From Acidobacteriaceae bacterium (GTDB lineage: Bacteria > Acidobacteriota > Terriglobia > Terriglobales > Acidobacteriaceae): a DNA stretch of 64,000 bases. The position numbers and the translations under genes were made by a program. The DNA is taken from NCBI GenBank assembly GCA_025462735.1, contig JAOAPC010000011.1:1-64000 (forward strand). Reading direction: 5' to 3'. Below are positions 1-64,000 of this stretch, piece after piece; position 1 is the stretch's first letter, and every line of letters starts with the position of its first letter. Below the pieces are notes generated by a model that saw only the letters and a list, made by a program, of their open reading frames with translations, was not told the DNA's origin and ran no database searches.

Positions 1-226
1 CCTCTGGCCTAAGCGTGCATACACTCTCTCGTCCACGCTTCGTCTTGATCACCATCCGCGCCCTCACCAGGTAGGCAATATGTTTTGAAATCATCTGCTG
101 CGAAAGTGCAAACGGTTCCGTCAATCCGTGCACAGAGGCAGGCCCATGTGAGAGTCGTTCGATCATTGCCCGCCGGGTTGGATCAGACAAAGCCGCAAAC
201 GTTGTACCTAATTTATCCACAACCAT
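1..226 (-). CDS. ArsR/SmtB-family HTH regulator (partial, cut by window edge)
   Basis: The reverse strand from an ATG at 226 reads 75 codons to the window edge without a stop. The N-terminal part has the typical ArsR winged-helix layout: 'LSDPTRRAMIERL' near residues 13-25, then a recognition-helix region 'LSQQMISKHIAYL' near 45-57, followed by a wing rich in basic residues. No metal-binding cysteine motif is visible in the part present. Many acidobacterial ArsR proteins of this type sit next to an AHSA1/SRPBCC gene, but the downstream neighbour lies outside the window. The family role is DNA-binding transcriptional repression; the ligand is unknown. Confidence 0.85.
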   Translation of the reverse strand, partial: MVVDKLGTTFAALSDPTRRAMIERLSHGPASVHGLTEPFALSQQMISKHIAYLVRARMVIKTKRGRESVCTLRPE

Positions 227-254
227 ATGGTAGTGGATTGTCTGTCAATGTCAA
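226..254 (-). promoter_or_regulatory. Possible promoter of the ArsR gene
   Basis: Two adjacent TTGACA hexamers read leftward at 254-249 and 248-243. From the first, a 17-base gap leads to a weak -10 (ACCATA, 231-226) that touches the ATG at 226, so the transcript would be nearly leaderless. This is pattern matching only. Confidence 0.3.
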
Positions 255-534
255 GTGTGAATTTTGCGATCCCTGATTTCTGTTCACTGATCCGAGTTGG
301 CTCGCTACGACAATCGCGACGAGTGCGAAATCGCCGAGTCACTCATCGACCCTGATTGGTAATGGGAAGTCGGCTAGTAGAAAGTGATCTCGTCACTTGG
401 CCTTCGATTCTGGTCGGATTACGGGCAAACAGGAAGTAATCAATATCAATTGTTGAGAACAGGCGTTATCGCTCATAAAGCGGTCAAGTGCCGATACCGC
501 AATGTTTTGTCAGCTAACGACTGTGACAATTCTT
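227..534. other. Intergenic stretch with one dispersed-motif copy
   Basis: This region lies between the start of the ArsR gene and the end of the NIPSNAP gene. I see no convincing coding sequence. It holds the candidate ArsR promoter (226-254) and, at 325-359, one plus-strand copy of a roughly 30-bp motif that recurs in other spacers of the first 9 kb. Confidence 0.5.
325..359 (+). repeat. Dispersed ~30-bp motif, copy D
   Basis: This copy reads GCGAAATCGCC, then GAG, then TCACTCATCGACCC. The same pattern (GYGAAA-TCGCC, 2-4 bases, TCACTCA, then A/T-rich or GACCC) occurs reversed at 4841-4880, 8461-8498 and 8921-8950. Shorter forms lie near 3475-3505 and 3838-3858. All copies are outside genes. 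Confidence 0.5.
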
Positions 535-978
535 TTAGTGCAACGGTGGGGAGAAGTCAGTTAGGGCGAGAAACGTGGAGTCAACTTTTTCCACGAGTTT
601 GCCGTTGGCTTCGGATTTTTCTTGGACGTTCTTCCACTCCGGGTCGTCTTGGAATGATTTCCAGTTGGCGGCTGCGGCTTCGCGGCTGTGATGCTGAAGG
701 ATGTAAATAAGGGTATCGTTCCTCTGGGGTTCGTCTACGGGTGTCCAGTAAGCGATATTCTTCATTCCATGCTTGTCGAAGAGTTTGGTGGTGTGTTGGC
801 GGAAGCGCGTCAGCAAGTCGCCCAACTTCCCTGGTGCCGCGTGATAGACCCGCAATTCATAAACCGTGGTTGACACTTGCTTAGGATCAGCACGGTGCGA
901 GGCTGCCCAAAGTGCTGCCGAAAACAATGGTATCGAGGGAAGCGATTGGAGCAATGTTCGTCTTTTCACGGGAGGCAT
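535..978 (-). CDS. Exported NIPSNAP-family protein
   Basis: This 147-residue protein begins with a twin-arginine-like leader (KRRTLLQSL near residues 5-13) and a short hydrophobic run ending near residue 30, suggesting export. The mature part contains the NIPSNAP (dimeric alpha-beta barrel) signature: 'VYELRVYHAAPGKL' near 39-52, followed by a conserved Trp and the terminal 'LVEKVDSTFL' strand. NIPSNAP proteins are small ferredoxin-like folds; the bacterial versions have no firmly assigned reaction. The gene stands alone on the minus strand downstream of the Ser/Thr kinase (29-base gap), so co-transcription with the kinase is possible. Confidence 0.85.
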   Translation of the reverse strand: MPPVKRRTLLQSLPSIPLFSAALWAASHRADPKQVSTTVYELRVYHAAPGKLGDLLTRFRQHTTKLFDKHGMKNIAYWTPVDEPQRNDTLIYILQHHSREAAAANWKSFQDDPEWKNVQEKSEANGKLVEKVDSTFLALTDFSPPLH

Positions 979-1007
979 TTTAGCAGACGGTGAGAGGGCC
1001 CGGCCCG

Positions 1008-2774
1008 TCAGTGCGATCGTTCCGTCGCGTTGACCCGGTACAATCCCGCACGTGCCGCGCTATTCTTACGGTCGAGTTTCAAGATGAGCTGGTACTGGTA
1101 ACGTGCCAGAGGATAATCACCTCGTTCTTCGGCGGCATCGGCTTGTCTAACTAGATCCGGGATATCCTTCAGCGTAAATCCCTCCACAGTCACAGCAGTG
1201 GGCGTTGTTTTTTTCAGGGGCTTCGTGGCGGGTGACTGTGCAGCAGTCTTGCCCGAAGCATCGGACGCTTTCGCCGTCTCACCGCCCGCTGCTTGCGGAT
1301 TCGAGGCGCTCGCACTCTCTGCCGAAACATCGTTGTTTCCATCCCGCTGAACTGCTGCGGGAGATGGCGGAATTGCCGACTGGTCTAACGCGCTCGACTG
1401 AGTATCCGTGGTGATACCCGGAGCAGGAGAGATCGATGTTGTACTGGAGGGCGCGGGAACGCTGTCACTAAGCTGAAGTTTTGAAGATTGCGGGGCCGCT
1501 GGTTCTTGCGACGGTACCGTGGAAACGGCAGGTCCATCGGGATCTGGCTGCCCCTGCGCCCCTTCCGCACTGGCGGGTGCTGCCGATTGTTGATCACTCA
1601 CCGAGGCTTGCGGCTGTTGCGCAAGAGATTGGTCAGGCCCCACAGCCTTAATGGGCAGCCTCGCCCATACGCGATCGGCTGCAGCCGCAAGCTTTTTCAC
1701 CAGTGGAGGGAAAGAACCGGTTTGCGAGCGAGTGTAGAAGGCCCAGCTCGTTGCTGCGATGATGGCCAGCGTCAAGACGACAGCGATAGTCCGCCTTTTG
1801 CCCTTCGAGCGCTGCGGAGCGATTTCTTTTGGAAGGTAATGCGGGAAGATGTCCGGACGAGGGGCTGGTAGGGCGACCGCCGTGGCGGGTGGGAAGAGCG
1901 ACGCGGGTTTAATGTGCAACAGCGCGGCTTGCTCCAGGAAAGCGGTGCGCATTTCATCACAGGTCTGGAAGCGTTCTTTCGGATCCTTGGCCAAAGCTTT
2001 GCGGATAATTGCGTCAATGCTGCCTGGAAGAAACGGATTGATGATCGATGGCGGCACCGGATCTTCGTTAATGATTTTGTAAAGGATGGTAGTGACATCG
2101 CCACGGAAGGGTTTTTCGTTCGTCACAAGTTCGTAGAAAACCGACCCAAGGGCAAAGATGTCGGCACGATGGTCAACTTTTTTCCCGGCCACCTGCTCCG
2201 GAGCCATGTAGCTGGGTGTGCCCACCACTAATCCGGCTTGCGTCAGCGTGTCATTTCCGACCTTGGCTATGCCGAAATCGAGGACCTTCATCGTGCCTTG
2301 GCTGGTCAGCATGAGATTGGCAGGCTTGAGATCGCGGTGAATCACGCTATGAGCGTGAGCGAAACCAACCGCACTCAAAATCTGGTCGGCCCAGCCAATG
2401 AGCGTAGAGAGCAAAGGCACTCGGTCTTCCGCGAGAAACGTGAGCAGCGTCTTTCCTTCGACGAACTGCATGCTCAAGTAAATGACGTCATCTTCTTGCA
2501 CGACGTCATAGATGGTGATGATGTTAGGGTGATCCAGTTTTCCGGCGGCTTTGGCTTCCAGTTTCAACCGCTCGATCAGTTCTTCGCGGTTTGGTGTATT
2601 GCGATCGACGGAAATCGCCTTAAGTGCGACAGTGCGTCCAATCAGTTGGTCGTAAGCTTTATAGACCACTCCCGTTGCGCCGTGTCCGAGTTCTTCCTGG
2701 ATTTGGTAACGGCCGGCGCTCTTTACCTCTTCGTCTTGCGCGACGGGCTTCTGTGACGACTCCGGAGATTCCAT
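1008..2774 (-). CDS. Transmembrane Ser/Thr protein kinase (PknB-like)
   Basis: This 588-residue protein has an N-terminal Hanks-type kinase domain (about residues 23-280). The Gly-rich loop is GHGATG (30-35), the ATP-binding Lys lies in VALK (Lys52), the catalytic loop is HRDLKPAN (Asp148), followed by DFG (166-168) and APE (191-193), so it should be active. A basic patch and one membrane helix follow (about 329-347). Then comes a long Pro/Ala/Ser/Thr-rich extracytoplasmic linker and a short helical, TPR-like tail ('LARYQYQLILKLDRKN'). I chose the ATG at 2774; a TTG at 2816 would add 14 residues. Known role of the family: phosphorylation of proteins in response to envelope or growth signals. 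The substrate is unknown. Confidence 0.93.
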   Translation of the reverse strand: MESPESSQKPVAQDEEVKSAGRYQIQEELGHGATGVVYKAYDQLIGRTVALKAISVDRNTPNREELIERLKLEAKAAGKLDHPNIITIYDVVQEDDVIYLSMQFVEGKTLLTFLAEDRVPLLSTLIGWADQILSAVGFAHAHSVIHRDLKPANLMLTSQGTMKVLDFGIAKVGNDTLTQAGLVVGTPSYMAPEQVAGKKVDHRADIFALGSVFYELVTNEKPFRGDVTTILYKIINEDPVPPSIINPFLPGSIDAIIRKALAKDPKERFQTCDEMRTAFLEQAALLHIKPASLFPPATAVALPAPRPDIFPHYLPKEIAPQRSKGKRRTIAVVLTLAIIAATSWAFYTRSQTGSFPPLVKKLAAAADRVWARLPIKAVGPDQSLAQQPQASVSDQQSAAPASAEGAQGQPDPDGPAVSTVPSQEPAAPQSSKLQLSDSVPAPSSTTSISPAPGITTDTQSSALDQSAIPPSPAAVQRDGNNDVSAESASASNPQAAGGETAKASDASGKTAAQSPATKPLKKTTPTAVTVEGFTLKDIPDLVRQADAAEERGDYPLARYQYQLILKLDRKNSAARAGLYRVNATERSH

Positions 2775-3054
2775 GGCGATGTGAGTTCGTCCCAGCAAAC
2801 ATGCGTGGATGCGCAAGTTCGTGGATCTGGGGCTACAACGTTGATGATAGCTGCGAGGCCCTGATTCGCCAGAGTTACGTTAGTGTTTTAACGGCCTGAT
2901 CCGCGCAAAGGATGTGTCTTTGAGGATTGTCACGCGCGGCGATGGGGGAGATTTTGTGACGGGGGTAACATCGACAACCGCCAGGCGGCGAACTACGCTA
3001 ACAGAACCGCCGCACAGATCGAGAACTGGCGAGGTGCGAAAGGATTTTGCAGGC

Positions 3055-3438
3055 ATGTCCGAGAAGCCGCAGCAAGCGCCAGAACTTTCATCGCGTCTGA
3101 AGCAGTCGAACGAGGAACTAAAGAAGCTGCAAGATTCGGTGAAAACCGGAATGATCAATGTGAAGGTCCTTATGGACTTTCGGACCGCCGCCGAGCGGGC
3201 GCGGCAGGCAAGCGCAGCCGTGCAGCAATGGTTGGAAGCGCAAGGGAAGGGAAGCGATCCGTACTCGCTTTTCGCGCAGGTCATGAGCCAGCGCGTGGAA
3301 ATGGCGACCCAGCTTGTTAAAGACGTCACCCACGACCTGGAAACTCTTGACGTTGACTACGACACACCCGGACTTCCTGAATTAAACAAGGCAGTGCTGA
3401 CGCTTTCGGAGCGGCTAAGCAAGCTTTTTCCCCGCTGA
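3055..3438 (+). CDS. Hypothetical soluble helical protein
   Basis: This 127-residue protein is preceded by AAAGGA about 12 bases upstream of the ATG. An open frame extends upstream to 2914, but that extension is Arg/Thr-rich and low in protein-like character, so the inner ATG is preferred. The sequence is charged and helix-rich (heptad-like 'LSSRLKQSNEELKKLQDSV' near 12-30), with no signal peptide or membrane segment. I do not recognise a domain. It is divergent from the kinase at 2774 and might share a regulatory region with it. Confidence 0.65.
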   Translation: MSEKPQQAPELSSRLKQSNEELKKLQDSVKTGMINVKVLMDFRTAAERARQASAAVQQWLEAQGKGSDPYSLFAQVMSQRVEMATQLVKDVTHDLETLDVDYDTPGLPELNKAVLTLSERLSKLFPR

Positions 3439-3474
3439 CAATCCGTCAACTTCGAACCACAATAGCGGTTGTTA

Positions 3475-3505
3475 TCAGGCGATTTCACCAACTGGTGCTC
3501 ACTTC
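3475..3505 (-). repeat. Dispersed motif, short form E
   Basis: On the minus strand this reads CCAGTTGGTGAAATCGCC, matching the first half of the dispersed motif at 8461-8498 (ACTGGTGAAAATCGCC). The TCACTCA half is missing. Confidence 0.35.
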
Positions 3506-3604
3506 GCGCTCAAAAGTGTGGCTCCAGTTGAGGGAAAGTAGATGAAAGTGTAGGCTTCACGAACTAGCTACCCGCGATGCTACAACCCACCGCAAGGAGC
3601 GAAG

Positions 3605-3811
3605 ATGAAGAACGCTTACGCAGTATTGGAAGAGAAGGAAGCGGACCTGGCCCGTGTCCGCCTGGAGATCGAGAGCCTGAGGGTCGTCGCCTCCTTACTT
3701 GAAAAAACGGACGACCTTCCCGATTTAGAAGCCACGGGCACTGACAGCCTGTTTTCCTCTGTTGCAACCACGCGCTCAAGTTTGTGGAAGGCCCTGAAAC
3801 GCGCAAGGTAG
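3605..3811 (+). CDS. Small conserved-type protein, coiled-coil N-terminus
   Basis: This 68-residue protein has a strong ribosome site (AAGGAG, ATG at 3605). Residues 1-34 form an amphipathic, heptad-patterned helix ('LEEKEADLARVRLEIESLR' near 8-26); the tail is polar and ends 'LWKALKRAR'. I have a general impression that similar small proteins starting 'MKNAYAVLE' are common in Acidobacteriota, but this was not searched. No enzymatic motif is present. It is flanked by short forms of the dispersed motif on both sides. Function unknown. Confidence 0.7.
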   Translation: MKNAYAVLEEKEADLARVRLEIESLRVVASLLEKTDDLPDLEATGTDSLFSSVATTRSSLWKALKRAR

Positions 3812-3837
3812 CTTGTATGCTGTTGTAGTGCCCAAAC

Positions 3838-3858
3838 ATGCGATTTCACCGCTGATCT
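3838..3858 (-). repeat. Dispersed motif, short form F
   Basis: The minus strand reads GCGGTGAAATCGCATG, matching only the GYGAAATCGC core of the motif family. It lies between two convergent genes. Confidence 0.3.
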
Positions 3859-3883
3859 AGCGGAGATGCTATTTCCAGTTAAC

Positions 3884-4672
3884 TTACATCCGCACACGCG
3901 CCAACGGGTCAATTCCCGTCGACTTGACTTGGGGTGCGAGAGATTCCAGGACCTCAAGGAATGCTAGCACGTTAGGCACTTTGTCCGATCTGACGCTTAT
4001 CGCGCTGAGCCATTTTCCCTGCCGCTTGACTTGAAGATTGCTGCGCACCAGTTCGGCCTTCGTGATCTCCGATACCGGCACGGAACTGCCCTTCCAGGTG
4101 ACAGCCGTTGCGGAAAGCCCGAGGCCACCGAACTGTACTGTCTCGCCTCGCTGCAATCGGGCTTTCACATTCAGCACCATCGGTGGCAAAATCCGGCCAA
4201 GAATCATACCGATTGCTTCATCTGCGTTTCGGAAATTCGACGTCACTTTTAGCTTCTTGCGATCATCGCTGATTAATTCCAGCGTGAGGTTTGCCCGGCC
4301 TGACTTGCTCGACATGGCGAGTAGAGCGCCGATGAGTCCGAAATGCGCGTACACGTTGATGGGGACCACCCGGTAACGCGTCTCGGTGATCTGGCTCCAG
4401 GCAATTTCCTGCTGGCCCAGCGCGGACTCCCGCCGGACTCCAGACTGGTTGATGATCAAAGCGGACTTACCCAAGACAACCCACAAGGCAGCAACTGCAA
4501 ATACCAGGCCGATAGAAATCCACATCAAGGCTGGATTCGATGCGCTCCGCGGGTCATTCTGCGGGCCCCACAGTCCCATGAGTAATCCGGCTGCTACCAA
4601 CGCCACAAGAATGCGAGCTGTGTAAGTAGCCCCGAACCGCCGCTCGCCGTATGCCATCGCTGGAGTGGCCAT
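3884..4672 (-). CDS. Two-TM membrane protein with PH-like domain
   Basis: This 262-residue protein has a good ribosome site (AAGGAG five bases before the ATG at 4672). Two hydrophobic helices lie near residues 19-36 and 48-67. The rest is cytoplasmic-looking and beta-rich. The stretch 'SALIINQSGVRRESALGQQEIAWSQI' pattern (about 70-95) resembles bacterial PH-like domains such as those in DUF6585-type proteins. A second similar segment ('VQFGGLGLSATAVTWKGSSV', about 178-197) suggests two repeats of the fold. I infer a membrane-anchored regulatory or scaffold protein; no catalytic residues are evident. It converges with the small gene at 3605-3811. Confidence 0.75.
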   Translation of the reverse strand: MATPAMAYGERRFGATYTARILVALVAAGLLMGLWGPQNDPRSASNPALMWISIGLVFAVAALWVVLGKSALIINQSGVRRESALGQQEIAWSQITETRYRVVPINVYAHFGLIGALLAMSSKSGRANLTLELISDDRKKLKVTSNFRNADEAIGMILGRILPPMVLNVKARLQRGETVQFGGLGLSATAVTWKGSSVPVSEITKAELVRSNLQVKRQGKWLSAISVRSDKVPNVLAFLEVLESLAPQVKSTGIDPLARVRM

Positions 4673-5015
4673 AAATGCTCCTTAAATGGCTACTGTCTTT
4701 ATCGCAGTCGCCATTTTGCTCGGCCAATCGTAGCCGCAGGAACTCACCTCGTGCTAATTACGTCTGTAATCTCACGATTTAAGGCCTTTGTTGTGGCCAT
4801 CAGGGACCGTCTCTCGCCGCCGTAATCGGGCGACACTCAGAACCCTGATGTGAGTGAAATGGCGACATTTCAACAGTTATCAATGGCGCGACATCGATCC
4901 AAAAAAGGAAACACGCCAGGTTTGAAGCTCCTGAGTAGCTGATCAGAGTAGAACGAAAAAATCCTGGCCAGCCGTCACCCGGGGTCTTTCTGCCATAAAA
5001 TGGTACTAAGGCCGT
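4673..5015. other. Divergent intergenic region with motif and small dyad
   Basis: These 343 bases separate two divergent genes (starts at 4672 and 5016). I see no gene. The region contains a small dyad ATTAC-GTCT-GTAAT (4757-4770) and the minus-strand motif copy A (4841-4880). An antisense open frame at 4800-5153 overlaps the downstream gene and is not credible. Confidence 0.5.
4841..4880 (-). repeat. Dispersed ~30-bp motif, copy A
   Basis: The minus strand reads ACTGTTGAAATGTCGCC followed by ATTTCACTCACATCAGGG. It aligns with copies at 325-359, 8461-8498 and 8921-8950 over both halves (GAAA..TCGCC and TCACTCA). Confidence 0.5.
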
Positions 5016-6377
5016 ATGCATCTCAGTTCTCCAGTCCAGGAACTGGGAGCCGGTCCTAGTCATCACCGCGCCCGCGGAAATGTGGCTGAGGATCCCGCTC
5101 CTGACGTCGTATTGCTCCGAGAGAACGGAGTTACGAAAGCCGACCCGCGCCAAAATGACGCCTCACTGAACGACATACTGAGAATGCCGAAAATGACCGG
5201 CGCGGCGATCGCGTTCGTTGTCGGCGATCATTTGGAGTGCATACGATCACAGGGCGAGAGTGCTCCGCCTTCCGGAACCCGGTGTTATCCCGGGCTAGGT
5301 TTGACGGGAACTTGCTTTGCAACCGGCAAAGTTCAACTCTGTAACGACGCGGAGAACGATTCCCGAGCAGATTCGCAAGCCTGTCGGCAGCTCGGTGTCA
5401 GGTCGGTGTTGGTTGTGCCGATAACGCGTGGTTCGGCAGTGGAGGGCGTTCTCGAAGCTTTATCGTCAGAGCCGAACGCATTTGATTGGCGCGCGATCAG
5501 GCGTCTAAAACGCATAGCAGAGGGATTGGCCGCATTCAGACTGGGGTCAGGCGTCCCGTCGTCCGAGCAAAGCAACCAGAGTGGCTCGTTAAGTGAAGAT
5601 AAAGCCCAACTTTCAGCGGGCGAGGCATGCGACCCGCAGAACCCAGAGTCGACCTCCGCAGAGCGTCCCAAGTTCGAAGCACTGATAGCTTCCACACATC
5701 CCGATGCACCGACTTTGGTGACAATGGACGAGGAGTCTGCAGGCAATAATCGAACAGTCATTCTCATCGCCGTTGCCGTCCTTGTCGCGATACTGTGCAT
5801 TTATTTGTTGATGCTTCGAAGGGAGCCAGGATCGTTAAGCACGCTTAATCGCATGACGGCCCGAATGCCGCACAATATCTCTTCACCGGCAACATCTCTC
5901 CAACATGTAGAACGCAGTGAGACCTCGCAACCACGAACAGAGACTCAGCATTACACGCCTGCGCAGAAACAGAATCTAATCGGAGTTCCCCCCGGCAAAA
6001 ATGCACCAGGTCACACGAGTGCAGTGGCCCCCTTGGAAGAGGCCGCCAGAACCGGCGATGCTGAGGCGAGTTGGAAACTCGGGGTAAGTTACCTGAAAGG
6101 GATTGGCGTCCCGAAAGACGAGGCTGAGGCGGCGGAATGGCTCAAGAAAGCGGCCAACTTGGGTCACACGAGAGCGCAGGTTACGCTCAGCGACTTGTAT
6201 TTAAACGGTATTGGCGTGCCTCGAGATTACGTCAGAGCCTACACTTGGGCGAGGATCGCAGCAGAGCGCGGGGCTGTAGACGAGCCATCACCCGCCTTAC
6301 GCGAGCGGATGACCAGAGCTGAACTGCAGGATGCCAATCGCCGCGTGAGCGCATGGTTTGCCCAGACCAGCCGTTAA
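5016..6377 (+). CDS. GAF - transmembrane - Sel1-repeat protein
   Basis: This 453-residue protein has an unusual order of parts. Residues about 40-175 look like a divergent GAF sensor domain (GLGLTGTCFATG near 93-104, then VRSVLVVPI near 128-136). A polar linker and one membrane helix follow (about 247-267). The far side is a Ser/Thr/Pro-rich spacer and two Sel1-like repeats (about 345-425: 'LGVSYLKGIGVPKDEAEAAEWLKKAA' pattern, then 'LSDLYLNGIGVPRDYVRAYTWARIAA'). Sel1 repeats bind partner proteins. With the GAF side cytoplasmic, I infer a one-protein link between a cytoplasmic signal and periplasmic partners, function unproven. The ATG at 5016 is used; the first ~35 residues are poorly structured and the true start could be later. 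Confidence 0.78.
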   Translation: MHLSSPVQELGAGPSHHRARGNVAEDPAPDVVLLRENGVTKADPRQNDASLNDILRMPKMTGAAIAFVVGDHLECIRSQGESAPPSGTRCYPGLGLTGTCFATGKVQLCNDAENDSRADSQACRQLGVRSVLVVPITRGSAVEGVLEALSSEPNAFDWRAIRRLKRIAEGLAAFRLGSGVPSSEQSNQSGSLSEDKAQLSAGEACDPQNPESTSAERPKFEALIASTHPDAPTLVTMDEESAGNNRTVILIAVAVLVAILCIYLLMLRREPGSLSTLNRMTARMPHNISSPATSLQHVERSETSQPRTETQHYTPAQKQNLIGVPPGKNAPGHTSAVAPLEEAARTGDAEASWKLGVSYLKGIGVPKDEAEAAEWLKKAANLGHTRAQVTLSDLYLNGIGVPRDYVRAYTWARIAAERGAVDEPSPALRERMTRAELQDANRRVSAWFAQTSR

Positions 6378-6414
6378 TCAGACGCCTAGAACCAGACGCG
6401 TAGAACCAGACGCA
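6376..6414. repeat. Short tandem repeat, 14-bp unit
   Basis: Directly after the stop codon of the preceding gene, TAGAACCAGACGC plus one base occurs twice head to tail (6387-6400, 6401-6414), with a partial third unit (ATCAGACGCC) in front. It may reflect replication slippage. Confidence 0.7.
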
Positions 6415-6615
6415 CCCTGCAGATCAGCAACCCGATCCTCCTTCTAGCAACCATTCGCTTTCGTCCACACTGCGCGGCGATGCTGCCCGATACAGCTCTT
6501 GCGCTCCCTAGGATTCTTCAGGCGAGATTCGAGGTTTTTGAGCTGAATACGACAGCTTGGGCCAACACTGTTGCTGGGGCGGGAATCGAATCGTGCTGCG
6601 AGGCAATGCTCTCAA

Positions 6616-7710
6616 ATGTTGAAATGGGTTCTCGTTTGCGGACTGTTGCTATTCTGTCTGCACCACGATCAGCAGGCACGCGCAAGAGATCGCGCAAGAG
6701 ATACAGTACTCGATGTCGCGGGCGACGCGCTGGCGCGCATTTCCAGCAATTCGCAAAACGCAATACCAGATTCGGTCCTTAATGCGGCGAAGTGTTTCAT
6801 TGTAGTTCCTTCCTTGCCGCGAGGGACTGGTGAAATCAGCGCTCCTGCAGTGGCCAGTTGTCGAGATGGATCCGACTGGCGCGCTCCACTCTCACTTATA
6901 TTCTCCGGTCGGTTAGGCCAGCAAGCTCCGGCGGTTCTTCTTGTGTTGGTAATGACGGACAAAGGCGCATCTGCGGTGCGGGCGCGCCAGATCACGATTC
7001 AGAAGCGTCAGGGGAAAGCGCCACTTGTGAGCACTGCGCCCATACTGACACAGTTTGACCTGACATCTGACTACATGACTTATGAAGCCTCAGATACGGG
7101 AATGCTTGCTGCAAGCGGAGCAGCGGGGAGCTTTCGTGCAAGCCAAAGTACCTTGGGCCCGCCCGGCGGGACTTCGGCTGCTAAATATGAAGCCTCTCTT
7201 CAGTCTTTCGTGAATACGATAGTCCCCACCGGAATCGTGATTCATCACACAGCCTTCATCGGTTCGGAAAAACTGCCAAGTGGAGAGAGGGACGTAGATC
7301 GATATCACCAGCAACGAGGGTTTCAAATCTACTGCTCCGGTCGGGTGTATCACGTAGCGTATCACTACCTCATTCTTCCTGATGGAAGGGTGCAGCATGG
7401 CAGGCCGGAACGATGCGAGGGTGCACATGCGCGAGGGTACAATGCCTATCTCGGGATCTCAGTAATTGGGGATTTCAGCACCCGCGATGATCAACTAGGT
7501 AAAAAACGCCCTAAGACGCCCACGGCAAAGCAGCTAAACGCGATGGTCAAACTCTGCCGCATGTTGCGGCAAAAATATAAAATTCCTTTGCAGCACGTCC
7601 TCCGACATAGTGATATTGCCAGCACTGACTGTCCAGGGGACCGGTTCCCCTTCGATAAGTTTATGCAGCGTCTTAAAGCGGAAGACACTAGGGCGGTGTC
7701 GAAGAGATGA
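6616..7710 (+). CDS. Secreted N-acetylmuramoyl-L-alanine amidase with SYLF-like N-terminal region
   Basis: This 364-residue protein starts best at ATG 6616, which gives a clean signal peptide (MLKWVLVCGLLLF core); the frame is open from 6571. Residues about 30-185 resemble the lipid-binding SYLF/YSC84 domain: 'VLNAAKCFIVVPSLPRG', a central W-x-A-P, 'VLLVLVMTDKGASAV' and a late 'SYL'-type strand region. Residues about 205-355 are a type-2 amidase/PGRP fold: 'GIVIHHTA' with the first zinc His, 'YHYLILPDGRV', 'GISVIGDF', 'VLRHSDIASTDCPG' with the later His and Cys ligands. It should cleave the muramoyl-L-alanine bond in the periplasm or outside. The next gene overlaps by four bases (ATGA). Confidence 0.88.
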   Translation: MLKWVLVCGLLLFCLHHDQQARARDRARDTVLDVAGDALARISSNSQNAIPDSVLNAAKCFIVVPSLPRGTGEISAPAVASCRDGSDWRAPLSLIFSGRLGQQAPAVLLVLVMTDKGASAVRARQITIQKRQGKAPLVSTAPILTQFDLTSDYMTYEASDTGMLAASGAAGSFRASQSTLGPPGGTSAAKYEASLQSFVNTIVPTGIVIHHTAFIGSEKLPSGERDVDRYHQQRGFQIYCSGRVYHVAYHYLILPDGRVQHGRPERCEGAHARGYNAYLGISVIGDFSTRDDQLGKKRPKTPTAKQLNAMVKLCRMLRQKYKIPLQHVLRHSDIASTDCPGDRFPFDKFMQRLKAEDTRAVSKR

Positions 7711-8312
7711 TGTCAAACTTGGTGACCTTGGCAACAATGATTTTCGCTACCTCGACCGGGGTTTCCGCGAAGGCTCATGATCGCCATAATGCAAGAATTG
7801 AACCGTCGTATAGCTTCGCACTTTTAGACAGGAACCTCACGTTGTTGGGTCAGCAGCAGGCGAACCTGACCGAGGGAAAAGCGAGTTCCCGAGCTATTGC
7901 GGGACGTTCAATGAAACGGACTACAGCATCTATTGAGCGAACCGCGCTTCGCCTGCAGTCGTACTACAAACGTCGCCATGAGCAATTCGGAGTTCGAACA
8001 TTTCGGCTACTCCAGGTTCGCGCTGCAGCAGTTCGGAGAAGCGTGAATTCTTTCGAGGTTGCACATAGCGCTCGTACCCGAGAAGATCAACTGATAGCTC
8101 TGAATACCCATATGCTCGCGCTAGTGACGCAATTCCAAGCAGCGTCTGGCGGATATAGCGCACTGCGCTGTGGACCGAATGAGTGGACTTGTTGTTCGCC
8201 GAAAAGAAAGCAGGATCTGCGGACCGGACAATCCCTTGCGTGCCGCTGGATGTGCGTATCTAAGTCTCGCGCATGTACGGGCTTTCGTGGACCTCGAGTC
8301 CCCCCACTGTAG
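7707..8312 (+). CDS. Hypothetical exported protein, amidase partner
   Basis: This 201-residue protein overlaps the amidase gene by ATGA, so the two are probably co-translated. Residues 1-22 form a weak signal peptide ending near 'VSAKA'. The middle (about 45-150) is Arg/Gln/Ala-rich and strongly helical. The C-terminus is Cys-rich, with six cysteines between residues ~154 and 190, suggesting disulfides. I recognise no domain. The coupling suggests it assists or regulates the amidase; that is inference. Confidence 0.6.
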   Translation: MMSNLVTLATMIFATSTGVSAKAHDRHNARIEPSYSFALLDRNLTLLGQQQANLTEGKASSRAIAGRSMKRTTASIERTALRLQSYYKRRHEQFGVRTFRLLQVRAAAVRRSVNSFEVAHSARTREDQLIALNTHMLALVTQFQAASGGYSALRCGPNEWTCCSPKRKQDLRTGQSLACRWMCVSKSRACTGFRGPRVPPL

Positions 8313-8460
8313 TTCCTCAGTTGACGACGGAACGCTCTCTCGGCTGTGGGGCCTCTCTCAGTAGATTCGGCGCTGCAGTCCCTCGTGCCGGGCCGGGTCA
8401 CGCTTCGCCCCCAAGCATACTTTTGATTCTTTGTTGACATAATCAGGCGACCTCCACAAC

Positions 8461-8498
8461 TGGGTCGATGAGTGAGACGGCGATTTTCACCAGTTAAC
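8461..8498 (-). repeat. Dispersed ~30-bp motif, copy B
   Basis: The minus strand reads TTAACTGGTGAAAATCGCC then GTCTCACTCATCGACCC. It shares TCACTCATCGACCC with copy D at 325-359 and the GAAAATCGCC half with the others. It lies in the spacer 8313-8550, which otherwise holds nothing I recognise. Confidence 0.5.
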
Positions 8499-8550
8499 TT
8501 TCTTCCAGTAGATGTTGCTCTGCTGCGATAAGGGCTGTTGCGTCCCAAAT

Positions 8551-8844
8551 TCAGGAAAGGCCCTCTAAGATGCGGATGTCTCGCTCAACGGCACCGTCAA
8601 GGATCTTCAAAGCGGACTGATATGCGGGACTCTCATAAGCCTCGATTGCTTTAGTGGGACTTTCAAACTCGATCACGATGGATCGCTCCTTTATCCCTGC
8701 CTCGAATGCCCTAACGGCTGTACCGCGTGTAAGAAAACGTCCTCCGCCAGCTTGGATAGCGGGTTCAGCTAGCTTCACGTATTGAGCGAGTGCAGCGGGA
8801 TTTGAAACAGCGCGATAGAACGTAATCCAGTAACCTTTGGCCAT
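8551..8844 (-). CDS. DUF1330-family protein
   Basis: This 97-residue protein is placed at ATG 8844 because a GGAGG sits six bases upstream; an in-frame extension to 8979 is unlikely. It matches the DUF1330 (dimeric alpha-beta barrel) pattern: 'MAKGYWITFYRAVSNPAALAQY' style start, Gly-rich 'AGGGRFL' turn near 34-40, and 'RSIVIEFESPTKAIEAYES' near 55-73. The family has no proven reaction. The gene is divergent from the dehydrogenase at 9069. Confidence 0.9.
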   Translation of the reverse strand: MAKGYWITFYRAVSNPAALAQYVKLAEPAIQAGGGRFLTRGTAVRAFEAGIKERSIVIEFESPTKAIEAYESPAYQSALKILDGAVERDIRILEGLS

Positions 8845-8920
8845 AATGCCTCCATGCGACAGCGTGAGTTTACGCCTGTCCTGCATAACTGTTGTTAACC
8901 GGTGATTGCACTCACAACCG

Positions 8921-8950
8921 TTAATGAGTGAAATGGCGATTCTTCGCCAA
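8921..8950 (-). repeat. Dispersed ~30-bp motif, copy C
   Basis: The minus strand reads TTGGCGAAGAATCGCC then ATTTCACTCATTAA. It lies between the divergent starts of the DUF1330 gene (8844) and the dehydrogenase gene (9069), where an operator could act on both. Confidence 0.5.
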
Positions 8951-9068
8951 TAATCCTTCCGAGACACCGCCAATCCCATGGCCTTGATTGACTCGCCGGT
9001 TTAGCAGACGTAAGATTCGCGCCAGTAATCTGGGCGAAAAGAACACGCATTATCGCAAGAGAGGATTC

Positions 9069-10733
9069 ATGCGGTCGTTTGGCAACTCACACGCCCTTAT
9101 TGCGGCGGCGATTCTGGTACCTGCAGCGCTGCTCGCCGCGCATGTAGACACAAAGTTCCACAATGCTCCGGCTTCGGCGCAGGCGGCGAAGAACCCATAC
9201 GCCGGCCAGAAGGAGGCCGCGCAGGCCGGAAAGAAGCTATATGCGCGCAATTGCCTGTCGTGCCATGGGCCCTCGGGAAAAGGCACCGGCAATGTGCCGT
9301 CGCTGGTGGACGGAAGACTCGATTCCGTTACGCTAGGTGAAGTGTTCTGGTTTATTACGCGAGGCGACAAAGATAACGGCATGCCCGCATGGGCTTCTTT
9401 GCCGGCAAGCCAGCGGTGGCAGATCGTTACGTATGTAAAGTCGATGGGAGCGTTGCCGGTCGCGCAGGAGGCAATCGCGCCGCCACCGCCCGACACAAAT
9501 ACATCGAAGTTGAAGGCGCCACCTCCGACCCCACCCTTCACCGATTTTCGTTACGAGAAACCGGGAACGTTTCACAAGATTACGGTGAACGATCTACCGC
9601 GACCATATGCGACGAAATCGGCGTACAAGTTTCCATTGCCGGTTGCCCGGCCGGACAACGTGTTTCCATTGGCGCCGGCCGGATTCAAGGTGGAATTGTA
9701 TGCGGCTCGCCTCGACAATCCCCGGACCTTGCGCACGGCCCCGAACGGCGACATTTTTCTTGCGGAAACCAGTCCCGGACGCATCCGGGTGTTCCGCGGG
9801 CTAACCGCCGACGGCAAGCCTGAGCAGTCGGCGGTCTTTGTCAGCGGCCTGAAACAGCCGTATGGTCTGGCCTTCTATCCTGCGGGTCCCGATCCGCGAT
9901 GGTTATATGTGGGCAGCGCCGCAGAAGTAGTTCGTTTCCCTTACCACAATGGCGATTTGAAGGCGGGCGGATCGCCACAACACGTCGCCGATTTGCCGAC
10001 GAATTGGTTCGGGCACACTACGAGGCCAGTGGAGTTCTCGCGCGACGGCAAGAGAATGTTTGTTGCGGTAGGTTCGGGATCGAACGCGGACGATCCTGAC
10101 AAACATTCCGGGGAGAAGAATCGTGCGGACATTCTGGCATGCAATCCCGAGAGTTGCGTTCTGAGCGTGTATGCCTATGGCATTCGCAACGCGGGAGGTG
10201 GGATTGCGGTGAATCCGCTGACGGGCGAGTTGTGGTGTTCGGTGAATGAGCGCGACGGCCTGGGGGACAACCTCGTCCCCGATTACATCACGCACGTGCA
10301 GGAAGCGGGCTTCTATGGCTGGCCGTGGTGGTATATGGGCGGACATCAGGATCCCCGGCATCAGGACAAGCATCCGGAGTTGAAAAACAAAGTCATCGTG
10401 CCGGATGTGTTGCTGCAGCCGCACAATGCGTCCCTACAGCTTACTTTCTACCAAGGCCAGCAGTTTCCTGCCGAGTACAAGGGAGACATTTTTGCCTCCG
10501 AGCACGGCTCCTGGAATAAATCAGTACGCGCGGGCTATGAGGTGATTCGCGTGCCGCTGCACCAGAGTGGCCACGCCAGTGGCGAATATGAAGACTTCCT
10601 CACCGGGTTCGTGCTGCCAGACGGCAGCGTCTGGGGACGCCCGGTAGGCATAACCGTGGCTTCAGACGGATCGCTCCTGGTGAGCGACGACGGATCAAAC
10701 TCGGTGTGGAGAGTTAGCTACACGGGGAAGTGA
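9069..10733 (+). CDS. Cytochrome c / PQQ-type sugar dehydrogenase fusion
   Basis: This 554-residue protein starts at ATG 9069 (AGAGAGGA upstream), giving a signal peptide ending near residue 38. Residues about 48-155 are a class I cytochrome c: heme site CLSCH (62-66) and axial Met in GMPAW (Met105). After a Pro-rich linker, residues about 210-554 form a beta-propeller of the soluble glucose/sorbosone dehydrogenase type: 'FKVELYAARLDNPRTLRTAPNGDIFLAE', 'LKQPYGLAFYP', 'YGIRNAGGGIAVNPLTGELW', and a terminal 'VASDGSLLVSDDGSNSVWRV'. The family oxidises a sugar or aldose with PQQ and passes electrons to heme. The substrate cannot be told from sequence. It would act in the periplasm. Confidence 0.9.
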   Translation: MRSFGNSHALIAAAILVPAALLAAHVDTKFHNAPASAQAAKNPYAGQKEAAQAGKKLYARNCLSCHGPSGKGTGNVPSLVDGRLDSVTLGEVFWFITRGDKDNGMPAWASLPASQRWQIVTYVKSMGALPVAQEAIAPPPPDTNTSKLKAPPPTPPFTDFRYEKPGTFHKITVNDLPRPYATKSAYKFPLPVARPDNVFPLAPAGFKVELYAARLDNPRTLRTAPNGDIFLAETSPGRIRVFRGLTADGKPEQSAVFVSGLKQPYGLAFYPAGPDPRWLYVGSAAEVVRFPYHNGDLKAGGSPQHVADLPTNWFGHTTRPVEFSRDGKRMFVAVGSGSNADDPDKHSGEKNRADILACNPESCVLSVYAYGIRNAGGGIAVNPLTGELWCSVNERDGLGDNLVPDYITHVQEAGFYGWPWWYMGGHQDPRHQDKHPELKNKVIVPDVLLQPHNASLQLTFYQGQQFPAEYKGDIFASEHGSWNKSVRAGYEVIRVPLHQSGHASGEYEDFLTGFVLPDGSVWGRPVGITVASDGSLLVSDDGSNSVWRVSYTGK

Positions 10734-10802
10734 CCCGAAACCTCCCCGGAGCTATGGCTGAATAACGCCCGCGCACCCGCCTACAAAAACTTCCTCAAGA
10801 GC

Positions 10803-10840
10803 TTGACATGTGACGTACTGTTATAGTTAACTATAACAGT
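10803..10840 (+). promoter_or_regulatory. Promoter with perfect 24-bp palindromic operator
   Basis: A TTGACA (-35) lies at 10803-10808. A perfect palindrome, ACTGTTATAGTT followed by its reverse complement, spans 10817-10840 and covers the expected -10 position (TTAACT, 10827-10832, 18-base gap). A repressor bound here would block RNA polymerase. The likeliest binder is the GntR-type regulator encoded 750 bases downstream, because such regulators usually control their own ABC operon. The pairing is inferred. Confidence 0.7.
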
Positions 10841-10944
10841 AGCGATCAAGGGTTCTACTAGAGCCAACGGATTGAACCAAATACGACAGTCAATAACCCT
10901 GACCTGAGCGCAAACAAGAAATGAATTCTTAAGGAGTATGAAAC

Positions 10945-11517
10945 ATGAAATCTCTTCGATTTATGCTACCGGTTGTTCTGATGTCACTCTCCGCGATGAT
11001 TTTCGCGCAGACCGACACGCCAAAGCCGGACGCGCCAAAATCCGACGCGCAAAAGTCTTTTGACACTATAAAAACCATGGCTGGTGTTTGGAACGCCAAG
11101 TTAACCGTCGACCCGCCAATGCCGGGCATGAACGACAAGGACATGCCCTCGCAGATCTCGATGCGCGTGACTTCCCGAGGAAATGCGCTGGTCCACGAAA
11201 TGTATGCACTGGGAGTGCCGGACGATCCAACTCGTTACGATCATCCGCTCACCATGCTGTACCTGGACGGAAATCGCCTCAACCTGATTCACTATTGTGA
11301 CGCCGGAAATCGTCCACACATGATTGCCAGGACCTCGCCGGATGGCAAGACGGTGGAATTCGATTTTGTCGATATTTCCGGTGGCACGGAGCGCGGACAT
11401 ATGCACCACGCCGTGTTCACCGTGATCGACGCGAACCATCACACCGAGGACTGGACTTACATGGCCCCAGGGGACAAGCCGATCCATGCGCACTTCGACC
11501 TTCAGCGAGCACAATAA
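10945..11517 (+). CDS. Exported lipocalin-like protein of unknown function
   Basis: This 190-residue protein has AAGGAG nine bases before the ATG, a signal peptide (cleavage near AQ at 24-25) and a short Lys/Asp/Pro repeat (TPKPDAPKSDAQKS). The mature part is beta-rich: 'MAGVWNAKLTVDPPMPG', 'GNALVHEMYALG', 'HPLTMLYLDGNRLNLIHYCDAGNRP', ending 'THPIHAHFDL'-like strands. This recalls DUF1579/lipocalin-like calycins. It has a His-rich late region (HMHHAVF, HHTEDW). It is the first gene behind the palindromic promoter, so it is probably co-regulated with the ABC exporter. Confidence 0.75.
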   Translation: MKSLRFMLPVVLMSLSAMIFAQTDTPKPDAPKSDAQKSFDTIKTMAGVWNAKLTVDPPMPGMNDKDMPSQISMRVTSRGNALVHEMYALGVPDDPTRYDHPLTMLYLDGNRLNLIHYCDAGNRPHMIARTSPDGKTVEFDFVDISGGTERGHMHHAVFTVIDANHHTEDWTYMAPGDKPIHAHFDLQRAQ

Positions 11518-11589
11518 TGGGAACGCGGGCGGGTGAGGGTATCCGCCCCTACGTGAGCAAATCGATTCGAGACCGATCAGGAAAACAGG

Positions 11590-12012
11590 ATGGACCGTGA
11601 GTGGAACGACAGTCAGCCGATTTATCGTCAGCTTCGCGACCGTGTGGTCGCGATGATACTCGACGGCGTGCTCAAAGAAGGCGATCCACTGCCTTCGGTG
11701 CGCAACGTCGCGGCGGAATATCGGGTCAATCCGCTCACGGTCCTCAAGGGCTATCAGCAATTGGTGGATGAGGGCCTTGTCGAAACCAGGCGGGGTCTCG
11801 GCATGTTCATCAACGCTGGAGCACGCAATCTGCTGCTGCAAGGCGAACGGCAGAAGTTTCTTGGTGAAGAATGGCCCAGGGTCTACGCAACCATTCAGCG
11901 GCTCGGCCTGAAACCGGAAGAACTGCTGAACGGCGCAAGCGACCGGTCTTCGTCTGGGACTGGGTCGAAAGCCAAAGACAAAGTGAAAGACAAAAAACAG
12001 GAGGAGCGCTGA
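11590..12012 (+). CDS. GntR-family regulator, YtrA subfamily
   Basis: This 140-residue protein has an N-terminal GntR winged helix (about 8-75: 'QPIYRQLRDRVVAMILDGVLKEGDPLPSVRNVAAEYRVNPLTVLKGYQQLVDEGLVETRRGLGMFI' pattern) and only a short helical tail. That size and layout match the YtrA subfamily, which typically represses an adjacent ABC transporter operon. The C-terminus is Lys/Asp-rich (KAKDKVKDKK). The ABC ATPase starts four bases after the stop. The palindrome at 10817-10840 is the best operator candidate. Confidence 0.92.
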   Translation: MDREWNDSQPIYRQLRDRVVAMILDGVLKEGDPLPSVRNVAAEYRVNPLTVLKGYQQLVDEGLVETRRGLGMFINAGARNLLLQGERQKFLGEEWPRVYATIQRLGLKPEELLNGASDRSSSGTGSKAKDKVKDKKQEER

Positions 12013-12016
12013 ACAA

Positions 12017-12907
12017 ATGCCAGTTATAGAAGCACGCGGCCTCCGCAAAGTTTTCGGCACAACGGTTGCGCTTGATGGCGTCGATTTGCACGTCGAAGAA
12101 GGGCGCATCCTCGGACTCATTGGTCCGAATGGCGCAGGCAAGACCACCGCGCTCAATGCAATTCTCGGCCTCACGCCCTATCAAGGACAACTAAGGGTGC
12201 TGGGACGGGACCCGTGGGCCGAGCGCGATCAGCTTATGCGCGATGTCTCGTTCATTGCCGATGTCGCTGTGCTGCCGCGCTGGATGCGAGTTTCGCAGGC
12301 TCTCGACTACGTTGCCGGCGTGCATCCTCGATTTAATCGCTCGAAAGCGGAAGCGCTTCTGGCGAAGACGACTGTCAGGCATGCGAGCAAGATCCGGGAA
12401 TTATCAAAGGGCATGGTGGCGCAACTCCACCTGGCTCTGGTCATGGCCATTGACGCGAGATTGCTGGTGCTGGACGAGCCGACGCTTGGGCTCGACATCC
12501 TGTTTCGCAAGCAGTTCTACGACTCACTGCTGAACGACTACTTCGATCGCAGCCGCACAATTGTCGTCTCCACACATCAGGTGGACGAGTTGCAGCAGAT
12601 CCTCACGGATTTGATGTTCATCGATCGCGGACGAATCGTGCTGAGTTGCAGCATGGAAGAATTCGAGGCGCGTTACATGGAAGTGACAGTCAATCCCGAC
12701 CAACTCGCCGCGGCACGAGCGGTCAAGCCGATTCACGAGCGCCAGGTGTTCGGTCGCAGCATCCTGTTATTCGATCGCGGCGCCAACAAGAATATCGATC
12801 GTCAACAACTTGCCTCGCTGGGCGAAGTGCGCACACCCAGCATCGCCGATTTGTTCGTGGCCGTCTTGGGCAATCAGGCCGGCATGGCACAAGGAGCCAC
12901 CAGATGA
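12017..12907 (+). CDS. ABC transporter ATP-binding protein
   Basis: This 296-residue protein is a complete nucleotide-binding domain: Walker A GPNGAGKT (about 36-43), a Q-loop region, the signature in the YtrB-like form LSKGMVAQL rather than LSGGQ (about 130-138), Walker B with LLVLDEPTLGLD (about 152-163) and the switch His in VVSTHQVDEL. The last ~80 residues are an accessory domain usual for exporters of this class. It pairs with the permease that overlaps its stop codon (ATGA). Substrate unknown; drug or peptide export is common for this family. Confidence 0.93.
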   Translation: MPVIEARGLRKVFGTTVALDGVDLHVEEGRILGLIGPNGAGKTTALNAILGLTPYQGQLRVLGRDPWAERDQLMRDVSFIADVAVLPRWMRVSQALDYVAGVHPRFNRSKAEALLAKTTVRHASKIRELSKGMVAQLHLALVMAIDARLLVLDEPTLGLDILFRKQFYDSLLNDYFDRSRTIVVSTHQVDELQQILTDLMFIDRGRIVLSCSMEEFEARYMEVTVNPDQLAAARAVKPIHERQVFGRSILLFDRGANKNIDRQQLASLGEVRTPSIADLFVAVLGNQAGMAQGATR

Positions 12908-13827
12908 ATACTCAATCGAATGCCGTGCCTGAATCTTCGTTCCAGTCGCAGGGAATCGCGCCCGCGGCAGTCTCGCCGGCCCAGACCATTTATTGGTCGA
13001 TTCGACGAGAGCTCTGGGAGAACCGTTCCATCTATGTTGCGCCGCTGGCCGTCGCCGCCTTGTTTCTGTTGGGCTTCGTCGTCAACATGCTTGCTCTGCG
13101 GCGCCGCGTCGGCGCATCCTCTCTGGACGCCGCGCAACAGCACAATGTACTCGTCTCGCAATACGAGCTAGCGGGGGCCCTGATCATGGGGACAGCTCTT
13201 ATCGTCGGGATTTTTTATACTCTCGATGCCCTGTATGGAGAGCGCCGCGATCGCAGCATTCTCTTCTGGAAGTCGCTTCCAGTTTCCGATCTCACCACCG
13301 TGCTCTCGAAGCTCGCCGTTCCCATCCTCATTTTGCCGCTTCTCAGTTTCGCCGTCACGGTTGCCGCGCAGTTCATCATGCTTCTGCTGAGCAGCGTAAT
13401 ACTCGCGGGAAGCGGTGTGAACATAGCAGTGTTGTGGAGAGAGGCGTCGTTCTTTCAGGTGTCGTTCGTGTTGCTTTATCACCTTCTCACCGTTCACGGT
13501 CTCTGGTACGTGCCACTCTATAGCTGGATGTTGCTGGTTTCAGCGTGGGCGCCGCGAGCGCCATTCATATGGGCCTTCTTGCCGCCCTTCGTGATCTGCG
13601 GACTGGAGAAGATCGCGTTTAACACTTCGTACTGCCTTAACATGCTCCTGTACCGTTTGACGGGGCCGGGGGATGGTATGGCGTCCCACAGTGCCCCGAA
13701 CGATTTTATGGCAACACTCATTCCTGATCATTTCTTCAGCACGCCTGGTCTGTGGACCGGGCTCGTAGTGGGCGCGGCATTTCTGTCTGGAGCAGTACGG
13801 TTGCGCCGCCATCAAGGGCCGATCTGA
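12904..13827 (+). CDS. ABC-2-type permease
   Basis: This 307-residue protein starts at ATG 12904, overlapping the ATPase stop; the longer open frame from 12646 is antisense-like noise in another frame of the ATPase gene. After a polar N-terminus there are about six hydrophobic segments (near 46-66, 92-112, 136-160, 185-207, 215-240 and the C-terminus). 'LDALYGERRDRSILFWKSLPVSDL' after the second segment is typical of ABC-2 permeases. It forms the membrane part of the exporter with the ATPase at 12017-12907. Confidence 0.9.
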   Translation: MNTQSNAVPESSFQSQGIAPAAVSPAQTIYWSIRRELWENRSIYVAPLAVAALFLLGFVVNMLALRRRVGASSLDAAQQHNVLVSQYELAGALIMGTALIVGIFYTLDALYGERRDRSILFWKSLPVSDLTTVLSKLAVPILILPLLSFAVTVAAQFIMLLLSSVILAGSGVNIAVLWREASFFQVSFVLLYHLLTVHGLWYVPLYSWMLLVSAWAPRAPFIWAFLPPFVICGLEKIAFNTSYCLNMLLYRLTGPGDGMASHSAPNDFMATLIPDHFFSTPGLWTGLVVGAAFLSGAVRLRRHQGPI

Positions 13828-13881
13828 GTCCGCTCGGGGAAGGTCGGTGCGGCTGCCGTCCGTCTAGATGACTTACCCTTC

Positions 13882-14250
13882 TCAAGCCAGACTGGCGTGA
13901 ATGCCAAGATCGTCGGCCACTTTCCGTAGTTGTTTATCTCTTGTCCACAGAAGAGTGGACGGATTGATAAAGACGGACGCTATCAGGTGTGCGTCGGTGA
14001 GACCGATACCCCGGCTATACAAGCTTCGAGCTTCAATCGTGAGCCGCACTTCGTTCAGTTGCGCCACCCGCATCTGTGGTAAAAGGTCCAGCAGTGCAAG
14101 TGTCTTAGTGCGGTCCTGCAGGGACCCAAGCGCAAGTTCCGCAACGATGAACGGATGGATCACAACATTCCCGTCGTTAAGATGCTTACGCATTTCTTTG
14201 TTTCCCGAACGGAGATGGTCGATCCAAATGGATGTATCGGCGAGAATCAA
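13882..14250 (-). CDS. vapC: VapC-type PIN-domain toxin
   Basis: This 122-residue PIN-domain ribonuclease keeps the acidic residues: Asp5 in 'ILADTSIWIDHL', Glu near 39 in 'FIVAELALGSL', and Asp near 93 in 'IGLTDAHLIAS', with a further Asp in 'LWTRDKQL'. VapC toxins cleave tRNA or rRNA when freed from the antitoxin. The antitoxin gene overlaps the start by four bases on the same strand. The protein looks intact. Confidence 0.92.
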   Translation of the reverse strand: MILADTSIWIDHLRSGNKEMRKHLNDGNVVIHPFIVAELALGSLQDRTKTLALLDLLPQMRVAQLNEVRLTIEARSLYSRGIGLTDAHLIASVFINPSTLLWTRDKQLRKVADDLGIHASLA

Positions 14251-14444
14251 TCCGTCCGTACCCTGCGGCGGGGAACATTCTTCAAGTGCGGCATTGTGCC
14301 CCCCAGGGACGCCAGCCGGCGGGCACTTTCTCGCTCGATGAGGGCTTTGAGAGCTTCACGAATCAACGCCGTCTTTTCCGCTACCCCAGTGAACTCCTGG
14401 GCAATGCGTACGAGATCGTCATCCAGTGCGAGAGTTGTTCTCAT
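14247..14444 (-). CDS. vapB: VapB-type antitoxin
   Basis: This 65-residue protein starts 'MRTTLALDDDLVRIAQEFTGV', a ribbon-helix-helix-like beginning typical of short VapB antitoxins whose partner is the PIN toxin. 'KTALIREALKALIERESARRLASLGG' follows, and the basic, Pro/Arg-rich tail would wrap the toxin. It precedes vapC with a four-base overlap, the usual order. Autoregulation is expected; the spacer upstream (14445-14527) may hold the operator, but I see no clear dyad. Confidence 0.9.
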   Translation of the reverse strand: MRTTLALDDDLVRIAQEFTGVAEKTALIREALKALIERESARRLASLGGTMPHLKNVPRRRVRTD

Positions 14445-14527
14445 AGAAACTCCAAGGCACTAATTATAGCATCAAACGATGTCATATTACGTGCTCCAGG
14501 CCAAGGCAACCATTCAGAACAGGTAAG

Positions 14528-14545
14528 CAACTAAAAAATTAGTTG
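14528..14545. promoter_or_regulatory. BlaI-type operator ahead of blaI
   Basis: The sequence is CAACTAA-N4-TTAGTTG, a perfect dyad with 7-base arms, located 20 bases before the regulator's GTG. The 16-base core AACTAA-N4-TTAGTT recurs at 16421-16436 in front of htrA. BlaI/MecI proteins bind such short dyads as dimers. Binding is inferred. Confidence 0.75.
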
Positions 14546-14565
14546 ACCTTTTTAGAGGAAAGAAC

Positions 14566-14952
14566 GTGCCGCGAAAGCAATCCGCAACACTGACCGAAGC
14601 TGAGCTGCGCATCATGAATGCCTTGTGGCAGCAGGGGCCGGGCACGGTGCAGCAAGTACTCGACTGGCTGCCACAGAAACCGGCTTTGGCCTACAACTCC
14701 GTATTGACGACGGTCCGCATTCTGGAACGCAAGGGTTATGTGGCACATATAAAGGATGGCCGGGCTCACGTCTATCAAGCGCTAGTCGGCCAGCAGGAGG
14801 CGAGCCGGTCTGAGATCCGGCACCTGGTTAGCCGCTTCTTCAGAGATTCCCATGAGGCGCTGCTGCTGAACATTCTTCGCGATGACGACATTAATGAGAG
14901 GGAAGTGAAGCGCTTGCGCGAAATGCTCGGCTCTGGTGGCGACTCTTCATAA
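14566..14952 (+). CDS. BlaI/MecI/CopY-family repressor
   Basis: This 128-residue protein uses a GTG start (14566) with AGAGGAAAG just upstream. It has the family's winged helix: 'LTEAELRIMNALWQQGPGTVQQVLDWLP' (about 7-34) then 'AYNSVLTTVRILERKGYVAHIKDGRAHVYQALV' pattern (about 40-72), and a C-terminal dimer helix region with 'LVSRFFRDSHEALLLNIL'. In the family, a membrane M56 protease leads to repressor cleavage. The M56 gene follows 22 bases later. The dyad upstream implies autoregulation. Confidence 0.93.
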   Translation: MPRKQSATLTEAELRIMNALWQQGPGTVQQVLDWLPQKPALAYNSVLTTVRILERKGYVAHIKDGRAHVYQALVGQQEASRSEIRHLVSRFFRDSHEALLLNILRDDDINEREVKRLREMLGSGGDSS

Positions 14953-14974
14953 ACGCCAAGGGCGGAAGGAAATA

Positions 14975-16375
14975 ATGGCGCTCGACTTTCAATCCGTCGC
15001 CCAGATCAGCGCCAGCCGTGGGCTGAATACCGTGATCGAGGGATTACTGCTCGCGGGCTTGAGCTGGGGTATTTTGAGATCCTTTGGCGCGCGCAGTTCC
15101 CGGCTCAGTTCAATGACGCGGTTTGCGGTGTGGTTCTCTACTCTCCTGGTGATCGCGGGGCTACCGCTAATCGGGAACAGCGGTTCCCGGCTAGTCGGTT
15201 CCAACTTGCGTGTTCCGGAGCTGACGCTTTCGAGCTCGTGGGCTATGTGGTTGTTTGCTGCATGGGGGGTGATCGCGGCCGGGCTTTTGATCCGGCTAGG
15301 ATTTTCTTTGTGGCACGTGTATCGGCTGCGGCGGGAATGCCGCGAGATCGATGGCGGATTGCTTACGTCTTCAGCGGTAGCGGCGTTGGCGGAAGTCCTT
15401 CAACAATTTCCACGCATGCGGCAGGTGAAGCTTTTAGTTTCCGGTGAAGTTCGCGTGCCGACCGCAGTGGGATTTTTCGATCCGGCGGTTGTGCTACCGG
15501 TGTGGGCGTTGCAGGACTTATCTGCGGACGAGCTAAAGGGGATCGTGTTGCATGAACTCGCGCATCTTCGCCGGTGGGACGATTGGACCAACCTGGCGCA
15601 ACAATTTGTTAAGGCACTGTTCTTCTTTCATCCGGCGGTGTGGTGGATCGATAGCCGGCTGGCGCTGGAACGCGAAATCGCATGCGATGACATGGTGCTT
15701 GAGCAGACCCCGAATGCGCGGACGTATGCAGCATCGTTAGTCTCAGTTGCAGAAAAAGTGGTCGCGGAAAAAATGCGTATGGGAAGAGCGCTGGCGCTGG
15801 CGCAGAGTGCGCTCGGTCGAGTGCGGGAGGTTTCGCAGCGGGTGGCACAGATTCTCGACACCAAGCGGCCGCGGACGACTCGCGGTTGGGGTCCGGCGTT
15901 GGCGATGATTGGCACATTGGCAGTGATCACGGTGAGCGCGGTGCCACATGCGCCGGAGCTGATTTCGTTTCAGAGAAAGGTTCAGCCGGTGGTTACGGCG
16001 GCCATGGGTCCGCGGTCAGTTCAGGTCACGCCTGCGTCGCTGCATTGGACGGGCGAGGACGCCCGTCCCTCCACGTACGTGAGTGGGCTGAGTACGGCAG
16101 CGGAGACTGCGGCGCGACGAAGCGGGCGTAGAGTTGATCGTCCGATGGTGATTCCGGCGAAAGCCACGCCGCGAAAGAAAAATCGAACACCGAAGGTCGT
16201 GATGGCGAAAGCGTCAGAGGATGTCTCGCGGCTGACGCAGGCTCTGCTGATCTGGCATTCATCGCAATTCTACGGATCCGACTCAACGGTTTGGACTTTG
16301 ACGGTGTGGAGAGTGGGAACGGCAGATGGCGAGCAGCAAACACTTCAAGAGACCATCGTGATGAACTCACTTTGA
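14975..16375 (+). CDS. M56-family membrane metallopeptidase (BlaR1/MecR1-like sensor)
   Basis: This 466-residue protein starts at ATG 14975 (GGAAGGA upstream). It has four likely membrane helices: near 15-30, 48-65, 88-112 and, after the protease domain, about 305-325. The zinc site is HELAH (about 193-197) with the third ligand region 'EREIACDDMVL' (about 230-240). The C-terminal ~140 residues are periplasmic and basic. They lack the penicillin-binding domain of BlaR1, so the signal sensed is not a beta-lactam in any obvious way. With BlaI it should form a proteolytic signalling pair. Confidence 0.9.
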   Translation: MALDFQSVAQISASRGLNTVIEGLLLAGLSWGILRSFGARSSRLSSMTRFAVWFSTLLVIAGLPLIGNSGSRLVGSNLRVPELTLSSSWAMWLFAAWGVIAAGLLIRLGFSLWHVYRLRRECREIDGGLLTSSAVAALAEVLQQFPRMRQVKLLVSGEVRVPTAVGFFDPAVVLPVWALQDLSADELKGIVLHELAHLRRWDDWTNLAQQFVKALFFFHPAVWWIDSRLALEREIACDDMVLEQTPNARTYAASLVSVAEKVVAEKMRMGRALALAQSALGRVREVSQRVAQILDTKRPRTTRGWGPALAMIGTLAVITVSAVPHAPELISFQRKVQPVVTAAMGPRSVQVTPASLHWTGEDARPSTYVSGLSTAAETAARRSGRRVDRPMVIPAKATPRKKNRTPKVVMAKASEDVSRLTQALLIWHSSQFYGSDSTVWTLTVWRVGTADGEQQTLQETIVMNSL

Positions 16376-16420
16376 TTAAGAAGAAGAAGAAGTGGTAGGG
16401 AAAAGTTTTTTGAGGACAAG

Positions 16421-16436
16421 AACTAAATCATTAGTT
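16421..16436. promoter_or_regulatory. BlaI-type operator ahead of htrA
   Basis: AACTAA-ATCA-TTAGTT is a perfect 6-base-arm dyad lying 24 bases before the htrA ATG. Its arms are identical to those of the dyad at 14528-14545 ahead of blaI; only the four central bases differ. This suggests one repressor for both. Confidence 0.75.
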
Positions 16437-16460
16437 GCAGAACAAAGGAGAGAAATAAAT

Positions 16461-18035
16461 ATGAGTTGGTTTGAACAATTAAGGTTTGAACAGTTAAGAA
16501 AGAAAGCAACCCGGCGCTTGTTGGTGCCTGTGGTGGCGATTGGGGCAACGGTTTCGCTGGCAACGTATGAATTCGCAAAGCCGGCGAGCGCTGCAGCTCC
16601 AACCCCAGCCCCGGCGGCAGCGGCACTGGATGACAATAGCGTCAGCGCGCTGCTTGCGCTGGATCACGCAATGGAAACGGTGGCGGCGCGGGTCACGCCT
16701 GCGATCGTTAATGTGACCGTGACCTCGAAGACTTCGCCGGACAATGGCGATGCCTCGGCGCAAGATAACAGTGACAATGACGACTCGAACAGCATGCAGC
16801 AGTTTTTCGGCCAGCAGTTCGGGCAACAGTTCGGTAAGAAATTCTTCCAGATGCAACCGCAGCAGCCGCAGATCGAGCACGGGCTCGGCAGCGGCGTGAT
16901 CATTTCGCCTGACGGTTACATCGTCACCAACAATCACGTGGTCGATGGCGCGATGGATATTCGCGTCACCATGGGCGACAAGCGAATCCTTCCGGCAAAA
17001 CTGATCGGCAGGGACAAGCTCACCGATCTGGCAGTAATCAAGGTGAACGCGTCCGACCTGCCCAGCGTTCCGTGGGGAGATTCGACCAAGCTGCGTCCGG
17101 GACAGACGGTGCTTGCCTTCGGCAACCCGCTCGGATTCCGTTTCACGGTTACGCGTGGAATCGTTAGCGCGTTGAACCGTCCGAACCCTGCGGCAGACCG
17201 GCGCGCGCCTGGCCAGTTCATTCAGACCGACGCGGCCATCAACCAGGGCAACTCTGGTGGTCCGTTGGTGGATGCGAACGGAGAAGTGATCGGCATTAAC
17301 ACATTCCTGGTTTCGCCTTCGGGCTCATTCTCGGGAATGGGATTTGCAATTCCTACGCAGATCGTGAAGCCCACGGTCGATGCTTTGATCCGCAACGGTA
17401 AGGTCGAGCACGGGTACATGGGCATCGGGATCAGCGACGTCACGCCTGACGAAGCGAAGTTCTTCAATGTGAAGAATGCTTCAGGGGCGGTCGTGAGCCA
17501 GGTTGAACCGGATTCCCCGGCAGCCAAAGCGGGCCTGAAGATCGGTGACGTGATCACCGAGCTCAACGGCAAAACCGTAAACGATGCGGGCGAACTGCAG
17601 GTGGCAGTGGGACAAAAACAGCCGGGCACGAAGCTGGATCTCACCGTCATGCGTGATGGAAAGAGCATGCAGGTTCCGGTGACTGTCGAAGCAATGGGGG
17701 CACGCGACAAAGGCACCGAGACTGCGAGCGCGGCGACTGAAAAGCCACGCTGGGGACTCGGGCTTGCGGACCTGACTCCGGAAATTCGGCAGCAGGTTGA
17801 AGCCGGCAACGACGTCCACGGAGCGCTTGTGGAGAAGGTCAACCCCGGCAGCTCAGCAGACGACGCAGGGCTGCGGCGCGGTGACATCATCACGGAAGTG
17901 AATCGTCACCCGGTGCACTCTGCCGCGGATGTGCAAAAGGAACTCGGCAGCGTTGCCAAAGGCGATGACGCGCTGGTGCTGGTCTGGTCCAATGGCGGGA
18001 CAACGTTCCGCGTATTGCACCCGACGCAAGGGTAA
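16461..18035 (+). CDS. htrA: HtrA/DegP-family periplasmic serine protease
   Basis: This 524-residue protein starts at ATG 16461 (AAAGGAG upstream). A signal anchor lies near 20-35, followed by an Ala/Pro-rich stretch. The protease domain (about 65-290) keeps the triad His159 (TNNHVVDG), Asp189 (LTDLAVIK) and Ser265 (GNSGGPL). A Gln-rich LA-loop-like insert (about 112-138) precedes the catalytic core. Two PDZ domains follow (about 305-400 and 430-520), the DegP/DegQ layout. The enzyme degrades or refolds misfolded envelope proteins. The operator 24 bases upstream links it to the BlaI-M56 pair. A terminator follows the gene. Confidence 0.95.
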   Translation: MSWFEQLRFEQLRKKATRRLLVPVVAIGATVSLATYEFAKPASAAAPTPAPAAAALDDNSVSALLALDHAMETVAARVTPAIVNVTVTSKTSPDNGDASAQDNSDNDDSNSMQQFFGQQFGQQFGKKFFQMQPQQPQIEHGLGSGVIISPDGYIVTNNHVVDGAMDIRVTMGDKRILPAKLIGRDKLTDLAVIKVNASDLPSVPWGDSTKLRPGQTVLAFGNPLGFRFTVTRGIVSALNRPNPAADRRAPGQFIQTDAAINQGNSGGPLVDANGEVIGINTFLVSPSGSFSGMGFAIPTQIVKPTVDALIRNGKVEHGYMGIGISDVTPDEAKFFNVKNASGAVVSQVEPDSPAAKAGLKIGDVITELNGKTVNDAGELQVAVGQKQPGTKLDLTVMRDGKSMQVPVTVEAMGARDKGTETASAATEKPRWGLGLADLTPEIRQQVEAGNDVHGALVEKVNPGSSADDAGLRRGDIITEVNRHPVHSAADVQKELGSVAKGDDALVLVWSNGGTTFRVLHPTQG

Positions 18036-18052
18036 GTTAACTCTGTAGCTGG

Positions 18053-18082
18053 AATGCCGCCTCGAAAGGGGGCGGCATTTTT
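18053..18082 (+). terminator. Rho-independent terminator after htrA
   Basis: Stem arms AATGCCGCC (18053-18061) and GGCGGCATT (18071-18079) pair perfectly over nine bases around a nine-base loop and run into five Ts. It closes the blaI-M56-htrA unit. Confidence 0.9.
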
Positions 18083-18091
18083 GGTAATTGT

Positions 18092-18117
18092 AATGACTAG
18101 ACATATGACTAGTCATT
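18092..18117. promoter_or_regulatory. Operator-like dyad ahead of second toxin-antitoxin pair
   Basis: AATGACTAG and CTAGTCATT form a perfect 9-base inverted repeat with an 8-base spacer; ATGACTAG is also directly repeated within it. It ends 26 bases before the antitoxin's GTG. Phd/VapB antitoxins commonly bind such dyads to repress their own operon. Confidence 0.65.
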
Positions 18118-18143
18118 TCGTTAGAATCGTGAGTGGAGGGATT

Positions 18144-18401
18144 GTGGATACCTGGCAGGTGCAGGATGCAAAAGCGCGTTTCAGCGAGTTGCTGGATACA
18201 ACGCTGAAAAAGGGCCCGCAAGTGGTTACGCGGCGGGGGGTTGCGGCTGCGGTTTTGGTGCCGATTGATGAATGGAAACGCTTGCAACAGGCTGCCCGTC
18301 CGGGCCTCAAAGAACTCCTGATGGCGCCCGCCAGCCGGATTAAAGACCTCACTCCCGAACGCCGCAGCTTTCGACGTCGTGCGCCCGTTGATCTCGAGTG
18401 A
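18144..18401 (+). CDS. Phd/YefM-type antitoxin
   Basis: This 85-residue protein starts best at GTG 18144, four bases after GGAGG; an upstream ATG-led extension would run through the operator dyad. It carries the Phd fold signature 'WQVQDAKARFSELLDTTLKKGPQVVTRRGVAAAVLVPIDEW' pattern (about 4-44), where the antitoxin's DNA-binding dimer forms. The C-terminal half ('LLMAPASRIKDLTPERRSFRRR') would cover the toxin. The toxin gene overlaps its stop (GTGA). Confidence 0.88.
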   Translation: MDTWQVQDAKARFSELLDTTLKKGPQVVTRRGVAAAVLVPIDEWKRLQQAARPGLKELLMAPASRIKDLTPERRSFRRRAPVDLE

Positions 18402-18811
18402 ACCGATACCTGCTCGACACGAATGTAGTTTCTGAGCTTCGCAAGCCGCGCCCTCACGGTGCGCTTGTTGCCTGGCTCAACTTGCAACAGGAAGAACAGT
18501 TGTTCCTTTCAGCGGCGACCTTGGGCGAATTGCAGGCGGGAGTTGAGCGCACACGCCCGCAAAACACGGCCAAGGCAAATGAGATCGAGACGTGGCTTGA
18601 CCAACTGGCAGAGTCTTATCAGGTTTTGGCGATGGACGCGCCATGCTTTCGTGAATGGGGCCGGCTGATGCATGAGAAACCTGACCAATTGCTGGAGGAC
18701 GGAATGATAGCGGCCACGGCGCGCATTCACGGTTTGATTGTGTGCACTCGCAACGAGCGGGACTTTAGGCAATTTGATGTGCGGATCCTCAATCCGTTTA
18801 AGGCCGGGTAA
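18398..18811 (+). CDS. vapC: PIN-domain toxin (VapC/FitB-like)
   Basis: This 137-residue PIN protein uses a GTG start overlapping the antitoxin stop. Acidic residues are in place: 'YLLDTNVVSEL' (Asp7), 'SAATLGELQAGVERT' (Glu near 44), and 'LLEDGMIAATARIHGLIVCTRNERDF' (two late Asp, near 100 and 118). The sequence is closer in style to FitB than to the VapC at 13882. The putative activity is endoribonuclease. It appears intact. Confidence 0.92.
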   Translation: MNRYLLDTNVVSELRKPRPHGALVAWLNLQQEEQLFLSAATLGELQAGVERTRPQNTAKANEIETWLDQLAESYQVLAMDAPCFREWGRLMHEKPDQLLEDGMIAATARIHGLIVCTRNERDFRQFDVRILNPFKAG

Positions 18812-18822
18812 TTGTCGTTTGA

Positions 18823-19410
18823 TTACATTCGGGGTACGGCCTTCTGAGCCAAGGTCTTCTCTGCGGCTTCCGCCTTAGTTTCCACTTCTTCTCCTGCCGC
18901 TGCGTCAGAGGCCTCCTTAAAGACAATCACCGTCAGGATGCCATGATCAGTCAAGACGTGAAGTACGTGGCGGGCAAAGTACGCCTGTTTCCCCAGCCCT
19001 GGTACCTCGCGAATACGTCCCCGCTTCGGCGCCATTTTTTCGCCTTCAATCCGTTTATCTTCCTTGACCTTATCCCAGTTGAAATTAGGTGATTCAACCC
19101 GCACGGTGACATTCCTGGCAGACATTGAATCCGGCGACTCATACATACAGATGGTTCCGCCAGCCATGGATGCAGGGCCCGAATCCGGGTCTTTCAGCTT
19201 CTCACCCATCACCTGTTCAGCTTCTGCCTTGGTCACAAGCTTGCACGCATCCAGCTCGTTGGAATTGCTCGCCGTCGAGCTGGCGGGAGTGGCACGCGTG
19301 TCTGACGCCGAGGAACTGGCGGTTGCGGTGTTATTGTTCTGGCTGCATGAGGTGAAGCTCAAAACAGCAAAGAGTGCAATCAGGTGAGAGCGGGGTCCGC
19401 ATGGAATCAA
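18823..19410 (-). CDS. Putative lipoprotein, Ser/Thr-rich linker
   Basis: This 195-residue protein uses a TTG start with GAGGCG just upstream. Residues 8-22 are a signal peptide with a lipobox-like LSFTSC, so Cys22 may be lipidated. A Ser/Ala/Thr/Asn linker (about 23-48) leads to a globular part: 'DACKLVTKAEAEQVMGEKLKDP' (about 53-74), then 'GTICMYESPDS' with a second Cys, then 'VRVESPNFNWDKV'. The pattern resembles DUF3558-like lipoproteins. It ends 'EKTLAQKAVPRM'. Function unknown. It converges with the toxin gene at 18398-18811. Confidence 0.75.
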   Translation of the reverse strand: MIPCGPRSHLIALFAVLSFTSCSQNNNTATASSSASDTRATPASSTASNSNELDACKLVTKAEAEQVMGEKLKDPDSGPASMAGGTICMYESPDSMSARNVTVRVESPNFNWDKVKEDKRIEGEKMAPKRGRIREVPGLGKQAYFARHVLHVLTDHGILTVIVFKEASDAAAGEEVETKAEAAEKTLAQKAVPRM

Positions 19411-19534
19411 TGTTCGCCTCTTTCTTTTAATCGCGAATCTTCAATCTTCAATATTTAATCCTTGACTCTCAAACTATTCGCAATCTTGAATACCGCATAT
19501 CGCTGAACGAAGTCAATGATGCGGCCGCTGGTGG

Positions 19535-19575
19535 GATGGCGCCAACCTCGCAAAACCGGCGAGAAGTGGGACACC
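19535..19575. repeat. Diverged copy of the CCCAC-hairpin repeat
   Basis: GCCAACCTCGC, a short loop, then GCGAGAAGTGGGACACC. It resembles the hairpin elements at 29050-29090 and 32221-32262 but the 5' arm has drifted. Nothing else is recognised in the spacer 19411-19702. Confidence 0.5.
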
Positions 19576-19702
19576 TTATTTCTGTGTTTCATTTTCGTGA
19601 AAAACGAACTTTCCATCGGAACAGCGCAAAACAATGGGGTATACTGTGCCGCGAAGGAATGGACCACACCTGGCGTTCTTTTTCAAACATCCTTTGACGC
19701 GC

Positions 19703-20377
19703 ATGCAAGATTGGCGAACGATCGGAGCTCTGATTCTTCTGTTCGCGACTATTTCTCCTGAGCTAAACGCGCAAAGTGTAGCTCTGCCTCCGGAGACCAA
19801 TCCGAACCTGCCAACTGAACTTCCCAAAATGAGCAAGAACGAATTCGGGATCTGGGGCGGCTACTCGCCGTTCTCTTTCGTGTTGAGGGGTACATCTAAG
19901 GACCGGCAGCTGATCCTCCTAAATCTGCAATATGCGCGGGTTCTCTTTGCGACTCGCCCGCTGACGTTCAAGTACACGGCTGAGATCGTGCCGCTTGCAC
20001 TAGAAATCCAACCGACACAGTTTTACTTCGTGAATCAACGGTTGCTTCAGAACCCGGCCGGAACCGTATACGGCACTGGCCTTAACCCGGTTGGCTTTCA
20101 GGCGAACGTTGGTCCGTGGAAAATTCAGCCATTCGCGAATGGCACTGTTGGTTTCTTGTACTTCCATCGGCCCGTGCCGAACCTGAGCGCTGCCCAGCTC
20201 AACTACTCGATCACAATCGGATTTGGCGCGCAATTTCTGCGGTCTTCAGGTCGCACGTTTAGCCTAGGCTGGAAATATCATCATCTGTCGAACAATTACC
20301 AGGCGGCATCGAACCCGGGAATTGACTCCAGTGTCTTCTATGCCGGAATCTCATGGGTCCGGCGGAAGCGGAAGTAG
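19703..20377 (+). CDS. pagL: Lipid A 3-O-deacylase (PagL-type outer-membrane enzyme)
   Basis: This 224-residue protein starts at ATG 19703, giving a signal peptide ending at LNAQ (about 24); the open frame goes back to 19634. The mature part is a small beta-barrel of alternating strands. The PagL catalytic pair is visible as 'YHHLSN' with His194 and Ser196, and Asn198 and Asp208 nearby may complete the site. The family removes the 3-hydroxyacyl chain from lipid A in the outer membrane, altering surface recognition and stability. No neighbour is obviously linked. Confidence 0.85.
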   Translation: MQDWRTIGALILLFATISPELNAQSVALPPETNPNLPTELPKMSKNEFGIWGGYSPFSFVLRGTSKDRQLILLNLQYARVLFATRPLTFKYTAEIVPLALEIQPTQFYFVNQRLLQNPAGTVYGTGLNPVGFQANVGPWKIQPFANGTVGFLYFHRPVPNLSAAQLNYSITIGFGAQFLRSSGRTFSLGWKYHHLSNNYQAASNPGIDSSVFYAGISWVRRKRK

Positions 20378-20410
20378 CTTTGCTAGAGCGGTATCCATTC
20401 TGTACGTCGC

Positions 20411-20722
20411 TCATTGCTGGCTTTGGTGCTCATAAAAACGCACTTTCCCATCGACGACATTCGCGATGTATCGTCCACCGCTCAGGAACTGCATCACTTT
20501 TTTCCCTTCGCGGGCGAGTCGCGCCCAATTGGAACTGGTGTTCGAGTTTTGCTCCAAGCCGCGTAACTTTTGGCCTTCGCACTCAAAGTCCACCTCGCGC
20601 AATCGGGACCGGCTAGTTCGCTGGACTGGAAAACTCTGTCCGCAGACGTTCACCAGTTTTGCTCCGTCCACCAGAACCTGCTGCCATACAGAGATGAGGA
20701 TTTCTTCCAAGTTGCCGGGCAT
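20411..20722 (-). CDS. Hypothetical small protein
   Basis: This 103-residue protein has no membrane segment or known motif. It begins 'MPGNLEEILISVWQQVLVDG' (amphipathic helix) and ends 'GGRYIANVVDGKVRFYEH', which looks like a terminal beta-hairpin. Two Cys are present (near 27 and 48). Protein-like composition favours this frame over the overlapping plus-strand frames (20353-20616, 20466-20729), which are Arg/Ser-rich shadows. Function unknown. Confidence 0.6.
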   Translation of the reverse strand: MPGNLEEILISVWQQVLVDGAKLVNVCGQSFPVQRTSRSRLREVDFECEGQKLRGLEQNSNTSSNWARLAREGKKVMQFLSGGRYIANVVDGKVRFYEHQSQQ

Positions 20723-20772
20723 CGCTTAAATCTAAAGTGAAAGTTTAGAGCGAACTGCCTTAGTCTATTCGT

Positions 20773-21087
20773 ATGACGTTGGAAGAGTTTCGCACTTCTT
20801 TGTCGCGCGACGAACCTCCGAGCGAGTTAAGCCTGGCATTGGCTGGGTTGTGGTGGGACGCCAAAGGCGATTGGAAACGCGCGCACGAATCGGCGCAACA
20901 GGACGAAGGCCCCGCGGGATCCTGGGTCCATGCCTATCTGCATCGCAAAGAAGGGGATTCATCGAATGCGGATTATTGGTACGGTCGTGCTGATAAGGCT
21001 CCGTCGAAGAGTTCGCTGGAGCAGGAGTGGCTCGCGATTACGGAATCCCTGGTGAAGAGTGACCCACACTTTCCGTCGGAGAAATGA
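20773..21087 (+). CDS. Small conserved-type protein, TPR/Sel1-like helix pair
   Basis: This 104-residue acidic protein is rich in Trp. Its core 'LWWDAKGDWKRAHESAQQDEGPAGSWVHAYLHRKEGD' pattern (about 26-62) then 'NADYWYGRAD' looks like two helix-turn-helix units of the TPR type. I recall similar proteins in many soil bacteria and proteobacteria, with no assigned function. It has no signal peptide. It stands between two unrelated minus-strand genes. Confidence 0.75.
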   Translation: MTLEEFRTSLSRDEPPSELSLALAGLWWDAKGDWKRAHESAQQDEGPAGSWVHAYLHRKEGDSSNADYWYGRADKAPSKSSLEQEWLAITESLVKSDPHFPSEK

Positions 21088-21100
21088 AGGACTCCTCGAG

Positions 21101-21481
21101 CTATTTCTCCCCTCTGAACTGGTGGATTTTTCGGCGGTCACGTTTGGACGGCCTGCCCTGCGGCGCTGGACTAAAGACAAAGCTCGCCTTACGCTCTTGC
21201 GCAGCCTTCAGCCTCAATTCACGGCCAGATTCGGTTTCGCGATAGAGAGTCTGAGCTACGGTTGCCGGGCCACGCACCTCGCTTAGCAGTAGGACTTCCA
21301 CTTCAAAATCCCCGGCCTCGGTCCTGATGTTTAAGAGATCACCAACGTGGACCTCGCGCGCGGGCTTCGCGGGCTGCTTGTTCCATTGAATCCTGCCGAG
21401 GTCGCACGCACGCGCGGCCAAGCTGCGCGTTTTAAAAAAACGCGCTGCCCACAGCCACTTATCCATGCGAACGCCAAGCAT
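21101..21481 (-). CDS. hslR: S4-domain RNA-binding protein, HslR/Hsp15 family
   Basis: This 126-residue protein begins 'MDKWLWAARFFKTRSLAARACDLGRI' (from the second Met at 21466), the hallmark of the S4 RNA-binding domain in Hsp15. 'VHVGDLLNIRTEAGDFEVEVLLLSEVRGPA' follows and a basic tail ends 'GRPSKRDRRKIHQF'. Hsp15 binds 50S subunits carrying stalled nascent tRNA and helps recycle them. It is divergent from the glycosylase gene at 21531. The start could be 21481 or 21466. Confidence 0.93.
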   Translation of the reverse strand: MLGVRMDKWLWAARFFKTRSLAARACDLGRIQWNKQPAKPAREVHVGDLLNIRTEAGDFEVEVLLLSEVRGPATVAQTLYRETESGRELRLKAAQERKASFVFSPAPQGRPSKRDRRKIHQFRGEK

Positions 21482-21530
21482 GATCTATCTTAATAATAAG
21501 GGTGCTATTCGTGGCCCGCCAGCTTTCGAT

Positions 21531-22431
21531 ATGCCAGAACTTCCTGACATTGCCGCGTACATCAGTGCGCTCGAAGCAAGGATCGTAGGTCAGCCGATCC
21601 AGCAAATACGTTTGGCCAGTCCCTTTCTGCTGCGTACTGCTCAACCACCAATTGCGGACGTGGAAGGTCGAACCGTGCGCGAACTGCGGCGAATCGGCAA
21701 AAGAATTGGCATTGGGGTCGAAGGCGATCTCTGGCTGGTGCTGCACTTGATGATTGCCGGGCGTCTTCACTGGCGCTCGCGAGGAGCAAAGCTGGCCGGA
21801 CGGCAGAGCCTGGCGGCGTTTGATTTTCCTAACGGCTCTCTCGTGCTCACTGAAGCCGGCACCAAGCATCGCGCATCCTTTATATGTGCTGCGCGGCGAA
21901 GAAGGATTGCATTCCGTCGATCCGGGCGGAATCGAAATCTTCAGCAGCGATCTCCACTCGTTTCGTGATGCGCTGACCGCCGAGAACCGTACGCTCAAGA
22001 GGGCCCTTACAGATCCCAGAATAATTAGCGGCATTGGCAATGCTTATTCGGATGAGATCCTGCATGCAGCGCAATTGTCCCCTATTACGCTCACCAAAAA
22101 ATTGAAGCCGGAGGAGTGGGAACGGCTGTTCGCTGCGACCCGCGACAGTCTCGAGCTCTGGATAAATCGGCTGCGCGCCGAAACAGAAAATAGCTTTCCA
22201 GAGAAAGTCACTGCTTTCCGCAAAGAAATGGCAGTGCACGGGCGTTACGGGCAACCTTGTCCGAGATGCGGCGAAAAGATTCAGCGGATTCGCTATGCCG
22301 ACAACGAAACCAACTATTGCGCTCGCTGCCAAACCGGCGGAAAACTTCTGGCGGATAGAAGTCTGTCCCGTCTCTTGCAATCCGACTGGCCGCGTACCAT
22401 GGACGAGCTCGAGGCGCTGAAACGCCGGTAG
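21531..22431 (+). pseudogene. Frameshifted MutM/Nei-type DNA glycosylase
   Basis: The 5' part (21531 to about 21880) encodes 'MPELPDIAAY' with the catalytic N-terminal Pro2 and Glu3, and the strand 'LVLHLMIAGRLHW'. The reading frame then changes. The 3' part, in the +1 frame, continues 'LYVLRGEEGLHSVDPGGIEIF', 'ITLTKKL', and ends with a four-Cys zinc finger, CPRCG ... CARCQ. Removing one T from the TTT at 21879-21881 restores a single 299-residue protein (900 bases). Known family role: excision of oxidised bases such as 8-oxoguanine. Either the gene has just been inactivated or the base is a sequencing error; both halves are otherwise well conserved. Confidence 0.85.
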
Positions 22432-22908
22432 CTACTGTTTAGAGTACGCCCAGGCTGTAATGCGCCAGCCAGCCTGCGTCCGCTTCAATGCCACGGTAAA
22501 AGCGGCGGACTCCTTGACCGGTTTCCCATGCTGCTTGTAGGTGTAAGTCATGGGAGCCACAAAATACGCGCGATCTCCGCTGACGTCTGTCGTCCACGGC
22601 GTGCCCAGCTTGGCGTCCCCGTCCGTAATCCCGTTCTTCTCGTCGTACGCATTCAGCGCCTTCCACCAATCGGCGCACGCCGTCGGGCCATGCCACTCGT
22701 GGGGCGGAAATTCGTCGATGATCGACACGCGCGAGTCACACATTGCCAGCGCGATTTTCTGTTTGTCTTTATTCGGATCCAGGTTATCGAGATATCGATT
22801 CACGGCGGCCACTACGTCGCTCTTGTCAGAAGCAAAGCCCGATCTTGGGGTGACGGCAATGGCGAATACGATGGTCAAAGTCGCGGCAGCAACGCGCTTG
22901 AAGTCCAT
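22432..22908 (-). CDS. Exported SnoaL-like (NTF2-fold) protein
   Basis: This 158-residue protein has GGAGG before its ATG and a signal peptide ending near 26 (FASDK). The mature part has the SnoaL/DUF4440 pattern: 'DVVAAVNRYLDNLDPNKD' helix, 'RVSIIDEFPPHEWHGPTACADWW' and the strands 'GDRAYFVAPMTYTYKQHGKP' and 'GWRITAWAYSKQ'. Such domains are small ligand-binding pockets or enzymes; activity unknown. Its stop codon directly abuts that of the glycosylase on the other strand. Confidence 0.85.
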   Translation of the reverse strand: MDFKRVAAATLTIVFAIAVTPRSGFASDKSDVVAAVNRYLDNLDPNKDKQKIALAMCDSRVSIIDEFPPHEWHGPTACADWWKALNAYDEKNGITDGDAKLGTPWTTDVSGDRAYFVAPMTYTYKQHGKPVKESAAFTVALKRTQAGWRITAWAYSKQ

Positions 22909-23023
22909 AACATCCTCCGTTTGAAATGTGGCGAGCGCGCCTTGGGAGCAAGTTGTCCGAGCACGCGCGACAGTATAGCGCAGGTGAGCGCGGGTGGATT
23001 ACTTGATTCGGTGCGAGTCCGTG

Positions 23024-23063
23024 GTACCCACCCTTCGCAAAGAACGCGAAGGATGGGGCACCC
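23024..23063. repeat. CCCAC-hairpin repeat copy
   Basis: CCCACCCTTCGC and GCGAAGG-ATGGGG form a near-perfect stem around AAAGAAC (23027-23058). It is one of at least eight copies in the window. The rest of the spacer 22909-23090 holds nothing recognised. Confidence 0.7.
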
Positions 23064-23090
23064 TCGGTCTTTACTGTGCCCCGCGATTCT

Positions 23091-23570
23091 TTACAGCCCC
23101 AACTCACTCAATTCTGGATGCCCATCTGGACGAGGACCTAGAGGCCAACGATAAAGCCGCTCTTGCTCTTTGATTGGAAGGTCATTGATGCTTGCGTGCC
23201 GGCGTTTCATTAGTCCACTCGCATCGAATTCCCACATTTCATTTCCATACGAACGGAACCATTGGCCGGACTGGTCGTGTGACTCATAGGCGAAACGGAC
23301 AGCGATCCGGTCCTCGTCGAAAGCCCAGAGTTCTTTAATCAGACGATAGTCGAGTTCCTTCGACCACTTCCGTGTTAGGAATGCAATGATCTCTTCTCGA
23401 CCGGAGAGAAACTCCGAGCGGTTGCGCCAGCGACTATCAACCGTGTAGCCGCGGGCGACCTGCTCAGGTTTGCGTGAGTTCCAATTGTTCTCGGCGGCAC
23501 GCACTTTCAGAATTGCGGATTCTCTGGTGAAGGGTGGTGCGAGGTTTGGAACAGTGGGCAGGGCATTCAT
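23091..23570 (-). CDS. DUF1348-family NTF2-like protein
   Basis: This 159-residue protein, from ATG 23570, is a nearly full-length match to the DUF1348 pattern: '[56 protein letters not shown]' style N-half, and '[45 protein letters not shown]' style C-half. The family folds like nuclear transport factor 2 and is often described as a steroid-isomerase-like protein, with no proven substrate. It stands alone; a seven-residue longer start at 23591 is possible. Confidence 0.92.
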
Positions 23571-23987
23571 GACGCATTCCTTGGGGATCACTTACTTCGA
23601 TGATTGCGCTTACATGTGGTTGCAATTTCTCGCCGCCGCAGTGACTGCCGTCTTGTTTACTTGCACGGAACGCCCGTAAGCAGGGAAGAAGCCGGCCAAA
23701 GCAGCATAGTGTCGCCCGAGGACAAGCAGCCTCGCGCGTAAACTGGGGCTAAAGTCGCACCTCTGTTTTACACGAACGTCGCAGTCGCGGCTAAGCGTCG
23801 TTTACCAAACGCGCTTCCTTCTGACGACGAATTGTGTTGCTTCGCAATGCCCAATAGTCTCGCAAGAGATGACGGATCTGTCCTTTACAGCTAAAGGCGG
23901 AAGCATGTCTAGAGCCGCGCAAGTACCCTCAGTCTGTGTCCCGTGTTCTCGCCAGGCCGGAGTTTCGCGGGGAAAGGCGTTATTGAG
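23571..23987. other. 417-bp gene-poor spacer
   Basis: I find no credible gene here; an open frame at 23802-24104 (minus) is a shadow of the next gene. No clear dyad, repeat-family copy or promoter stands out. It separates a minus-strand gene from a plus-strand operon, so the promoters of both must lie in it. Confidence 0.4.
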
Positions 23988-25010
23988 ATGGCAACGACAA
24001 CGGTGAGCACCAGAGCGGCACGGCGCAAAACATCTGCTGTCGCTACAATCATGAAGGCTGCGGCGATCGACCGATTTGGTCCGCCCGCGGTTCTTACCCT
24101 CCACTCACTTCCCGTGCCCCAGCCCGGGCCGACCGAGGTACTCATCGCGCTGTACTCGGCAGGCGTGGGCGTGTGGGATGCCTCCGTAAGGGACGGTTCC
24201 TGGCAACCGTACGGACGTACGAAGTTTCCGCTCATTCCCGGGACCGATGGAGCCGGAATCGTTGTTGCAAAAGGAGCGCGCGTCCGCAATGTCCGTCTCG
24301 GCGAACGCGTATGGGCCTGCGACTATGCGAATCCCAAGGGTGGGTTCTACGCGGAGTACGTGGCAGTGAACGTTCAGCATGCCGGGCGGGTGCCAAAACA
24401 TCTTGATCTTTTACAGGCCGGGGCTGCGCCGACGACGGGGTTGACCGCGCTCCAGGGAATTGATGAAAAGCTGCAGGTCCGGCGTGGAGAGATGGTGCTG
24501 ATTTTCGGCGCCTCTGGTGGCGTCGGAACTTTAGCGGTGCAGTTTGCTAGACGCAAGAAAGCTAACGTTATTTGCACAGCGAGCGGTCGCGCTGCAGCAA
24601 CCCTGGTCCGAAAGCTGGGGGCTGAAGAGGTTCTCGACGCCCGTGGCGAAAACGCATTTGAGCGGCTTCGCGCGCTTGCACCCAATGGGATCGATGCCGT
24701 GCTGGCCCTGGCGGGAGGCGATGCGCTGGAGCGATGTCTCGACTTGGTGAATCCCGATGGCCGGGTAGCGTACCCCAATGGGGTTGAGCCTGAGCCCAGA
24801 CGGCGTTCGCGATTGCGGATTGTCTCTTACGACGCCATGAACGGGCCGCGACAGTTTGCAAATTTGGGTCGTGCAGCCAGCGAGGCGCGGCTTCAGGTTC
24901 CTATTGCGGGGATATTTCCGCTCGCACAGGCCGCCAAAGCTCATGAGCGGATCGAACGCGGACACATTGTTGGCAGGATTGCGCTGCGAATCCTCCGGGG
25001 AGATCGATAA
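23988..25010 (+). CDS. Zinc-type alcohol dehydrogenase / quinone oxidoreductase (MDR family)
   Basis: This 340-residue protein starts at ATG 23988 or, shorter, at ATG 24051 ('MKAAAIDRFGPP'). It shows the MDR layout: GroES-like N-domain with 'FPLIPGTDGAGIVVAKG' and 'GERVWAC', then a Rossmann NADPH site 'GASGGVGTLAVQFARRKKANVI' pattern. Structural zinc cysteines are absent, so it is of the quinone-oxidoreductase kind. It should reduce quinones or enones with NADPH. The peroxiredoxin gene begins two bases after its stop, suggesting an oxidative-stress operon. Confidence 0.9.
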   Translation: MATTTVSTRAARRKTSAVATIMKAAAIDRFGPPAVLTLHSLPVPQPGPTEVLIALYSAGVGVWDASVRDGSWQPYGRTKFPLIPGTDGAGIVVAKGARVRNVRLGERVWACDYANPKGGFYAEYVAVNVQHAGRVPKHLDLLQAGAAPTTGLTALQGIDEKLQVRRGEMVLIFGASGGVGTLAVQFARRKKANVICTASGRAAATLVRKLGAEEVLDARGENAFERLRALAPNGIDAVLALAGGDALERCLDLVNPDGRVAYPNGVEPEPRRRSRLRIVSYDAMNGPRQFANLGRAASEARLQVPIAGIFPLAQAAKAHERIERGHIVGRIALRILRGDR

Positions 25011-25012
25011 AC

Positions 25013-25525
25013 ATGGCTTCAATTTTGGCTCCAGGAACTCAGGCTCCGGATTTTACCCTCAACGTTACCCCCGACCAGAAACTCTCGCTGAAGGAAATGC
25101 GCGGCAAGCCCACAGTTCTTTTCTTCTATCCCGCCGATTGGAGCCCGGTCTGCGGCGACCAGACGTCGCTCTACAACGAAGTGCTCCCTGAGTTCCAGAA
25201 GTATGAAGCGGAAGTCGTCGGCGTCTCCGTCGACGGTGCCTGGTGCCATGCGGCGTTTGCGAAGCATCAGCATTTGCATTATCCGCTGCTCGCGGACTTC
25301 GAACCCAAGGGCGCGGTTGCAAAAGCGTATGGTGCGTACCGCAACAATGATGGTTGTGCCGAACGCGCCCTGTTCGTTCTCGACGAAGACGGGAAAATAT
25401 TCTGGAGCTATTGTTCGCCGGTCGCAGTGAACCCAGGTGCGGACGGCATTCTGCAAGCGCTTGAAGATCTCCAACACGCGAGGAAAAATAATGGCAACGT
25501 TGAAAGTACCAGTCACGCAAAATGA
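25013..25525 (+). CDS. Peroxiredoxin (AhpC/TSA family)
   Basis: This 170-residue protein has the thioredoxin-fold peroxiredoxin pattern: 'APGTQAPDFTLNVTPDQKLSL', then 'VLFFYPADWSPVCGDQTSLYNE' with peroxidatic Cys47. The usual T-x-x-C is changed to S-P-V-C. Other Cys (near 77, 117 and 132) are candidate resolving residues. It reduces peroxides with thiols as donors. The next gene, DsbA-like, starts 35 bases before its stop, so translation is probably coupled; that protein could be the reductant, which is inference. Confidence 0.92.
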   Translation: MASILAPGTQAPDFTLNVTPDQKLSLKEMRGKPTVLFFYPADWSPVCGDQTSLYNEVLPEFQKYEAEVVGVSVDGAWCHAAFAKHQHLHYPLLADFEPKGAVAKAYGAYRNNDGCAERALFVLDEDGKIFWSYCSPVAVNPGADGILQALEDLQHARKNNGNVESTSHAK

Positions 25526-26033
25526 CCATATTCAAGGAAACAATGATGCCCCGGTCACGCTGGTGGAGTACGGCGATTACCAGTGTCCATTTTGCGGGCG
25601 CGCGTACTACCTCATTAAACAGTTGCAAAAGGAGTACGGCCCCCAACTCAGGTTTGCATTTCGGAATTTCCCGCTCAGTGAGATGCATCCTCTCGCCGAA
25701 CCCGCGGCTGAGGTGGCGGAGTTTGCCGGTGCTCACGGACGATTTTGGGAGATGCACGACGGCTTGTACGAAAACCAGGACAGTTTAGGTTTGCCACTGT
25801 TCGTGGAACTCAGCGATGACCTGGGTTTGCCGGAAACGGGCCTGCGTCGCGCGCTTGCTGACCATCAATTCTTGCCGAAGATCCGGGCTGATTTTCTGGG
25901 TGGCGTGCGCAGCGGCGTCAACGGCACTCCGACATTTTTCATAAACGGGACGAGGCACGAGGGATCGTACGAGTACGAAGACCTCGCAGCCGACATTGAT
26001 GCTCGTCTTGCGCGACAGAGCAAGGCGGCCTAA
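25491..26033 (+). CDS. DsbA-like thioredoxin-fold protein
   Basis: This 180-residue protein starts at ATG 25491 (AGGAAAA upstream), inside the 3' end of the peroxiredoxin gene. It has 'VTLVEYGDYQCPFCGRAYYLIKQL' with the redox pair C32-P-F-C35, a helical insert, and the cis-Pro loop region 'GVNGTPTFFINGTRHEGSY'. There is no signal peptide, so it should act in the cytoplasm. The same type of domain occurs fused to some NhaA antiporters. A role with the adjacent peroxiredoxin is likely but unproven. Confidence 0.9.
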   Translation: MATLKVPVTQNDHIQGNNDAPVTLVEYGDYQCPFCGRAYYLIKQLQKEYGPQLRFAFRNFPLSEMHPLAEPAAEVAEFAGAHGRFWEMHDGLYENQDSLGLPLFVELSDDLGLPETGLRRALADHQFLPKIRADFLGGVRSGVNGTPTFFINGTRHEGSYEYEDLAADIDARLARQSKAA

Positions 26034-26145
26034 CCAGGGAACCTGGTCGCGAGGCTGCTACTAACCAAGTTGGGATTAGCCGTGATTCCAGCGTGGAAGC
26101 GCTTGCAAACTCCGGCCGCTGAGCGCAGAATGCCACCGGCATTCC

Positions 26146-27414
26146 ATGACGCAGGAACCTGAATCGCGGCCGTTGGCGAGGTTCGCGCCTGCGCTATTCC
26201 TGCTTACCGTCAGCTTCGTTATTAACTACATCGACCGGGGAAACATTTCAGTTGCCGGTCCACTCATCAAGCACGACTTTCGCCTCTCAGATTCGCAACT
26301 CGGAATTCTTTTCTCGGCCTTTTTCTTCACTTATACCGCCATGCAGTTTCTCATCGGCTGGTTGGTGGATCGCTTTGATGCTAACCGCATCCTGGCCGCC
26401 GGATTTCTGCTCTGGTCAATTGCTACCGCGGCCACCGGAATTGTGCGTGGTTTTGCCTTCCTGCTGGCCATGCGTTTCATTCTCGGCATCGGCGAAGCTG
26501 TGGCGCTGCCATGCGGCTCGAAGATTCTGGCAGAACACTTGCCGGAACATTGCCGCGGATTCGCCAGCGGTTGCGTGATGTCTGGCTTGAAGTGGGGCAA
26601 TGTGATTGGGACGCTCGGGGCGGGATTTCTGATGGCGGATTTTGGCTGGCGTCCCGTATTCATCGTTGTCGGTTTAGGAAGTCTGGTGTGGCTTCCCGCC
26701 TGGGTGAAATGGATGCCCCGCTGCGACCGCCCGCGTGTGGATGGGGCCGAAACTGGCCCGGGCTTTGGGGACATCCTTGGGCAGAGGTCGTTTTGGGGAA
26801 CCAGCGCCGGACACTTCGCTACCAATTATCTTTTCTATTTTCTGCTCACCTGGCTGCCGACCTACCTGGTGATTGAACGCCATTTGTCAATCAAGAGCAT
26901 GGCCGCAGTCGCGGCATTGTGTTATGGGGTCGACGCTCTGTCCGCAATCAGCACCGGGTGGCTGCAGGATTTCGCTATCCTTCGCGGCTATACGCCCACG
27001 CTGGTGCGAAAGTCGGCGATGGTGATTGGATTTTCCATGGCAGCGATGGGGCTTCTCGGGTGCGCGCTGGCCGGCGCAAATTCGTACGTGCCGTGGCTTT
27101 TGGCTGCCGGTTTTGGCTGTGGGATGACTGGCCCTGGCCTTTACACCTTCCCGCAAACGTTGGCTGGACCTGCAGCAGTAGGGAAGTGGTACGGCTGGCA
27201 AAATGGCTTCGCGAACTTCGCAGGGATAACTGGACCTGCCCTTACCGGATTCGTCCTCCAACAGACCGGTAATTTTTTTGCTCCGTTTGCGATTACAGCT
27301 GCAATCTGCGTGGCCGGAATCTTCTCCTGGGTGTTCATAGTCGGCCGGGTCGAACAGGTGAATTGGGCCCCGAAACGCCCTACCGTGATCGCATCAGTTC
27401 GCGCCGGCGCCTGA
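26146..27414 (+). CDS. MFS transporter, ACS (anion:cation symporter) type
   Basis: This 422-residue protein has about twelve hydrophobic segments. The first loop carries 'FVINYIDRGNISVAGPLI', and 'GWLVDRFDANRILAAGFLLWS' is the MFS A-motif region, both typical of the ACS family that moves hexuronates, glucarate or other organic anions. The central loop lies near residues 195-215 (charged and Pro-rich). No sugar-acid catabolic gene lies next to it, so the substrate is open. It is preceded by an unremarkable 112-base spacer. Confidence 0.92.
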   Translation: MTQEPESRPLARFAPALFLLTVSFVINYIDRGNISVAGPLIKHDFRLSDSQLGILFSAFFFTYTAMQFLIGWLVDRFDANRILAAGFLLWSIATAATGIVRGFAFLLAMRFILGIGEAVALPCGSKILAEHLPEHCRGFASGCVMSGLKWGNVIGTLGAGFLMADFGWRPVFIVVGLGSLVWLPAWVKWMPRCDRPRVDGAETGPGFGDILGQRSFWGTSAGHFATNYLFYFLLTWLPTYLVIERHLSIKSMAAVAALCYGVDALSAISTGWLQDFAILRGYTPTLVRKSAMVIGFSMAAMGLLGCALAGANSYVPWLLAAGFGCGMTGPGLYTFPQTLAGPAAVGKWYGWQNGFANFAGITGPALTGFVLQQTGNFFAPFAITAAICVAGIFSWVFIVGRVEQVNWAPKRPTVIASVRAGA

Positions 27415-27607
27415 TACCTGTTTTCTCGATGTCGTCCCGACGCCGTTCGCCAGCGGCGTACGGAGGGGGGACCCTTACGATGCCTTCGCATCAGCACCGG
27501 CCTCTAGCGGAGGAATATCGGTCCTTTGCTTCCGCAAGGCTGTAAAATAGGAAATACGATTCAGCGCGCCCTCGCGCTCATTCTTAACGACCCGAAAAGA
27601 GTCCAAC

Positions 27608-28528
27608 ATGTCACAAAACAATGGTAGTCCCACCAGCTTACGTTTGAAGACCGGCCTCGCTGAAATGCTTAAAGGCGGCGTCATTATGGACGTGACCAAC
27701 GCCGAACAGGCCGTGATCGCAGAAAATGCCGGCGCCGTTTCCGTGATGGCGCTAGAGCGCGTGCCCGCGCAGATTCGCGCCGAGGGCGGCGTGGCCCGCA
27801 TGGCCTCGCCCAAAAAGATTCGCGAGATCATGGCCGCGGTTTCCATTCCGGTGATGGCGAAGTGCCGCATCGGCCATTTTGCGGAAGCGCAAATTCTACA
27901 AGAGCTCGGCGTCGATTACATAGATGAATCCGAAGTGCTCACTCCTGCCGACGAAGCCCATCATGTGGACAAGCATGCGTTCAAAGTTCCGTTCGTCTGT
28001 GGCGCGCGCAATTTAGGTGAAGCTCTGCGGCGAATTGCAGAAGGCGCGGCCATGATCCGAACAAAGGGTGAGGCTGGCACCGGAGACGTAGTGCACGCAG
28101 TCAAGCACATTCGCCAGATCGTGCAGGAGATGAAAATTCTCACGGTGCTCAGCGAAGAAGAACTTTACGCTAAAGCTAAAGAGCACCAGGCGCCATACGA
28201 GTTGGTGAAGATGGTCGCCAAAACAGGGAAGCTGCCGGTGCCGAATTTTTCCGCCGGAGGCATTGCCACTCCCGCCGACGCGTCGCTCGTTATGCAGCTC
28301 GGCGCCGAAGCCGTATTCGTGGGCTCCGGAATTTTCATGAATGATTCCAAGAGCTTCGCCGATCCTGAAGAAGCGGAGAAGCGCGCTCGCGCTATCGTGA
28401 AGGCCGCCACCCACTTTAACGACCCTAAAGTGTTACTTGAAGTCAGTGAAGACCTGGTTGGCGCGATGAAGGGGCTGGCAGTGTCCGGAATCGACGAGAG
28501 CCAGATGTTGCAGACCCGGGGCTGGTGA
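27608..28528 (+). CDS. pdxS: Pyridoxal 5'-phosphate synthase, PdxS subunit
   Basis: This 306-residue protein matches PdxS along its whole length: '[24 protein letters not shown]', '[20 protein letters not shown]', '[15 protein letters not shown]' with the first catalytic Lys, '[13 protein letters not shown]' and '[21 protein letters not shown]' with the second Lys. It builds PLP from ribose 5-phosphate, glyceraldehyde 3-phosphate and ammonia. The ammonia-supplying partner PdxT is usually adjacent but is absent here and must lie elsewhere. It is the last gene before the repeat-rich zone. Confidence 0.97.
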
Positions 28529-28537
28529 GCCGTGGGG

Positions 28538-28557
28538 GTCGGACACTCTCGTCCGAC
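28538..28557. terminator. Hairpin after pdxS
   Basis: GTCGGAC and GTCCGAC form a seven-base stem with an ACTCTC loop, ten bases after the pdxS stop. No T-run follows, so it may be a weak terminator or a 3'-end stabiliser. Confidence 0.45.
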
Positions 28558-28658
28558 AAATCCTGTGAAGGCGGGTAGCCCCTAACCGGTATCTTCCTCC
28601 CCGGAGGGGTGCCGCGTTCAAACTTCGCTGGGCGGGGACTCCGGATTGTCCCAACAGT

Positions 28659-28842
28659 GCGTGATCCCGAAGACCCCGCGCTTTCACCAGCGGGACGAGG
28701 GATCTGGCGTGCACCGGCACCGGGCCGTCGGTATGTTCATTCGTCACAGACAGACCAAAGCGCACCTGCTAAAAACGGCCATGGGTGATCCGCGCTCGAT
28801 CCCTCGCTCGGCTGGTAAAAACGCCGAGCTTCGGGATGACGC
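28659..28842 (+). repeat. Inverted-repeat element (REPIN/MITE-like), full copy 1
   Basis: The left arm holds ATCCCGAAGACCCCGCG, a CTTTCACCAGC loop and GGGACGAGGGATC. A conserved middle (~75 bp including CGTCGGTATGTTCATTCGTC) follows. The right arm is the inverse: GATCCCTCGCTCGGC, TGGTAAAA, CGCCGAGCTTCGGGATGACGC. Copies 2 and 3 share the same layout. Confidence 0.85.
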
Positions 28843-28877
28843 ATTCCAATGGAGAGATCCCCTTACTGGGCGGGCTG

Positions 28878-28911
28878 GCCCACCCTTTGCGGTTTTCAAA
28901 GGGTGGGTACC
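28878..28911 (-). repeat. CCCAC-hairpin repeat copy, reversed
   Basis: CCCACCCTTTG and CAAAGGGTGGG pair around a CGGTTTT loop. The minus strand reads GGTACCCACCCTTTGAAAAC, close in sequence to the copy inside the glycerate kinase gene at 45157-45198. Confidence 0.75.
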
Positions 28912-29049
28912 ATGAGCTAAAGCTGCCTTGAGTTCTTTTTCATCCCCTATCGCAGCGCTGAAGCGCTGCTCCACCCACAGGCTCCTGATTGTTGCACCTT
29001 CGGCTTCCCCCTTCGGCTTCGCTCAGGGCTTTGCTTAAATTAGGGCTGT

Positions 29050-29090
29050 GGTTCCCACTTCTCGCAAAAGCGGCGAGAAGTGGGGCACCC
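29050..29090 (+). repeat. CCCAC-hairpin repeat copy
   Basis: GGTTCCCACTTCTCGC, AAAAGC loop, GGCGAGAAGTGGGGCACCC. It is almost identical to the copy at 32221-32262. Confidence 0.8.
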
Positions 29091-29112
29091 GGCTTCGGAT
29101 TCTCCCAACAAT

Positions 29113-29293
29113 GCGTCATCCCGAAGGCCCCGCGCTTTTACCAGCGGGGCGAGGGATCTGGCGTGCAGCGGCACTGGGCCGTCGGTATGTTCATTCGTCA
29201 CAGACAGATCAAAACTCATCTGTTAAAAACGACCCTGGGTGATCCGCGCGAGATCCCTCCCTCGGCTGAAGTGCGCCGAGGTTCGGGATGACA
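29113..29293 (+). repeat. Inverted-repeat element, full copy 2
   Basis: It has the same order as copy 1: left arm with CCCCGCGCTTTTACCAGCGG, conserved middle with CGTCGGTATGTTCATTCGTC, and right arm ending TTCGGGATGAC. The right arm has GCTGAAGTGCGCCGAG instead of the usual TGGTAAAA loop. Confidence 0.85.
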
Positions 29294-29310
29294 CATTCGG
29301 CAGCAAGGAC

Positions 29311-29371
29311 GTGTGATTCGCGCAAGGTCCTTCGCTCGGCTGGTAAAAGCGCCGAGCTTCGGGATGACGCA
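29311..29371 (+). repeat. Solo right arm of the inverted-repeat element
   Basis: GTGATTCGCGCAAGGTCCTT, then CGCTCGGCTGGTAAAAGCGC, then CGAGCTTCGGGATGACGC. A second, shorter arm follows immediately at 29381-29426. Confidence 0.8.
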
Positions 29372-29380
29372 ATCCAGCAG

Positions 29381-29426
29381 AGAGATCCCTCCCTCGGCTG
29401 AAGAGCGCCGAGCTTCGGGATGACGC
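29381..29426 (+). repeat. Solo right arm, loop variant
   Basis: GAGATCCCTCCCTCGGCTGA, AGAGCGCCGAGCTTCGGG, ATGACGC. The loop matches that of full copy 2 (GCTGAAG) rather than the TGGTAAAA form. Confidence 0.75.
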
Positions 29427-29462
29427 ATTTGGAAGGATAATAACGCGTCGCAGGGAGTGACT

Positions 29463-29876
29463 ATGAGAAAGCCGAAACGATTTCACGTCTACATCATGAC
29501 GAATGGGCCGCGGTCGCATGTCCTGTACACGGGCATCAGCGGAAATCTAAGCCGTCGCGTGTTTGAACACAAGAACAAACTCGTGCTCGGCTTCACCAGC
29601 CGTTATAACCTCACGCGTTTGGTTTATTACGAGTGCTTCGTTTATCCCGACGCGGCAATCGCTCGCGAAAAGGAAATTAAAGGATGGCGTCGAAGCAAAA
29701 AGATTAACTTGATCGAATCGATGAATCCTCATTGGCATGATCTGGCTGAATCATGGACGGACGTGTACAAGCCCCCGGCTCCCCATTCTACTGATCCCCG
29801 ATGTGATCCGCGCAAGATCCCTCGCTCGGCTGGTAAAAGCGCCGAGCTTCGGGATGACGTATTCGGGGGAAAGTGA
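29463..29876 (+). CDS. GIY-YIG nuclease-domain protein embedded in repeats
   Basis: This 137-residue protein starts at ATG 29463, six bases after GGGAG; a GTG at 29457 is also possible. The GIY-YIG domain fills residues about 6-95: 'FHVYIMTN' and 'VLYTGISGNLSRRVFEHKN' with the catalytic Tyr/Arg/His pattern, 'LVYYECFVYPDAAIAREKEIKGWRRSKKINLIE' with the metal-binding Glu. The last ~25 residues are a translation of a repeat arm (29803-29860), which supplies the stop. Small proteins of this class (UPF0213/YhbQ-like) are putative DNA nucleases of unknown role. Repeat copies lie on both sides of the gene. Confidence 0.85.
   Translation: MRKPKRFHVYIMTNGPRSHVLYTGISGNLSRRVFEHKNKLVLGFTSRYNLTRLVYYECFVYPDAAIAREKEIKGWRRSKKINLIESMNPHWHDLAESWTDVYKPPAPHSTDPRCDPRKIPRSAGKSAELRDDVFGGK
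29803..29860 (+). repeat. Solo right arm overlapping the 3' end of the GIY-YIG gene
   Basis: GTGATCCGCGCAAGATCCCT, CGCTCGGCTGGTAAAAGCGC, CGAGCTTCGGGATGACG. It is read in frame as the nuclease C-terminus, with the stop 16 bases beyond the arm. Confidence 0.85.
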
Positions 29877-29890
29877 AGATAACGCAGCGA

Positions 29891-29980
29891 TGTGATCCCC
29901 TTCACCTTCGCTCAGGGCTTCGGCGAAAACAGGGCAGGCTCTCGCCCCGCTGGTAAAAACGCGGGGCATCGGGATGACGC
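29891..29980 (+). repeat. Variant repeat arm
   Basis: It starts GTGATCCCCTT, includes CTTCGCTCAGGGCTTCGGCG (also found at about 31820-31845) and ends with CGCCCCGCTGGTAAAAACGC, GGGGCATCGGGATGACGC. Nothing else is recognised in 29877-30090. Confidence 0.7.
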
Positions 29981-30090
29981 TTTCCGGATAACATGCACTG
30001 AGGGCCTCTCGCGCATTATCGAAAGCGTTTACGAGTGATACTGCTGCACGACATCCCTTTTTCCTAGCCTGGAACAGTGGAGCGATCCAA

Positions 30091-31548
30091 TTACTGCACG
30101 ATCAATCCCGTGGTAGCCGACGTTTGCAGAGAACCCATGGCGGCGGTGACGGTAATCGTGTATGTGCCGGCTGTGGTACCAGAGGTGCCGGCTGATGATG
30201 TCTGCGCTGGCGCGCTCCCGCCACCGCACGCCTGCAACGAAATTCCTAGGCCCAACACAGCCAGTATCGCCCAGGCGCCGACTTTTGGGCCACGTTGATT
30301 GCTCGCGAGCAGGAGTCCAAAGCAACTCAATCCGGGGACCAGATAAGCCAAGGTCTCCCAACCACGGTGCAATCTGGCTGTGACAGGGGCAGTCGAGACG
30401 GTGAGCGTGGTTGCAGCCGCCGAGCTACCTGGATTCAGCACGGCCGGTTTGAATGAGCAAGAGGAACCGACGGGTAAATTGGCGCAGGCAAAAGAAACGT
30501 TGCTCACGTCACCCGATTCGGGCGTGACCGCAACCTGATAGGTAGCGGCTCCTCCGGGCGCAACCGTCGCTTGCCCGGGCGATACCGCCATGGAGACTTT
30601 CAGCGCAGCCGGCGTACCGCTTGCAAAAAATTCGCTCATGTCAGGCGCAGATTGCGCCGCTCCCGGAAAGGAGGTCAGCCCCAGAGCCTCTGACATTGTC
30701 TTGGGCACGCTGGGGTGTTGATAAAACGTGGTGGACCGGTAGCCCGATTTGACAGCGGGGCCGATGACCAAGGTCGCAATGCGTCCACCACCTGCGTTCT
30801 CAGGAAGCGGCGGGCAGGAAGATGCGGGACGACAATCGGAAAATCCCGCCTCGTCGAAGGTAATTATGAGAATGCCATCCCGCTGGAATTCCGGGCTCGC
30901 GATGAGCGGTGCGATATTGGTCTTCAACCACTGGTCGGCGGCAGCGAGTGTCCCGTTGTGGGCGTCGTCCTGCAGGTTCGGCGTGATGAAGCCGTAATTC
31001 GGCAGGCTGTGGTTGGCGATGTCGCTGGCCAGTTCTGTGAAAGGTACGATGTTGTTTTTCTCACTGCTGTTGGCGACGTCGGTGAAGTATGGAAACGGAT
31101 TGTGGCGCTCCACATAATTGCCGACGTTAAAGCCGGTGTATCCCACATGGGGCAGGCTCTCGGCGTATTCCTTCCACGACTTTCCGGCCACCATCAGATG
31201 ACGAACGATGTTGTCCACATTGAATGTCGCCTTGGTGTTGTCGTCCGTGGTCACGGGAGCTCCGGCCGTGAGCCACATGTAATTGGGAATGGAATAGTGC
31301 GAGTTGGCGTAGTACTCCGTTGCCAGCCCGTATTGCTGGGCCAGCGAGTTGAAGTAGGGCATGGCAGAGTTACCGATGACACTCTCGTAGCTATGGTTCT
31401 CCTCTACCAATACGAAAACGTGATTGGAGGCTGGAACGGCGGCGACCGCGGCTGTACTGAGCAGAATCGCTAGCAGCAAACTGCAAAGCAAGTGTTTCGT
31501 TGAAATGGTGGTCAAAATCTTCCCAGAGGATTTGCGCATATCAGACAC
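30091..31548 (-). CDS. Exported phosphoesterase (AcpA/phospholipase C family) with C-terminal membrane anchor
   Basis: This 485-residue protein starts best at GTG 31548, five bases after GGAGGAG; the ATG at 31539 is next. A signal peptide ends near 'AVAAVPASNH'. The catalytic domain begins 'HVFVLVEENHSYESVIGNSAMPYFNSLA' and includes 'SHYSIPNYMWLTAG', 'ILIITFDEAG' and 'IATLVIGPAV', as in the alkaline-phosphatase-like PF04185 family. A beta-sandwich domain ('VSPGQATVAPGGAATYQVAVTP') follows, then a hydrophobic segment and a second one with an ACGGG sequence near the end. It likely hydrolyses phosphate esters outside the inner membrane. Confidence 0.88.
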   Translation of the reverse strand: MSDMRKSSGKILTTISTKHLLCSLLLAILLSTAAVAAVPASNHVFVLVEENHSYESVIGNSAMPYFNSLAQQYGLATEYYANSHYSIPNYMWLTAGAPVTTDDNTKATFNVDNIVRHLMVAGKSWKEYAESLPHVGYTGFNVGNYVERHNPFPYFTDVANSSEKNNIVPFTELASDIANHSLPNYGFITPNLQDDAHNGTLAAADQWLKTNIAPLIASPEFQRDGILIITFDEAGFSDCRPASSCPPLPENAGGGRIATLVIGPAVKSGYRSTTFYQHPSVPKTMSEALGLTSFPGAAQSAPDMSEFFASGTPAALKVSMAVSPGQATVAPGGAATYQVAVTPESGDVSNVSFACANLPVGSSCSFKPAVLNPGSSAAATTLTVSTAPVTARLHRGWETLAYLVPGLSCFGLLLASNQRGPKVGAWAILAVLGLGISLQACGGGSAPAQTSSAGTSGTTAGTYTITVTAAMGSLQTSATTGLIVQ

Positions 31549-31883
31549 GACTTCTCCTCCTACACAGGGATTGCACAGCACAGTCTCTGGGCAGGTCCGC
31601 AGAACATGGCGCTCGTGCTTTACCGTTGGTGCAGTTGCAATGCCAGAGGAGTGACACAGAGGGAGTGCTGAGCGGACTCTTCTCCACAACGAGTTACGGT
31701 TATGAGATCGCTTATCGATCGTCCAACGCACGTTCAGCAAGCAGCAGTGTGTCGGAGGATTGGCGCGCGCTGTCGAAGTAGTGACCCAGTCGGATTGGCC
31801 GACTTTTCGACTGCGCCTTCCACTTTGCTCAGGGCTTCGGCGAAACCAGGGCAGGCCTTTTCGGCGCTGCCATCAGGGGCGAT

Positions 31884-32067
31884 GTCATCCCGAAGACCCC
31901 GCGCTTTTACCAGCGGGGCGAGGGATCCGGCGTGCGGCGGCCCAGGTCCGTCGGTATGTTCATTCGTCACAGACAGACCAAAGCGCACATGCTACAAACG
32001 ACGCTGAGGTGATCCACGCAAGATCCCTCGCTCGGCTTGGTAAAAGCGCCGAGCTTCGGGATGACGC
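31884..32067 (+). repeat. Inverted-repeat element, full copy 3
   Basis: GTCATCCCGAAGACCCCGCG, CTTTTACCAGC, GGGGCGAGGGATCC, then the conserved middle with CGTCGGTATGTTCATTCGTC and ACAGACAGACCAAAGCGCAC, then the right arm GATCCCTCGCTCGGC to GGGATGACGC. It is 184 bp long, the same length as copy 1. Confidence 0.85.
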
Positions 32068-32220
32068 AGTCCGGAAGAGAGAGTCTAGTCGACGGAGTTG
32101 TATACGCCTCCAGATTCGCTTGCTGCGAACGCCCCAATGTGATCCGCGCGAGATCCCGTTCGACTTCCCTTCGACTTCGCCCAGGGTAGGCGAATAAGGG
32201 CAGGCAGACACAACCTCTAT

Positions 32221-32262
32221 GGTTCCCACTTCTCGCAAGGGCGGCGAGAAATGGGGCACCCG
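32221..32262 (+). repeat. CCCAC-hairpin repeat copy
   Basis: GGTTCCCACTTCTCGC, AAGGGC loop, GGCGAGAAATGGGGCACCC. It is almost identical to 29050-29090. Confidence 0.8.
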
Positions 32263-32322
32263 GCAGGTGGGTTGTCAAAACTCCGCTTGCGCAGAGGATT
32301 GTTTAGTACTAGAAATTGATTA

Positions 32323-32619
32323 ATGAAGAATAAAGCGATTCTCCCGAATCTTGGTTCGGCCTGGTCGCCGATCGATTTAGGTAACGGGAGCTTCGCGTAC
32401 AGGCGAAATGGGCGCTGGCGTTATCGCAACTCTGAGACCAAGCGACGGTTCGGGCGTCGGTTTGTTGAAGCCACCGACCATGACCTGATTAGGGAATTGG
32501 AGTCGCGGGGTTACCAGATCCTCTATCCTGCGCATGAATGTGTTGATCGGCCGCACTTGCCATGCCCGGCGTGCGAGAGGACGGCGCAGCGTTCGATACG
32601 ACAGCGTAACCAGAGATGA
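32323..32619 (+). CDS. Hypothetical small basic protein
   Basis: This 98-residue protein is Arg-rich. Its centre reads 'GNGSFAYRRNGRWRYRNSETKRRFGRRFVEATDHDLIRELESRGYQIL'. A CPACE pair near 80-84 could bind metal. No ribosome site is clear and it directly follows repeat DNA, so it may not be expressed. I recognise no family. Confidence 0.35.
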   Translation: MKNKAILPNLGSAWSPIDLGNGSFAYRRNGRWRYRNSETKRRFGRRFVEATDHDLIRELESRGYQILYPAHECVDRPHLPCPACERTAQRSIRQRNQR

Positions 32620-32660
32620 TCTAACAACCCTGCTGCTCGGTTGCTCATCGTACCTGATCG

Positions 32661-33257
32661 ATGCGCAAATTCGCCTTTGTCTTCCTCTTGCTCTTGCTGA
32701 TTTCCTTGCTGCTCGGAGCTTCTCCACTGTTTGCACAGAAGCGCGTCGAGGCCGGCGTCTTCCTGGATTACCTGAGCGTGTCGCAAACCAACACCAGCAA
32801 CTTTGGACTAGGAGCACGCTTCGGCTACCGCGTGCATCACGATGTCATGTTGGAAGGCGAAGTGGCCTATGACTACGGCATCAACTTTGAGGAAGCCTAT
32901 CGCAATATTGCGAACGGAAACATAGCTGCGCTCGAACGCACATCGGTTGGCGTCACTCAGGGTTTGGTGGGGCCGAAGCTGCAGCCGTCGGGCGGCGGAT
33001 TTCGTCCGTTCGTTACGTTAAAAGGCGGCGTCATGGATTTTCGACTCAGCCCCGGCTTGCTCCCCATTAGCAATGCGGTGAGCACCCTCCTTGGCTTGCG
33101 AACATCGAGCTTGAATGCGGCGATCTACCCGGGAGCCGGCGTGGAGGCGGCTATAGGACCGGTAGGTCTGCGGTTCGAAGCTGGCGATGAAATTTACTTC
33201 AATAATGGCGCGCACAATAACTTTCGACTCACCTTCGGCCCGATAGTCCGGTTTTAA
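32661..33257 (+). CDS. Outer-membrane beta-barrel protein
   Basis: This 198-residue protein has a strong signal peptide (MRKFAFVFLLLLLISLLLG core, cleavage near AQ at 26-27). The mature protein is made of alternating strands with aromatic ends: 'VEAGVFLDYLSVSQTNTSNFGLGARFGYRV', 'VMLEGEVAYDYG', 'RPFVTLKGGVMDF', and a C-terminal strand ending in Arg-Phe, the usual BAM signal. It is of OmpW/OmpA-barrel size (8 strands). Function unknown. Confidence 0.85.
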   Translation: MRKFAFVFLLLLLISLLLGASPLFAQKRVEAGVFLDYLSVSQTNTSNFGLGARFGYRVHHDVMLEGEVAYDYGINFEEAYRNIANGNIAALERTSVGVTQGLVGPKLQPSGGGFRPFVTLKGGVMDFRLSPGLLPISNAVSTLLGLRTSSLNAAIYPGAGVEAAIGPVGLRFEAGDEIYFNNGAHNNFRLTFGPIVRF

Positions 33258-33399
33258 ATTGGGCGGGGTTTTCTGTAAAAACCGTCTGCCGATCGCAGCC
33301 ACTGCCGGAATGAACCATATGCTCTGCGATTCCAGTGCGTAGTTACCAATATTAGAGTCACCGCGAATAATCCGAACGCACATAACAGAGTTATCCAGT

Positions 33400-33480
33400 T
33401 TATCTGTCGGTCAGACGGCGATACTCGCAATCTGGTTCGTCATCAACGATCAGCACGCGACATTGTTCACCCGAATTCAC
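33400..33480 (-). pseudogene. Truncated response-regulator start behind KdpDN
   Basis: A GTG at 33480 overlaps the KdpDN stop (GTGA) and opens a 26-codon frame ending in TAA. It reads 'CRVLIVDDEPDCEYRRL' near residues 7-23, which is the first strand and acidic pocket of a receiver domain. The rest of the receiver and any output domain are missing; downstream DNA does not continue it in any frame I can see. I infer a decayed KdpE-like or other response-regulator gene left behind kdpD. Confidence 0.6.
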
Positions 33481-34598
33481 TTAGCCTCCTGCGTAACTAT
33501 ATGAACGTCGATTGGCGGCGCATGTCGCAAGAACCTCTGAATGACCGTGAGATAGAGATACTTCCGCCACCCTTCTTGCGCTGAACGCCCGAAAATGACA
33601 TGCGTGATATGTTTTTCCCGCACAAACTCGGCAACTCGATCAGCAATATTTCCCATTGGCAGCCTGACTACGGTTGCACCCAGGTTTTCAGCAAAGCGGA
33701 TATTTTCTTGCAGCGTACGTCGATTGTCGCCGTCGGCGTCGCCTGGCGAATCCACGTAGACCACGAAGAACTCGGCATCGATGGCGTGCGCCATGCGTCC
33801 GCCGCGTGCCATTAGATACTGCGCTACCGGGTTCGAGCTGATGCACACCGCGATCCTCTCGTGCACCGCTACGGTCGGTTCGTGGCCCTCGTGCACCCAG
33901 TGGGCCTCCAAACTTTTATCGACAACCTGTGCGACCTGCCTCAACGCCAGTTCGCGGAGCGCGATCAGGTTCCCGCGTCGAAAGAAATTTCCTAGCGCCC
34001 GCTCAGCACGATCCAAGGGGTAGATATCGCCGCGACGCATTCGCGTCTGTAGTGCCTCCGGAGTGAGGTCTGACATTACAATTTCTTCCGCCCGCTGAAT
34101 GACCCAGTCCGGGACAGTCTCGCGAACGTGCACTCCAGTAATCCGCTCCACCAGTGGGTTGAGGCTCTCGATATGCTGGACGTTGACGGTCGAGACCACA
34201 TCGATCTTCGCATCGAGCAACCCTGTCACATCTTCGTAGCGCTTCGGATGTTTGCTGCCCTCAATGTTGGTATGCGCCAGCTCATCTACCAGGACGACCG
34301 CCGGTTTCCGCGCCAGGATCGCGTCAACGTCCATCTCGGTAAAAGTCGTGCCCTTGTATTCGATCTGCTTGCGCGGGACCGTCTCCAGTTTCGCGACTAA
34401 TTCCGCCACACCTTTGCGACCGTGGGTTTCGACAACTCCAACTACAACATCTTCGCCACGGCTGTAACGGCGAATGCCTTCACTCAACATGCTGTAGGTT
34501 TTGCCTACGCCCGGAGCATAACCGAGGAAGACTTTGAAGATGCCCTGTTTCTTCTCGGGAGCGACTTCTTCCAGCCACTGTTCGGGTTTCTTCTGCAC
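33477..34598 (-). CDS. KdpDN: KdpD N-terminal sensor without kinase
   Basis: This 373-residue protein has the KdpD sensor domain (about 16-225; P-loop GYAPGVGKT near 26-34, then 'VVVGVVETHGRKGVAEL', 'VVLVDELAHTNIEGSKHPKRYEDV' and 'DVVSTVNVQHIESLN') followed by a universal-stress-protein-like domain (about 245-370, 'RIAVCISSNPVAQYLMARGGRMA', 'HVIFGRSAQEGWRKYL'). The four-helix membrane part and histidine kinase of full KdpD are absent. Such short 'KdpDN' proteins occur with kdp operons in several phyla and are not fragments. It starts at GTG 34598. No kdpFABC lies in the window. Confidence 0.9.
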   Translation of the reverse strand: MQKKPEQWLEEVAPEKKQGIFKVFLGYAPGVGKTYSMLSEGIRRYSRGEDVVVGVVETHGRKGVAELVAKLETVPRKQIEYKGTTFTEMDVDAILARKPAVVLVDELAHTNIEGSKHPKRYEDVTGLLDAKIDVVSTVNVQHIESLNPLVERITGVHVRETVPDWVIQRAEEIVMSDLTPEALQTRMRRGDIYPLDRAERALGNFFRRGNLIALRELALRQVAQVVDKSLEAHWVHEGHEPTVAVHERIAVCISSNPVAQYLMARGGRMAHAIDAEFFVVYVDSPGDADGDNRRTLQENIRFAENLGATVVRLPMGNIADRVAEFVREKHITHVIFGRSAQEGWRKYLYLTVIQRFLRHAPPIDVHIVTQEAK

Positions 34599-34909
34599 GT
34601 ATCCATTGTGATCTGAGTCCTTCCCGTTGTCGAGAATGCTGGAACCACATAAAAGCCAAAGTCAGGGGTCGGTCTTCTGGTTCAGCTTGCCGGTAAAGAC
34701 TCCCTAAAACGTCAGTCCTTAAAGAGGTAACTTTCTAGTGAAAACAAAATTATCTCGCAGGACCACACTGGTTGCAGCTGCAACTACTTAGCAGGTAGTG
34801 GGCAAGTTTGACGCCAATCAGCTTAGGATTCGCATGCCTTTGGTTACTCTCGGGAAAGTACCTTAGGTATGTGGGTGAGCTCTCTCATTGTGCCTATCAT
34901 TGGATAACG
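34599..34909. other. Spacer between KdpDN and pilin operon
   Basis: These 311 bases lie between divergent genes. I looked for a sigma-54 promoter or a c-di-GMP riboswitch ahead of the pilin genes and found neither convincingly. An open frame extends from 34808 into the pilin gene but reads as non-pilin sequence before 34910. Confidence 0.4.
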
Positions 34910-35518
34910 ATGAGAGAAGAGTCGCCAAAATATTCAAAGGGTTTTGCCGGTTCCGGCGGTTTCAGTGTCTTGGAACTGGTCATTGTTTGTGCTGTAGCAC
35001 TATGTCTAGCAGCCATAATGACGCCTGAGTTCATGAGAATCTCCTACGACATACGGCTGAAGTCGGCGGCGACTAACCTTTCCGCGCTCATGCAGCAGGC
35101 CAGGATCCTTGCGGCCAGAAAGAATAAGATCTACACGATCGTTATTCCCACCGGCGGAGGAGAAGCCTGTGTCGATCTGGATCTGAGTACAACGTGCGAC
35201 TCAGGCGAACCCGTGATCATGTTCAATACGAATATTAGTCCGGCTAGTGCCGCCCCGACCGGAACACCGAGCGCTTATGCTCTGGTGGGGGATACAACGG
35301 CGCCCACTCCCTACGACAATGCGACAACTCTGGGTTACTCGGCGAGAGGCTTGCCATGCGCTTACGTTAGTGGGACTTGCAGCACGCCTTCGGCTACCTA
35401 CTTCGTTTATTACCTTATGGACGCAAGGCCCAACGGCAATACCGGCTGGGCAGCAGTAGTGGTCACTAGAACTGGAAGAACCAAGACTGTGACATGGAAT
35501 GGATCGTCATGGAACTGA
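34910..35518 (+). CDS. Type IV minor pilin, FimT/GspH type
   Basis: This 202-residue protein starts at ATG 34910, giving a short polar leader and the prepilin cleavage motif GFSVLE: Gly17, then the N-methylated Phe and Glu at +5, followed by the hydrophobic helix (LVIVCAVALCLAAIM). The helical 'LKSAATNLSALMQQARILAARKN' region then a beta domain with two Cys pairs match FimT/GspH. Minor pilins of this class prime pilus assembly or bind DNA. The next gene overlaps by 10 bases. Confidence 0.88.
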   Translation: MREESPKYSKGFAGSGGFSVLELVIVCAVALCLAAIMTPEFMRISYDIRLKSAATNLSALMQQARILAARKNKIYTIVIPTGGGEACVDLDLSTTCDSGEPVIMFNTNISPASAAPTGTPSAYALVGDTTAPTPYDNATTLGYSARGLPCAYVSGTCSTPSATYFVYYLMDARPNGNTGWAAVVVTRTGRTKTVTWNGSSWN

Positions 35519-36072
35519 GCATTCGCAAGAAACACAATCGCGCCGCTGATGGGCAGGACGGACTGACTATCATCGAACTGATGATTGCAATGGTCGTGCT
35601 GGCGGTGGGAATTCTCGCCTCGATGTCTCTGGTAATCATGGCGATCACCGGCGACGCGCGCAGCAAGCAGCAGAGCAATTCGGTCGCGCTGGCGCAAATG
35701 GTGACGGAAAAGATTATGAGCATTCCTGCCTATACATCCCCGACACTCACCCTTATCGACTGCACCGGCACCAGCTATAACGTGAGCACAACCGGGAGCG
35801 CAATCGGGAGCTCAACCGGGTCGGGAGCACCGTTAACTTCCTCCGGCGACGTGGACTACACGCAAGCGACGGTCGCGAACTACTACATGCCTTATACGGA
35901 CTGTGGCACTGCGAACCGTCAAATGACGTATGACGTGCGGTGGAATATCAAGGGACTCACGCCTTACACCAAGCTCCTGACTGTTTCCTCACGCCTGAAA
36001 AATATAGGCAGCGGCGGGAGCATGTTTGCACCGGTGGTCACAATTACTACCGTGATTGGCCAGGGAACATAA
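35509..36072 (+). CDS. Type IV minor pilin, PilV type
   Basis: This 187-residue protein starts at ATG 35509, overlapping the previous stop. The prepilin site is GLTIIE (Gly18, Glu at +5), followed by 'LMIAMVVLAVGILASMSLVIMA', the PilV-like segment. The C-terminal part is Ser/Thr/Gly-rich with four Cys. It is a core minor pilin that sits at the pilus tip with FimT, PilW and PilX. Confidence 0.88.
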   Translation: MELSIRKKHNRAADGQDGLTIIELMIAMVVLAVGILASMSLVIMAITGDARSKQQSNSVALAQMVTEKIMSIPAYTSPTLTLIDCTGTSYNVSTTGSAIGSSTGSGAPLTSSGDVDYTQATVANYYMPYTDCGTANRQMTYDVRWNIKGLTPYTKLLTVSSRLKNIGSGGSMFAPVVTITTVIGQGT

Positions 36073-36074
36073 GC

Positions 36075-36812
36075 ATGAAAAACTATCCCAACCGCAATGA
36101 ACACGAGCGTGGGTTCACGCTTATCGAACTGTTGATCGTGATAGCCATCCTGGCAACGGTTACGGGCGCAATCTTTTTACAGCTCAATACCGCGCAGCAG
36201 CGCATCGTTACCGAGCAAGCCAAAGTCGACAACTTTGCCGAGGCCCGGGACTTCGTTGATCAGTTCTTTCGCGATATCAACCTGATCGGCTATCCCAGTC
36301 AGAGGATGCTGAATTTCCCGACGGCTGTAACTACCAGCAGTTCGAAAGTGGCAGTTGGTTTGGTGAAGATTGATGCCAACTCAATCTGGTTTGAAGGAGA
36401 TGTAAACGGAACTGGGGTGGTGCAGAGCGTTCAGTACAAAATCAATGGCGCTGGATTAACTGCTTGCCAACTATGTCTGCAGCGTAGCTCGGTGGACAAA
36501 GTCGATGGCACCGCTCCGTTGTCCCAAACATCCAGTTGGGGAACGGAAGTAAACGATGTCATTACCAGCCCGATCTTCACCTACTTCGACACCAACGGCA
36601 ACGCAGTTACAACAGGTTTGCCATTAGACATCGGCGCCAATGGCGGGATCCTGGCAACGATCAAGACAATCCACATCAGCCTGACTATTCAAAACCCGAT
36701 CGTGATCGATCCGAAAACGCGTCAACCAATTCAGACTTCCTTTGAAGGAGAGGTCTCGCTTAATAACTGTTCAATGGCCACCACGGGTTTCATCGGAATG
36801 AGCTGCCAATGA
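36075..36812 (+). CDS. Type IV minor pilin, PilW type
   Basis: This 245-residue protein starts at ATG 36075, two bases after the previous stop. It has a prepilin site GFTLIE (Gly13) and 'LLIVIAILATVTGAIFLQL', then 'VDNFAEARDFVDQFFRDINLIGYPS', the PilW-type second helix. The large beta-rich domain has two pairs of close Cys. The next gene overlaps by ATGA. Confidence 0.88.
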   Translation: MKNYPNRNEHERGFTLIELLIVIAILATVTGAIFLQLNTAQQRIVTEQAKVDNFAEARDFVDQFFRDINLIGYPSQRMLNFPTAVTTSSSKVAVGLVKIDANSIWFEGDVNGTGVVQSVQYKINGAGLTACQLCLQRSSVDKVDGTAPLSQTSSWGTEVNDVITSPIFTYFDTNGNAVTTGLPLDIGANGGILATIKTIHISLTIQNPIVIDPKTRQPIQTSFEGEVSLNNCSMATTGFIGMSCQ

Positions 36813-38458
36813 GGTTCACACACATGATTAGATTTGACCAAAAGCATGTTCGGCGTTCAGAGAGCGGAATCGCGCTGTTTATCGCGATCTTTACCTTGCT
36901 GCTGATCACGGCGATCGCGGCCGGCATGATTATGATGACCAACACCGATACGAACATCAGCTCGAACTTTCGCGACGAGCAAACGGCGTTTTTTGGTGCG
37001 AAAGCCGGACTTGAAGAAGTCCGCGACCGTATGCGGGTCAATGCGAACAATGGTGCTACCCCCCCTGTGAGCGTCAGCCTGAACTACACCAACCCACTTG
37101 CTATACCTCCAAGTGTGTCGCTTCTTCCAGGTGCGACTAATCCGAACGCTGCCCCTCCCATACCAGGCCAAACGGGTGGAGTTGTGTATGTTCTCAATCC
37201 GTTAAACGGCGAGACAGTTACGCCTTGGAACATCACCGGAGCAACCTCAGTCTATCCCGACACTGAGATCTGTGTTGAAATGTCGCATATGAGCCCTTCC
37301 TGCGGAGGCAGTCCCTTGAGGCCGTTGCCTGCTTCCAGTACGTGGTATAGCAGCACAAGCGCAAGCTCAACCTACGCCTCCAACCCGGTGATGGCATGGA
37401 AATGGACCCGGATCAATGTAAAGACGAACCAGACATCATCGGGAACCACAACCGTTAGCACAGTGGATGGCGACACGAGCCATACCAACCAGCTTGTCTG
37501 CTGGGATGGGAACCATGAGTTAGTGACCACGTATGCCAGCTGTGCCCTCGGCGGTGCAGCACTCGTACCGGCGCAGAACTATATGCCAGTGTATGTGCTC
37601 ACATCGCTGGCGGTGACGCCCACCGGTTCGCGTCGAATGGTCCAGATGGACGTTGCCACCGATGTCCTTCCCAACATTCCGGGCGCGATGGTTATGGATG
37701 GTGCCTCGCCAGTTTTTGGTCCCGGGAGTTCGAACGCGTTTACTGCGACTGGCACGGATAATAGCAACAGCACCCCGCCCAATCCATTACGTCCTCAGAA
37801 TGGGACGACATGCCCGCCACCGGGGAACGTACCGGCTGTCGGGGGTTATAATGCCGCCTCAGCGACGACCATCACCAACACTTTTACTGGCGGGGGCCCA
37901 AACCGTTCCGGTAACTATACCGGTACACCCGGCGGTGTCGCGAACGTAGGTACCGCGCTCGGGGCGGGCGGCATGAACACGGTCCAGGGTCTGAATGCTC
38001 TAGTCAGCACGATAACTGCTAGTGCTATTCCCGCGAATACTTACACCGATGCCGCAGCTCTTACAAACCCCGGAATCCCTTCGGCTCCCGTTATTAACGT
38101 TGTGACCGGAGATCTTACTCTGGGTGGTTCTTTCAGTGGATCCGGCATTCTGCTGGTTGAAGGTACTCTTACTTTTACCGGCAACCCTAGTTATAACGGG
38201 GTCATACTGGTTGTGGGAAAGGGCGTTGTCAACTGGTCCGGCGGTGGTAGTGGTGTGATTGATGGCGCAATGCTGGTCGCCAACCTCTACAACTCGGCTA
38301 CCCCCCCGCAGCCCCTCACCTCGGGCGCCCCCGGCAGTCCGACCATTACTTTTAGCGGCAGCGGTAACATGACAATTCAATACGACAGCTGCTGGGTCGC
38401 GGCCATGAATCAGATGGCCCCGTATAAGAGTCTTGGCGTCCGCGAGATGACGTACTAA
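36809..38458 (+). CDS. PilX-type pilus assembly protein with large extracellular domain
   Basis: This 549-residue protein carries the PilX N-terminal segment 'SGIALFIAIFTLLLITAIAAGMIMM' (about 18-42), which lacks the usual Glu+5, then 'NIFRDEQTAFFGAKAGLEEVRDRM'-like helix. The rest (about 80-549) is Thr/Ser/Gly/Pro-rich. Near 410-500 it has short Gly-rich strands ('DLTLGGSFSGSGILLVEGTLTFTGNPSYNGVILVVGKG' pattern) that look like a beta-solenoid. It could be the exposed adhesive part of the pilus tip. No pilY1 follows; a terminator does. Confidence 0.85.
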   Translation: MRFTHMIRFDQKHVRRSESGIALFIAIFTLLLITAIAAGMIMMTNTDTNISSNFRDEQTAFFGAKAGLEEVRDRMRVNANNGATPPVSVSLNYTNPLAIPPSVSLLPGATNPNAAPPIPGQTGGVVYVLNPLNGETVTPWNITGATSVYPDTEICVEMSHMSPSCGGSPLRPLPASSTWYSSTSASSTYASNPVMAWKWTRINVKTNQTSSGTTTVSTVDGDTSHTNQLVCWDGNHELVTTYASCALGGAALVPAQNYMPVYVLTSLAVTPTGSRRMVQMDVATDVLPNIPGAMVMDGASPVFGPGSSNAFTATGTDNSNSTPPNPLRPQNGTTCPPPGNVPAVGGYNAASATTITNTFTGGGPNRSGNYTGTPGGVANVGTALGAGGMNTVQGLNALVSTITASAIPANTYTDAAALTNPGIPSAPVINVVTGDLTLGGSFSGSGILLVEGTLTFTGNPSYNGVILVVGKGVVNWSGGGSGVIDGAMLVANLYNSATPPQPLTSGAPGSPTITFSGSGNMTIQYDSCWVAAMNQMAPYKSLGVREMTY

Positions 38459-38593
38459 CGGGTTTAGCAGTCCACCATAGCGGCCCAGCCAACCATTGCA
38501 GTTAGATGGGGGCTGGGCTGCTTCGTTTCGGCGTAAAAGCGCAGGCGGGCTCTTGCGGCTGAGAAATTGGGATTGAGTTATCGGCAAGATGAA

Positions 38594-38632
38594 AGGCCTC
38601 GGGAGTATGGATTTAATATCCACCCGAGGCCT
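38594..38632. terminator. Bidirectional hairpin between pilX and the YyaL-type gene
   Basis: AGGCCTCGGG and CCCGAGGCCT make a perfect ten-base stem. Inside the loop TGGAT and ATCCA can pair further. It lies between two convergent genes and could end transcription from both. Confidence 0.75.
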
Positions 38633-38676
38633 AAGTCTTTCGGCGCGAAGATTATCCTTCGGATCCCACTGAGGTT

Positions 38677-40803
38677 TTACGCTGCCGAAGATTCCGTACT
38701 CAGAAGCTGTTTCAGTTGTTCTGAGGTATTTACCGGTGGCTTGCAACTGAATCCGGAACATACCACCGCTGTCGTTTTTCCCGCCTTGACTGCTGGTAAT
38801 TCAGGGACTGTCGCGGCCAATGCCGGAGGCAGATTCTGCACTACCGCCTGGCTGAACTTCAGCTGGATTGCCGACCGTCCGAAAACGGGCGACGAAATCG
38901 CCTGCGAGTAAAGTTGCTTCGCCGTTTCATCCTCGCCAACAATGACGACCTGGCTGTGTGGATAGGTCGCATACACGGCTGCAATTCCATAGGTTGCGGC
39001 GAACAGACCATACTGCCCGCCAGCGCCTGCCAGTAGATTCAATGTGTGCTCCGCCTTTTCACGGTATCCGTCTTCGCCGGTATAGCCGTGCATACGAAAA
39101 AGTGCAATCGCGGCAACTGGGTTCCCGGCCGGCGTGGGCGAATCCTGGAACGGCTTTCGCGGCGTGGCTAGCACACCAAGCGAGTTGGGCTTGGGAGCGC
39201 TGTCGAAGAATCCGCCGGAATTGGAATCGTAAAACTTTTCAATCATCTTGTTGGTGATCTGCTGGGCTTCGCGGAAGTATGTAAGGACGGCTGTGGATTC
39301 GTAGGCGTCCAGGCACGCATTAGCTGTGAAGGCGTAATCCTCGAGGAAGCCTTCCATGTCGCGCTTGCCGGAAGCGGCGTCCGAATATGCGACCACGTGC
39401 TTGAGCCCCGACTCTGGATTCCAGGCTTCCGCCAATATGCGGTCCAAAGATCGCAGGGCAAACCGCTTTGCTTCTTCCAGGCTAATGGCGGTTGCAGCTT
39501 TCAAGTATGCCGAGACGAAAAGCGCATTCCAATTCACATAAATGGTTTTGTCGATGTATGGAGTCGGCCGCTTTAAGCGCGCGGCATACATTTTTTGTTT
39601 CGCAGACTGTAGAAGTTCGCGCACTCGCTCGGGCGACAGCTTCAGGCGCGCTGCGATTTCTTCGATCGAAGCCCGTTGGTAGAGTACGTTCTTCATTGGG
39701 TCGTGCTGCATCTCGCCGATTTCGTTGATGTCATAGTGCAGCGTTGCGACCTGCGCTTCCTCTTCGGTCAGGACGGACTTAGTTTCGTCCAAAGTCCAAG
39801 TGAAGTAATCGCCGTCATCGTCAAGCGAGATGTCGGCATCCTGGGACGCGTAAAATCCTCCGTGCTTGCGATCGCTCAGCCATTCATCGACCCAGCGAAT
39901 GATGTCGCGGGCGACATCCGCAAACAACTGGTTACCAGTCGTCTGATAAGCATGAACGTAGTTCTTGAGCAGCTCCGAGTTGTCGTAGGACATCTTCTCG
40001 AAGTGCGGCACAATCCAGCGCTCGTCGACGGAATAGCGGTGAAAGCCTCCGGCAAGCTGATCGTACACTCCGCCTCGGGCCATTTTTTCCAGGGTGACCG
40101 TGAACCCTTTGCGAAGTTGCTCGTCGCCCGAACGACTGTATTGATCAATGAGCAGATCGAGAATCGACGGATGGGGAAACTTCGGCGTGCTGCCGAAGCC
40201 GCCGTTGGTCTCGTCGAACATCCTCAGAGCGGAATCGATGATTTCCTGAATTACGGTCGGGGAAAACTCGCTGGTCTTGCCGGCGAACGATTCCGCATGC
40301 GCAAGCGCGCCTTCGAGCATTTTCGTTTGTTCGAGCACGTCGCCATTTTTCTCGCGAAAGGCGTCAGAGATGGTGAGCAGCACGCGGCGGAAGCTTGGGC
40401 GCCCTTGCAGATCGTAAGGAGGGAAGTAGGTGCCGCCATAAAATGGCCTGCCGTCGGGCGTCAGGAAGCCGGTGAGCGGCCAGCCGCCTTGTCCGGAAAT
40501 GGCCTGCACTGCAACCTGATAACGGCTGTCGATATCGGGTCGCTCATCGCGGTCCACTTTAATCGCGATGAATCGCTCGTTGACGATCTGCGCAACTTCG
40601 GGATCTTCGTACGATTCACGGTCCATCACGTGGCACCAGTGGCACCAGACCGCGCCAATGTCTAGCAGGATCGGCTTGTTCTCGCGCTTTGCCTTCTCGA
40701 AAGCCTCTTCGCCCCACTCGTGCCACTGAACGGGTTGGTGCATAGCGGAGCGCAGGTAAGAAGAGGAGGCGCGGGCGAGGGAGTTGAGAACGGCGGTGGT
40801 CAT
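38677..40803 (-). CDS. YyaL/SSP411-type thioredoxin-domain protein
   Basis: This ~708-residue protein begins with a thioredoxin-like domain: 'MHQPVQWHEWGEEAFEKAKRENKPILLDIGAVWCHWCHVMDRESYEDPEVA' pattern, with CHWC as redox pair. The large remainder is an (alpha/alpha) barrel resembling N-acylglucosamine 2-epimerase and glycosidase folds ('GGVYDQLAGGFHRYSVDERWIVPHFEKMSYDNSELL', 'GGFYASQDADIS'). The family is widely conserved from bacteria to man (SPATA20) without a proven reaction. The ATG at 40803 is preferred over TTG 40809. Confidence 0.92.
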   Translation of the reverse strand: MTTAVLNSLARASSSYLRSAMHQPVQWHEWGEEAFEKAKRENKPILLDIGAVWCHWCHVMDRESYEDPEVAQIVNERFIAIKVDRDERPDIDSRYQVAVQAISGQGGWPLTGFLTPDGRPFYGGTYFPPYDLQGRPSFRRVLLTISDAFREKNGDVLEQTKMLEGALAHAESFAGKTSEFSPTVIQEIIDSALRMFDETNGGFGSTPKFPHPSILDLLIDQYSRSGDEQLRKGFTVTLEKMARGGVYDQLAGGFHRYSVDERWIVPHFEKMSYDNSELLKNYVHAYQTTGNQLFADVARDIIRWVDEWLSDRKHGGFYASQDADISLDDDGDYFTWTLDETKSVLTEEEAQVATLHYDINEIGEMQHDPMKNVLYQRASIEEIAARLKLSPERVRELLQSAKQKMYAARLKRPTPYIDKTIYVNWNALFVSAYLKAATAISLEEAKRFALRSLDRILAEAWNPESGLKHVVAYSDAASGKRDMEGFLEDYAFTANACLDAYESTAVLTYFREAQQITNKMIEKFYDSNSGGFFDSAPKPNSLGVLATPRKPFQDSPTPAGNPVAAIALFRMHGYTGEDGYREKAEHTLNLLAGAGGQYGLFAATYGIAAVYATYPHSQVVIVGEDETAKQLYSQAISSPVFGRSAIQLKFSQAVVQNLPPALAATVPELPAVKAGKTTAVVCSGFSCKPPVNTSEQLKQLLSTESSAA

Positions 40804-40889
40804 AAGCAATTAGTCTACATCCCGGCGGTCTAGACTCCCTCGCCAGACAGGAGGCGCTTTGCCGTGGATCGAATTGGAAAATTGAGTTG

Positions 40890-40966
40890 TGAAAGGGCAC
40901 GGCTTACAGCCGTGCCGTAAGTCTTAGCTTTCGATGTACGGTGCGGCTGTAAGCCGCACCCTTTCA
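40890..40966. repeat. Composite multi-arm palindrome, copy 1
   Basis: An outer stem TGAAAGGG/CCCTTTCA encloses two perfect hairpins: GGCACGGCT-TAC-AGCCGTGCC (40896-40916) and GGTGCGGCT-GTA-AGCCGCACC (40940-40960). Between them lies GTAAGTCTTA. The element at 44144-44284 has the same plan. Nothing else is recognised in the spacer 40804-41082. Confidence 0.8.
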
Positions 40967-41082
40967 AAGATCATGCAAGTTCGAGTTCTCGCGTTCCGTG
41001 GGAACTCGACAGCTGTTTCACCATCCCACAATACAACTGCACGCTTCCCTGGCGGGACGCGTAATCGCGGTACCTAAAATTC

Positions 41083-42105
41083 CTAGCTTGGAGGCCCCAG
41101 CGGTTGTTGCTTGAAGTCAAAGCAATCGGACATATCGCCGGAAGCTTTGTCTCGATCGTTTAGTGGGTTTAGCCCAAATGTGACTTCGCAGAACTTCACC
41201 AGGCTCACATGCGAGTGAAATACTTTGGAAATTCCACGCTTCGAGTAAGGACTAATCACCAGGCACCCAACCCGCGTGCCGTAACTGAATTGGGTATTGG
41301 TATAGCTGGGCCCGGTGGATGGCCCACCTCCTGTCCATTTGTCCTTCTGTGGCGGCGGATCGACATGGTCGTACCAGCCGCCCCAATCGTCCCAAGTAAT
41401 AAAGATCACAGACTTCGTCCAAAGCTGGCTTTGTCCCAGCTTATGCACGCGATCGGCTGTCCACTGGCTGCCCAGCTTTACAGTCTGCTGTCCGGCGTTT
41501 TTTCCGTATGGTGGATGCTCGGAAAGTTCCACCGGACTACCCGGCGCATACACCCAAGAGACGTTCGGCAATTTCCCGGCCGCGACGGCTGAGTCGAAGT
41601 TCGTCCACGGCTGAATATTTTTGCTGCCTTTCAGCTCGGTAATTTTCTGGAAGTAACTAAAGCTTGAGTCGCCATAGGTAGCCCAGGTCAGCTGCTTTTT
41701 TTCCAGAGCCTTTGGGAGAGTGGGGATGTTGAAAGGTTCTTGTGGCTGGTACGTCCGATGCTTGTTTGCATTGTCAATGATCGGGGAGCTGGCCGCGATC
41801 AGCATCAGATGGTTAGGTTCGGACTGGCTGGCGACTTCCGTAAAGTAGTTGTCGCAGAGCGTGAATTGCCGCGCAAGCGAGAAGTATGCAGGAATATCTT
41901 TTTCAGAGTATTGCAGCTTTACCGCATGTGTCGCCCGCTCCAGCCAGGCTTTGTGATCGTGTGGCGGATCGCCACCGATGGGTGGGTCCTTCGCCGCGGG
42001 AAGCGTTATGCCGTTTGCACCTGGGAACGTCCCAAAGTAGTTGTCAAAGCTGTGGTTTTCCTTAACGATGATCACGACATGTTCAATCGGATTGTTCGGT
42101 TGCAT
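41083..42105 (-). CDS. Phosphoesterase / phospholipase C-family protein (PF04185 type)
   Basis: This 340-residue protein starts best at ATG 42105, because the longer frame (to 42177) runs into an intergenic inverted repeat. It has the family's 'EHVVIIVKENHSFDNYFGTFPGANG' start, 'PNHLMLIAASSP', 'SVIFITWDDWGGWYDHVDPP' and 'GCLVISPYSKRG', which hold the metal-binding Glu, Asn, Asp and His residues. Unlike the homologue at 30091-31548 it has no clear signal peptide with this start, so its location is uncertain. It likely hydrolyses phosphate esters. Confidence 0.88.
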   Translation of the reverse strand: MQPNNPIEHVVIIVKENHSFDNYFGTFPGANGITLPAAKDPPIGGDPPHDHKAWLERATHAVKLQYSEKDIPAYFSLARQFTLCDNYFTEVASQSEPNHLMLIAASSPIIDNANKHRTYQPQEPFNIPTLPKALEKKQLTWATYGDSSFSYFQKITELKGSKNIQPWTNFDSAVAAGKLPNVSWVYAPGSPVELSEHPPYGKNAGQQTVKLGSQWTADRVHKLGQSQLWTKSVIFITWDDWGGWYDHVDPPPQKDKWTGGGPSTGPSYTNTQFSYGTRVGCLVISPYSKRGISKVFHSHVSLVKFCEVTFGLNPLNDRDKASGDMSDCFDFKQQPLGPPS

Positions 42106-42161
42106 GGCGTTCGGAAATCTCCGTTCTGTCACAAGCACGTTTCGGTCGTAAGCAAATTCGT

Positions 42162-42297
42162 CAACCACGAAGGACACGAAGGTACACGAAGTAAAACCAC
42201 CACGGCTTGGAGCTTTACTTTTGAAGTACCTCAGGTGAACTTGGCATCGAATCGCCGTTGTTCTTCCTGCGTGTAACTTTGTGTTCTTCGTGGTTTA
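42162..42297. repeat. Large imperfect inverted repeat
   Basis: AACCACGAAGGACACGAAGG followed by TACACGAAG near 42163-42191 pairs with the inverse CGTGTAAC TTTGTGTTCTTCG TGGTT ending near 42296. About 80% of the arm bases pair. Similar 'ACCACGAAGGACACGAAG' sequences occur in many environmental genomes, from memory. The element lies between two minus-strand genes. Confidence 0.7.
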
Positions 42298-42315
42298 TTG
42301 CTTTGTCGATTCAGC

Positions 42316-43326
42316 TTATGATCTGGGCGGAAGAATTTCCTTGGCGAGGGCGCAGTACAATTCTACGGCCTCATGCAGCTGTTTTTTTTCCACATACTCG
42401 CCTTCGGTGTGCGCCACATGGATCGATCCCGGTCCGACTAGCAGAGGCTGTCCCCAATTGCTCAGGGCGGGAATATCAGTGGTGAATGCGGCGACCATGG
42501 TCGGCAGATTTTCAAACGTGCGCAGGCGCACGAAAGGGATTTCCAGGGTGAATTCGACTTTGGCCAGATCGCCAACTGTCTGCGTGATTTCGCGGCGGAG
42601 GTTCTCCGATGGCCCGATTAAGCGGTAAAGCAGAAGCGCCCGGGCTTTGTCCGAAATTACGTTTGGCGCGCGGCCGCCTTCGATCGTGCCGATGTTCATG
42701 GTGCACGGACCAACCTCCGGGTCAGAGGGAAGGTTCATCGCCAGCAGCCGGTGCAAGGCCTCGACCAGCTTGTCAATGGCAGACTCGCCCAGCTCCGGAT
42801 ACGCCGAATGCGCCATGCGCCCGCTCGCGGTGAGTTCGACGCGCAAGGCACCTTTCGAAGCGATCGCGACTTTGTTCTCGGTTGGCTCGCCGTTGATGAG
42901 AAACTTGCACGCGTTAGCTTGCTGATTGGCGAACTTCGCGCCCACGCTGTCGCGCTCTTCTCCTACGAGAAACAGGAGACCTACGTAAATCCCTTCTCCA
43001 CGCAGACGCTCTGCCGCTGCGATCTGTGCAGCAATGATTCCTTTCGCGTCGCATGATCCGCGGCCATAAATGCGCTGGTCATCTTCGGAAGAAGGAATGA
43101 ACGGAGGTACCACGTCGATGTGCGTGGAAAAAACGATGGCTGGACTCGGCTGCTGCGGCGCAGTGGCATAGACATTGGCGCGCTCGCCTTCAGCCACCAT
43201 CCGCTGGACGTTGTAACCGAGCCGGCGGAGCTCGTGCGCGAGAAAGTGCCCGACCGGACCCTCGTTACCGGAGATGGACTCAAGATCAACAAGCTGGCGC
43301 GTGAGAGAGACAATGTCGACGTTCAT
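42316..43326 (-). CDS. M20-family metallopeptidase (ArgE/DapE type)
   Basis: This 336-residue protein matches the M20 family: 'LVDLESISGNEGPVGHFLAHEL', 'IVFSTHIDVVPPF' with the first metal His and catalytic Asp, 'IYGRGSCDAKGIIAAQIAAAERL' with the bridging Asp, 'LLFLVGEERDSVGAKFA' with the Glu-Glu pair, and a closing 'GPGSIHVAHTEGEYVEKKQL' with the last His. A short dimerisation lid lies in the middle. Family enzymes deacylate acetylornithine, succinyl-diaminopimelate or related N-acyl amino acids. The exact substrate is open. Confidence 0.92.
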   Translation of the reverse strand: MNVDIVSLTRQLVDLESISGNEGPVGHFLAHELRRLGYNVQRMVAEGERANVYATAPQQPSPAIVFSTHIDVVPPFIPSSEDDQRIYGRGSCDAKGIIAAQIAAAERLRGEGIYVGLLFLVGEERDSVGAKFANQQANACKFLINGEPTENKVAIASKGALRVELTASGRMAHSAYPELGESAIDKLVEALHRLLAMNLPSDPEVGPCTMNIGTIEGGRAPNVISDKARALLLYRLIGPSENLRREITQTVGDLAKVEFTLEIPFVRLRTFENLPTMVAAFTTDIPALSNWGQPLLVGPGSIHVAHTEGEYVEKKQLHEAVELYCALAKEILPPRS

Positions 43327-43453
43327 GCGGTTGGAAAAGCATAAACCACGCCGCTCGGGACGGCGAACTCAGGTTTCGAATTCGCACTATCACCTTTGGA
43401 GCCGGGGCGTGTCGCCCGCCCGTTCCACGATCCGTTCAGGTTAAGCTATTGCA

Positions 43454-44122
43454 GTGGAAGCGTCGGAATCGAAACCCACTGCAATTCGTTCTCTCATGCT
43501 CGATGGCCCCGCCGGGCACCTCGAGGCGCTGCTCAATTCAGGCGCGGAGAATGCCACGCATGCTGCCCTGGTTTGCCACCCGCATCCGATGTTTGGCGGG
43601 ACTATGCATAACAAGGTTCTCTTTCATGCCATGAAGGCACTGAACAGCTTTGGTTTTCCAGTACTGCGCTTCAATTTTCGCGGCACCGGGTTGAGCCACG
43701 GAGAACACGATTACGGTCGTGGTGAAACCGAGGACGTCCGCGCCGCACTTGACTGGCTCGACCACGAATTTCATCTTCCCTTGATCTTCGCGGGATTTTC
43801 CTTCGGTGCGGCTATTGGTTTGGGCGCGGCCTGCGCTGATGATCGCGTGAAAGCGCTGATCGGACTGGGGACTCCGGTTACGCCGGTTGATGACCGCAGT
43901 TATGACTTGGGTTTCTTGCGCTCATGCACCAAGCCAAAACTTTTCGTCAGTGGCAGCCGCGACCAGTTCGGCCCGCGTGCAAAGTTGGAATCGTTTGTCG
44001 ACTCTTTGCCGGAGCCGAAAAAGTTGGTCATCATCGAGAGCGCAGATCATTTCTTTGAAGGCCGGTTACGCGAAATGCGGGAGGCCATCGAAGCGTGGAT
44101 TAGGGAGACTGCTGTGAAGTGA
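43454..44122 (+). CDS. Alpha/beta hydrolase (dienelactone-hydrolase-like)
   Basis: This 222-residue protein uses a GTG start. It has 'THAALVCHPHPMFGGTMHNKV' (oxyanion region), 'VLRFNFRGTGLSHG', the nucleophile elbow 'GFSFGAAIG' (Ser near 117), Asp in 'SGSRDQFGP' and His in 'ESADHFF'. These complete the Ser-Asp-His triad of a small cytosolic esterase. Similar proteins are widespread and unassigned. It is followed by a repeat-rich spacer. Confidence 0.9.
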   Translation: MEASESKPTAIRSLMLDGPAGHLEALLNSGAENATHAALVCHPHPMFGGTMHNKVLFHAMKALNSFGFPVLRFNFRGTGLSHGEHDYGRGETEDVRAALDWLDHEFHLPLIFAGFSFGAAIGLGAACADDRVKALIGLGTPVTPVDDRSYDLGFLRSCTKPKLFVSGSRDQFGPRAKLESFVDSLPEPKKLVIIESADHFFEGRLREMREAIEAWIRETAVK

Positions 44123-44474
44123 AATCGGTTTAGATTACGCAATCGGGAAGAGCACGGCTTCAGCCGTGCCGATAAGTCTTATGTTGATGGGCTTAAGTCC
44201 CTGAGGTTTTGCAGGTTTCCCTCAGCGGCTAAAGCCGGGATTTATGCTGCCAGAATTGGCACGACTAAAGTCGTGCCCTTCCCGGTCGGCACCAGTGAGC
44301 GGGGCCCTGCATCTCGAGTCCCGTTAGAGACGGCTGAGTTCCAGCCGTGCCTACGGCACTCACATTTGTGCTCCGCACGAAGCGACACCGAAGTGGCGGC
44401 CTATTGGCAGACCTCCCTTCGGGACGACCGGACCTCAGTTAGCATGCACCTCCGGGACGGAAACTTAAGCTGGT
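44123..44474. other. Palindrome-rich spacer
   Basis: These 352 bases contain no gene that I can support. They hold the composite palindrome at 44144-44284 and a further GACGGCTGAGTTCCAGCCGTGCC-like dyad near 44326-44352. The ribosome site of the next gene is weak. Confidence 0.55.
44144..44284. repeat. Composite multi-arm palindrome, copy 2
   Basis: The outer stem CGGGAAG/CTTCCCG encloses GCACGGCTTCAGCCGTGC (44152-44169), GGGCTTAAGTCCC (near 44189-44201), a CGGCTAAAGCCG dyad (near 44225-44236) and GGCACGACTAAAGTCGTGCC (44258-44277). ATAAGTCTTA near the first arm mirrors GTAAGTCTTA in copy 1. Confidence 0.8.
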
Positions 44475-45803
44475 ATGAAAGAAATTGCACGCCACATCTT
44501 CGACCACGCAATGCGCGAATCCAGCATCAGTCGGGCGTTTTCGCGGCACTTGCATTGCGACCGCGGAGTCCTGCGGATTCGCGAAGACCTCTACGATTTG
44601 AACTCCCACAGCCGTTGCTTCGTGATTTCGCTCGGCAAGGCGGCCCATTCCATGCTCACCGCACTGCACGAGCAGACAGGCGAACGCTTCGAAGGGATTG
44701 TCGCCAGTTCCGTTGCGCCCGAGTTTCAGGTGCGCGGTTTTCGTTATTTCCACGGCGGACATCCGCTGCCCAATGAAGAATCGATTCGTGCTGCTGATGC
44801 AATGCTGAAATCACTGAACGCGCAGAACCAAGCGTCGCTGGTAATTTATTTAATTAGCGGGGGTGGCTCGGCGATTGTTGAAAAGCCGATTGACGATGAG
44901 ATTTCCCTCGCTGATTTGATCGAAACTTATCGCCTGCTGGTCCACTCCGGCGCGTCGATCAGCGAGATTAATACAATTCGCAAACATCTCTCTGCGGTAA
45001 AAGGCGGACGCCTGGCCCAGGCAGCGTATCCGGCGCGGCAGGTTTCCGTTCTCGTTTCGGATGTTCCAGACGGTACCCCCGATGCACTTGCCTCCGGGCC
45101 AACTATGCCGGATTCGACCACGCTAGAAGATAGTTATGCAATCGCCACCAAACATCGGTTCCCCCCACCCTTTGAAAACCGCAAAGGGTGGGGCAGCCTC
45201 GTTGACCAATTCCCCGCTTCGGTACGGGAACTCTTCGAGCGCCATGCACTTGAAGAAACGCCGAAGTCCGACGATCCCGCGTTCGTTCACGCGCGCTGGT
45301 GGACGATCCTCTCGAACTCAGCTCTGCTTCAGGCGGCCGAAAGGGAAGCTAAGCAGCAGGGATTTTACGTCGAAATTGATAATTCCTGTGATGACTGGGA
45401 TTACGCGAGAGCGGCCGACTACTTATTGGGCAGGCTGAGAGAGTTGCGCCGGGAGCATGAGCGCGTGTGTCTTCTTTCTGGCGGGGAAGTCACTGTCCAC
45501 GTGGAGAATGGCGGCATGGGCGGGCGCAATCAGCAATTCGCTTTGGACTGCGCGGTCAAAATCAGCGGAGAAGACGTCTGCGTGCTCAGCGCCGGTTCTG
45601 ATGGAATCGACGGCAACAGCCCCGCTGCTGGCGCGATTGCGGACGGAACAACTCTGGAACGAGCAAAAGCCCGTGGACTCGATGTCTCAGCTCACCTCAA
45701 CGCCTTCAATGTTTATCCATTATTTGAAGCGCTGGGTGATGCCATTGTCACTGGCCCCACGGGCAATAATTTACGCGATCTCAGGATCTTGCTCGCGTAC
45801 TAG
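44475..45803 (+). CDS. Glycerate 2-kinase (MOFRL family)
   Basis: This 442-residue protein has the DUF4147 N-domain ('HSRCFVISLGKAAHSMLTAL', 'GGHPLPNEESIRAADAML', 'YLISGGGSAIVEKP', 'TIRKHLSAVKGGRLAQAAYPA', 'VLVSDVPDGTPDALASGPT') and the MOFRL C-domain ('CLLSGGEVTVHVENGGMGGRNQQFALDCAVKI', 'SAGSDGIDGNSPAAGAI'). It phosphorylates D-glycerate to 2-phosphoglycerate. Near residues 228-243 an in-frame CCCAC hairpin repeat (45157-45198) replaces what I would expect to be a short variable loop. The gene converges with the VOC gene with a four-base overlap. Confidence 0.95.
   Translation: MKEIARHIFDHAMRESSISRAFSRHLHCDRGVLRIREDLYDLNSHSRCFVISLGKAAHSMLTALHEQTGERFEGIVASSVAPEFQVRGFRYFHGGHPLPNEESIRAADAMLKSLNAQNQASLVIYLISGGGSAIVEKPIDDEISLADLIETYRLLVHSGASISEINTIRKHLSAVKGGRLAQAAYPARQVSVLVSDVPDGTPDALASGPTMPDSTTLEDSYAIATKHRFPPPFENRKGWGSLVDQFPASVRELFERHALEETPKSDDPAFVHARWWTILSNSALLQAAEREAKQQGFYVEIDNSCDDWDYARAADYLLGRLRELRREHERVCLLSGGEVTVHVENGGMGGRNQQFALDCAVKISGEDVCVLSAGSDGIDGNSPAAGAIADGTTLERAKARGLDVSAHLNAFNVYPLFEALGDAIVTGPTGNNLRDLRILLAY
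45157..45198 (+). repeat. CCCAC-hairpin repeat inside the glycerate kinase gene
   Basis: CCCCACCCTTTG (45163-45174) and CAAAGGGTGGGG (45182-45193) form a perfect 12-base stem with an AAAACCG loop, flanked by GGTT and GCA like the intergenic copies. It is read in frame as 'RFPPPFENRKGWGSL'. Confidence 0.85.
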
Positions 45804-46318
45804 GCGGTCTTTTTGGCAGCCGTCGACGACGGCATCTTTGCTTTTGCCTTGGCCTTTGCCATAGCTTCATCTTGTCCGCGCTGCATCTCCTCGGGCGACA
45901 TATCCTTTATGTGCGCCGCAATCGACCACATGTGTCCATATGGATCGATCACAACTCCGTAGCGGTCGCCCCAGAACTGGTCCATCATAGGCATCTTCAC
46001 CTGAGCGCCGGCTGAGACGGCGCGATTGAATGCGGCGTCCGGATTCTCGGTGTAAATGTGAATGGTCACCGCGCTTCCATTGCGCCCAAGAGGCGAGAGC
46101 ACCCCGTATTCCGGCATTTCGTCATTCAGCATCAACATGGAATCGCCTATGCGCAAAGAAGCATGCATCACTCTTCCGTCCGGCATATTAGCCACGTGCA
46201 ACACCTCCGCGCCGAGCGCCTTTTTGTAGAACTCGAGGGCTTCGGCGGCGTTACGGACTGTGAGGTGTGGGGTTAGGGTATGAAATCCGGTGGGAATAGC
46301 TTGAACCTTTCCAGCCAT
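45800..46318 (-). CDS. VOC-family (glyoxalase/PhnB-like) protein
   Basis: This 172-residue protein starts at ATG 46318, preceded by GGAGG. It holds one VOC fold: 'TLTPHLTVRNAAEALEFYKKALGAEVLHVANMPDGRVMHASLRIGDSMLMLNDEM' pattern and 'VTIHIYTENPDAAFNRAVSAGAQVKMPMMDQFWGDRYGVVIDPYGHMWSIAAH'. The metal ligands His and Glu are only partly conserved, as in PhnB-like members. The tail is Lys/Ala-rich (AMAKAKAKAKMPSS). A hairpin overlaps the ribosome site (46329-46353). Activity unknown. Confidence 0.9.
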   Translation of the reverse strand: MAGKVQAIPTGFHTLTPHLTVRNAAEALEFYKKALGAEVLHVANMPDGRVMHASLRIGDSMLMLNDEMPEYGVLSPLGRNGSAVTIHIYTENPDAAFNRAVSAGAQVKMPMMDQFWGDRYGVVIDPYGHMWSIAAHIKDMSPEEMQRGQDEAMAKAKAKAKMPSSTAAKKTA

Positions 46319-46328
46319 AAAAACCTCC

Positions 46329-46353
46329 TCGGCGGATGACTTTAGTCCGCCGA
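46329..46353. repeat. Hairpin overlapping the VOC gene ribosome site
   Basis: TCGGCGGA and TCCGCCGA pair perfectly around TGACTTTAG (read on the plus strand). The minus-strand GAGGAGG (46330-46324) begins inside the stem. The loop CTAAAG-TC resembles those of the composite palindromes at 44144-44284. Confidence 0.6.
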
Positions 46354-46366
46354 ACATTAAAATGTG

Positions 46367-47263
46367 TCAAAAAATTTTGGTGATTCCTTCGGGCAGAACC
46401 AGCACGCGGTCTTTGATTCCCGCCCGCTGCGCCTCTTGCTCGAGCAATTGCAGCGGCTCATCCATCGGCTCGTGCGAAAGGCGGAAAGTGCCGTAATGCA
46501 TGGGGACCATCCAGCGCGAATTCAGATCCAGAAACGCGCGGGTAGCGTCGCCAGGGCTGGTGTGAACGTTGCGAAATTGTGGTGGATTGTAAGCTCCTAT
46601 CGGCAGCAGGGCGACCTGTGGCGACAGCCGCATGCCGATTTCACGGAATCCAGGAAAATACGCGGTATCACCAGCGTGATAGACGGAATGCTTTCCGTCA
46701 CGCATCACGTATCCGCCATAGCCGCGGTGGGCATCGCGCAGAATGCGTGCTCCCCAGTGCCGTGAAGGCACGTGGGTGATGGTTACGTCGCGGTGTCGAT
46801 AGCTGTTCCACCAGTTCAATTCCACCACATCGCGAAATCCTAGGTCGGACACCAGATCAAAGACATGCTCCGGTACCACTATGGTGGGCGCAGAACCGCG
46901 CCATTGTTTCGTGTGGTGCACCAGAGATCGCAAAGAAGGACGGTGCAAGTGATCGAAGTGTGCGTGCGTGATCAGAACGAGATCAATGGGAGGCAGATCA
47001 CGAACCTTCACCCCAGGCTGGCGCAGTCTTTTCAACACAAAAAGCCAGCGCGCGAAGTTCGGATCGACGACAATGTTCTCACCACCTACCTGGAGAAAGA
47101 AACTGGCGTGCCCGATAAAAGTCACGCCCATTTGGGTGTCGGGCACCAGAACCGGCTTGTGGGATTCGCCAATTCTGGGGGTCACAGCCGAATGGCGTAT
47201 GAGCTGCCCAAACTGCCGGGCGCGCTTGCGCATTGCCGGACTCTTGAGCGCTTGTCTCAACAT
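46367..47263 (-). CDS. MBL-fold metallohydrolase (NAPE-PLD/UlaG-like)
   Basis: This 298-residue protein has the metallo-beta-lactamase motifs: 'VTFIGHASFFLQVGGENIVVDPNF', 'LVLITHAHFDHLHRPSL' (HxHxDH), 'ITHVPSRHWG', 'YHAGDTAYFPGFREI' and 'WMVPMHYGTFRL'. The overall length and 'ASFFLQVGG' start resemble NAPE-hydrolysing phospholipase D and UlaG lactonase groups. A zinc-dependent hydrolase is certain by family; the substrate is not. A spacer hairpin lies between it and the divergent dehydrogenase. Confidence 0.92.
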   Translation of the reverse strand: MLRQALKSPAMRKRARQFGQLIRHSAVTPRIGESHKPVLVPDTQMGVTFIGHASFFLQVGGENIVVDPNFARWLFVLKRLRQPGVKVRDLPPIDLVLITHAHFDHLHRPSLRSLVHHTKQWRGSAPTIVVPEHVFDLVSDLGFRDVVELNWWNSYRHRDVTITHVPSRHWGARILRDAHRGYGGYVMRDGKHSVYHAGDTAYFPGFREIGMRLSPQVALLPIGAYNPPQFRNVHTSPGDATRAFLDLNSRWMVPMHYGTFRLSHEPMDEPLQLLEQEAQRAGIKDRVLVLPEGITKIF

Positions 47264-47269
47264 AGGGGA

Positions 47270-47341
47270 AGGTATTAGCGCTTACTGGCTCGTCGGTAGC
47301 TGGCGACCGTTGAGCCGTCAGCTAAATCTAAGCTAATACCT
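47270..47341. repeat. Imperfect hairpin in divergent spacer
   Basis: GGTATTAGCGCTTA near 47271 pairs with TAAGCTAATACC near 47330, leaving a GC bulge; inside, AGCTGGCGACC faces GAGCCGTCAGCT. It resembles the AGCT-rich spacers in the atp operon. Confidence 0.55.
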
Positions 47342-47448
47342 GCATTCTACCAATCTCTTAGATTCCCTTGACCGCTTTCGGCGCGTCATTTCTAATTCTC
47401 CTGTTCTTTTCTTTCTCTAGAGGTTTTCCTCACAAGTCAGGAGCTCTC

Positions 47449-48327
47449 ATGCGTGTTGCATTTTTAGGATTGGGAATCATGGGCCACGCGATGGCCACGA
47501 ATCTTGTCAAGGCTGGACACGAAGTCGCGGTGTGGAATCGCACGCCGAAGCAAGTCGAAGGCGCGCGTGCGGCAGCTTCTCCTGCGGAAGCGGCGCAAGG
47601 AGCGGAAGTCGTATGGCTTTGCGTCTCGGATACGGCTGCCGTCGAAAGCGTGCTGTTCGGAACGAACGGGGTTGAGCCTTCGCTCACTGAGGGCATGGTC
47701 ATCAGCGATTCCAGCACCATCTCGCCGACCGCCACTCTCAAATTTGCTGAGCGCGTCCGGCGAAAAGGCGTTGAGTACGTCGATTCACCGATGACAGGCT
47801 CAAAAGCTGGCGCCGAGAGCGGCACGCTGCTTTTCATTGTCGGCGGTGATGAGCAGGCGGTCGAAAAATTGAAGCCGCTTTACGCCGCGATGGGCAAGAA
47901 AATCTTTCGCATGGGCGAGACCGGCAAAGGACAATCCGCCAAGCTGGTGATGAATCTTCAAATTGCGCTGATCTACGAAGGCTTTGCCGAAGCGCTTACG
48001 CTCGCGGCGAAACTAGGTGTGGATGCGAAGAACCTGGTGCATCTGATCAATGCGTCAATGGTCAAATCAGGCGTCGTCGAATACAAAGCCCCGTTTGTCC
48101 TGCGCCGCGATTTCTCTCCTAATTTTCCGCTGCGCCTTATGCGCAAGGATATCCGCTTGGCGCTTGAGGCTGCCAAAGAGGCGCGGGTAAAACTTCCCGG
48201 ATTAGAGACGGTCGAGGAAGTTTACGACGTGGCGATCGAAGAAGGCCACGCCGATCTCGATTACGCTGCCACGCTTCTGCTGCTTGAAAAATGGGCAGGA
48301 GTCGAAGTCAAGGGGGAAGCGGCCTGA
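47449..48327 (+). CDS. Beta-hydroxyacid dehydrogenase (tartronate-semialdehyde reductase type)
   Basis: This 292-residue protein starts at ATG 47449 (CAGGAG upstream). It has the Rossmann start '[31 protein letters not shown]', the substrate motif '[27 protein letters not shown]' and the catalytic Lys in '[25 protein letters not shown]'. The family includes GlxR (2-hydroxy-3-oxopropionate reductase), 3-hydroxyisobutyrate dehydrogenase and gamma-hydroxybutyrate dehydrogenase. The glycerate kinase nearby favours GlxR, by context only. The glpK gene starts seven bases later. Confidence 0.92.
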
Positions 48328-48334
48328 AAGTTTA

Positions 48335-49834
<1,500 letters not shown>

Positions 49835-49854
49835 GCTGACCGGGGAGGTCGTCG

Positions 49855-50586
49855 ATGCATGGACCCTTTATGGGTGAGTTCATGGGAACGCTGGTGTTGA
49901 TTCTTCTAGGGGACGGTGTTGTTGCGAATGTCCTGCTGAAAAAATCCAAAGGCGAGAACTCCGGCTGGATCGTAATTGCCACCGCATGGGGCATGGCTGT
50001 AGTCGCCGGCATTTGTACGGCGGTAGCATGCGGCAGCCCCGCGGCGCATATCAATCCGGCGGTGACTCTGGCGTCGGCATTGTTGTCTGGAAATTGGTCC
50101 AGTGTCGGCCCGTTCTGGGCGGCTCAGTTCTTGGGCGCGTTCGTGGGCGCAACCCTGGTCTGGCTCGTATACCTGCCACACTGGAGAGAGACGCCGGATA
50201 AAGCGGCGAAGCTCGCGGTATTTTGCAACACTCCGGCAATTCGGAATTTTCCCGCGAACTTGCTGAGCGAAATCATTGCGACAATTTGCCTGGTCGTCGT
50301 CGGCTTCAGCTTCGGAAGCAAATCGCTGGCGCCCACAGGCCTCGCTCCCGGATTCAGCCCATGGTTTTGGGGAGTGCTGGTCTGGGGGATCGGTTTGAGT
50401 CTGGGAGGCCCGACCGGCTATGCAATCAATCCGGCGCGAGACTTTGGTCCGCGCATCGCGCACGCCATCCTTCCTATTAGCGCGAAGGGCGGCTCGGATT
50501 GGCGATACGCGCCCATACCGATCATCGGTCCATTGATTGGCGGGGTGATTGGCGCGGTGATCATCAAGACGATGGGAATAATTTGA
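49855..50586 (+). CDS. glpF: Glycerol uptake facilitator (aquaglyceroporin, MIP family)
   Basis: This 243-residue protein has six membrane segments and both NPA motifs: 'HINPAVT' (67-69) and 'AINPARD' (192-194). The Asp after the second NPAR is the residue that marks glycerol facilitators over water-only channels. It starts 20 bases after glpK, behind GGGGAGG. It passes glycerol through the inner membrane for trapping by GlpK. Confidence 0.96.
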   Translation: MHGPFMGEFMGTLVLILLGDGVVANVLLKKSKGENSGWIVIATAWGMAVVAGICTAVACGSPAAHINPAVTLASALLSGNWSSVGPFWAAQFLGAFVGATLVWLVYLPHWRETPDKAAKLAVFCNTPAIRNFPANLLSEIIATICLVVVGFSFGSKSLAPTGLAPGFSPWFWGVLVWGIGLSLGGPTGYAINPARDFGPRIAHAILPISAKGGSDWRYAPIPIIGPLIGGVIGAVIIKTMGII

Positions 50587-50679
50587 GCTTTTTTAATTTT
50601 GCCCAGCTTATGTTGACCCAGCCGCTTCCGAGTTTCCTAATGCCTACGAATTTCCTAAGCCGTTTCCGAGTTTTTGAAT

Positions 50680-52245
50680 ATGCAGCGGGCTGAGATGTGG
50701 CGTCGCTTTCGCGCGCACCAGAAGCCCTGGGACATTATTGTCGTCGGCGGCGGAGCCACAGGTGTCGGCGTCGCGATCGATGCAGCCAGCCGCGGCTACG
50801 ACGTTCTGCTGCTCGAGCAGAGTGACTTCGGCAAAGGCACATCGAGCCGAAGCACCAAGCTGGCGCACGGTGGCGTGCGATATCTGGAGCAGGGCAACAT
50901 CGGGCTGGTCATGGAAGCGCTCAAGGAGCGCGGCCTGCTTCTGCAAAATGCGCCTCACATTGTGCACGACCTGGCTTTCGTCGTCCCCAATTACGACTGG
51001 TGGGAAGCGCCCTTCTACGGATTAGGTCTCAAGCTCTACGAATTTCTCGCGGGAAAATATGGCTTTGGTAAGTCCCGTCTGCTGTCGCGCGAGGAGACGC
51101 TTCAACGCCTGCCCACGCTCAAAACCGACGGCCTGCGCGGTGGCGCAATTTATTACGACGGGCAATTCGACGACGCGCGCCTGCTGATTCACATGGTATT
51201 CACGGCGTTTGAGCAGGGTGCGACGCTGCTGAATTACGTTGAGGTCACAGGCTTCAGCAAAGACAGCCAGGATTTCGTAAATGGAGTTGTGGCGCGGGAC
51301 GCCGAGACTGGCGAAGAACTGCGCGCATCTGCGAAGGTTGTGATCAACGCCACCGGCGCATTCAGTGACCGCCTGCGGCAAAAGGCCCAGCCCTCGGCCG
51401 CTCCGATGATCAAGCCCAGCCAGGGCATTCATCTGGTGTTTGGCCCGGAGTTCCTGCAAGCCGAGAGCGCCGTCCTGGTGCCGCATACCAGCGACGGGCG
51501 CGTGCTGTTTGCCATTCCGTGGCACGGCCACACTCTGGTGGGAACCACCGATACTCCGGTCGAGAGCGCAGAACTGGAGCCGGTTGCCATGCAGCAGGAG
51601 ATCGACTTCGTTCTCGCGACCGCAGGGCAATATCTTGAGAAGCCTCCCAGTCGTGAGGACGTGCTGAGCGTGTTTGCCGGAATCCGGCCGCTGGTGCGCA
51701 GTTCGGGCTCGATCGCCACCGCAGCGTTATCGCGCGATCATGTGATTCACATTGATACCTCCGGGCTGATGACCATTACAGGAGGGAAGTGGACCACCTA
51801 TCGTCACATGGCGGAAGACTGCGTGGACCAGGCCGCGACGCTGGGCCAATTGCCGGATGCACCCTGCGTCACCCAACACTTGAAGATTCACGGCTTCCAC
51901 GATGATGCCAAGCAGCTTGGCGATTTGGCGGTTTACGGCAGCGATGCGGCTGAAATCCGGAAAATTGTGCGGAGCGATCCCAAGCTGGGCCGGAGACTGC
52001 ATCCGGCACTGCCGTATGTGCAGGCCGAAGTGATCTGGGCGGTGCGGCACGAAATGGCACGCACCATCGAAGACGTTCTGGCCCGGCGTACACGGGTGCT
52101 GTTCTTGAATGCGCGAGCCGCACTGGAGATGGCGCCGACGGTTGCGGAGTTAATGGCGGTTGAGTTGGGGTGGGATGCGGGTGAGAAGGCAGGACAACTG
52201 GCGGAGTTTCGTGAAATTGCTAAGAATTACCTAATTGCGCCGTGA
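50680..52245 (+). CDS. glpD: Glycerol-3-phosphate dehydrogenase, FAD-dependent
   Basis: This 521-residue protein starts at ATG 50680 (a TTG lies two codons earlier). It has the FAD dinucleotide site 'WDIIVVGGGATGVGVAIDAASRGYDVLLLEQSDFGKGTSSRSTKLAHGGVRYL' pattern, 'VINATGAFSDRLR', 'ILVPHTSDGRVLFAIPWHGHTLVGTTDTP' style and 'TITGGKWTTYRHMAEDCVD'. It oxidises glycerol 3-phosphate to dihydroxyacetone phosphate and feeds electrons to quinone at the membrane. The 93-base spacer before it has three imperfect direct repeats of TTTCCTAA/TTTCCGAG. Confidence 0.96.
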   Translation: MQRAEMWRRFRAHQKPWDIIVVGGGATGVGVAIDAASRGYDVLLLEQSDFGKGTSSRSTKLAHGGVRYLEQGNIGLVMEALKERGLLLQNAPHIVHDLAFVVPNYDWWEAPFYGLGLKLYEFLAGKYGFGKSRLLSREETLQRLPTLKTDGLRGGAIYYDGQFDDARLLIHMVFTAFEQGATLLNYVEVTGFSKDSQDFVNGVVARDAETGEELRASAKVVINATGAFSDRLRQKAQPSAAPMIKPSQGIHLVFGPEFLQAESAVLVPHTSDGRVLFAIPWHGHTLVGTTDTPVESAELEPVAMQQEIDFVLATAGQYLEKPPSREDVLSVFAGIRPLVRSSGSIATAALSRDHVIHIDTSGLMTITGGKWTTYRHMAEDCVDQAATLGQLPDAPCVTQHLKIHGFHDDAKQLGDLAVYGSDAAEIRKIVRSDPKLGRRLHPALPYVQAEVIWAVRHEMARTIEDVLARRTRVLFLNARAALEMAPTVAELMAVELGWDAGEKAGQLAEFREIAKNYLIAP

Positions 52246-52305
52246 GTTATGTTCGCATTAAGCTGGCTGAGAAGCGGCGGGACTTGCCCTAATTTGCCCC
52301 ATGAG

Positions 52306-52710
52306 TCACAATCTGGTCGGCGGGGGAGTGGAATCTGGGTTGCTCAAGGGAACTCCCCGAAATGCTCGACGTTGATTTCGCTCCTCATGAGAGACGTATC
52401 CCTTCTGAAGTCCGTCTAGTTTTTTATCCACGCCACATCCTACGCAATACCCGTGTTGATCCTTAGGCGGCTGGTCGATTTCGAACAACGGAATATGTGA
52501 TTGTGGACAGTAGGCGTACCAGATCTCAATATTTCTCGACATGATTGCATTCCTAACCCATTCTGAGACGGTCTGATTGTTAGCTTTGGCGGCCGACTCG
52601 ATTGTCTTCAAGTCATTTGGGGTGAAGCGCACTGGCACAATTCTTGCTTTGGCCTCTCCCTTCGGAAGTTTTGGTCTACCGACTTTCCTAGTTTTCTTCT
52701 GCTTCGTCAG
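52306..52710 (-). CDS. Ribbon-helix-helix-like protein with Cys-rich tail (possible CTG start)
   Basis: The frame has a GTG at 52638 ('MPVRFTPNDLKTIESAAKANNQTVSEWVRNAI'), but strongly protein-like basic sequence ('KQKKTRKVGRPKLPKGEAKARIV') continues upstream to a CTG at 52710. That CTG lies seven bases after AGGAG. The N-terminal half is a basic arm plus an RHH/MobC-like DNA-binding unit; the C-terminal half has Cys near 78 and a later CVGC pair, which may bind zinc. With CTG the protein has 134 residues. It is divergent from the membrane protein gene and could regulate it. Confidence 0.7.
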   Translation of the reverse strand: MTKQKKTRKVGRPKLPKGEAKARIVPVRFTPNDLKTIESAAKANNQTVSEWVRNAIMSRNIEIWYAYCPQSHIPLFEIDQPPKDQHGYCVGCGVDKKLDGLQKGYVSHEERNQRRAFRGVPLSNPDSTPPPTRL

Positions 52711-52761
52711 GTGTGAACTCCTGCATGTTTGCTGCCTGACCGCGTGTTTGTGTCACTGTGA

Positions 52762-53700
52762 ATGCACGTCATGCGTTCGATTGAACGGAGACTCGGACCG
52801 TCGGCCAATGCAGCGACAAGCGCGATCTGCCTGTCGACGACACGAGTAAGTTTGCCATACACTTACTGTATTACACAAAATACAAGTTCTCAAGCATTTT
52901 TGTGTTACACTTTTGTCGCTGTGGGATGGCTTGTCATCGCCGCGCTCTATATTGCAGTCCACCCTGCTACCAAACCAAAACACAGTCCCAGCGTTGCCGA
53001 ACAACAAAGCCAATCTCAAGTACAACCCACGACCACTTTTATAGATAACCGCACATGCGCTCCAGACCAGCAACACAGTGAGAACACCACACAATGGTAC
53101 GCATCCCCGGAATGGTGGTTGGCTATCCTTGGTTTCCCCACCATCTTTATCATAGGATGGCAAGCAGTCCGAACCGCAGACGCGGCCCAAGCTGCCAAGG
53201 TAAGTGCTGAAGCGACACAAAGCAGCGTCACGCTGCAAGAAGTCAGCCTCCGCCAATGGGTAGATATTGAAAACTGGAAGGCGTGTCCCTATATGCCGGA
53301 AGGTGGGGATCTGGGCCTCCATGTCCAATTTGATGTTGTAAATCCCACTAATCTGCCACTCACGCTCAATAGTGTTTATGTCGTGTTCGCTTGCCATGGG
53401 TGCAGTGACCAAGGGGGCAAAATAGGCCGAAAGAATCTTGTTCCTCCCAGCAAAAGTCATCCTGTTGTCACTTGGGTAAAACTCACAGAGGAACAATTGC
53501 TTAAATGGGAGGATTTGAAGGAACTCGTATTTGTCGTCAACGGAACTGTGGAGTTTGAGGATGTTCTAAAAGAAGTGCGGAATCAGCCCTTCAGTGGCCT
53601 GATAGCCTGCTCTAAGAAAGGTGGGGTTCGGTTTATTCCACCTTACGGCTCCGGCCTGTACATCACAGACAAAGAGAAGAAGAGTGGCGATCCAAATTAG
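52762..53700 (+). CDS. Hypothetical two-TM membrane protein
   Basis: The frame from ATG 52762 gives 312 residues, but residues 1-46 are not protein-like and would cover a promoter-like stretch (52868-52885). A TTG at 52900 or GTG at 52921 would start right before the first membrane helix ('FVAVGWLVIAALYIAV'). A second helix follows a polar loop ('WWLAILGFPTIFIIGWQAV'), then a coiled-coil-like 'AAQAAKVSAEATQSSVTLQEVSLRQW' and a beta-rich soluble domain with 'VVNPTNLPLTLNSVYVVFACHGC'. This layout recurs in many uncharacterised bacterial proteins. Function unknown. Confidence 0.7.
   Translation: MHVMRSIERRLGPSANAATSAICLSTTRVSLPYTYCITQNTSSQAFLCYTFVAVGWLVIAALYIAVHPATKPKHSPSVAEQQSQSQVQPTTTFIDNRTCAPDQQHSENTTQWYASPEWWLAILGFPTIFIIGWQAVRTADAAQAAKVSAEATQSSVTLQEVSLRQWVDIENWKACPYMPEGGDLGLHVQFDVVNPTNLPLTLNSVYVVFACHGCSDQGGKIGRKNLVPPSKSHPVVTWVKLTEEQLLKWEDLKELVFVVNGTVEFEDVLKEVRNQPFSGLIACSKKGGVRFIPPYGSGLYITDKEKKSGDPN
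52868..52885. promoter_or_regulatory. Dyad in front of the two-TM membrane protein
   Basis: TGTATT-ACACAA-AATACA is an inverted repeat with six-base arms; a second TGTGTTACAC lies 16 bases downstream. If the gene starts at 52900 or 52921, this is a natural operator position, perhaps for the divergent RHH-like protein. Confidence 0.4.
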
Positions 53701-53748
53701 GGACTACCCACGTCCCGGTAGTGGTACATTTCGACTCCTCTCACCTTA

Positions 53749-54186
53749 CTATCGCAATGGAGGCATGGAAACCTGCTTCGCTGAAAGCCATGCCGCCGCA
53801 GTCAAACACACTGTAATCACGATTGAAAAAACGATAGGGAGGATAAAGAGGTATCTCCAGCTCACAACCGTGATGGCGGCAAAGCAGAGGGCGAACGCCC
53901 ACGCAGTGACGCGCATGACCGCCAAAGTCGCTGCCGGAAGGCCACCTAGCTGCCAGGCCAATATCGCCGAGAATAGATAAAACACGCCGACAGAGAATCC
54001 GGCCGCCTCAAAGAGGTCCCAATACGTGCGGTTGAACCCCTGCACGTCAAAGTGAATTGACCGCATTGAGCCAAGAAGGGCATCAACTCCCCAGTTGGGA
54101 TCAGACTGGCGAAAGCCGAGTGTATGTCCTATCGCGAAAAGCAGCAGAAGAACAGCAGCGATTCGATAAAACATAGGTGCTTTCAT
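53749..54186 (-). CDS. Hypothetical four-TM membrane protein
   Basis: This 145-residue protein has GGAGG before its ATG and four hydrophobic segments (about 7-25, 58-80, 86-105, 112-132). A polar first loop carries 'FRQSDPNWGVDALLGSMRSIHFDVQGFNRTYWDLFEAAGF', a pattern I recall from uncharacterised small membrane proteins in several phyla. There are no charged pairs or binding motifs to suggest transport. Function unknown. It is divergent from the atp operon. Confidence 0.8.
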   Translation of the reverse strand: MKAPMFYRIAAVLLLLFAIGHTLGFRQSDPNWGVDALLGSMRSIHFDVQGFNRTYWDLFEAAGFSVGVFYLFSAILAWQLGGLPAATLAVMRVTAWAFALCFAAITVVSWRYLFILPIVFSIVITVCLTAAAWLSAKQVSMPPLR

Positions 54187-54272
54187 TCTTGCCTCCAGAG
54201 ATCACGGCGGCAGGGCACCACTACGGTGCGGCGTGGGTTCAAACTGTACCACTACCGCAACCCCAGTCTTCG

Positions 54273-54302
54273 TTGACACTTTTCGACACTGAACGCTAAA
54301 AT
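54273..54302 (+). promoter_or_regulatory. Promoter of the atp operon
   Basis: TTGACA (54273-54278) and TAAAAT (54297-54302) are separated by 18 bases, a near-consensus housekeeping promoter 48 bases before the first start codon. I saw no stronger match in the spacer. Confidence 0.7.
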
Positions 54303-54349
54303 CAAGGGTTCAGAAACATCCTTTCGAAGGCACATTCTCAGCGGAAAAT

Positions 54350-54820
54350 ATGGATGAGACGCTAAGACAGATAGGCGAATTACTGCTCGGCTCCGTCCCG
54401 ACGATCATCTTCTTTCTTCTGCTGTATGGGCTTTACACGGTGATTGTTCACAAGCCGCTGGCCCGGGTCCTGGCCGAACGCCATGCGCGCACCCAGGGGG
54501 CGATCGAGAAAGCCAAAGTCGATATCGCTACCGCCGAGGCCCGCACTGCCGAGTATGAGCAGCGGCTTCGAGAGGCGCGTTTGGCCCTGTTCAAAGCTCA
54601 AGAAGCCCGCCGTGCCCGGTCTCTCCAGGCCCGCGCGGAAGCAGTTGCCCAGGCCCGAAAACGAGCTCAGGTCGAAGTCGAGCAAGCCCGGGCTGCCATC
54701 GAAGGTGACAAGAAAGTGGCGATGAGTTCACTGGAAGCGGAAGCTGGACGACTGGCGGCGGAAATCATTCGCACCGTGCTTGAGCCGGCATTGACCTCGG
54801 CACCGGCAGGTGGCCGATGA
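54350..54820 (+). CDS. atpF': ATP synthase F0 subunit b'
   Basis: This 156-residue protein has one N-terminal membrane helix (about 13-33, 'LLGSVPTIIFFLLLYGLYTVIV') followed by a long charged helix with Arg/Glu/Ala repeats, the peripheral-stalk layout of subunit b. It lacks an N-terminal extension, unlike the next gene product. Two adjacent b-type genes point to a b/b' heterodimer as in cyanobacteria and many other bacteria. It overlaps the next gene by ATGA. Confidence 0.9.
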   Translation: MDETLRQIGELLLGSVPTIIFFLLLYGLYTVIVHKPLARVLAERHARTQGAIEKAKVDIATAEARTAEYEQRLREARLALFKAQEARRARSLQARAEAVAQARKRAQVEVEQARAAIEGDKKVAMSSLEAEAGRLAAEIIRTVLEPALTSAPAGGR

Positions 54821-55575
54821 AATTGTGCCGGACAAAAATCAGAACTCTGGCGCTGCTGGCTGCGGCGGTGGTGGTATTTTCGCTATGCGCGCTTGCGCGG
54901 CCGTCTTCCGATCGCCAGTCCGAGGCTCCGGCGAACCCGTCAGCCGAGAACGCTCCCGCCAATGCCGCGCCTAATACGGCTTCTGAGCCAAATTCAGGCG
55001 AGGACGAAACCGCGCAGTTCAAACACTCCGCGTCGGTACAGTTTCTGGCGCGGATCACCGGATTGAGTCTTGATGGCGCCTACTGGCTGGCGGTGTTGCT
55101 GAATTTCGCCATCGTTGTAGCCGCCATTGCGTGGGCTGCGAAGAAAAATTTGCCCGCGATGTTTCGCAATCGCACTGCGGCGATCCAGAAAAGTTTAGAA
55201 GAAGCGCGCAAGGCCAGCGAAGAAGCGAAGCGGCGATTGGCGGACATCGAGGCGCGCCTCAGCCGTCTGGATGACGAGATCAACCAGATGCGGGTGGCGT
55301 CGGAAAAAGAAGCGGCTGCTGAGGAAGAGAGAATCAAGGCGGCCACGGCGGAAGAGGCCAGGCGGATCATTGAATCGGCCAGTCTGGAAATTGCTGCAGC
55401 GACGAAAGCCGCGCGCCGCGAATTGACCGCGTACGCCGCAAACCTGGCAGTCACGCTGGCGGAAAAGCAGATTCGCGTGGATACTCCCACGGACCAGGCA
55501 CTGGTGCGCCGTTTCGCCCAGGAGATTGCTAGTGATGGCAAGCCGGGCGCTGGTAAGCCGGGGAAGAAGGCTTAA
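54817..55575 (+). CDS. atpF: ATP synthase F0 subunit b with exported N-terminal extension
   Basis: This 252-residue protein is much longer than the usual ~160. Residues 1-28 look like a signal peptide ('IRTLALLAAAVVVFSLCALA'), 29-72 are Ala/Pro/Glu/Asn-rich, and the true b-subunit membrane helix comes at about 85-107 ('GAYWLAVLLNFAIVVAAIAWAAKKN'). A long coiled-coil stalk follows ('LEEARKASEEAKRRLADIEARLSRLDDEINQM'), ending in Lys/Gly repeats. The extension would lie in the periplasm. atpH starts two bases after the stop. Confidence 0.9.
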   Translation: MKLCRTKIRTLALLAAAVVVFSLCALARPSSDRQSEAPANPSAENAPANAAPNTASEPNSGEDETAQFKHSASVQFLARITGLSLDGAYWLAVLLNFAIVVAAIAWAAKKNLPAMFRNRTAAIQKSLEEARKASEEAKRRLADIEARLSRLDDEINQMRVASEKEAAAEEERIKAATAEEARRIIESASLEIAAATKAARRELTAYAANLAVTLAEKQIRVDTPTDQALVRRFAQEIASDGKPGAGKPGKKA

Positions 55576-55577
55576 TT

Positions 55578-56117
55578 ATGGCGACCGTCGTCAGCACCTA
55601 CGCTCGCGCATTCGCCGACGTGGTAATCACGAATAAGCTCGATCCGGCGCGGACGTTGGCTGAGGTGCAACAGATCTCCGATCTGGTTCGCGACAGCAAA
55701 GAGATGCGCGAAGTGTGGGAGACGCCGTCGATTACGGCGGAGCAGAAACGCGCAGTGCTCGACGCCATCGTGAAGCGCGCAAGAATTTCGCAAATGGTGC
55801 GGAATTTCATCGCTGTCTTGATCGACAAACGGCGTATCAAGTTTCTGCACGAAATTGTGACGCAGTTCGGACATGAGTTGAACCAGCGCTTGGGATTTGC
55901 CGAAGCAGAAATCACCGCGACACGAGAACTGAGTGCGGAAGAGCGCAGCGCCCTGGAAGCAGACCTGGCACGAGCGGTTGGCAAGAAAATCCGCGCCCGG
56001 TACGCGCAAGACCGCGCGATCCTCGGCGGCGCCATTGCTCGGGTTGGCAGCACGGTTTACGACGGGTCGGTCAAGGGGCAGTTGGAGAAACTAAGGCAGC
56101 AGTTGGTGAACACATAG
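55578..56117 (+). CDS. atpH: ATP synthase F1 subunit delta
   Basis: This 179-residue protein has the delta/OSCP pattern: 'STYARAFADVVITNKLDPARTLAEVQQISDLV' N-helical domain and 'RYAQDRAILGGAIARVGSTVYDGSVKGQLEKLRQQL' C-terminal strand and helix, the most conserved part. It links the peripheral stalk to alpha subunits. The spacer after it is a large structured hairpin. Confidence 0.94.
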   Translation: MATVVSTYARAFADVVITNKLDPARTLAEVQQISDLVRDSKEMREVWETPSITAEQKRAVLDAIVKRARISQMVRNFIAVLIDKRRIKFLHEIVTQFGHELNQRLGFAEAEITATRELSAEERSALEADLARAVGKKIRARYAQDRAILGGAIARVGSTVYDGSVKGQLEKLRQQLVNT

Positions 56118-56119
56118 CG

Positions 56120-57783
<1,664 letters not shown>

Positions 57784-57786
57784 GAT

Positions 57787-57897
57787 CCGACCCACCCTCT
57801 CGCAAAGACGCGAGAAGGGTGGGGCAACCGGATAAATCCCACCCTTCCCAAAACCGGGGAAGGATGGGGCACCCGGCGGGAAGGATGGGGCAACCGC
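57787..57897. repeat. CCCAC-hairpin repeats between atpA and atpG
   Basis: Two complete hairpins: CCCACCCTCTCGC-AAAGAC-GCGAGAAGGGTGGGGCA (57790-57824) and CCCACCCTTCCC-AAAACC-GGGGAAGGATGGGGCA (57839-57873). A solo right half GGGAAGGATGGGGCAACC follows (57880-57897). CAGCTGAAGGCTGAGAGC, rich in AGCT, leads to atpG. Confidence 0.85.
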
Positions 57898-57945
57898 GTT
57901 GTGTTTCAGCTGAAGGCTGAGAGCTAATAGCTAAGAGCTGTTTTT

Positions 57946-59037
57946 ATGGCCAACATTCTCGATATCCGGCGGCGCATTCGGAGCGTGATCAACACGCGCC
58001 AGATCACGCGCGCCATGAAGATGATCTCGGCCGCCAGGCTTCGCCGTGCACAGGAGCGTGCTTTGGCGGCGCGTCCGTATGCGCAAATGCTGACGAATGT
58101 TTTGAAATCGCTGGTCTCGCGGGCAGACACTTACGATCAGGAAACCGGGGAGCCGCTGCATCCGTTGCTGGTAAGGCGGTCCGAGCAGAATGTTCTGTTG
58201 ATCGTGGTTACCGGCGACAAGGGATTGGCGGGCGCTTTCAATGCCAACATTCTGAAGGCGGCGACGCGATTTCTTGATTCCAAGCGAGGCAAGAACGTTG
58301 AGATCCTGGCAGTCGGCCGCAAAGGGCGCGATTTCCTGCGCCGCCGGTTCAGGACCGCGGAGCCTCGAACGGTAGAAGCTGGGACTACGGAAACCGGGAC
58401 TACGGAAAATCGAAAGGCTGATGGCACATCCGAGTCGCAAGTAACTCTGGTGGGCGAGCATGTCGGCGTGCTCAACAAGATTGACTACTCGCTTGCTTCT
58501 GAAATTTCCGAGAACGTTATCAAGCGTTACACCCATGCGGAGATTGATTCGGTCTATCTGGTGTACAACGAATTCAAGTCAGTTATTTCGCAGCGGATTG
58601 TAGTGGAGCAGATATTGCCGGTCGAGCACATTGGCGCTCCTGAAATTGCGCAGGCCAGCGAAATGGAACTGAAGGATAAGCAACGCGCAATCGAGGCGGC
58701 GAAAGGGGCTGGTGTCTCGCTCCGTCCCGCGGACACAACGGAGATCGACAAAGCAGCCGCACAATTTGCAACCGCGCCGGTGGATTACATCTATGAGCAG
58801 TCGCCACGGCAGTTGTTCCGTTCGCTGCTGCCGAAGTATGTTGCCACACAGATATTCCATGCTTTGCTCGAGTCGGTTGCCGCCGAACACGCCGCGCGCA
58901 TGACTGCGATGGAATCGGCAACCACGAATGCAGGTGACATGATCGATTCGCTCACGCTATCGATGAATCGTGTGCGTCAGGCGAAGATCACACGGGAAAT
59001 TATTGAAATCGTGAGCGGAGCAGCAGCACAGCAGTAA
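57946..59037 (+). CDS. atpG: ATP synthase F1 subunit gamma, with a low-complexity insertion
   Basis: This 363-residue protein is about 70 longer than typical gamma. Both rotor helices are present: 'ILDIRRRIRSVINTRQITRAMKMISAARLRRAQERALAARPYAQML' and the C-terminal 'HAARMTAMESATTNAGDMIDSLTLSMNRVRQAKITREIIEIVSGAAA'. The Rossmann-like middle carries 'VVTGDKGLAGAFNANIL'. Residues about 135-165 are an insertion rich in Thr/Glu/Gly encoded by a 15-base tandem repeat (58381-58410). A second extension near 245-290 is also long. It is the central shaft of the motor. Confidence 0.95.
   Translation: MANILDIRRRIRSVINTRQITRAMKMISAARLRRAQERALAARPYAQMLTNVLKSLVSRADTYDQETGEPLHPLLVRRSEQNVLLIVVTGDKGLAGAFNANILKAATRFLDSKRGKNVEILAVGRKGRDFLRRRFRTAEPRTVEAGTTETGTTENRKADGTSESQVTLVGEHVGVLNKIDYSLASEISENVIKRYTHAEIDSVYLVYNEFKSVISQRIVVEQILPVEHIGAPEIAQASEMELKDKQRAIEAAKGAGVSLRPADTTEIDKAAAQFATAPVDYIYEQSPRQLFRSLLPKYVATQIFHALLESVAAEHAARMTAMESATTNAGDMIDSLTLSMNRVRQAKITREIIEIVSGAAAQQ
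58381..58410 (+). repeat. 15-bp tandem repeat inside atpG
   Basis: GGGACTACGGAAACC (58381-58395) is followed by GGGACTACGGAAAAT (58396-58410). It encodes 'GTTETGTTEN' in a loop absent from typical gamma subunits. Confidence 0.85.
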
Positions 59038-59055
59038 GGAAGCAGGTAGCGGTTA

Positions 59056-59142
59056 GCAGTTGGCACTTAGTGTCTGGCCAGTTGTGGTTTCAGTTAGCGT
59101 CCGACAGCAACGTTTAAGTGCCGAGTGCTAAATGCCAAACGC
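59056..59142. repeat. Structured spacer between atpG and atpD
   Basis: GCAGTTGGCACTTAG (59056-59070) pairs with CTAAATGCCAAACGC (59128-59142) over about 12 of 15 bases. AGTGCC, GTGCTAAATGC and CTAAGTACCAAATAC repeat around it. The whole spacer is 146 bases. Confidence 0.65.
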
Positions 59143-59177
59143 AAAGTGCATGATAAATGCTAAGTACCAAATACTGA

Positions 59178-60626
<1,449 letters not shown>

Positions 60627-60629
60627 AGG

Positions 60630-60713
60630 CGTCGTTGGTCGTCGGCCATCGGTCGTTGGCCGACGATAGAAGAATAGGTTTTGCGAACGACGCAAGACCA
60701 ACGACCAACGACG
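60630..60713. repeat. Structured spacer between atpD and atpC
   Basis: CGTCGTTGGTCGT (60630-60642) and ACGACCAACGACG (60701-60713) are perfect inverse repeats. The inside, GTCGGCCATCGGTCGTTGGC, can also fold. The 3' arm ends three bases before the atpC ATG (60717), so the stem would mask the ribosome site. Confidence 0.85.
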
Positions 60714-60716
60714 AAA

Positions 60717-61133
60717 ATGCCCGACTCTTTCCAACTCGAAATCGTGACGCCGGAGAAGCTGGTGGTCCGCGATAACGCCGAAGAGGCGCAAATCCCCGGA
60801 GCCAATGGCTATATAGGCGTCCTCCCTGGTCACGCGCCTTTGATCACCGAACTCGGCGCGGGCGAGATAAGCTATCGCTCAGGGGGGCAGTTGCACCGTT
60901 ACGCCACCGCGTGGGGATTTGCGGAAGTCCTTCCTGATCGCGTAACCGTGCTTGCCGAAACTGTTGAGCCCGCGGAGCAGATAGACGTGAGCAGAGCTCA
61001 ACAGTCACTTACGAAAGCAGAAGACGCCTTAAAATCCGCGCAAACTGAAGAAGAGGTCTCAAACGACCTCGCGGACGTACGTCGCGCGCAGGCCCGAATC
61101 GAAGTGGCTGAAAACAAGAACCGTTCCGCCTGA
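60717..61133 (+). CDS. atpC: ATP synthase F1 subunit epsilon
   Basis: This 138-residue protein starts at ATG 60717. It has the beta-sandwich 'FQLEIVTPEKLVVRDNAEEAQIPGANGYIGVLPGHAPLITELGAGEISY' pattern and the two-helix C-terminal part ('DVSRAQQSLTKAEDALKSAQTEEEVSNDLADVRRAQARIEVAE'). It regulates F1 and links gamma to the c ring. No Shine-Dalgarno sequence is visible; the hairpin arm lies there instead. Confidence 0.96.
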   Translation: MPDSFQLEIVTPEKLVVRDNAEEAQIPGANGYIGVLPGHAPLITELGAGEISYRSGGQLHRYATAWGFAEVLPDRVTVLAETVEPAEQIDVSRAQQSLTKAEDALKSAQTEEEVSNDLADVRRAQARIEVAENKNRSA

Positions 61134-61198
61134 GTTCCAACCGACGAAGCCGATCTGGGCAGCTTTCAGATAGGCTTCAACGGGGTGGCTGACGGCTG

Positions 61199-61223
61199 AA
61201 AGCTGATAGCTAACAGCTTTTTT
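61199..61223 (+). terminator. Rho-independent terminator of the atp operon
   Basis: AAAGCTG (61199-61205) and CAGCTTT (61214-61220) form a seven-base stem with an ATAGCTAA loop, followed by a run of six Ts ending at 61223. It lies 66 bases after atpC. Confidence 0.8.
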
Positions 61224-61327
61224 CCAATAACCATTCCTGATTCCCTCCATAAATAGTTTCGATTTCCACAGGCCTCGCGTGGCGGTTAGAGTGAACGTGC
61301 AGCCGCTTCGCCGCAGACCGTCTTCAG

Positions 61328-63922
61328 ATGAGCACAGCAGCCACGTCGCGCACCGAACTTCGTGATCTATACGTGAGCGAAACCGCGCGCATTCAACAGG
61401 AGTTTGCGGAAACCGGCAACGGCCCAGCTGCGATTGCCGCGCGCACTGCTCTGGTTGAGAAGGTACTCCTGCGGTTATGGGACGAGGTGATCTGCTCCGG
61501 CAGGGGTGATCTGAAAGACTTTGGGTTGGTTGCGCTTGGCGGTTTTGGGCGGAGCGCGCTGTTCCCGCATTCTGACGTCGACATTTTGTTTCTTCATGCG
61601 GACCGCAGCACCGAATCCGAACTGCGCGATCCTATTCGAGTTTTTTGCCAAGAACTGTGGGACCTACGCATGAAGTTGGGCCCGACCACGCGCACGCTGG
61701 CGGAGTGCGACCACTTCGATCCTCAGAATGTGGAGTTCACGATTTCGCTGCTCGATTGCCGGCACTTGGCCGGAGACAGCGAATTGTTCGAGCGGCTGCA
61801 TGAGAAAATCCTACCGAAGTTTTTTGTGCGGGAAGGGAATTACATCATCCAGCAGCTTGCCGAGGTCACGCGATCCCGCCATGCGAAATACGGCAACACG
61901 GTTTTTCATCTTGAGCCGAATATCAAGGAAGCTCCGGGTGGCCTGCGCGATTACAACGTGGCCTGCTGGATGGCGCTGCTTTCCGGCCTCGACCAGGAAC
62001 GCCGCTGGCCGGCGGCGGAGGCACTGCTGCCCGATTCCACACAAAAATTGCTGCCGGCGCTGCAGTTTCTGACCTCGGTTCGCACATTTTTGCACTACCG
62101 CCAGGGGCGTGACGACAATATGCTCGCGTGGGAGTCGCAGGATGAAGCCGCGGCGCGCCACATCGGCCTGGGCGATTCCACGCACCTGGATGCGGCTGGC
62201 TGGATGCGAATTTATTTTCGCCACGCTCGCGCTCTGCACTATGAATGTTTGCGACTGCTGGAGTCGGTCCCCGCGGCGCGGTCTTCTCTTTATCGGCATT
62301 TTCAGAATTGGCGTTCGCGGCTTTCAAATGCGGATTTTTCCGTAGTGGATGGCTTGATCTATTTGCAACAGCCTTCCGCGGTGCGCGACCCAGAATTGCT
62401 CTTCCGAATATTTAGCTTTGCGGCGCACCATGGATTGAAGCCCGCACTCTCTACCGAAACCCGAATTCAGCAAAATTTATCTGCTCTGGCTGAAGCGCCG
62501 CCCTCAGGTGCAGAAAGCTGGCGGTATTTGCATTCGGTGTTAGTTGAGCCCCATGCGGCGGAAGCCTTGCGTGCGATGCATTCGCTGGGCCTGCTCACAA
62601 TTTTGCTGCCTGAGCTCAAGCTCATCGACTCGCTCGTCGTGCGGGATTTCTATCATCGTTTCACCGTGGACGAACACTCATTCCTGGCAATCGAGTGCCT
62701 GCACCGCGCCCGCCAAGCCAACTCGGAGTGGGACCAGAGATACGGCCGCCTGCTGGAAGAGCTGGAAAGGCCCGAACTGCTTTATCTCGCGCTCCTACTG
62801 CATGACGTCGGCAAAGGAGTGCCAGGCGAAAGTCATCTGGTTACCGGCCTCGAAATTGCACAAAAATGCATGCAGCGTCTCGAGCTCGACGAGGCCGGGC
62901 GTGAAACCATTTCATTCCTCATTGCCAGCCATCTGGAAATCTCGGCTACTTTACGGCGTGACATTTACGATCCAGGAACGATCCAGGCGTTTTGCGACAA
63001 GGTGGGAACCCCGGAGCGGCTCAAGATGCTGGCCCTGCTGACCTATGCGGACATCAAGGCTGTCAATCCTGAAGCCTTGACGCCGTGGAAAGCCGAGAAT
63101 GTTTGGCAGCTCTACATTGCGGCTTGGAATCGCCTGAACCGCACGGCCGATCAGCGAGTGCATTCGGAATCAGAGCAGGATGAAAGCGTTGCGCGTCTGC
63201 ATGCGCTGGTGCCGCATTCCGCAAAGAAGCTCAAATCTTTCCTGGAAGGTCTTCCAAAGCGTTACTTGCGCACCTTTCGAGCCGAGGAAATTTTGCAGCA
63301 CCTTGAACTAGCCGGCCATCTGGCGGCGGATCCGGTTCAACTGTACTTGGTCCGCGGCCGGCACTGGTACGAATTGTCGGTTGTCACGAAGGACCGGCCA
63401 TTCCTGTTCGCCAAAATTGCCGGCGCGCTCGCCGCGTGGGGCATGAACATTGTGAAGGCGGACGCATTTTCGAACGCCGCAGGCGTGGTTGTCGACACTT
63501 TTTACTTCACAGACCGCTTCCGTACCCTGGAACTAAATATGCCCGAGTGGGACCGTTTTAAACTCAGCGTTTCTGACGTCCTCACGGGTGAGGTGGACCT
63601 TGACCGCCTGCTTGGTGAACGAGTGCGCTCAGACGCGAAAAATGCTGCCAAGGTGAAAATTGAGACCCGCGTGGAATTCGACGACGAATCGTCAGCCGGA
63701 AGCACCCTTGTCCAAGTCGTCGCTCAGGACCGGCTGGGGCTCTTGCACCGTATCGCTTCCCGCTTCTCGCATCATGGCTGCAATATCGAAATCGCTCTCA
63801 TCGACACTGAGGGCCAAATGGCGATCGATGTCTTTTATCTCACCTCAAACGCAAATAAGCTTTCGACCCATAAGTACGAGGAACTGAAAGCTGACCTCCT
63901 CGAAGAATTGCAAGCAGCCTGA
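61328..63922 (+). CDS. glnD: PII uridylyltransferase / uridylyl-removing enzyme
   Basis: This 864-residue protein has the full GlnD layout. The nucleotidyltransferase domain carries GGFGRSALFPHSDVDILF, with metal-binding Asp83 and Asp85. The middle GlnD domain follows, then the HD phosphohydrolase domain with His492-Asp493 in LLHDVGKG. Two C-terminal ACT domains start near residues 680 and 791 and would bind glutamine. It uridylylates PII when glutamine is low and removes UMP when glutamine is high. The start ATG at 61328 lacks a strong ribosome site. No glnB or amtB gene is near. The final 78 bases of the window hold nothing recognised. Confidence 0.96.
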   Translation: MSTAATSRTELRDLYVSETARIQQEFAETGNGPAAIAARTALVEKVLLRLWDEVICSGRGDLKDFGLVALGGFGRSALFPHSDVDILFLHADRSTESELRDPIRVFCQELWDLRMKLGPTTRTLAECDHFDPQNVEFTISLLDCRHLAGDSELFERLHEKILPKFFVREGNYIIQQLAEVTRSRHAKYGNTVFHLEPNIKEAPGGLRDYNVACWMALLSGLDQERRWPAAEALLPDSTQKLLPALQFLTSVRTFLHYRQGRDDNMLAWESQDEAAARHIGLGDSTHLDAAGWMRIYFRHARALHYECLRLLESVPAARSSLYRHFQNWRSRLSNADFSVVDGLIYLQQPSAVRDPELLFRIFSFAAHHGLKPALSTETRIQQNLSALAEAPPSGAESWRYLHSVLVEPHAAEALRAMHSLGLLTILLPELKLIDSLVVRDFYHRFTVDEHSFLAIECLHRARQANSEWDQRYGRLLEELERPELLYLALLLHDVGKGVPGESHLVTGLEIAQKCMQRLELDEAGRETISFLIASHLEISATLRRDIYDPGTIQAFCDKVGTPERLKMLALLTYADIKAVNPEALTPWKAENVWQLYIAAWNRLNRTADQRVHSESEQDESVARLHALVPHSAKKLKSFLEGLPKRYLRTFRAEEILQHLELAGHLAADPVQLYLVRGRHWYELSVVTKDRPFLFAKIAGALAAWGMNIVKADAFSNAAGVVVDTFYFTDRFRTLELNMPEWDRFKLSVSDVLTGEVDLDRLLGERVRSDAKNAAKVKIETRVEFDDESSAGSTLVQVVAQDRLGLLHRIASRFSHHGCNIEIALIDTEGQMAIDVFYLTSNANKLSTHKYEELKADLLEELQAA

Positions 63923-64000
63923 ATTGCTGTGGTTCACGGTTCATTCATCGCGAGTCCCTACAGCAATCATCCAGCCACCTCAGATTTGCATCCAAGGGCT

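Follow-up and report, generated by a model that had tools for sequence, protein, structure and literature searches.

The window, the whole stretch of 64,000 nucleotides that was analysed, holds a cluster of inverted repeats in which three doublet elements and four solo arms are arranged around a single small gene. Element 1 (28659..28843, + strand) is composed of a left arm (28659-28709), a middle of ~75 bp and an inverted right arm (28793-28842). Element 2 (29113..29295, +), which serves as the reference copy, and element 3 (31884..32068, +) share this plan, with elements 1 and 3 being 88% and 86% identical to element 2, respectively, and all three middles carry the leader motif TATGTTCATTCGTCACAGAC (28732..28751, 29186-29205 and 31955-31974, +). 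Solo arms S1 (29321..29370, +) and S2 (29382..29427, +) are in right-arm orientation, with S2 just 5' of the nuclease gene; S3 (29803..29859, +) overlaps the end of the nuclease ORF and S4 lies at 29941..29980 (+). The 20-base core CGTCGGTATGTTCATTCGTC is present in three copies in the window and in none of 100 shuffles, and the arm tip CTTCGGGATGAC, with at most one mismatch, gives 12 matches in the window (expected 0.35), 10 of them inside the cluster. The coordinates, identities and shuffles thus confirm both the composition of the cluster and the common plan of its doublets, as proposed in a preliminary description of this DNA.

Each window arm has a stem of 5 bp (outer) and 7 bp (inner), a loop of ~10 bases and a tail reading CTGG or CCGG, and the terminal tag is CGTCAT in element 2, TGTCAT in element 3 and, with one change, CGTGAT in element 1. 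Pairing is kept in 98.3% of cells. The arm covariation score is 0.287 compared with 0.154 for shuffled data, a value reached by 0/500 shuffles, while the count of three pairs with changes in both partners is reached in 72/500; stem covariation was found in a second arm family as well. The single-stranded DNA fold of element 2 has a z of -5.7, the window copies are intergenic, and an Rfam scan of 28400-32400 returned nothing near the gathering score. Two further doublets of the window family occur elsewhere in the genome, and 14 doublets of all families were counted in 20 stretches of this genome that were examined. Being two inverted REPs in dispersed copies, the window doublets have the make-up of REPINs or BIMEs.

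The enclosed gene (29463..29876, +) encodes a stand-alone GIY-YIG nuclease (PF01541, E 1e-11), in agreement with the initial reading. Its ORF is open from a GTG at 29457, the ATG at 29463 agrees with the starts of homologues, and its last ~24 codons extend into S3. No further domain was seen in the 139-aa protein, NCBIfam gave no family above the cut-off (three proteins tested), PHROGs gave no family match (two proteins tested), and the nearest solved chain is 1zg2 (E 2.9e-12). The C-terminal motif NPxWxDL marks the clade to which the protein belongs, and R34, E71 and N90 are invariant in the 29 rows of the clade alignment A2; we take the R, E and N of the GIY-YIG domain to be catalytic residues. 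The window nuclease is 74-76% identical to those of loci L170, L174 and L099, its three closest relatives including that of L174, and 11 phage records gave weak matches (E 1e-6 to 3e-6). L170 repeats the window's order of S2, gene and S3; at both loci the nearest arms on the two sides are in the same (right-type) orientation, unlike the plan in which a left and a right arm enclose the gene. Locus L099, whose nuclease is 76% identical to that of the window, has a different arm type.

Association of such genes with tagged arms extends well beyond the window. All seven stand-alone GIY-YIG genes found in the genome have GTCAT-tagged arms on both sides, in inverted sense, within 400 bp. Across 61 genomes, the tag is present on both sides of 34/65 GIY-YIG loci and 0/19 uvrC loci, and the upstream/downstream inverted-repeat score, judged against the 95% level of swapped flanks, exceeds that level at 42/65 and 0/19, respectively. 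Among relatives, the tag lies on both sides of 33/42 genes of the NPxWxDL clade (but not of the other nine) compared with 0/20 RAYT loci (p 1e-9). At 64 loci drawn from many phyla, 33/63 scores lie above the 95% level and 21/63 above the 99% level, with the 46 control windows giving at most 31, and the tag points outward at 43/64 and inward at 14/64. Chance palindromes and a function at the RNA level alone were placed behind the other readings on the basis of the uvrC, RAYT, swapped-flank and reversed-pattern controls.

The preliminary description had seen no RAYT gene. This does not hold for the genome, which has 12 matches to PF01797 (Y1/RAYT-type), and Y1_Tnp matches were found in 50/61 genomes searched, this one included; of the 12, seven have a listed position, and none of the seven lies on the window's contig. 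What counts is whether the tag accompanies RAYT genes. No tag was found within 450 bp on either side of 20 Y1_Tnp/RAYT loci (one upstream flank being only 236 bp long), and a REPtron arrangement, in which an HUH/Y1 tyrosine transposase gene is flanked by the repeat, was accordingly seen at none of them. This finding, together with the lack of CGTC units at tyrosine transposases in published work (PMC3733652), makes it very improbable that the arms are moved by the Y1/RAYT transposases of the genome with the GIY-YIG association being incidental, widespread as those transposases are.

Tag abundance follows the nuclease, a relation that the first description had proposed to check. In a survey of 297 Acidobacteriota genomes, among which nuclease presence is patchy, 29/35 genomes with the nuclease are tag-rich (tag count of at least 30) compared with 11/262 without it, and the remaining 6/35 nuclease-bearing genomes fall below that count. 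In the family to which the window belongs, the two groups differ modestly (median of 73 tags with the nuclease and 24 without; one-sided p 0.007). Many genomes carrying the element and no gene of this subfamily had been named as an outcome that would speak against a link; such genomes form a minority (11/40 tag-rich genomes have no strong nuclease match, and the other 29 carry the nuclease). Their tag counts reach 324 (G128), 93 (G140 and G204) and 88 (G065), and in 8/10 of them that were checked PF01541 gives only uvrC-length frames. Arm and protein distances are weakly correlated over 82 elements (r 0.24; one genome enters this set twice, as L081/G013 and L163) and not significantly so in 30 Acidobacteriota elements (r 0.07, p 0.21). 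The tag-rich genomes without a nuclease and the weak co-divergence of arm and protein count against tight coupling.

In L174, a compact unit of 489 bp comprises a left arm tagged GTCAT, followed by a short leader, a single gene for a GIY-YIG nuclease of minimal size and, in inverted orientation, a right arm that terminates in ATGAC and is the counterpart of S3. Within this unit TATGTTCATTCGTCACAGAC lies between the left arm and the gene, whereas at nuclease genes C16 and C9 of the window's genome it lies just 5' of the left arm. In an alignment with the L174 unit, the 183-bp window doublets retain both ends and part of the leader and have no gene. Hence, they are most simply explained as internal-deletion derivatives of a nuclease-carrying unit, with the direction of change being our reading of the alignment, and the window repeats look like gene-less relatives of a unit with a GIY-YIG gene between two hairpin ends. 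Each of three nuclease lineages in the genome matches a gene-less doublet set elsewhere in it. The gene lies directly between single arms in C16, C9, C18 and L174, and it often lies between complete doublets (C14, C11 and Azospirillum lipoferum); several nuclease copies are truncated.

Judging from sequence comparisons, these elements are probably mobile, a view that rests on presence/absence and on sharp boundaries. For example, the homology between L167 and L169 (427 bp) ends exactly at TTGTCATCCC and GGGATGACAA, with unrelated flanks. In A. lipoferum, a nuclease gene and two CGTC doublets are located between sufB and sufC and are absent in four relatives. Presence/absence at syntenic sites was seen in Azospirillum and Planktothrix, with junctions that are not base-exact, and a Shinella comparison gave no usable junction. 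Orthologous mdh and hbd regions were found in the genus, where the spacer 3' of hbd in G002 and G004 is without the element and too diverged for an exact junction (plus-strand matches). Among 112 units, no target-site duplication of 2 to 9 bases stands out beyond weak excesses at 2 bases (11.6% vs 4.8%) and 4 bases (3.6% vs 0.7%).

According to a 2013 survey, most bacterial REPs fall in two superfamilies, one of which, the CGTC superfamily (including Neisseria dRS3 and Rickettsia RPE-4/6), is apparently without a dedicated transposase; the survey suggests that its enzyme has been lost or that many kinds of enzyme serve it (Di Nocera 2013, PMC3733652). In Alphaproteobacteria, Aeromonas and Neisseria, genes of the same nuclease clade have CGTC-type hairpins at their flanks, and among the lineages named in the survey this anatomy is found in A. 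lipoferum, Neisseria and, on one side, S. meliloti. Searching for stems of 7-9 bp and loops of 3-7 bases with at most one mismatch and no tail demanded, we found a CGTC-type hairpin within 450 bp at 10/16 plasmid-collection loci (both sides in eight), with none at the other six by this looser definition; the hairpins are 16-fold denser near the nuclease gene than further off. Judged by this looser search, the repeats beside the same clade agree with the superfamily's pattern of tag, 8-9 bp stem, short loop and CCA tail. The Rhizobiaceae, Azospirillum, Aeromonas and Photobacterium examples have the tail CCA; in Neisseria it reads CCG, CTA or CCA, and in Sphingobium, whose stem has a mismatch, CCC.

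Taken as a whole, the window probably contains a REP-like element that encodes a nuclease and has expanded into a cluster; its arms would be processed by the nuclease and spread by repair. Under this explanation the arms would fold out into hairpins where the DNA is single-stranded or supercoiled. The nuclease, which is expected to nick DNA hydrolytically as other GIY-YIG enzymes do, would cut at or near the tagged hairpin foot; we infer this cleavage. Since strand joining is beyond a hydrolytic nuclease, the explanation requires host repair. This would copy or recombine the DNA bounded by arms into other sites and leave no target-site duplication of fixed length, and the same ends could serve the spread of units with and without the gene. 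The early suggestion that a GIY-YIG enzyme here fills the position of RAYT in other REP systems is well supported as an association, through the flanks in many phyla, the copy numbers, the RAYT and uvrC controls and the nuclease-carrying unit with the ends of the window family. Because the same clade is flanked by CGTC REPs in several lineages, we further infer from this association that it is the best candidate for their cognate enzyme, in the role of RAYT for GTAG REPs. A broader proposal, on which our judgement is close to evenly balanced and tips slightly against, is that the minimal GIY-YIG clade may be the dedicated enzyme of a GTCAT/CGTC REP superfamily across bacteria. Its tiny mobile elements (~390-490 bp when compact, with one gene and hairpin ends) would spread although they encode no transposase, reverse transcriptase or recombinase, and each genome would thereby gain tens to hundreds of hairpin copies without the gene.

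Two other readings retain the nuclease as an actor at the repeats. In one, the repeats spread by other means and the nuclease is a homing-like freeloader, which cuts palindromes and has its gene copied into them without mobilising the arms. Classical homing enzymes have the GIY-YIG fold, and tag-rich genomes without the nuclease, genes between complete doublets and the same-orientation arms of the window and L170 would all fit; this reading is nevertheless unlikely given that the L174 gene lies inside single arms whose ends and leader recur in the window doublets, that three lineages each match their own doublets, and that the tag is absent from the RAYT loci. That tag abundance follows the nuclease also speaks against it, although a freeloader could show the same. 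In the other, the nuclease has been domesticated to trim or resolve cruciforms at repeats kept as terminators or mRNA ends, mobility being a thing of the past. The intergenic position of the window copies, stem covariation and the truncated nuclease copies agree with such a role; we consider it rather improbable, as patchy presence, seven copies in one genome, presence/absence at syntenic sites and sharp unit boundaries fit a mobile element better.

If the nuclease-encoding element is correctly read, the REP lifestyle would have at least two origins, each built on a nuclease unrelated to the other, and the element would account for a class of palindromes that is common in environmental genomes. 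A nuclease clade lying between such hairpins in many phyla is a candidate for the missing enzyme of a widespread class of DNA repeats; for CGTC REPs, published as lacking a dedicated transposase, genome anatomy now names a candidate, and the question of the cognate enzyme can be put to the test with a single small protein and a single oligonucleotide. A link between GIY-YIG nucleases and REPs was not found in the literature covered (bioRxiv and most subscription papers lie outside this coverage), no paper was found with 'GIY-YIG' alongside 'repetitive extragenic palindromic', and the available portions of PMC3733652, PMC12306157, PMC6006769 and PMC1564403 yielded no such link.

Several known systems resemble the one described here. 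RAYT/REP systems (REPtrons, REPINs and BIMEs) share several traits with it: their hairpins are imperfect and carry a tag, the doublets are inverted, the nuclease gene lies between repeats of its own kind, and one genome can have several families; however, their enzyme is an HUH/Y1 tyrosine transposase unrelated to GIY-YIG, their tag is GTAG rather than GTCAT, and here, unlike there, the gene can form a compact unit directly between single arms. As in the relation of MITEs to their autonomous parents, copies without a gene have the same two ends as a unit that carries one; the differences are that this unit has no DDE transposase and that no target-site duplication of fixed length is seen. The window nuclease has its domain in common with GIY-YIG homing endonucleases and Slx1/UPF0213 proteins (1zg2, BH0048) and differs in that no further domain was seen and in being bracketed by hairpins. 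CGTC REPs are alike in their C/TGTC tag followed by A-T pairs, as at the ends of the window arms, in their doublets and in their occurrence in several phyla. The window arms depart from the 8-9 bp stem, 4-5 base loop and CCA tail of that superfamily, having a longer two-part stem, a larger loop and no CCA tail. Finally, whereas the published CGTC families have no known dedicated enzyme (PMC3733652), the window family sits around a nuclease gene.

The small GIY-YIG nuclease gene (29463-29876) lies amid three doublets of about 183 bp (elements 1 to 3, at 28659-28843, 29113-29295 and 31884-32068) and four solo arms, as the preliminary description had stated, and the counts of the core 20-mer and of the arm tips greatly exceed chance expectation. 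All three doublets consist of a left arm, a middle of about 75 bp and an inverted right arm. The arm itself, which carries a GTCAT tag, is a two-part hairpin with an ATCCC/GGGAT lower stem and a 7-bp upper stem. Substitutions in the stems tend to be offset by compensating ones, with a covariation score matched by none of 500 shuffles, while the number of pairs altered on both sides (three) was reached in 72 of 500. The second doublet folds far above shuffled sequences, and an Rfam search of the cluster gave no match. Other repeats occur here as well: a second palindrome (TTCCCACTTCTCGC...GCGAGAAGTGGGGCACCC; 29046-29093 and 32217-32264, copies 92% identical) bears no relation to the arms, a third, CTTCGCTCAGGGCTTCGGCGAAA-like repeat adjoins the doublets (29899-29952, 31816-31869 and 29010-29063; 67-81% identical), and 32121-32157 is a degenerate (73%) copy of the doublet's inner right half, apparently a truncated element.

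Gene-carrying and gene-less copies have common ends. Among the loci in hand, the nucleases closest to that of the window are those of L170 (74% over 133 aa), L099 (76% over 104) and L174 (75% over 99; 67% over 134). L174 (Terriglobia bacterium SRVP_7, JAIQFC010000011.1) is a compact unit in which left arm, leader, gene and right arm follow one another, with a tag-to-tag length of 489 bp. The three window doublets align to the left arm of L174 (element 1, 77% over 93 bp; element 2, 90% over 50 bp; element 3, 93% over 44 bp) and to its right arm (74-85%), and all repeat its 19-base leader stretch, ATGTTCATTCGTCACAGAC, without mismatch, but none has the gene. The nuclease reading frame extends into the right arm in both the window and L174. 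Among 43 genes of the same clade (minimal stand-alone nucleases), a downstream arm end could be located near 35, and 12 of these stop inside the last 55 nt of the arm; seven of the 12 use the TGA of ATGAC. At the window gene the nearest arms on both sides (S2, 29382-29427; S3, 29803-29859) are right-type, and the left-type arm of element 2 lies about 350 bp upstream. L170, which also has right-type arms on both sides and no left-type arm seen nearby, is 71% similar to the window over 471 bp from S2 through the gene to S3, so that this layout is not a private accident. The arms of L099 differ from those of the window. The motif TTCATYCGTCACAGAC, which we take to resemble a CRP site, lies in the middle of the window doublets (28732-28751) and recurs at loci L056, L057, L072, L068, L174 and L247. 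It precedes the gene in L174, sits beyond the left arm on contigs C16 and C9 of the window's genome and, within the sequence inspected, stands away from any arm in L068 and L247; it may be a promoter part or an independent site.

The window's own genome (G000; 4.36 Mb in 24 contigs, with Acidobacteriaceae MAGs among its kin) has eight PF01541 matches, of which one is uvrC and the other seven are stand-alone genes. Inspection of the flanks showed every one of the seven to be bracketed by GTCATCC arms and their inverted GATGAC counterparts. Arm sequence varies from one nuclease lineage to another. Left and right arms directly bracket the gene on C16, C9 and C18, and complete doublets do so on C14 and C11, the latter reading doublet-gene-doublet-gene-doublet. 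The window element has 22 BLAST matches over seven contigs, including two more doublets (C12 and C15), and the tag GTCATYCYGARSR has 103 copies versus two for the reversed control. Fourteen doublets in 20 fetched stretches were assigned by BLAST of their arms: five to the C14 nuclease, three to that of C11, two to the window family and four unmatched, of which three are short GTCATTCC doublets whose arm type resembles, by eye, that of nuclease-gene arms in genomes G001, G002 and G029. In the C14 family, constant ends (GTCATCCTGAGC and GTCGAAGGAC) enclose hairpin letters that vary with pairing kept. Nine pairs have changed on both sides (score 0.352 versus 0.141 shuffled and at most 0.064 slid), in a set of 10 of the 24 arms found, 59 nt long with the same loop position (one loop-shifted 59-mer excluded), where only the inner stem is informative because the search pattern fixes the ends. 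In these arms structure, not sequence, seems to be what is conserved. Rows of arms or doublets beside a nuclease, or in its place, were seen in G000 (L326, C18:4000-5800) and in L226, L304 and L305, Planktothrix plasmids being among the sources.

The tagged flanks go with one clade. From a 61-genome list, 68 GIY-YIG loci were taken, excluding uvrC-length frames, most others above 240 aa and three short fragments (L073 and L106, among the 68, are uvrC pieces at contig ends). Tags lay on both sides in 34 of the 65 loci with flanks of at least 200 bp, versus none of 19 uvrC controls (20 fetched, the cut L139 dropped). The best inverted repeat between upstream and downstream flanks had a median of 35, compared with 20 for uvrC and 21 for swapped flanks, whose 95% level was exceeded at 42/65 and 0/19 loci, respectively. 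The flank-positive proteins fall into a clade with a C-terminal NPxWxDL. In a second count of 66 loci, with slightly altered flank and tag definitions, both-sided tags were found at 33 of 42 clade genes and six of 24 others, all six reading as truncated clade members; the remaining 18, mostly other GIY-YIG types but including the clade-like L078, L101 and L104, had none. The preliminary statement that no RAYT transposase gene is visible does not extend to the genome, which has 12 Y1_Tnp matches, and RAYT loci therefore had to be tested for the tag. None of 20 (13 from relatives and seven from G000, L242-L248 on contigs C7, C2, C24, C17, C18, C12 and C5) has a GTCAT tag on either side within 450 bp.

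Copy number, which the preliminary description suggested checking against the nuclease, follows it in the main but not throughout. Strong matches to the clade's 29-row profile (E < 1e-30) occur in 35 of 297 Acidobacteriota genomes, and at least 30 tags are present in 29 of these 35 versus 11 of the 262 others (Fisher p 2e-25), with both cut-offs chosen once the lists had been seen and a test that ignores phylogeny. Within the window's family, 26 genomes with the nuclease have a median of 73 tags and 10 without it a median of 24 (one-sided p 0.007). The eleven exceptions are G128 (324 tags), G314 (217), G140 (93), G204 (93), G164 (92), G065 (88), G247 (59), G017 (42), G232 (40), G308 (38) and G114 (37). 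PF01541 matches in ten of them (not G232) are uvrC-length frames only, bar one of 225 aa in G164 and one cut off by a contig edge in G314. Among the loci inspected, those of G140 have chiefly solo arms and those of G065 several clean doublets. Such genomes may have lost the gene, may have it hidden where repeats interrupt the assembly, or may rely on another enzyme.

Searching GTDB representatives with a single nuclease as query yielded 64 loci, which belong to Acidobacteriota, Gemmatimonadota, Chloroflexota, Nitrospirota, Verrucomicrobia, Zixibacteria, Proteobacteria, Bacteroidota, several CPR groups, Elusimicrobia and one actinobacterium. With enough flank in 63, the 95% and 99% swapped-flank levels were passed by 33 and 21, and tags pointed outward at 43 of the 64 loci and inward at 14. 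Genome-wide counts of GTCATYSYGAGCG in 47 genomes (from 48 of these loci) reached 94 in a 0.8-Mb Moranbacteria genome (control 0), 120 in a Hymenobacter and 82 in a Chloroflexota genome; many had few copies and five had none, as would be expected where the arm type is different.

Presence is patchy and boundaries can be sharp. In the cleanest of 14 locus pairs compared, L167 and L169, which have unlike surroundings, are 79% similar over 427 bp from exactly TTGTCATCCC to GGGATGACAA and unrelated beyond; L162 and L163 share a left boundary, and the remaining pairs either are syntenic or have other end points. The nuclease gene and two CGTC doublets of Azospirillum lipoferum 4B lie between sufB and sufC, which are adjacent, with neither gene nor doublets, in A. 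oryzae, A. ramasamyi and strain B510 (flanks 93-94% identical) and in A. argentinense (86%). Planktothrix agardhii plasmids differ likewise: No.66 has doublets and nuclease after a restriction gene, and two other strains have doublets there without nuclease. Among 112 GTCAT...ATGAC units, T precedes in 94 and A follows in 96, and no fixed target-site duplication was found save weak excesses at 2 and 4 bases.

GIY-YIG enzymes nick DNA in a metal-dependent way, and those of the Slx1 type cleave branched DNA. The nearest chain of known structure is UPF0213 protein BH0048 (1zg2). Beyond the anatomy, the association, the common ends and the patchy presence, which are observed, we infer that extruded arms could be cut by the nuclease, with repair-driven copying to follow. 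The correlation between arm and protein distances is weak over 82 elements (r 0.24) and absent within Acidobacteriota (r 0.07, p 0.21), which counts against tight coupling; units may exchange arms, as the case of L099 hints, or the single 45-base arm window may be too crude. Unlike RAYT, which joins strands, a GIY-YIG enzyme is not expected from its fold to do so.

Di Nocera et al. (PMC3733652) describe REPs tagged CGTC or TGTC, in which an 8-9 bp stem opens with A-T pairs, the loop is short and the tail is in most cases CCA. They place Neisseria dRS3 in this superfamily together with RPE-4 and RPE-6 of Rickettsia, name A. lipoferum and S. meliloti among its species, and state that it apparently has no dedicated transposase. 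Under a somewhat less strict definition (stem of 7-9 and loop of 3-7, with one mismatch allowed and no tail required), such a hairpin lies within 450 bp of the clade gene at 10 of 16 plasmid-collection loci, which were selected from 35 matches and are no census. It is on both sides in eight (Neorhizobium, Rhizobium, two Shinella, A. lipoferum, Sphingobium, Aeromonas and a Neisseria record in which it is dRS3-like) and on one in S. meliloti and Photobacterium. At nine long loci, 18 hairpins fall in 8.1 kb near the gene versus 5 in 36.9 kb further off. The Neisseria gonorrhoeae record (L329), with a clade nuclease amid dRS3-like repeats, bears on the origin of Neisseria intergenic mosaic elements, and at L334 (Sinorhizobium K101) a related nuclease is flanked by a CCTGTGACAAGCACAGGAATGAG-type hairpin and not by a CGTC one, which may represent a further variant of the tag. 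The window arms are like CGTC REPs in tag and A-T start but differ in stem, loop and tail; hence, by tag and position, they are relatives of this superfamily and not members.
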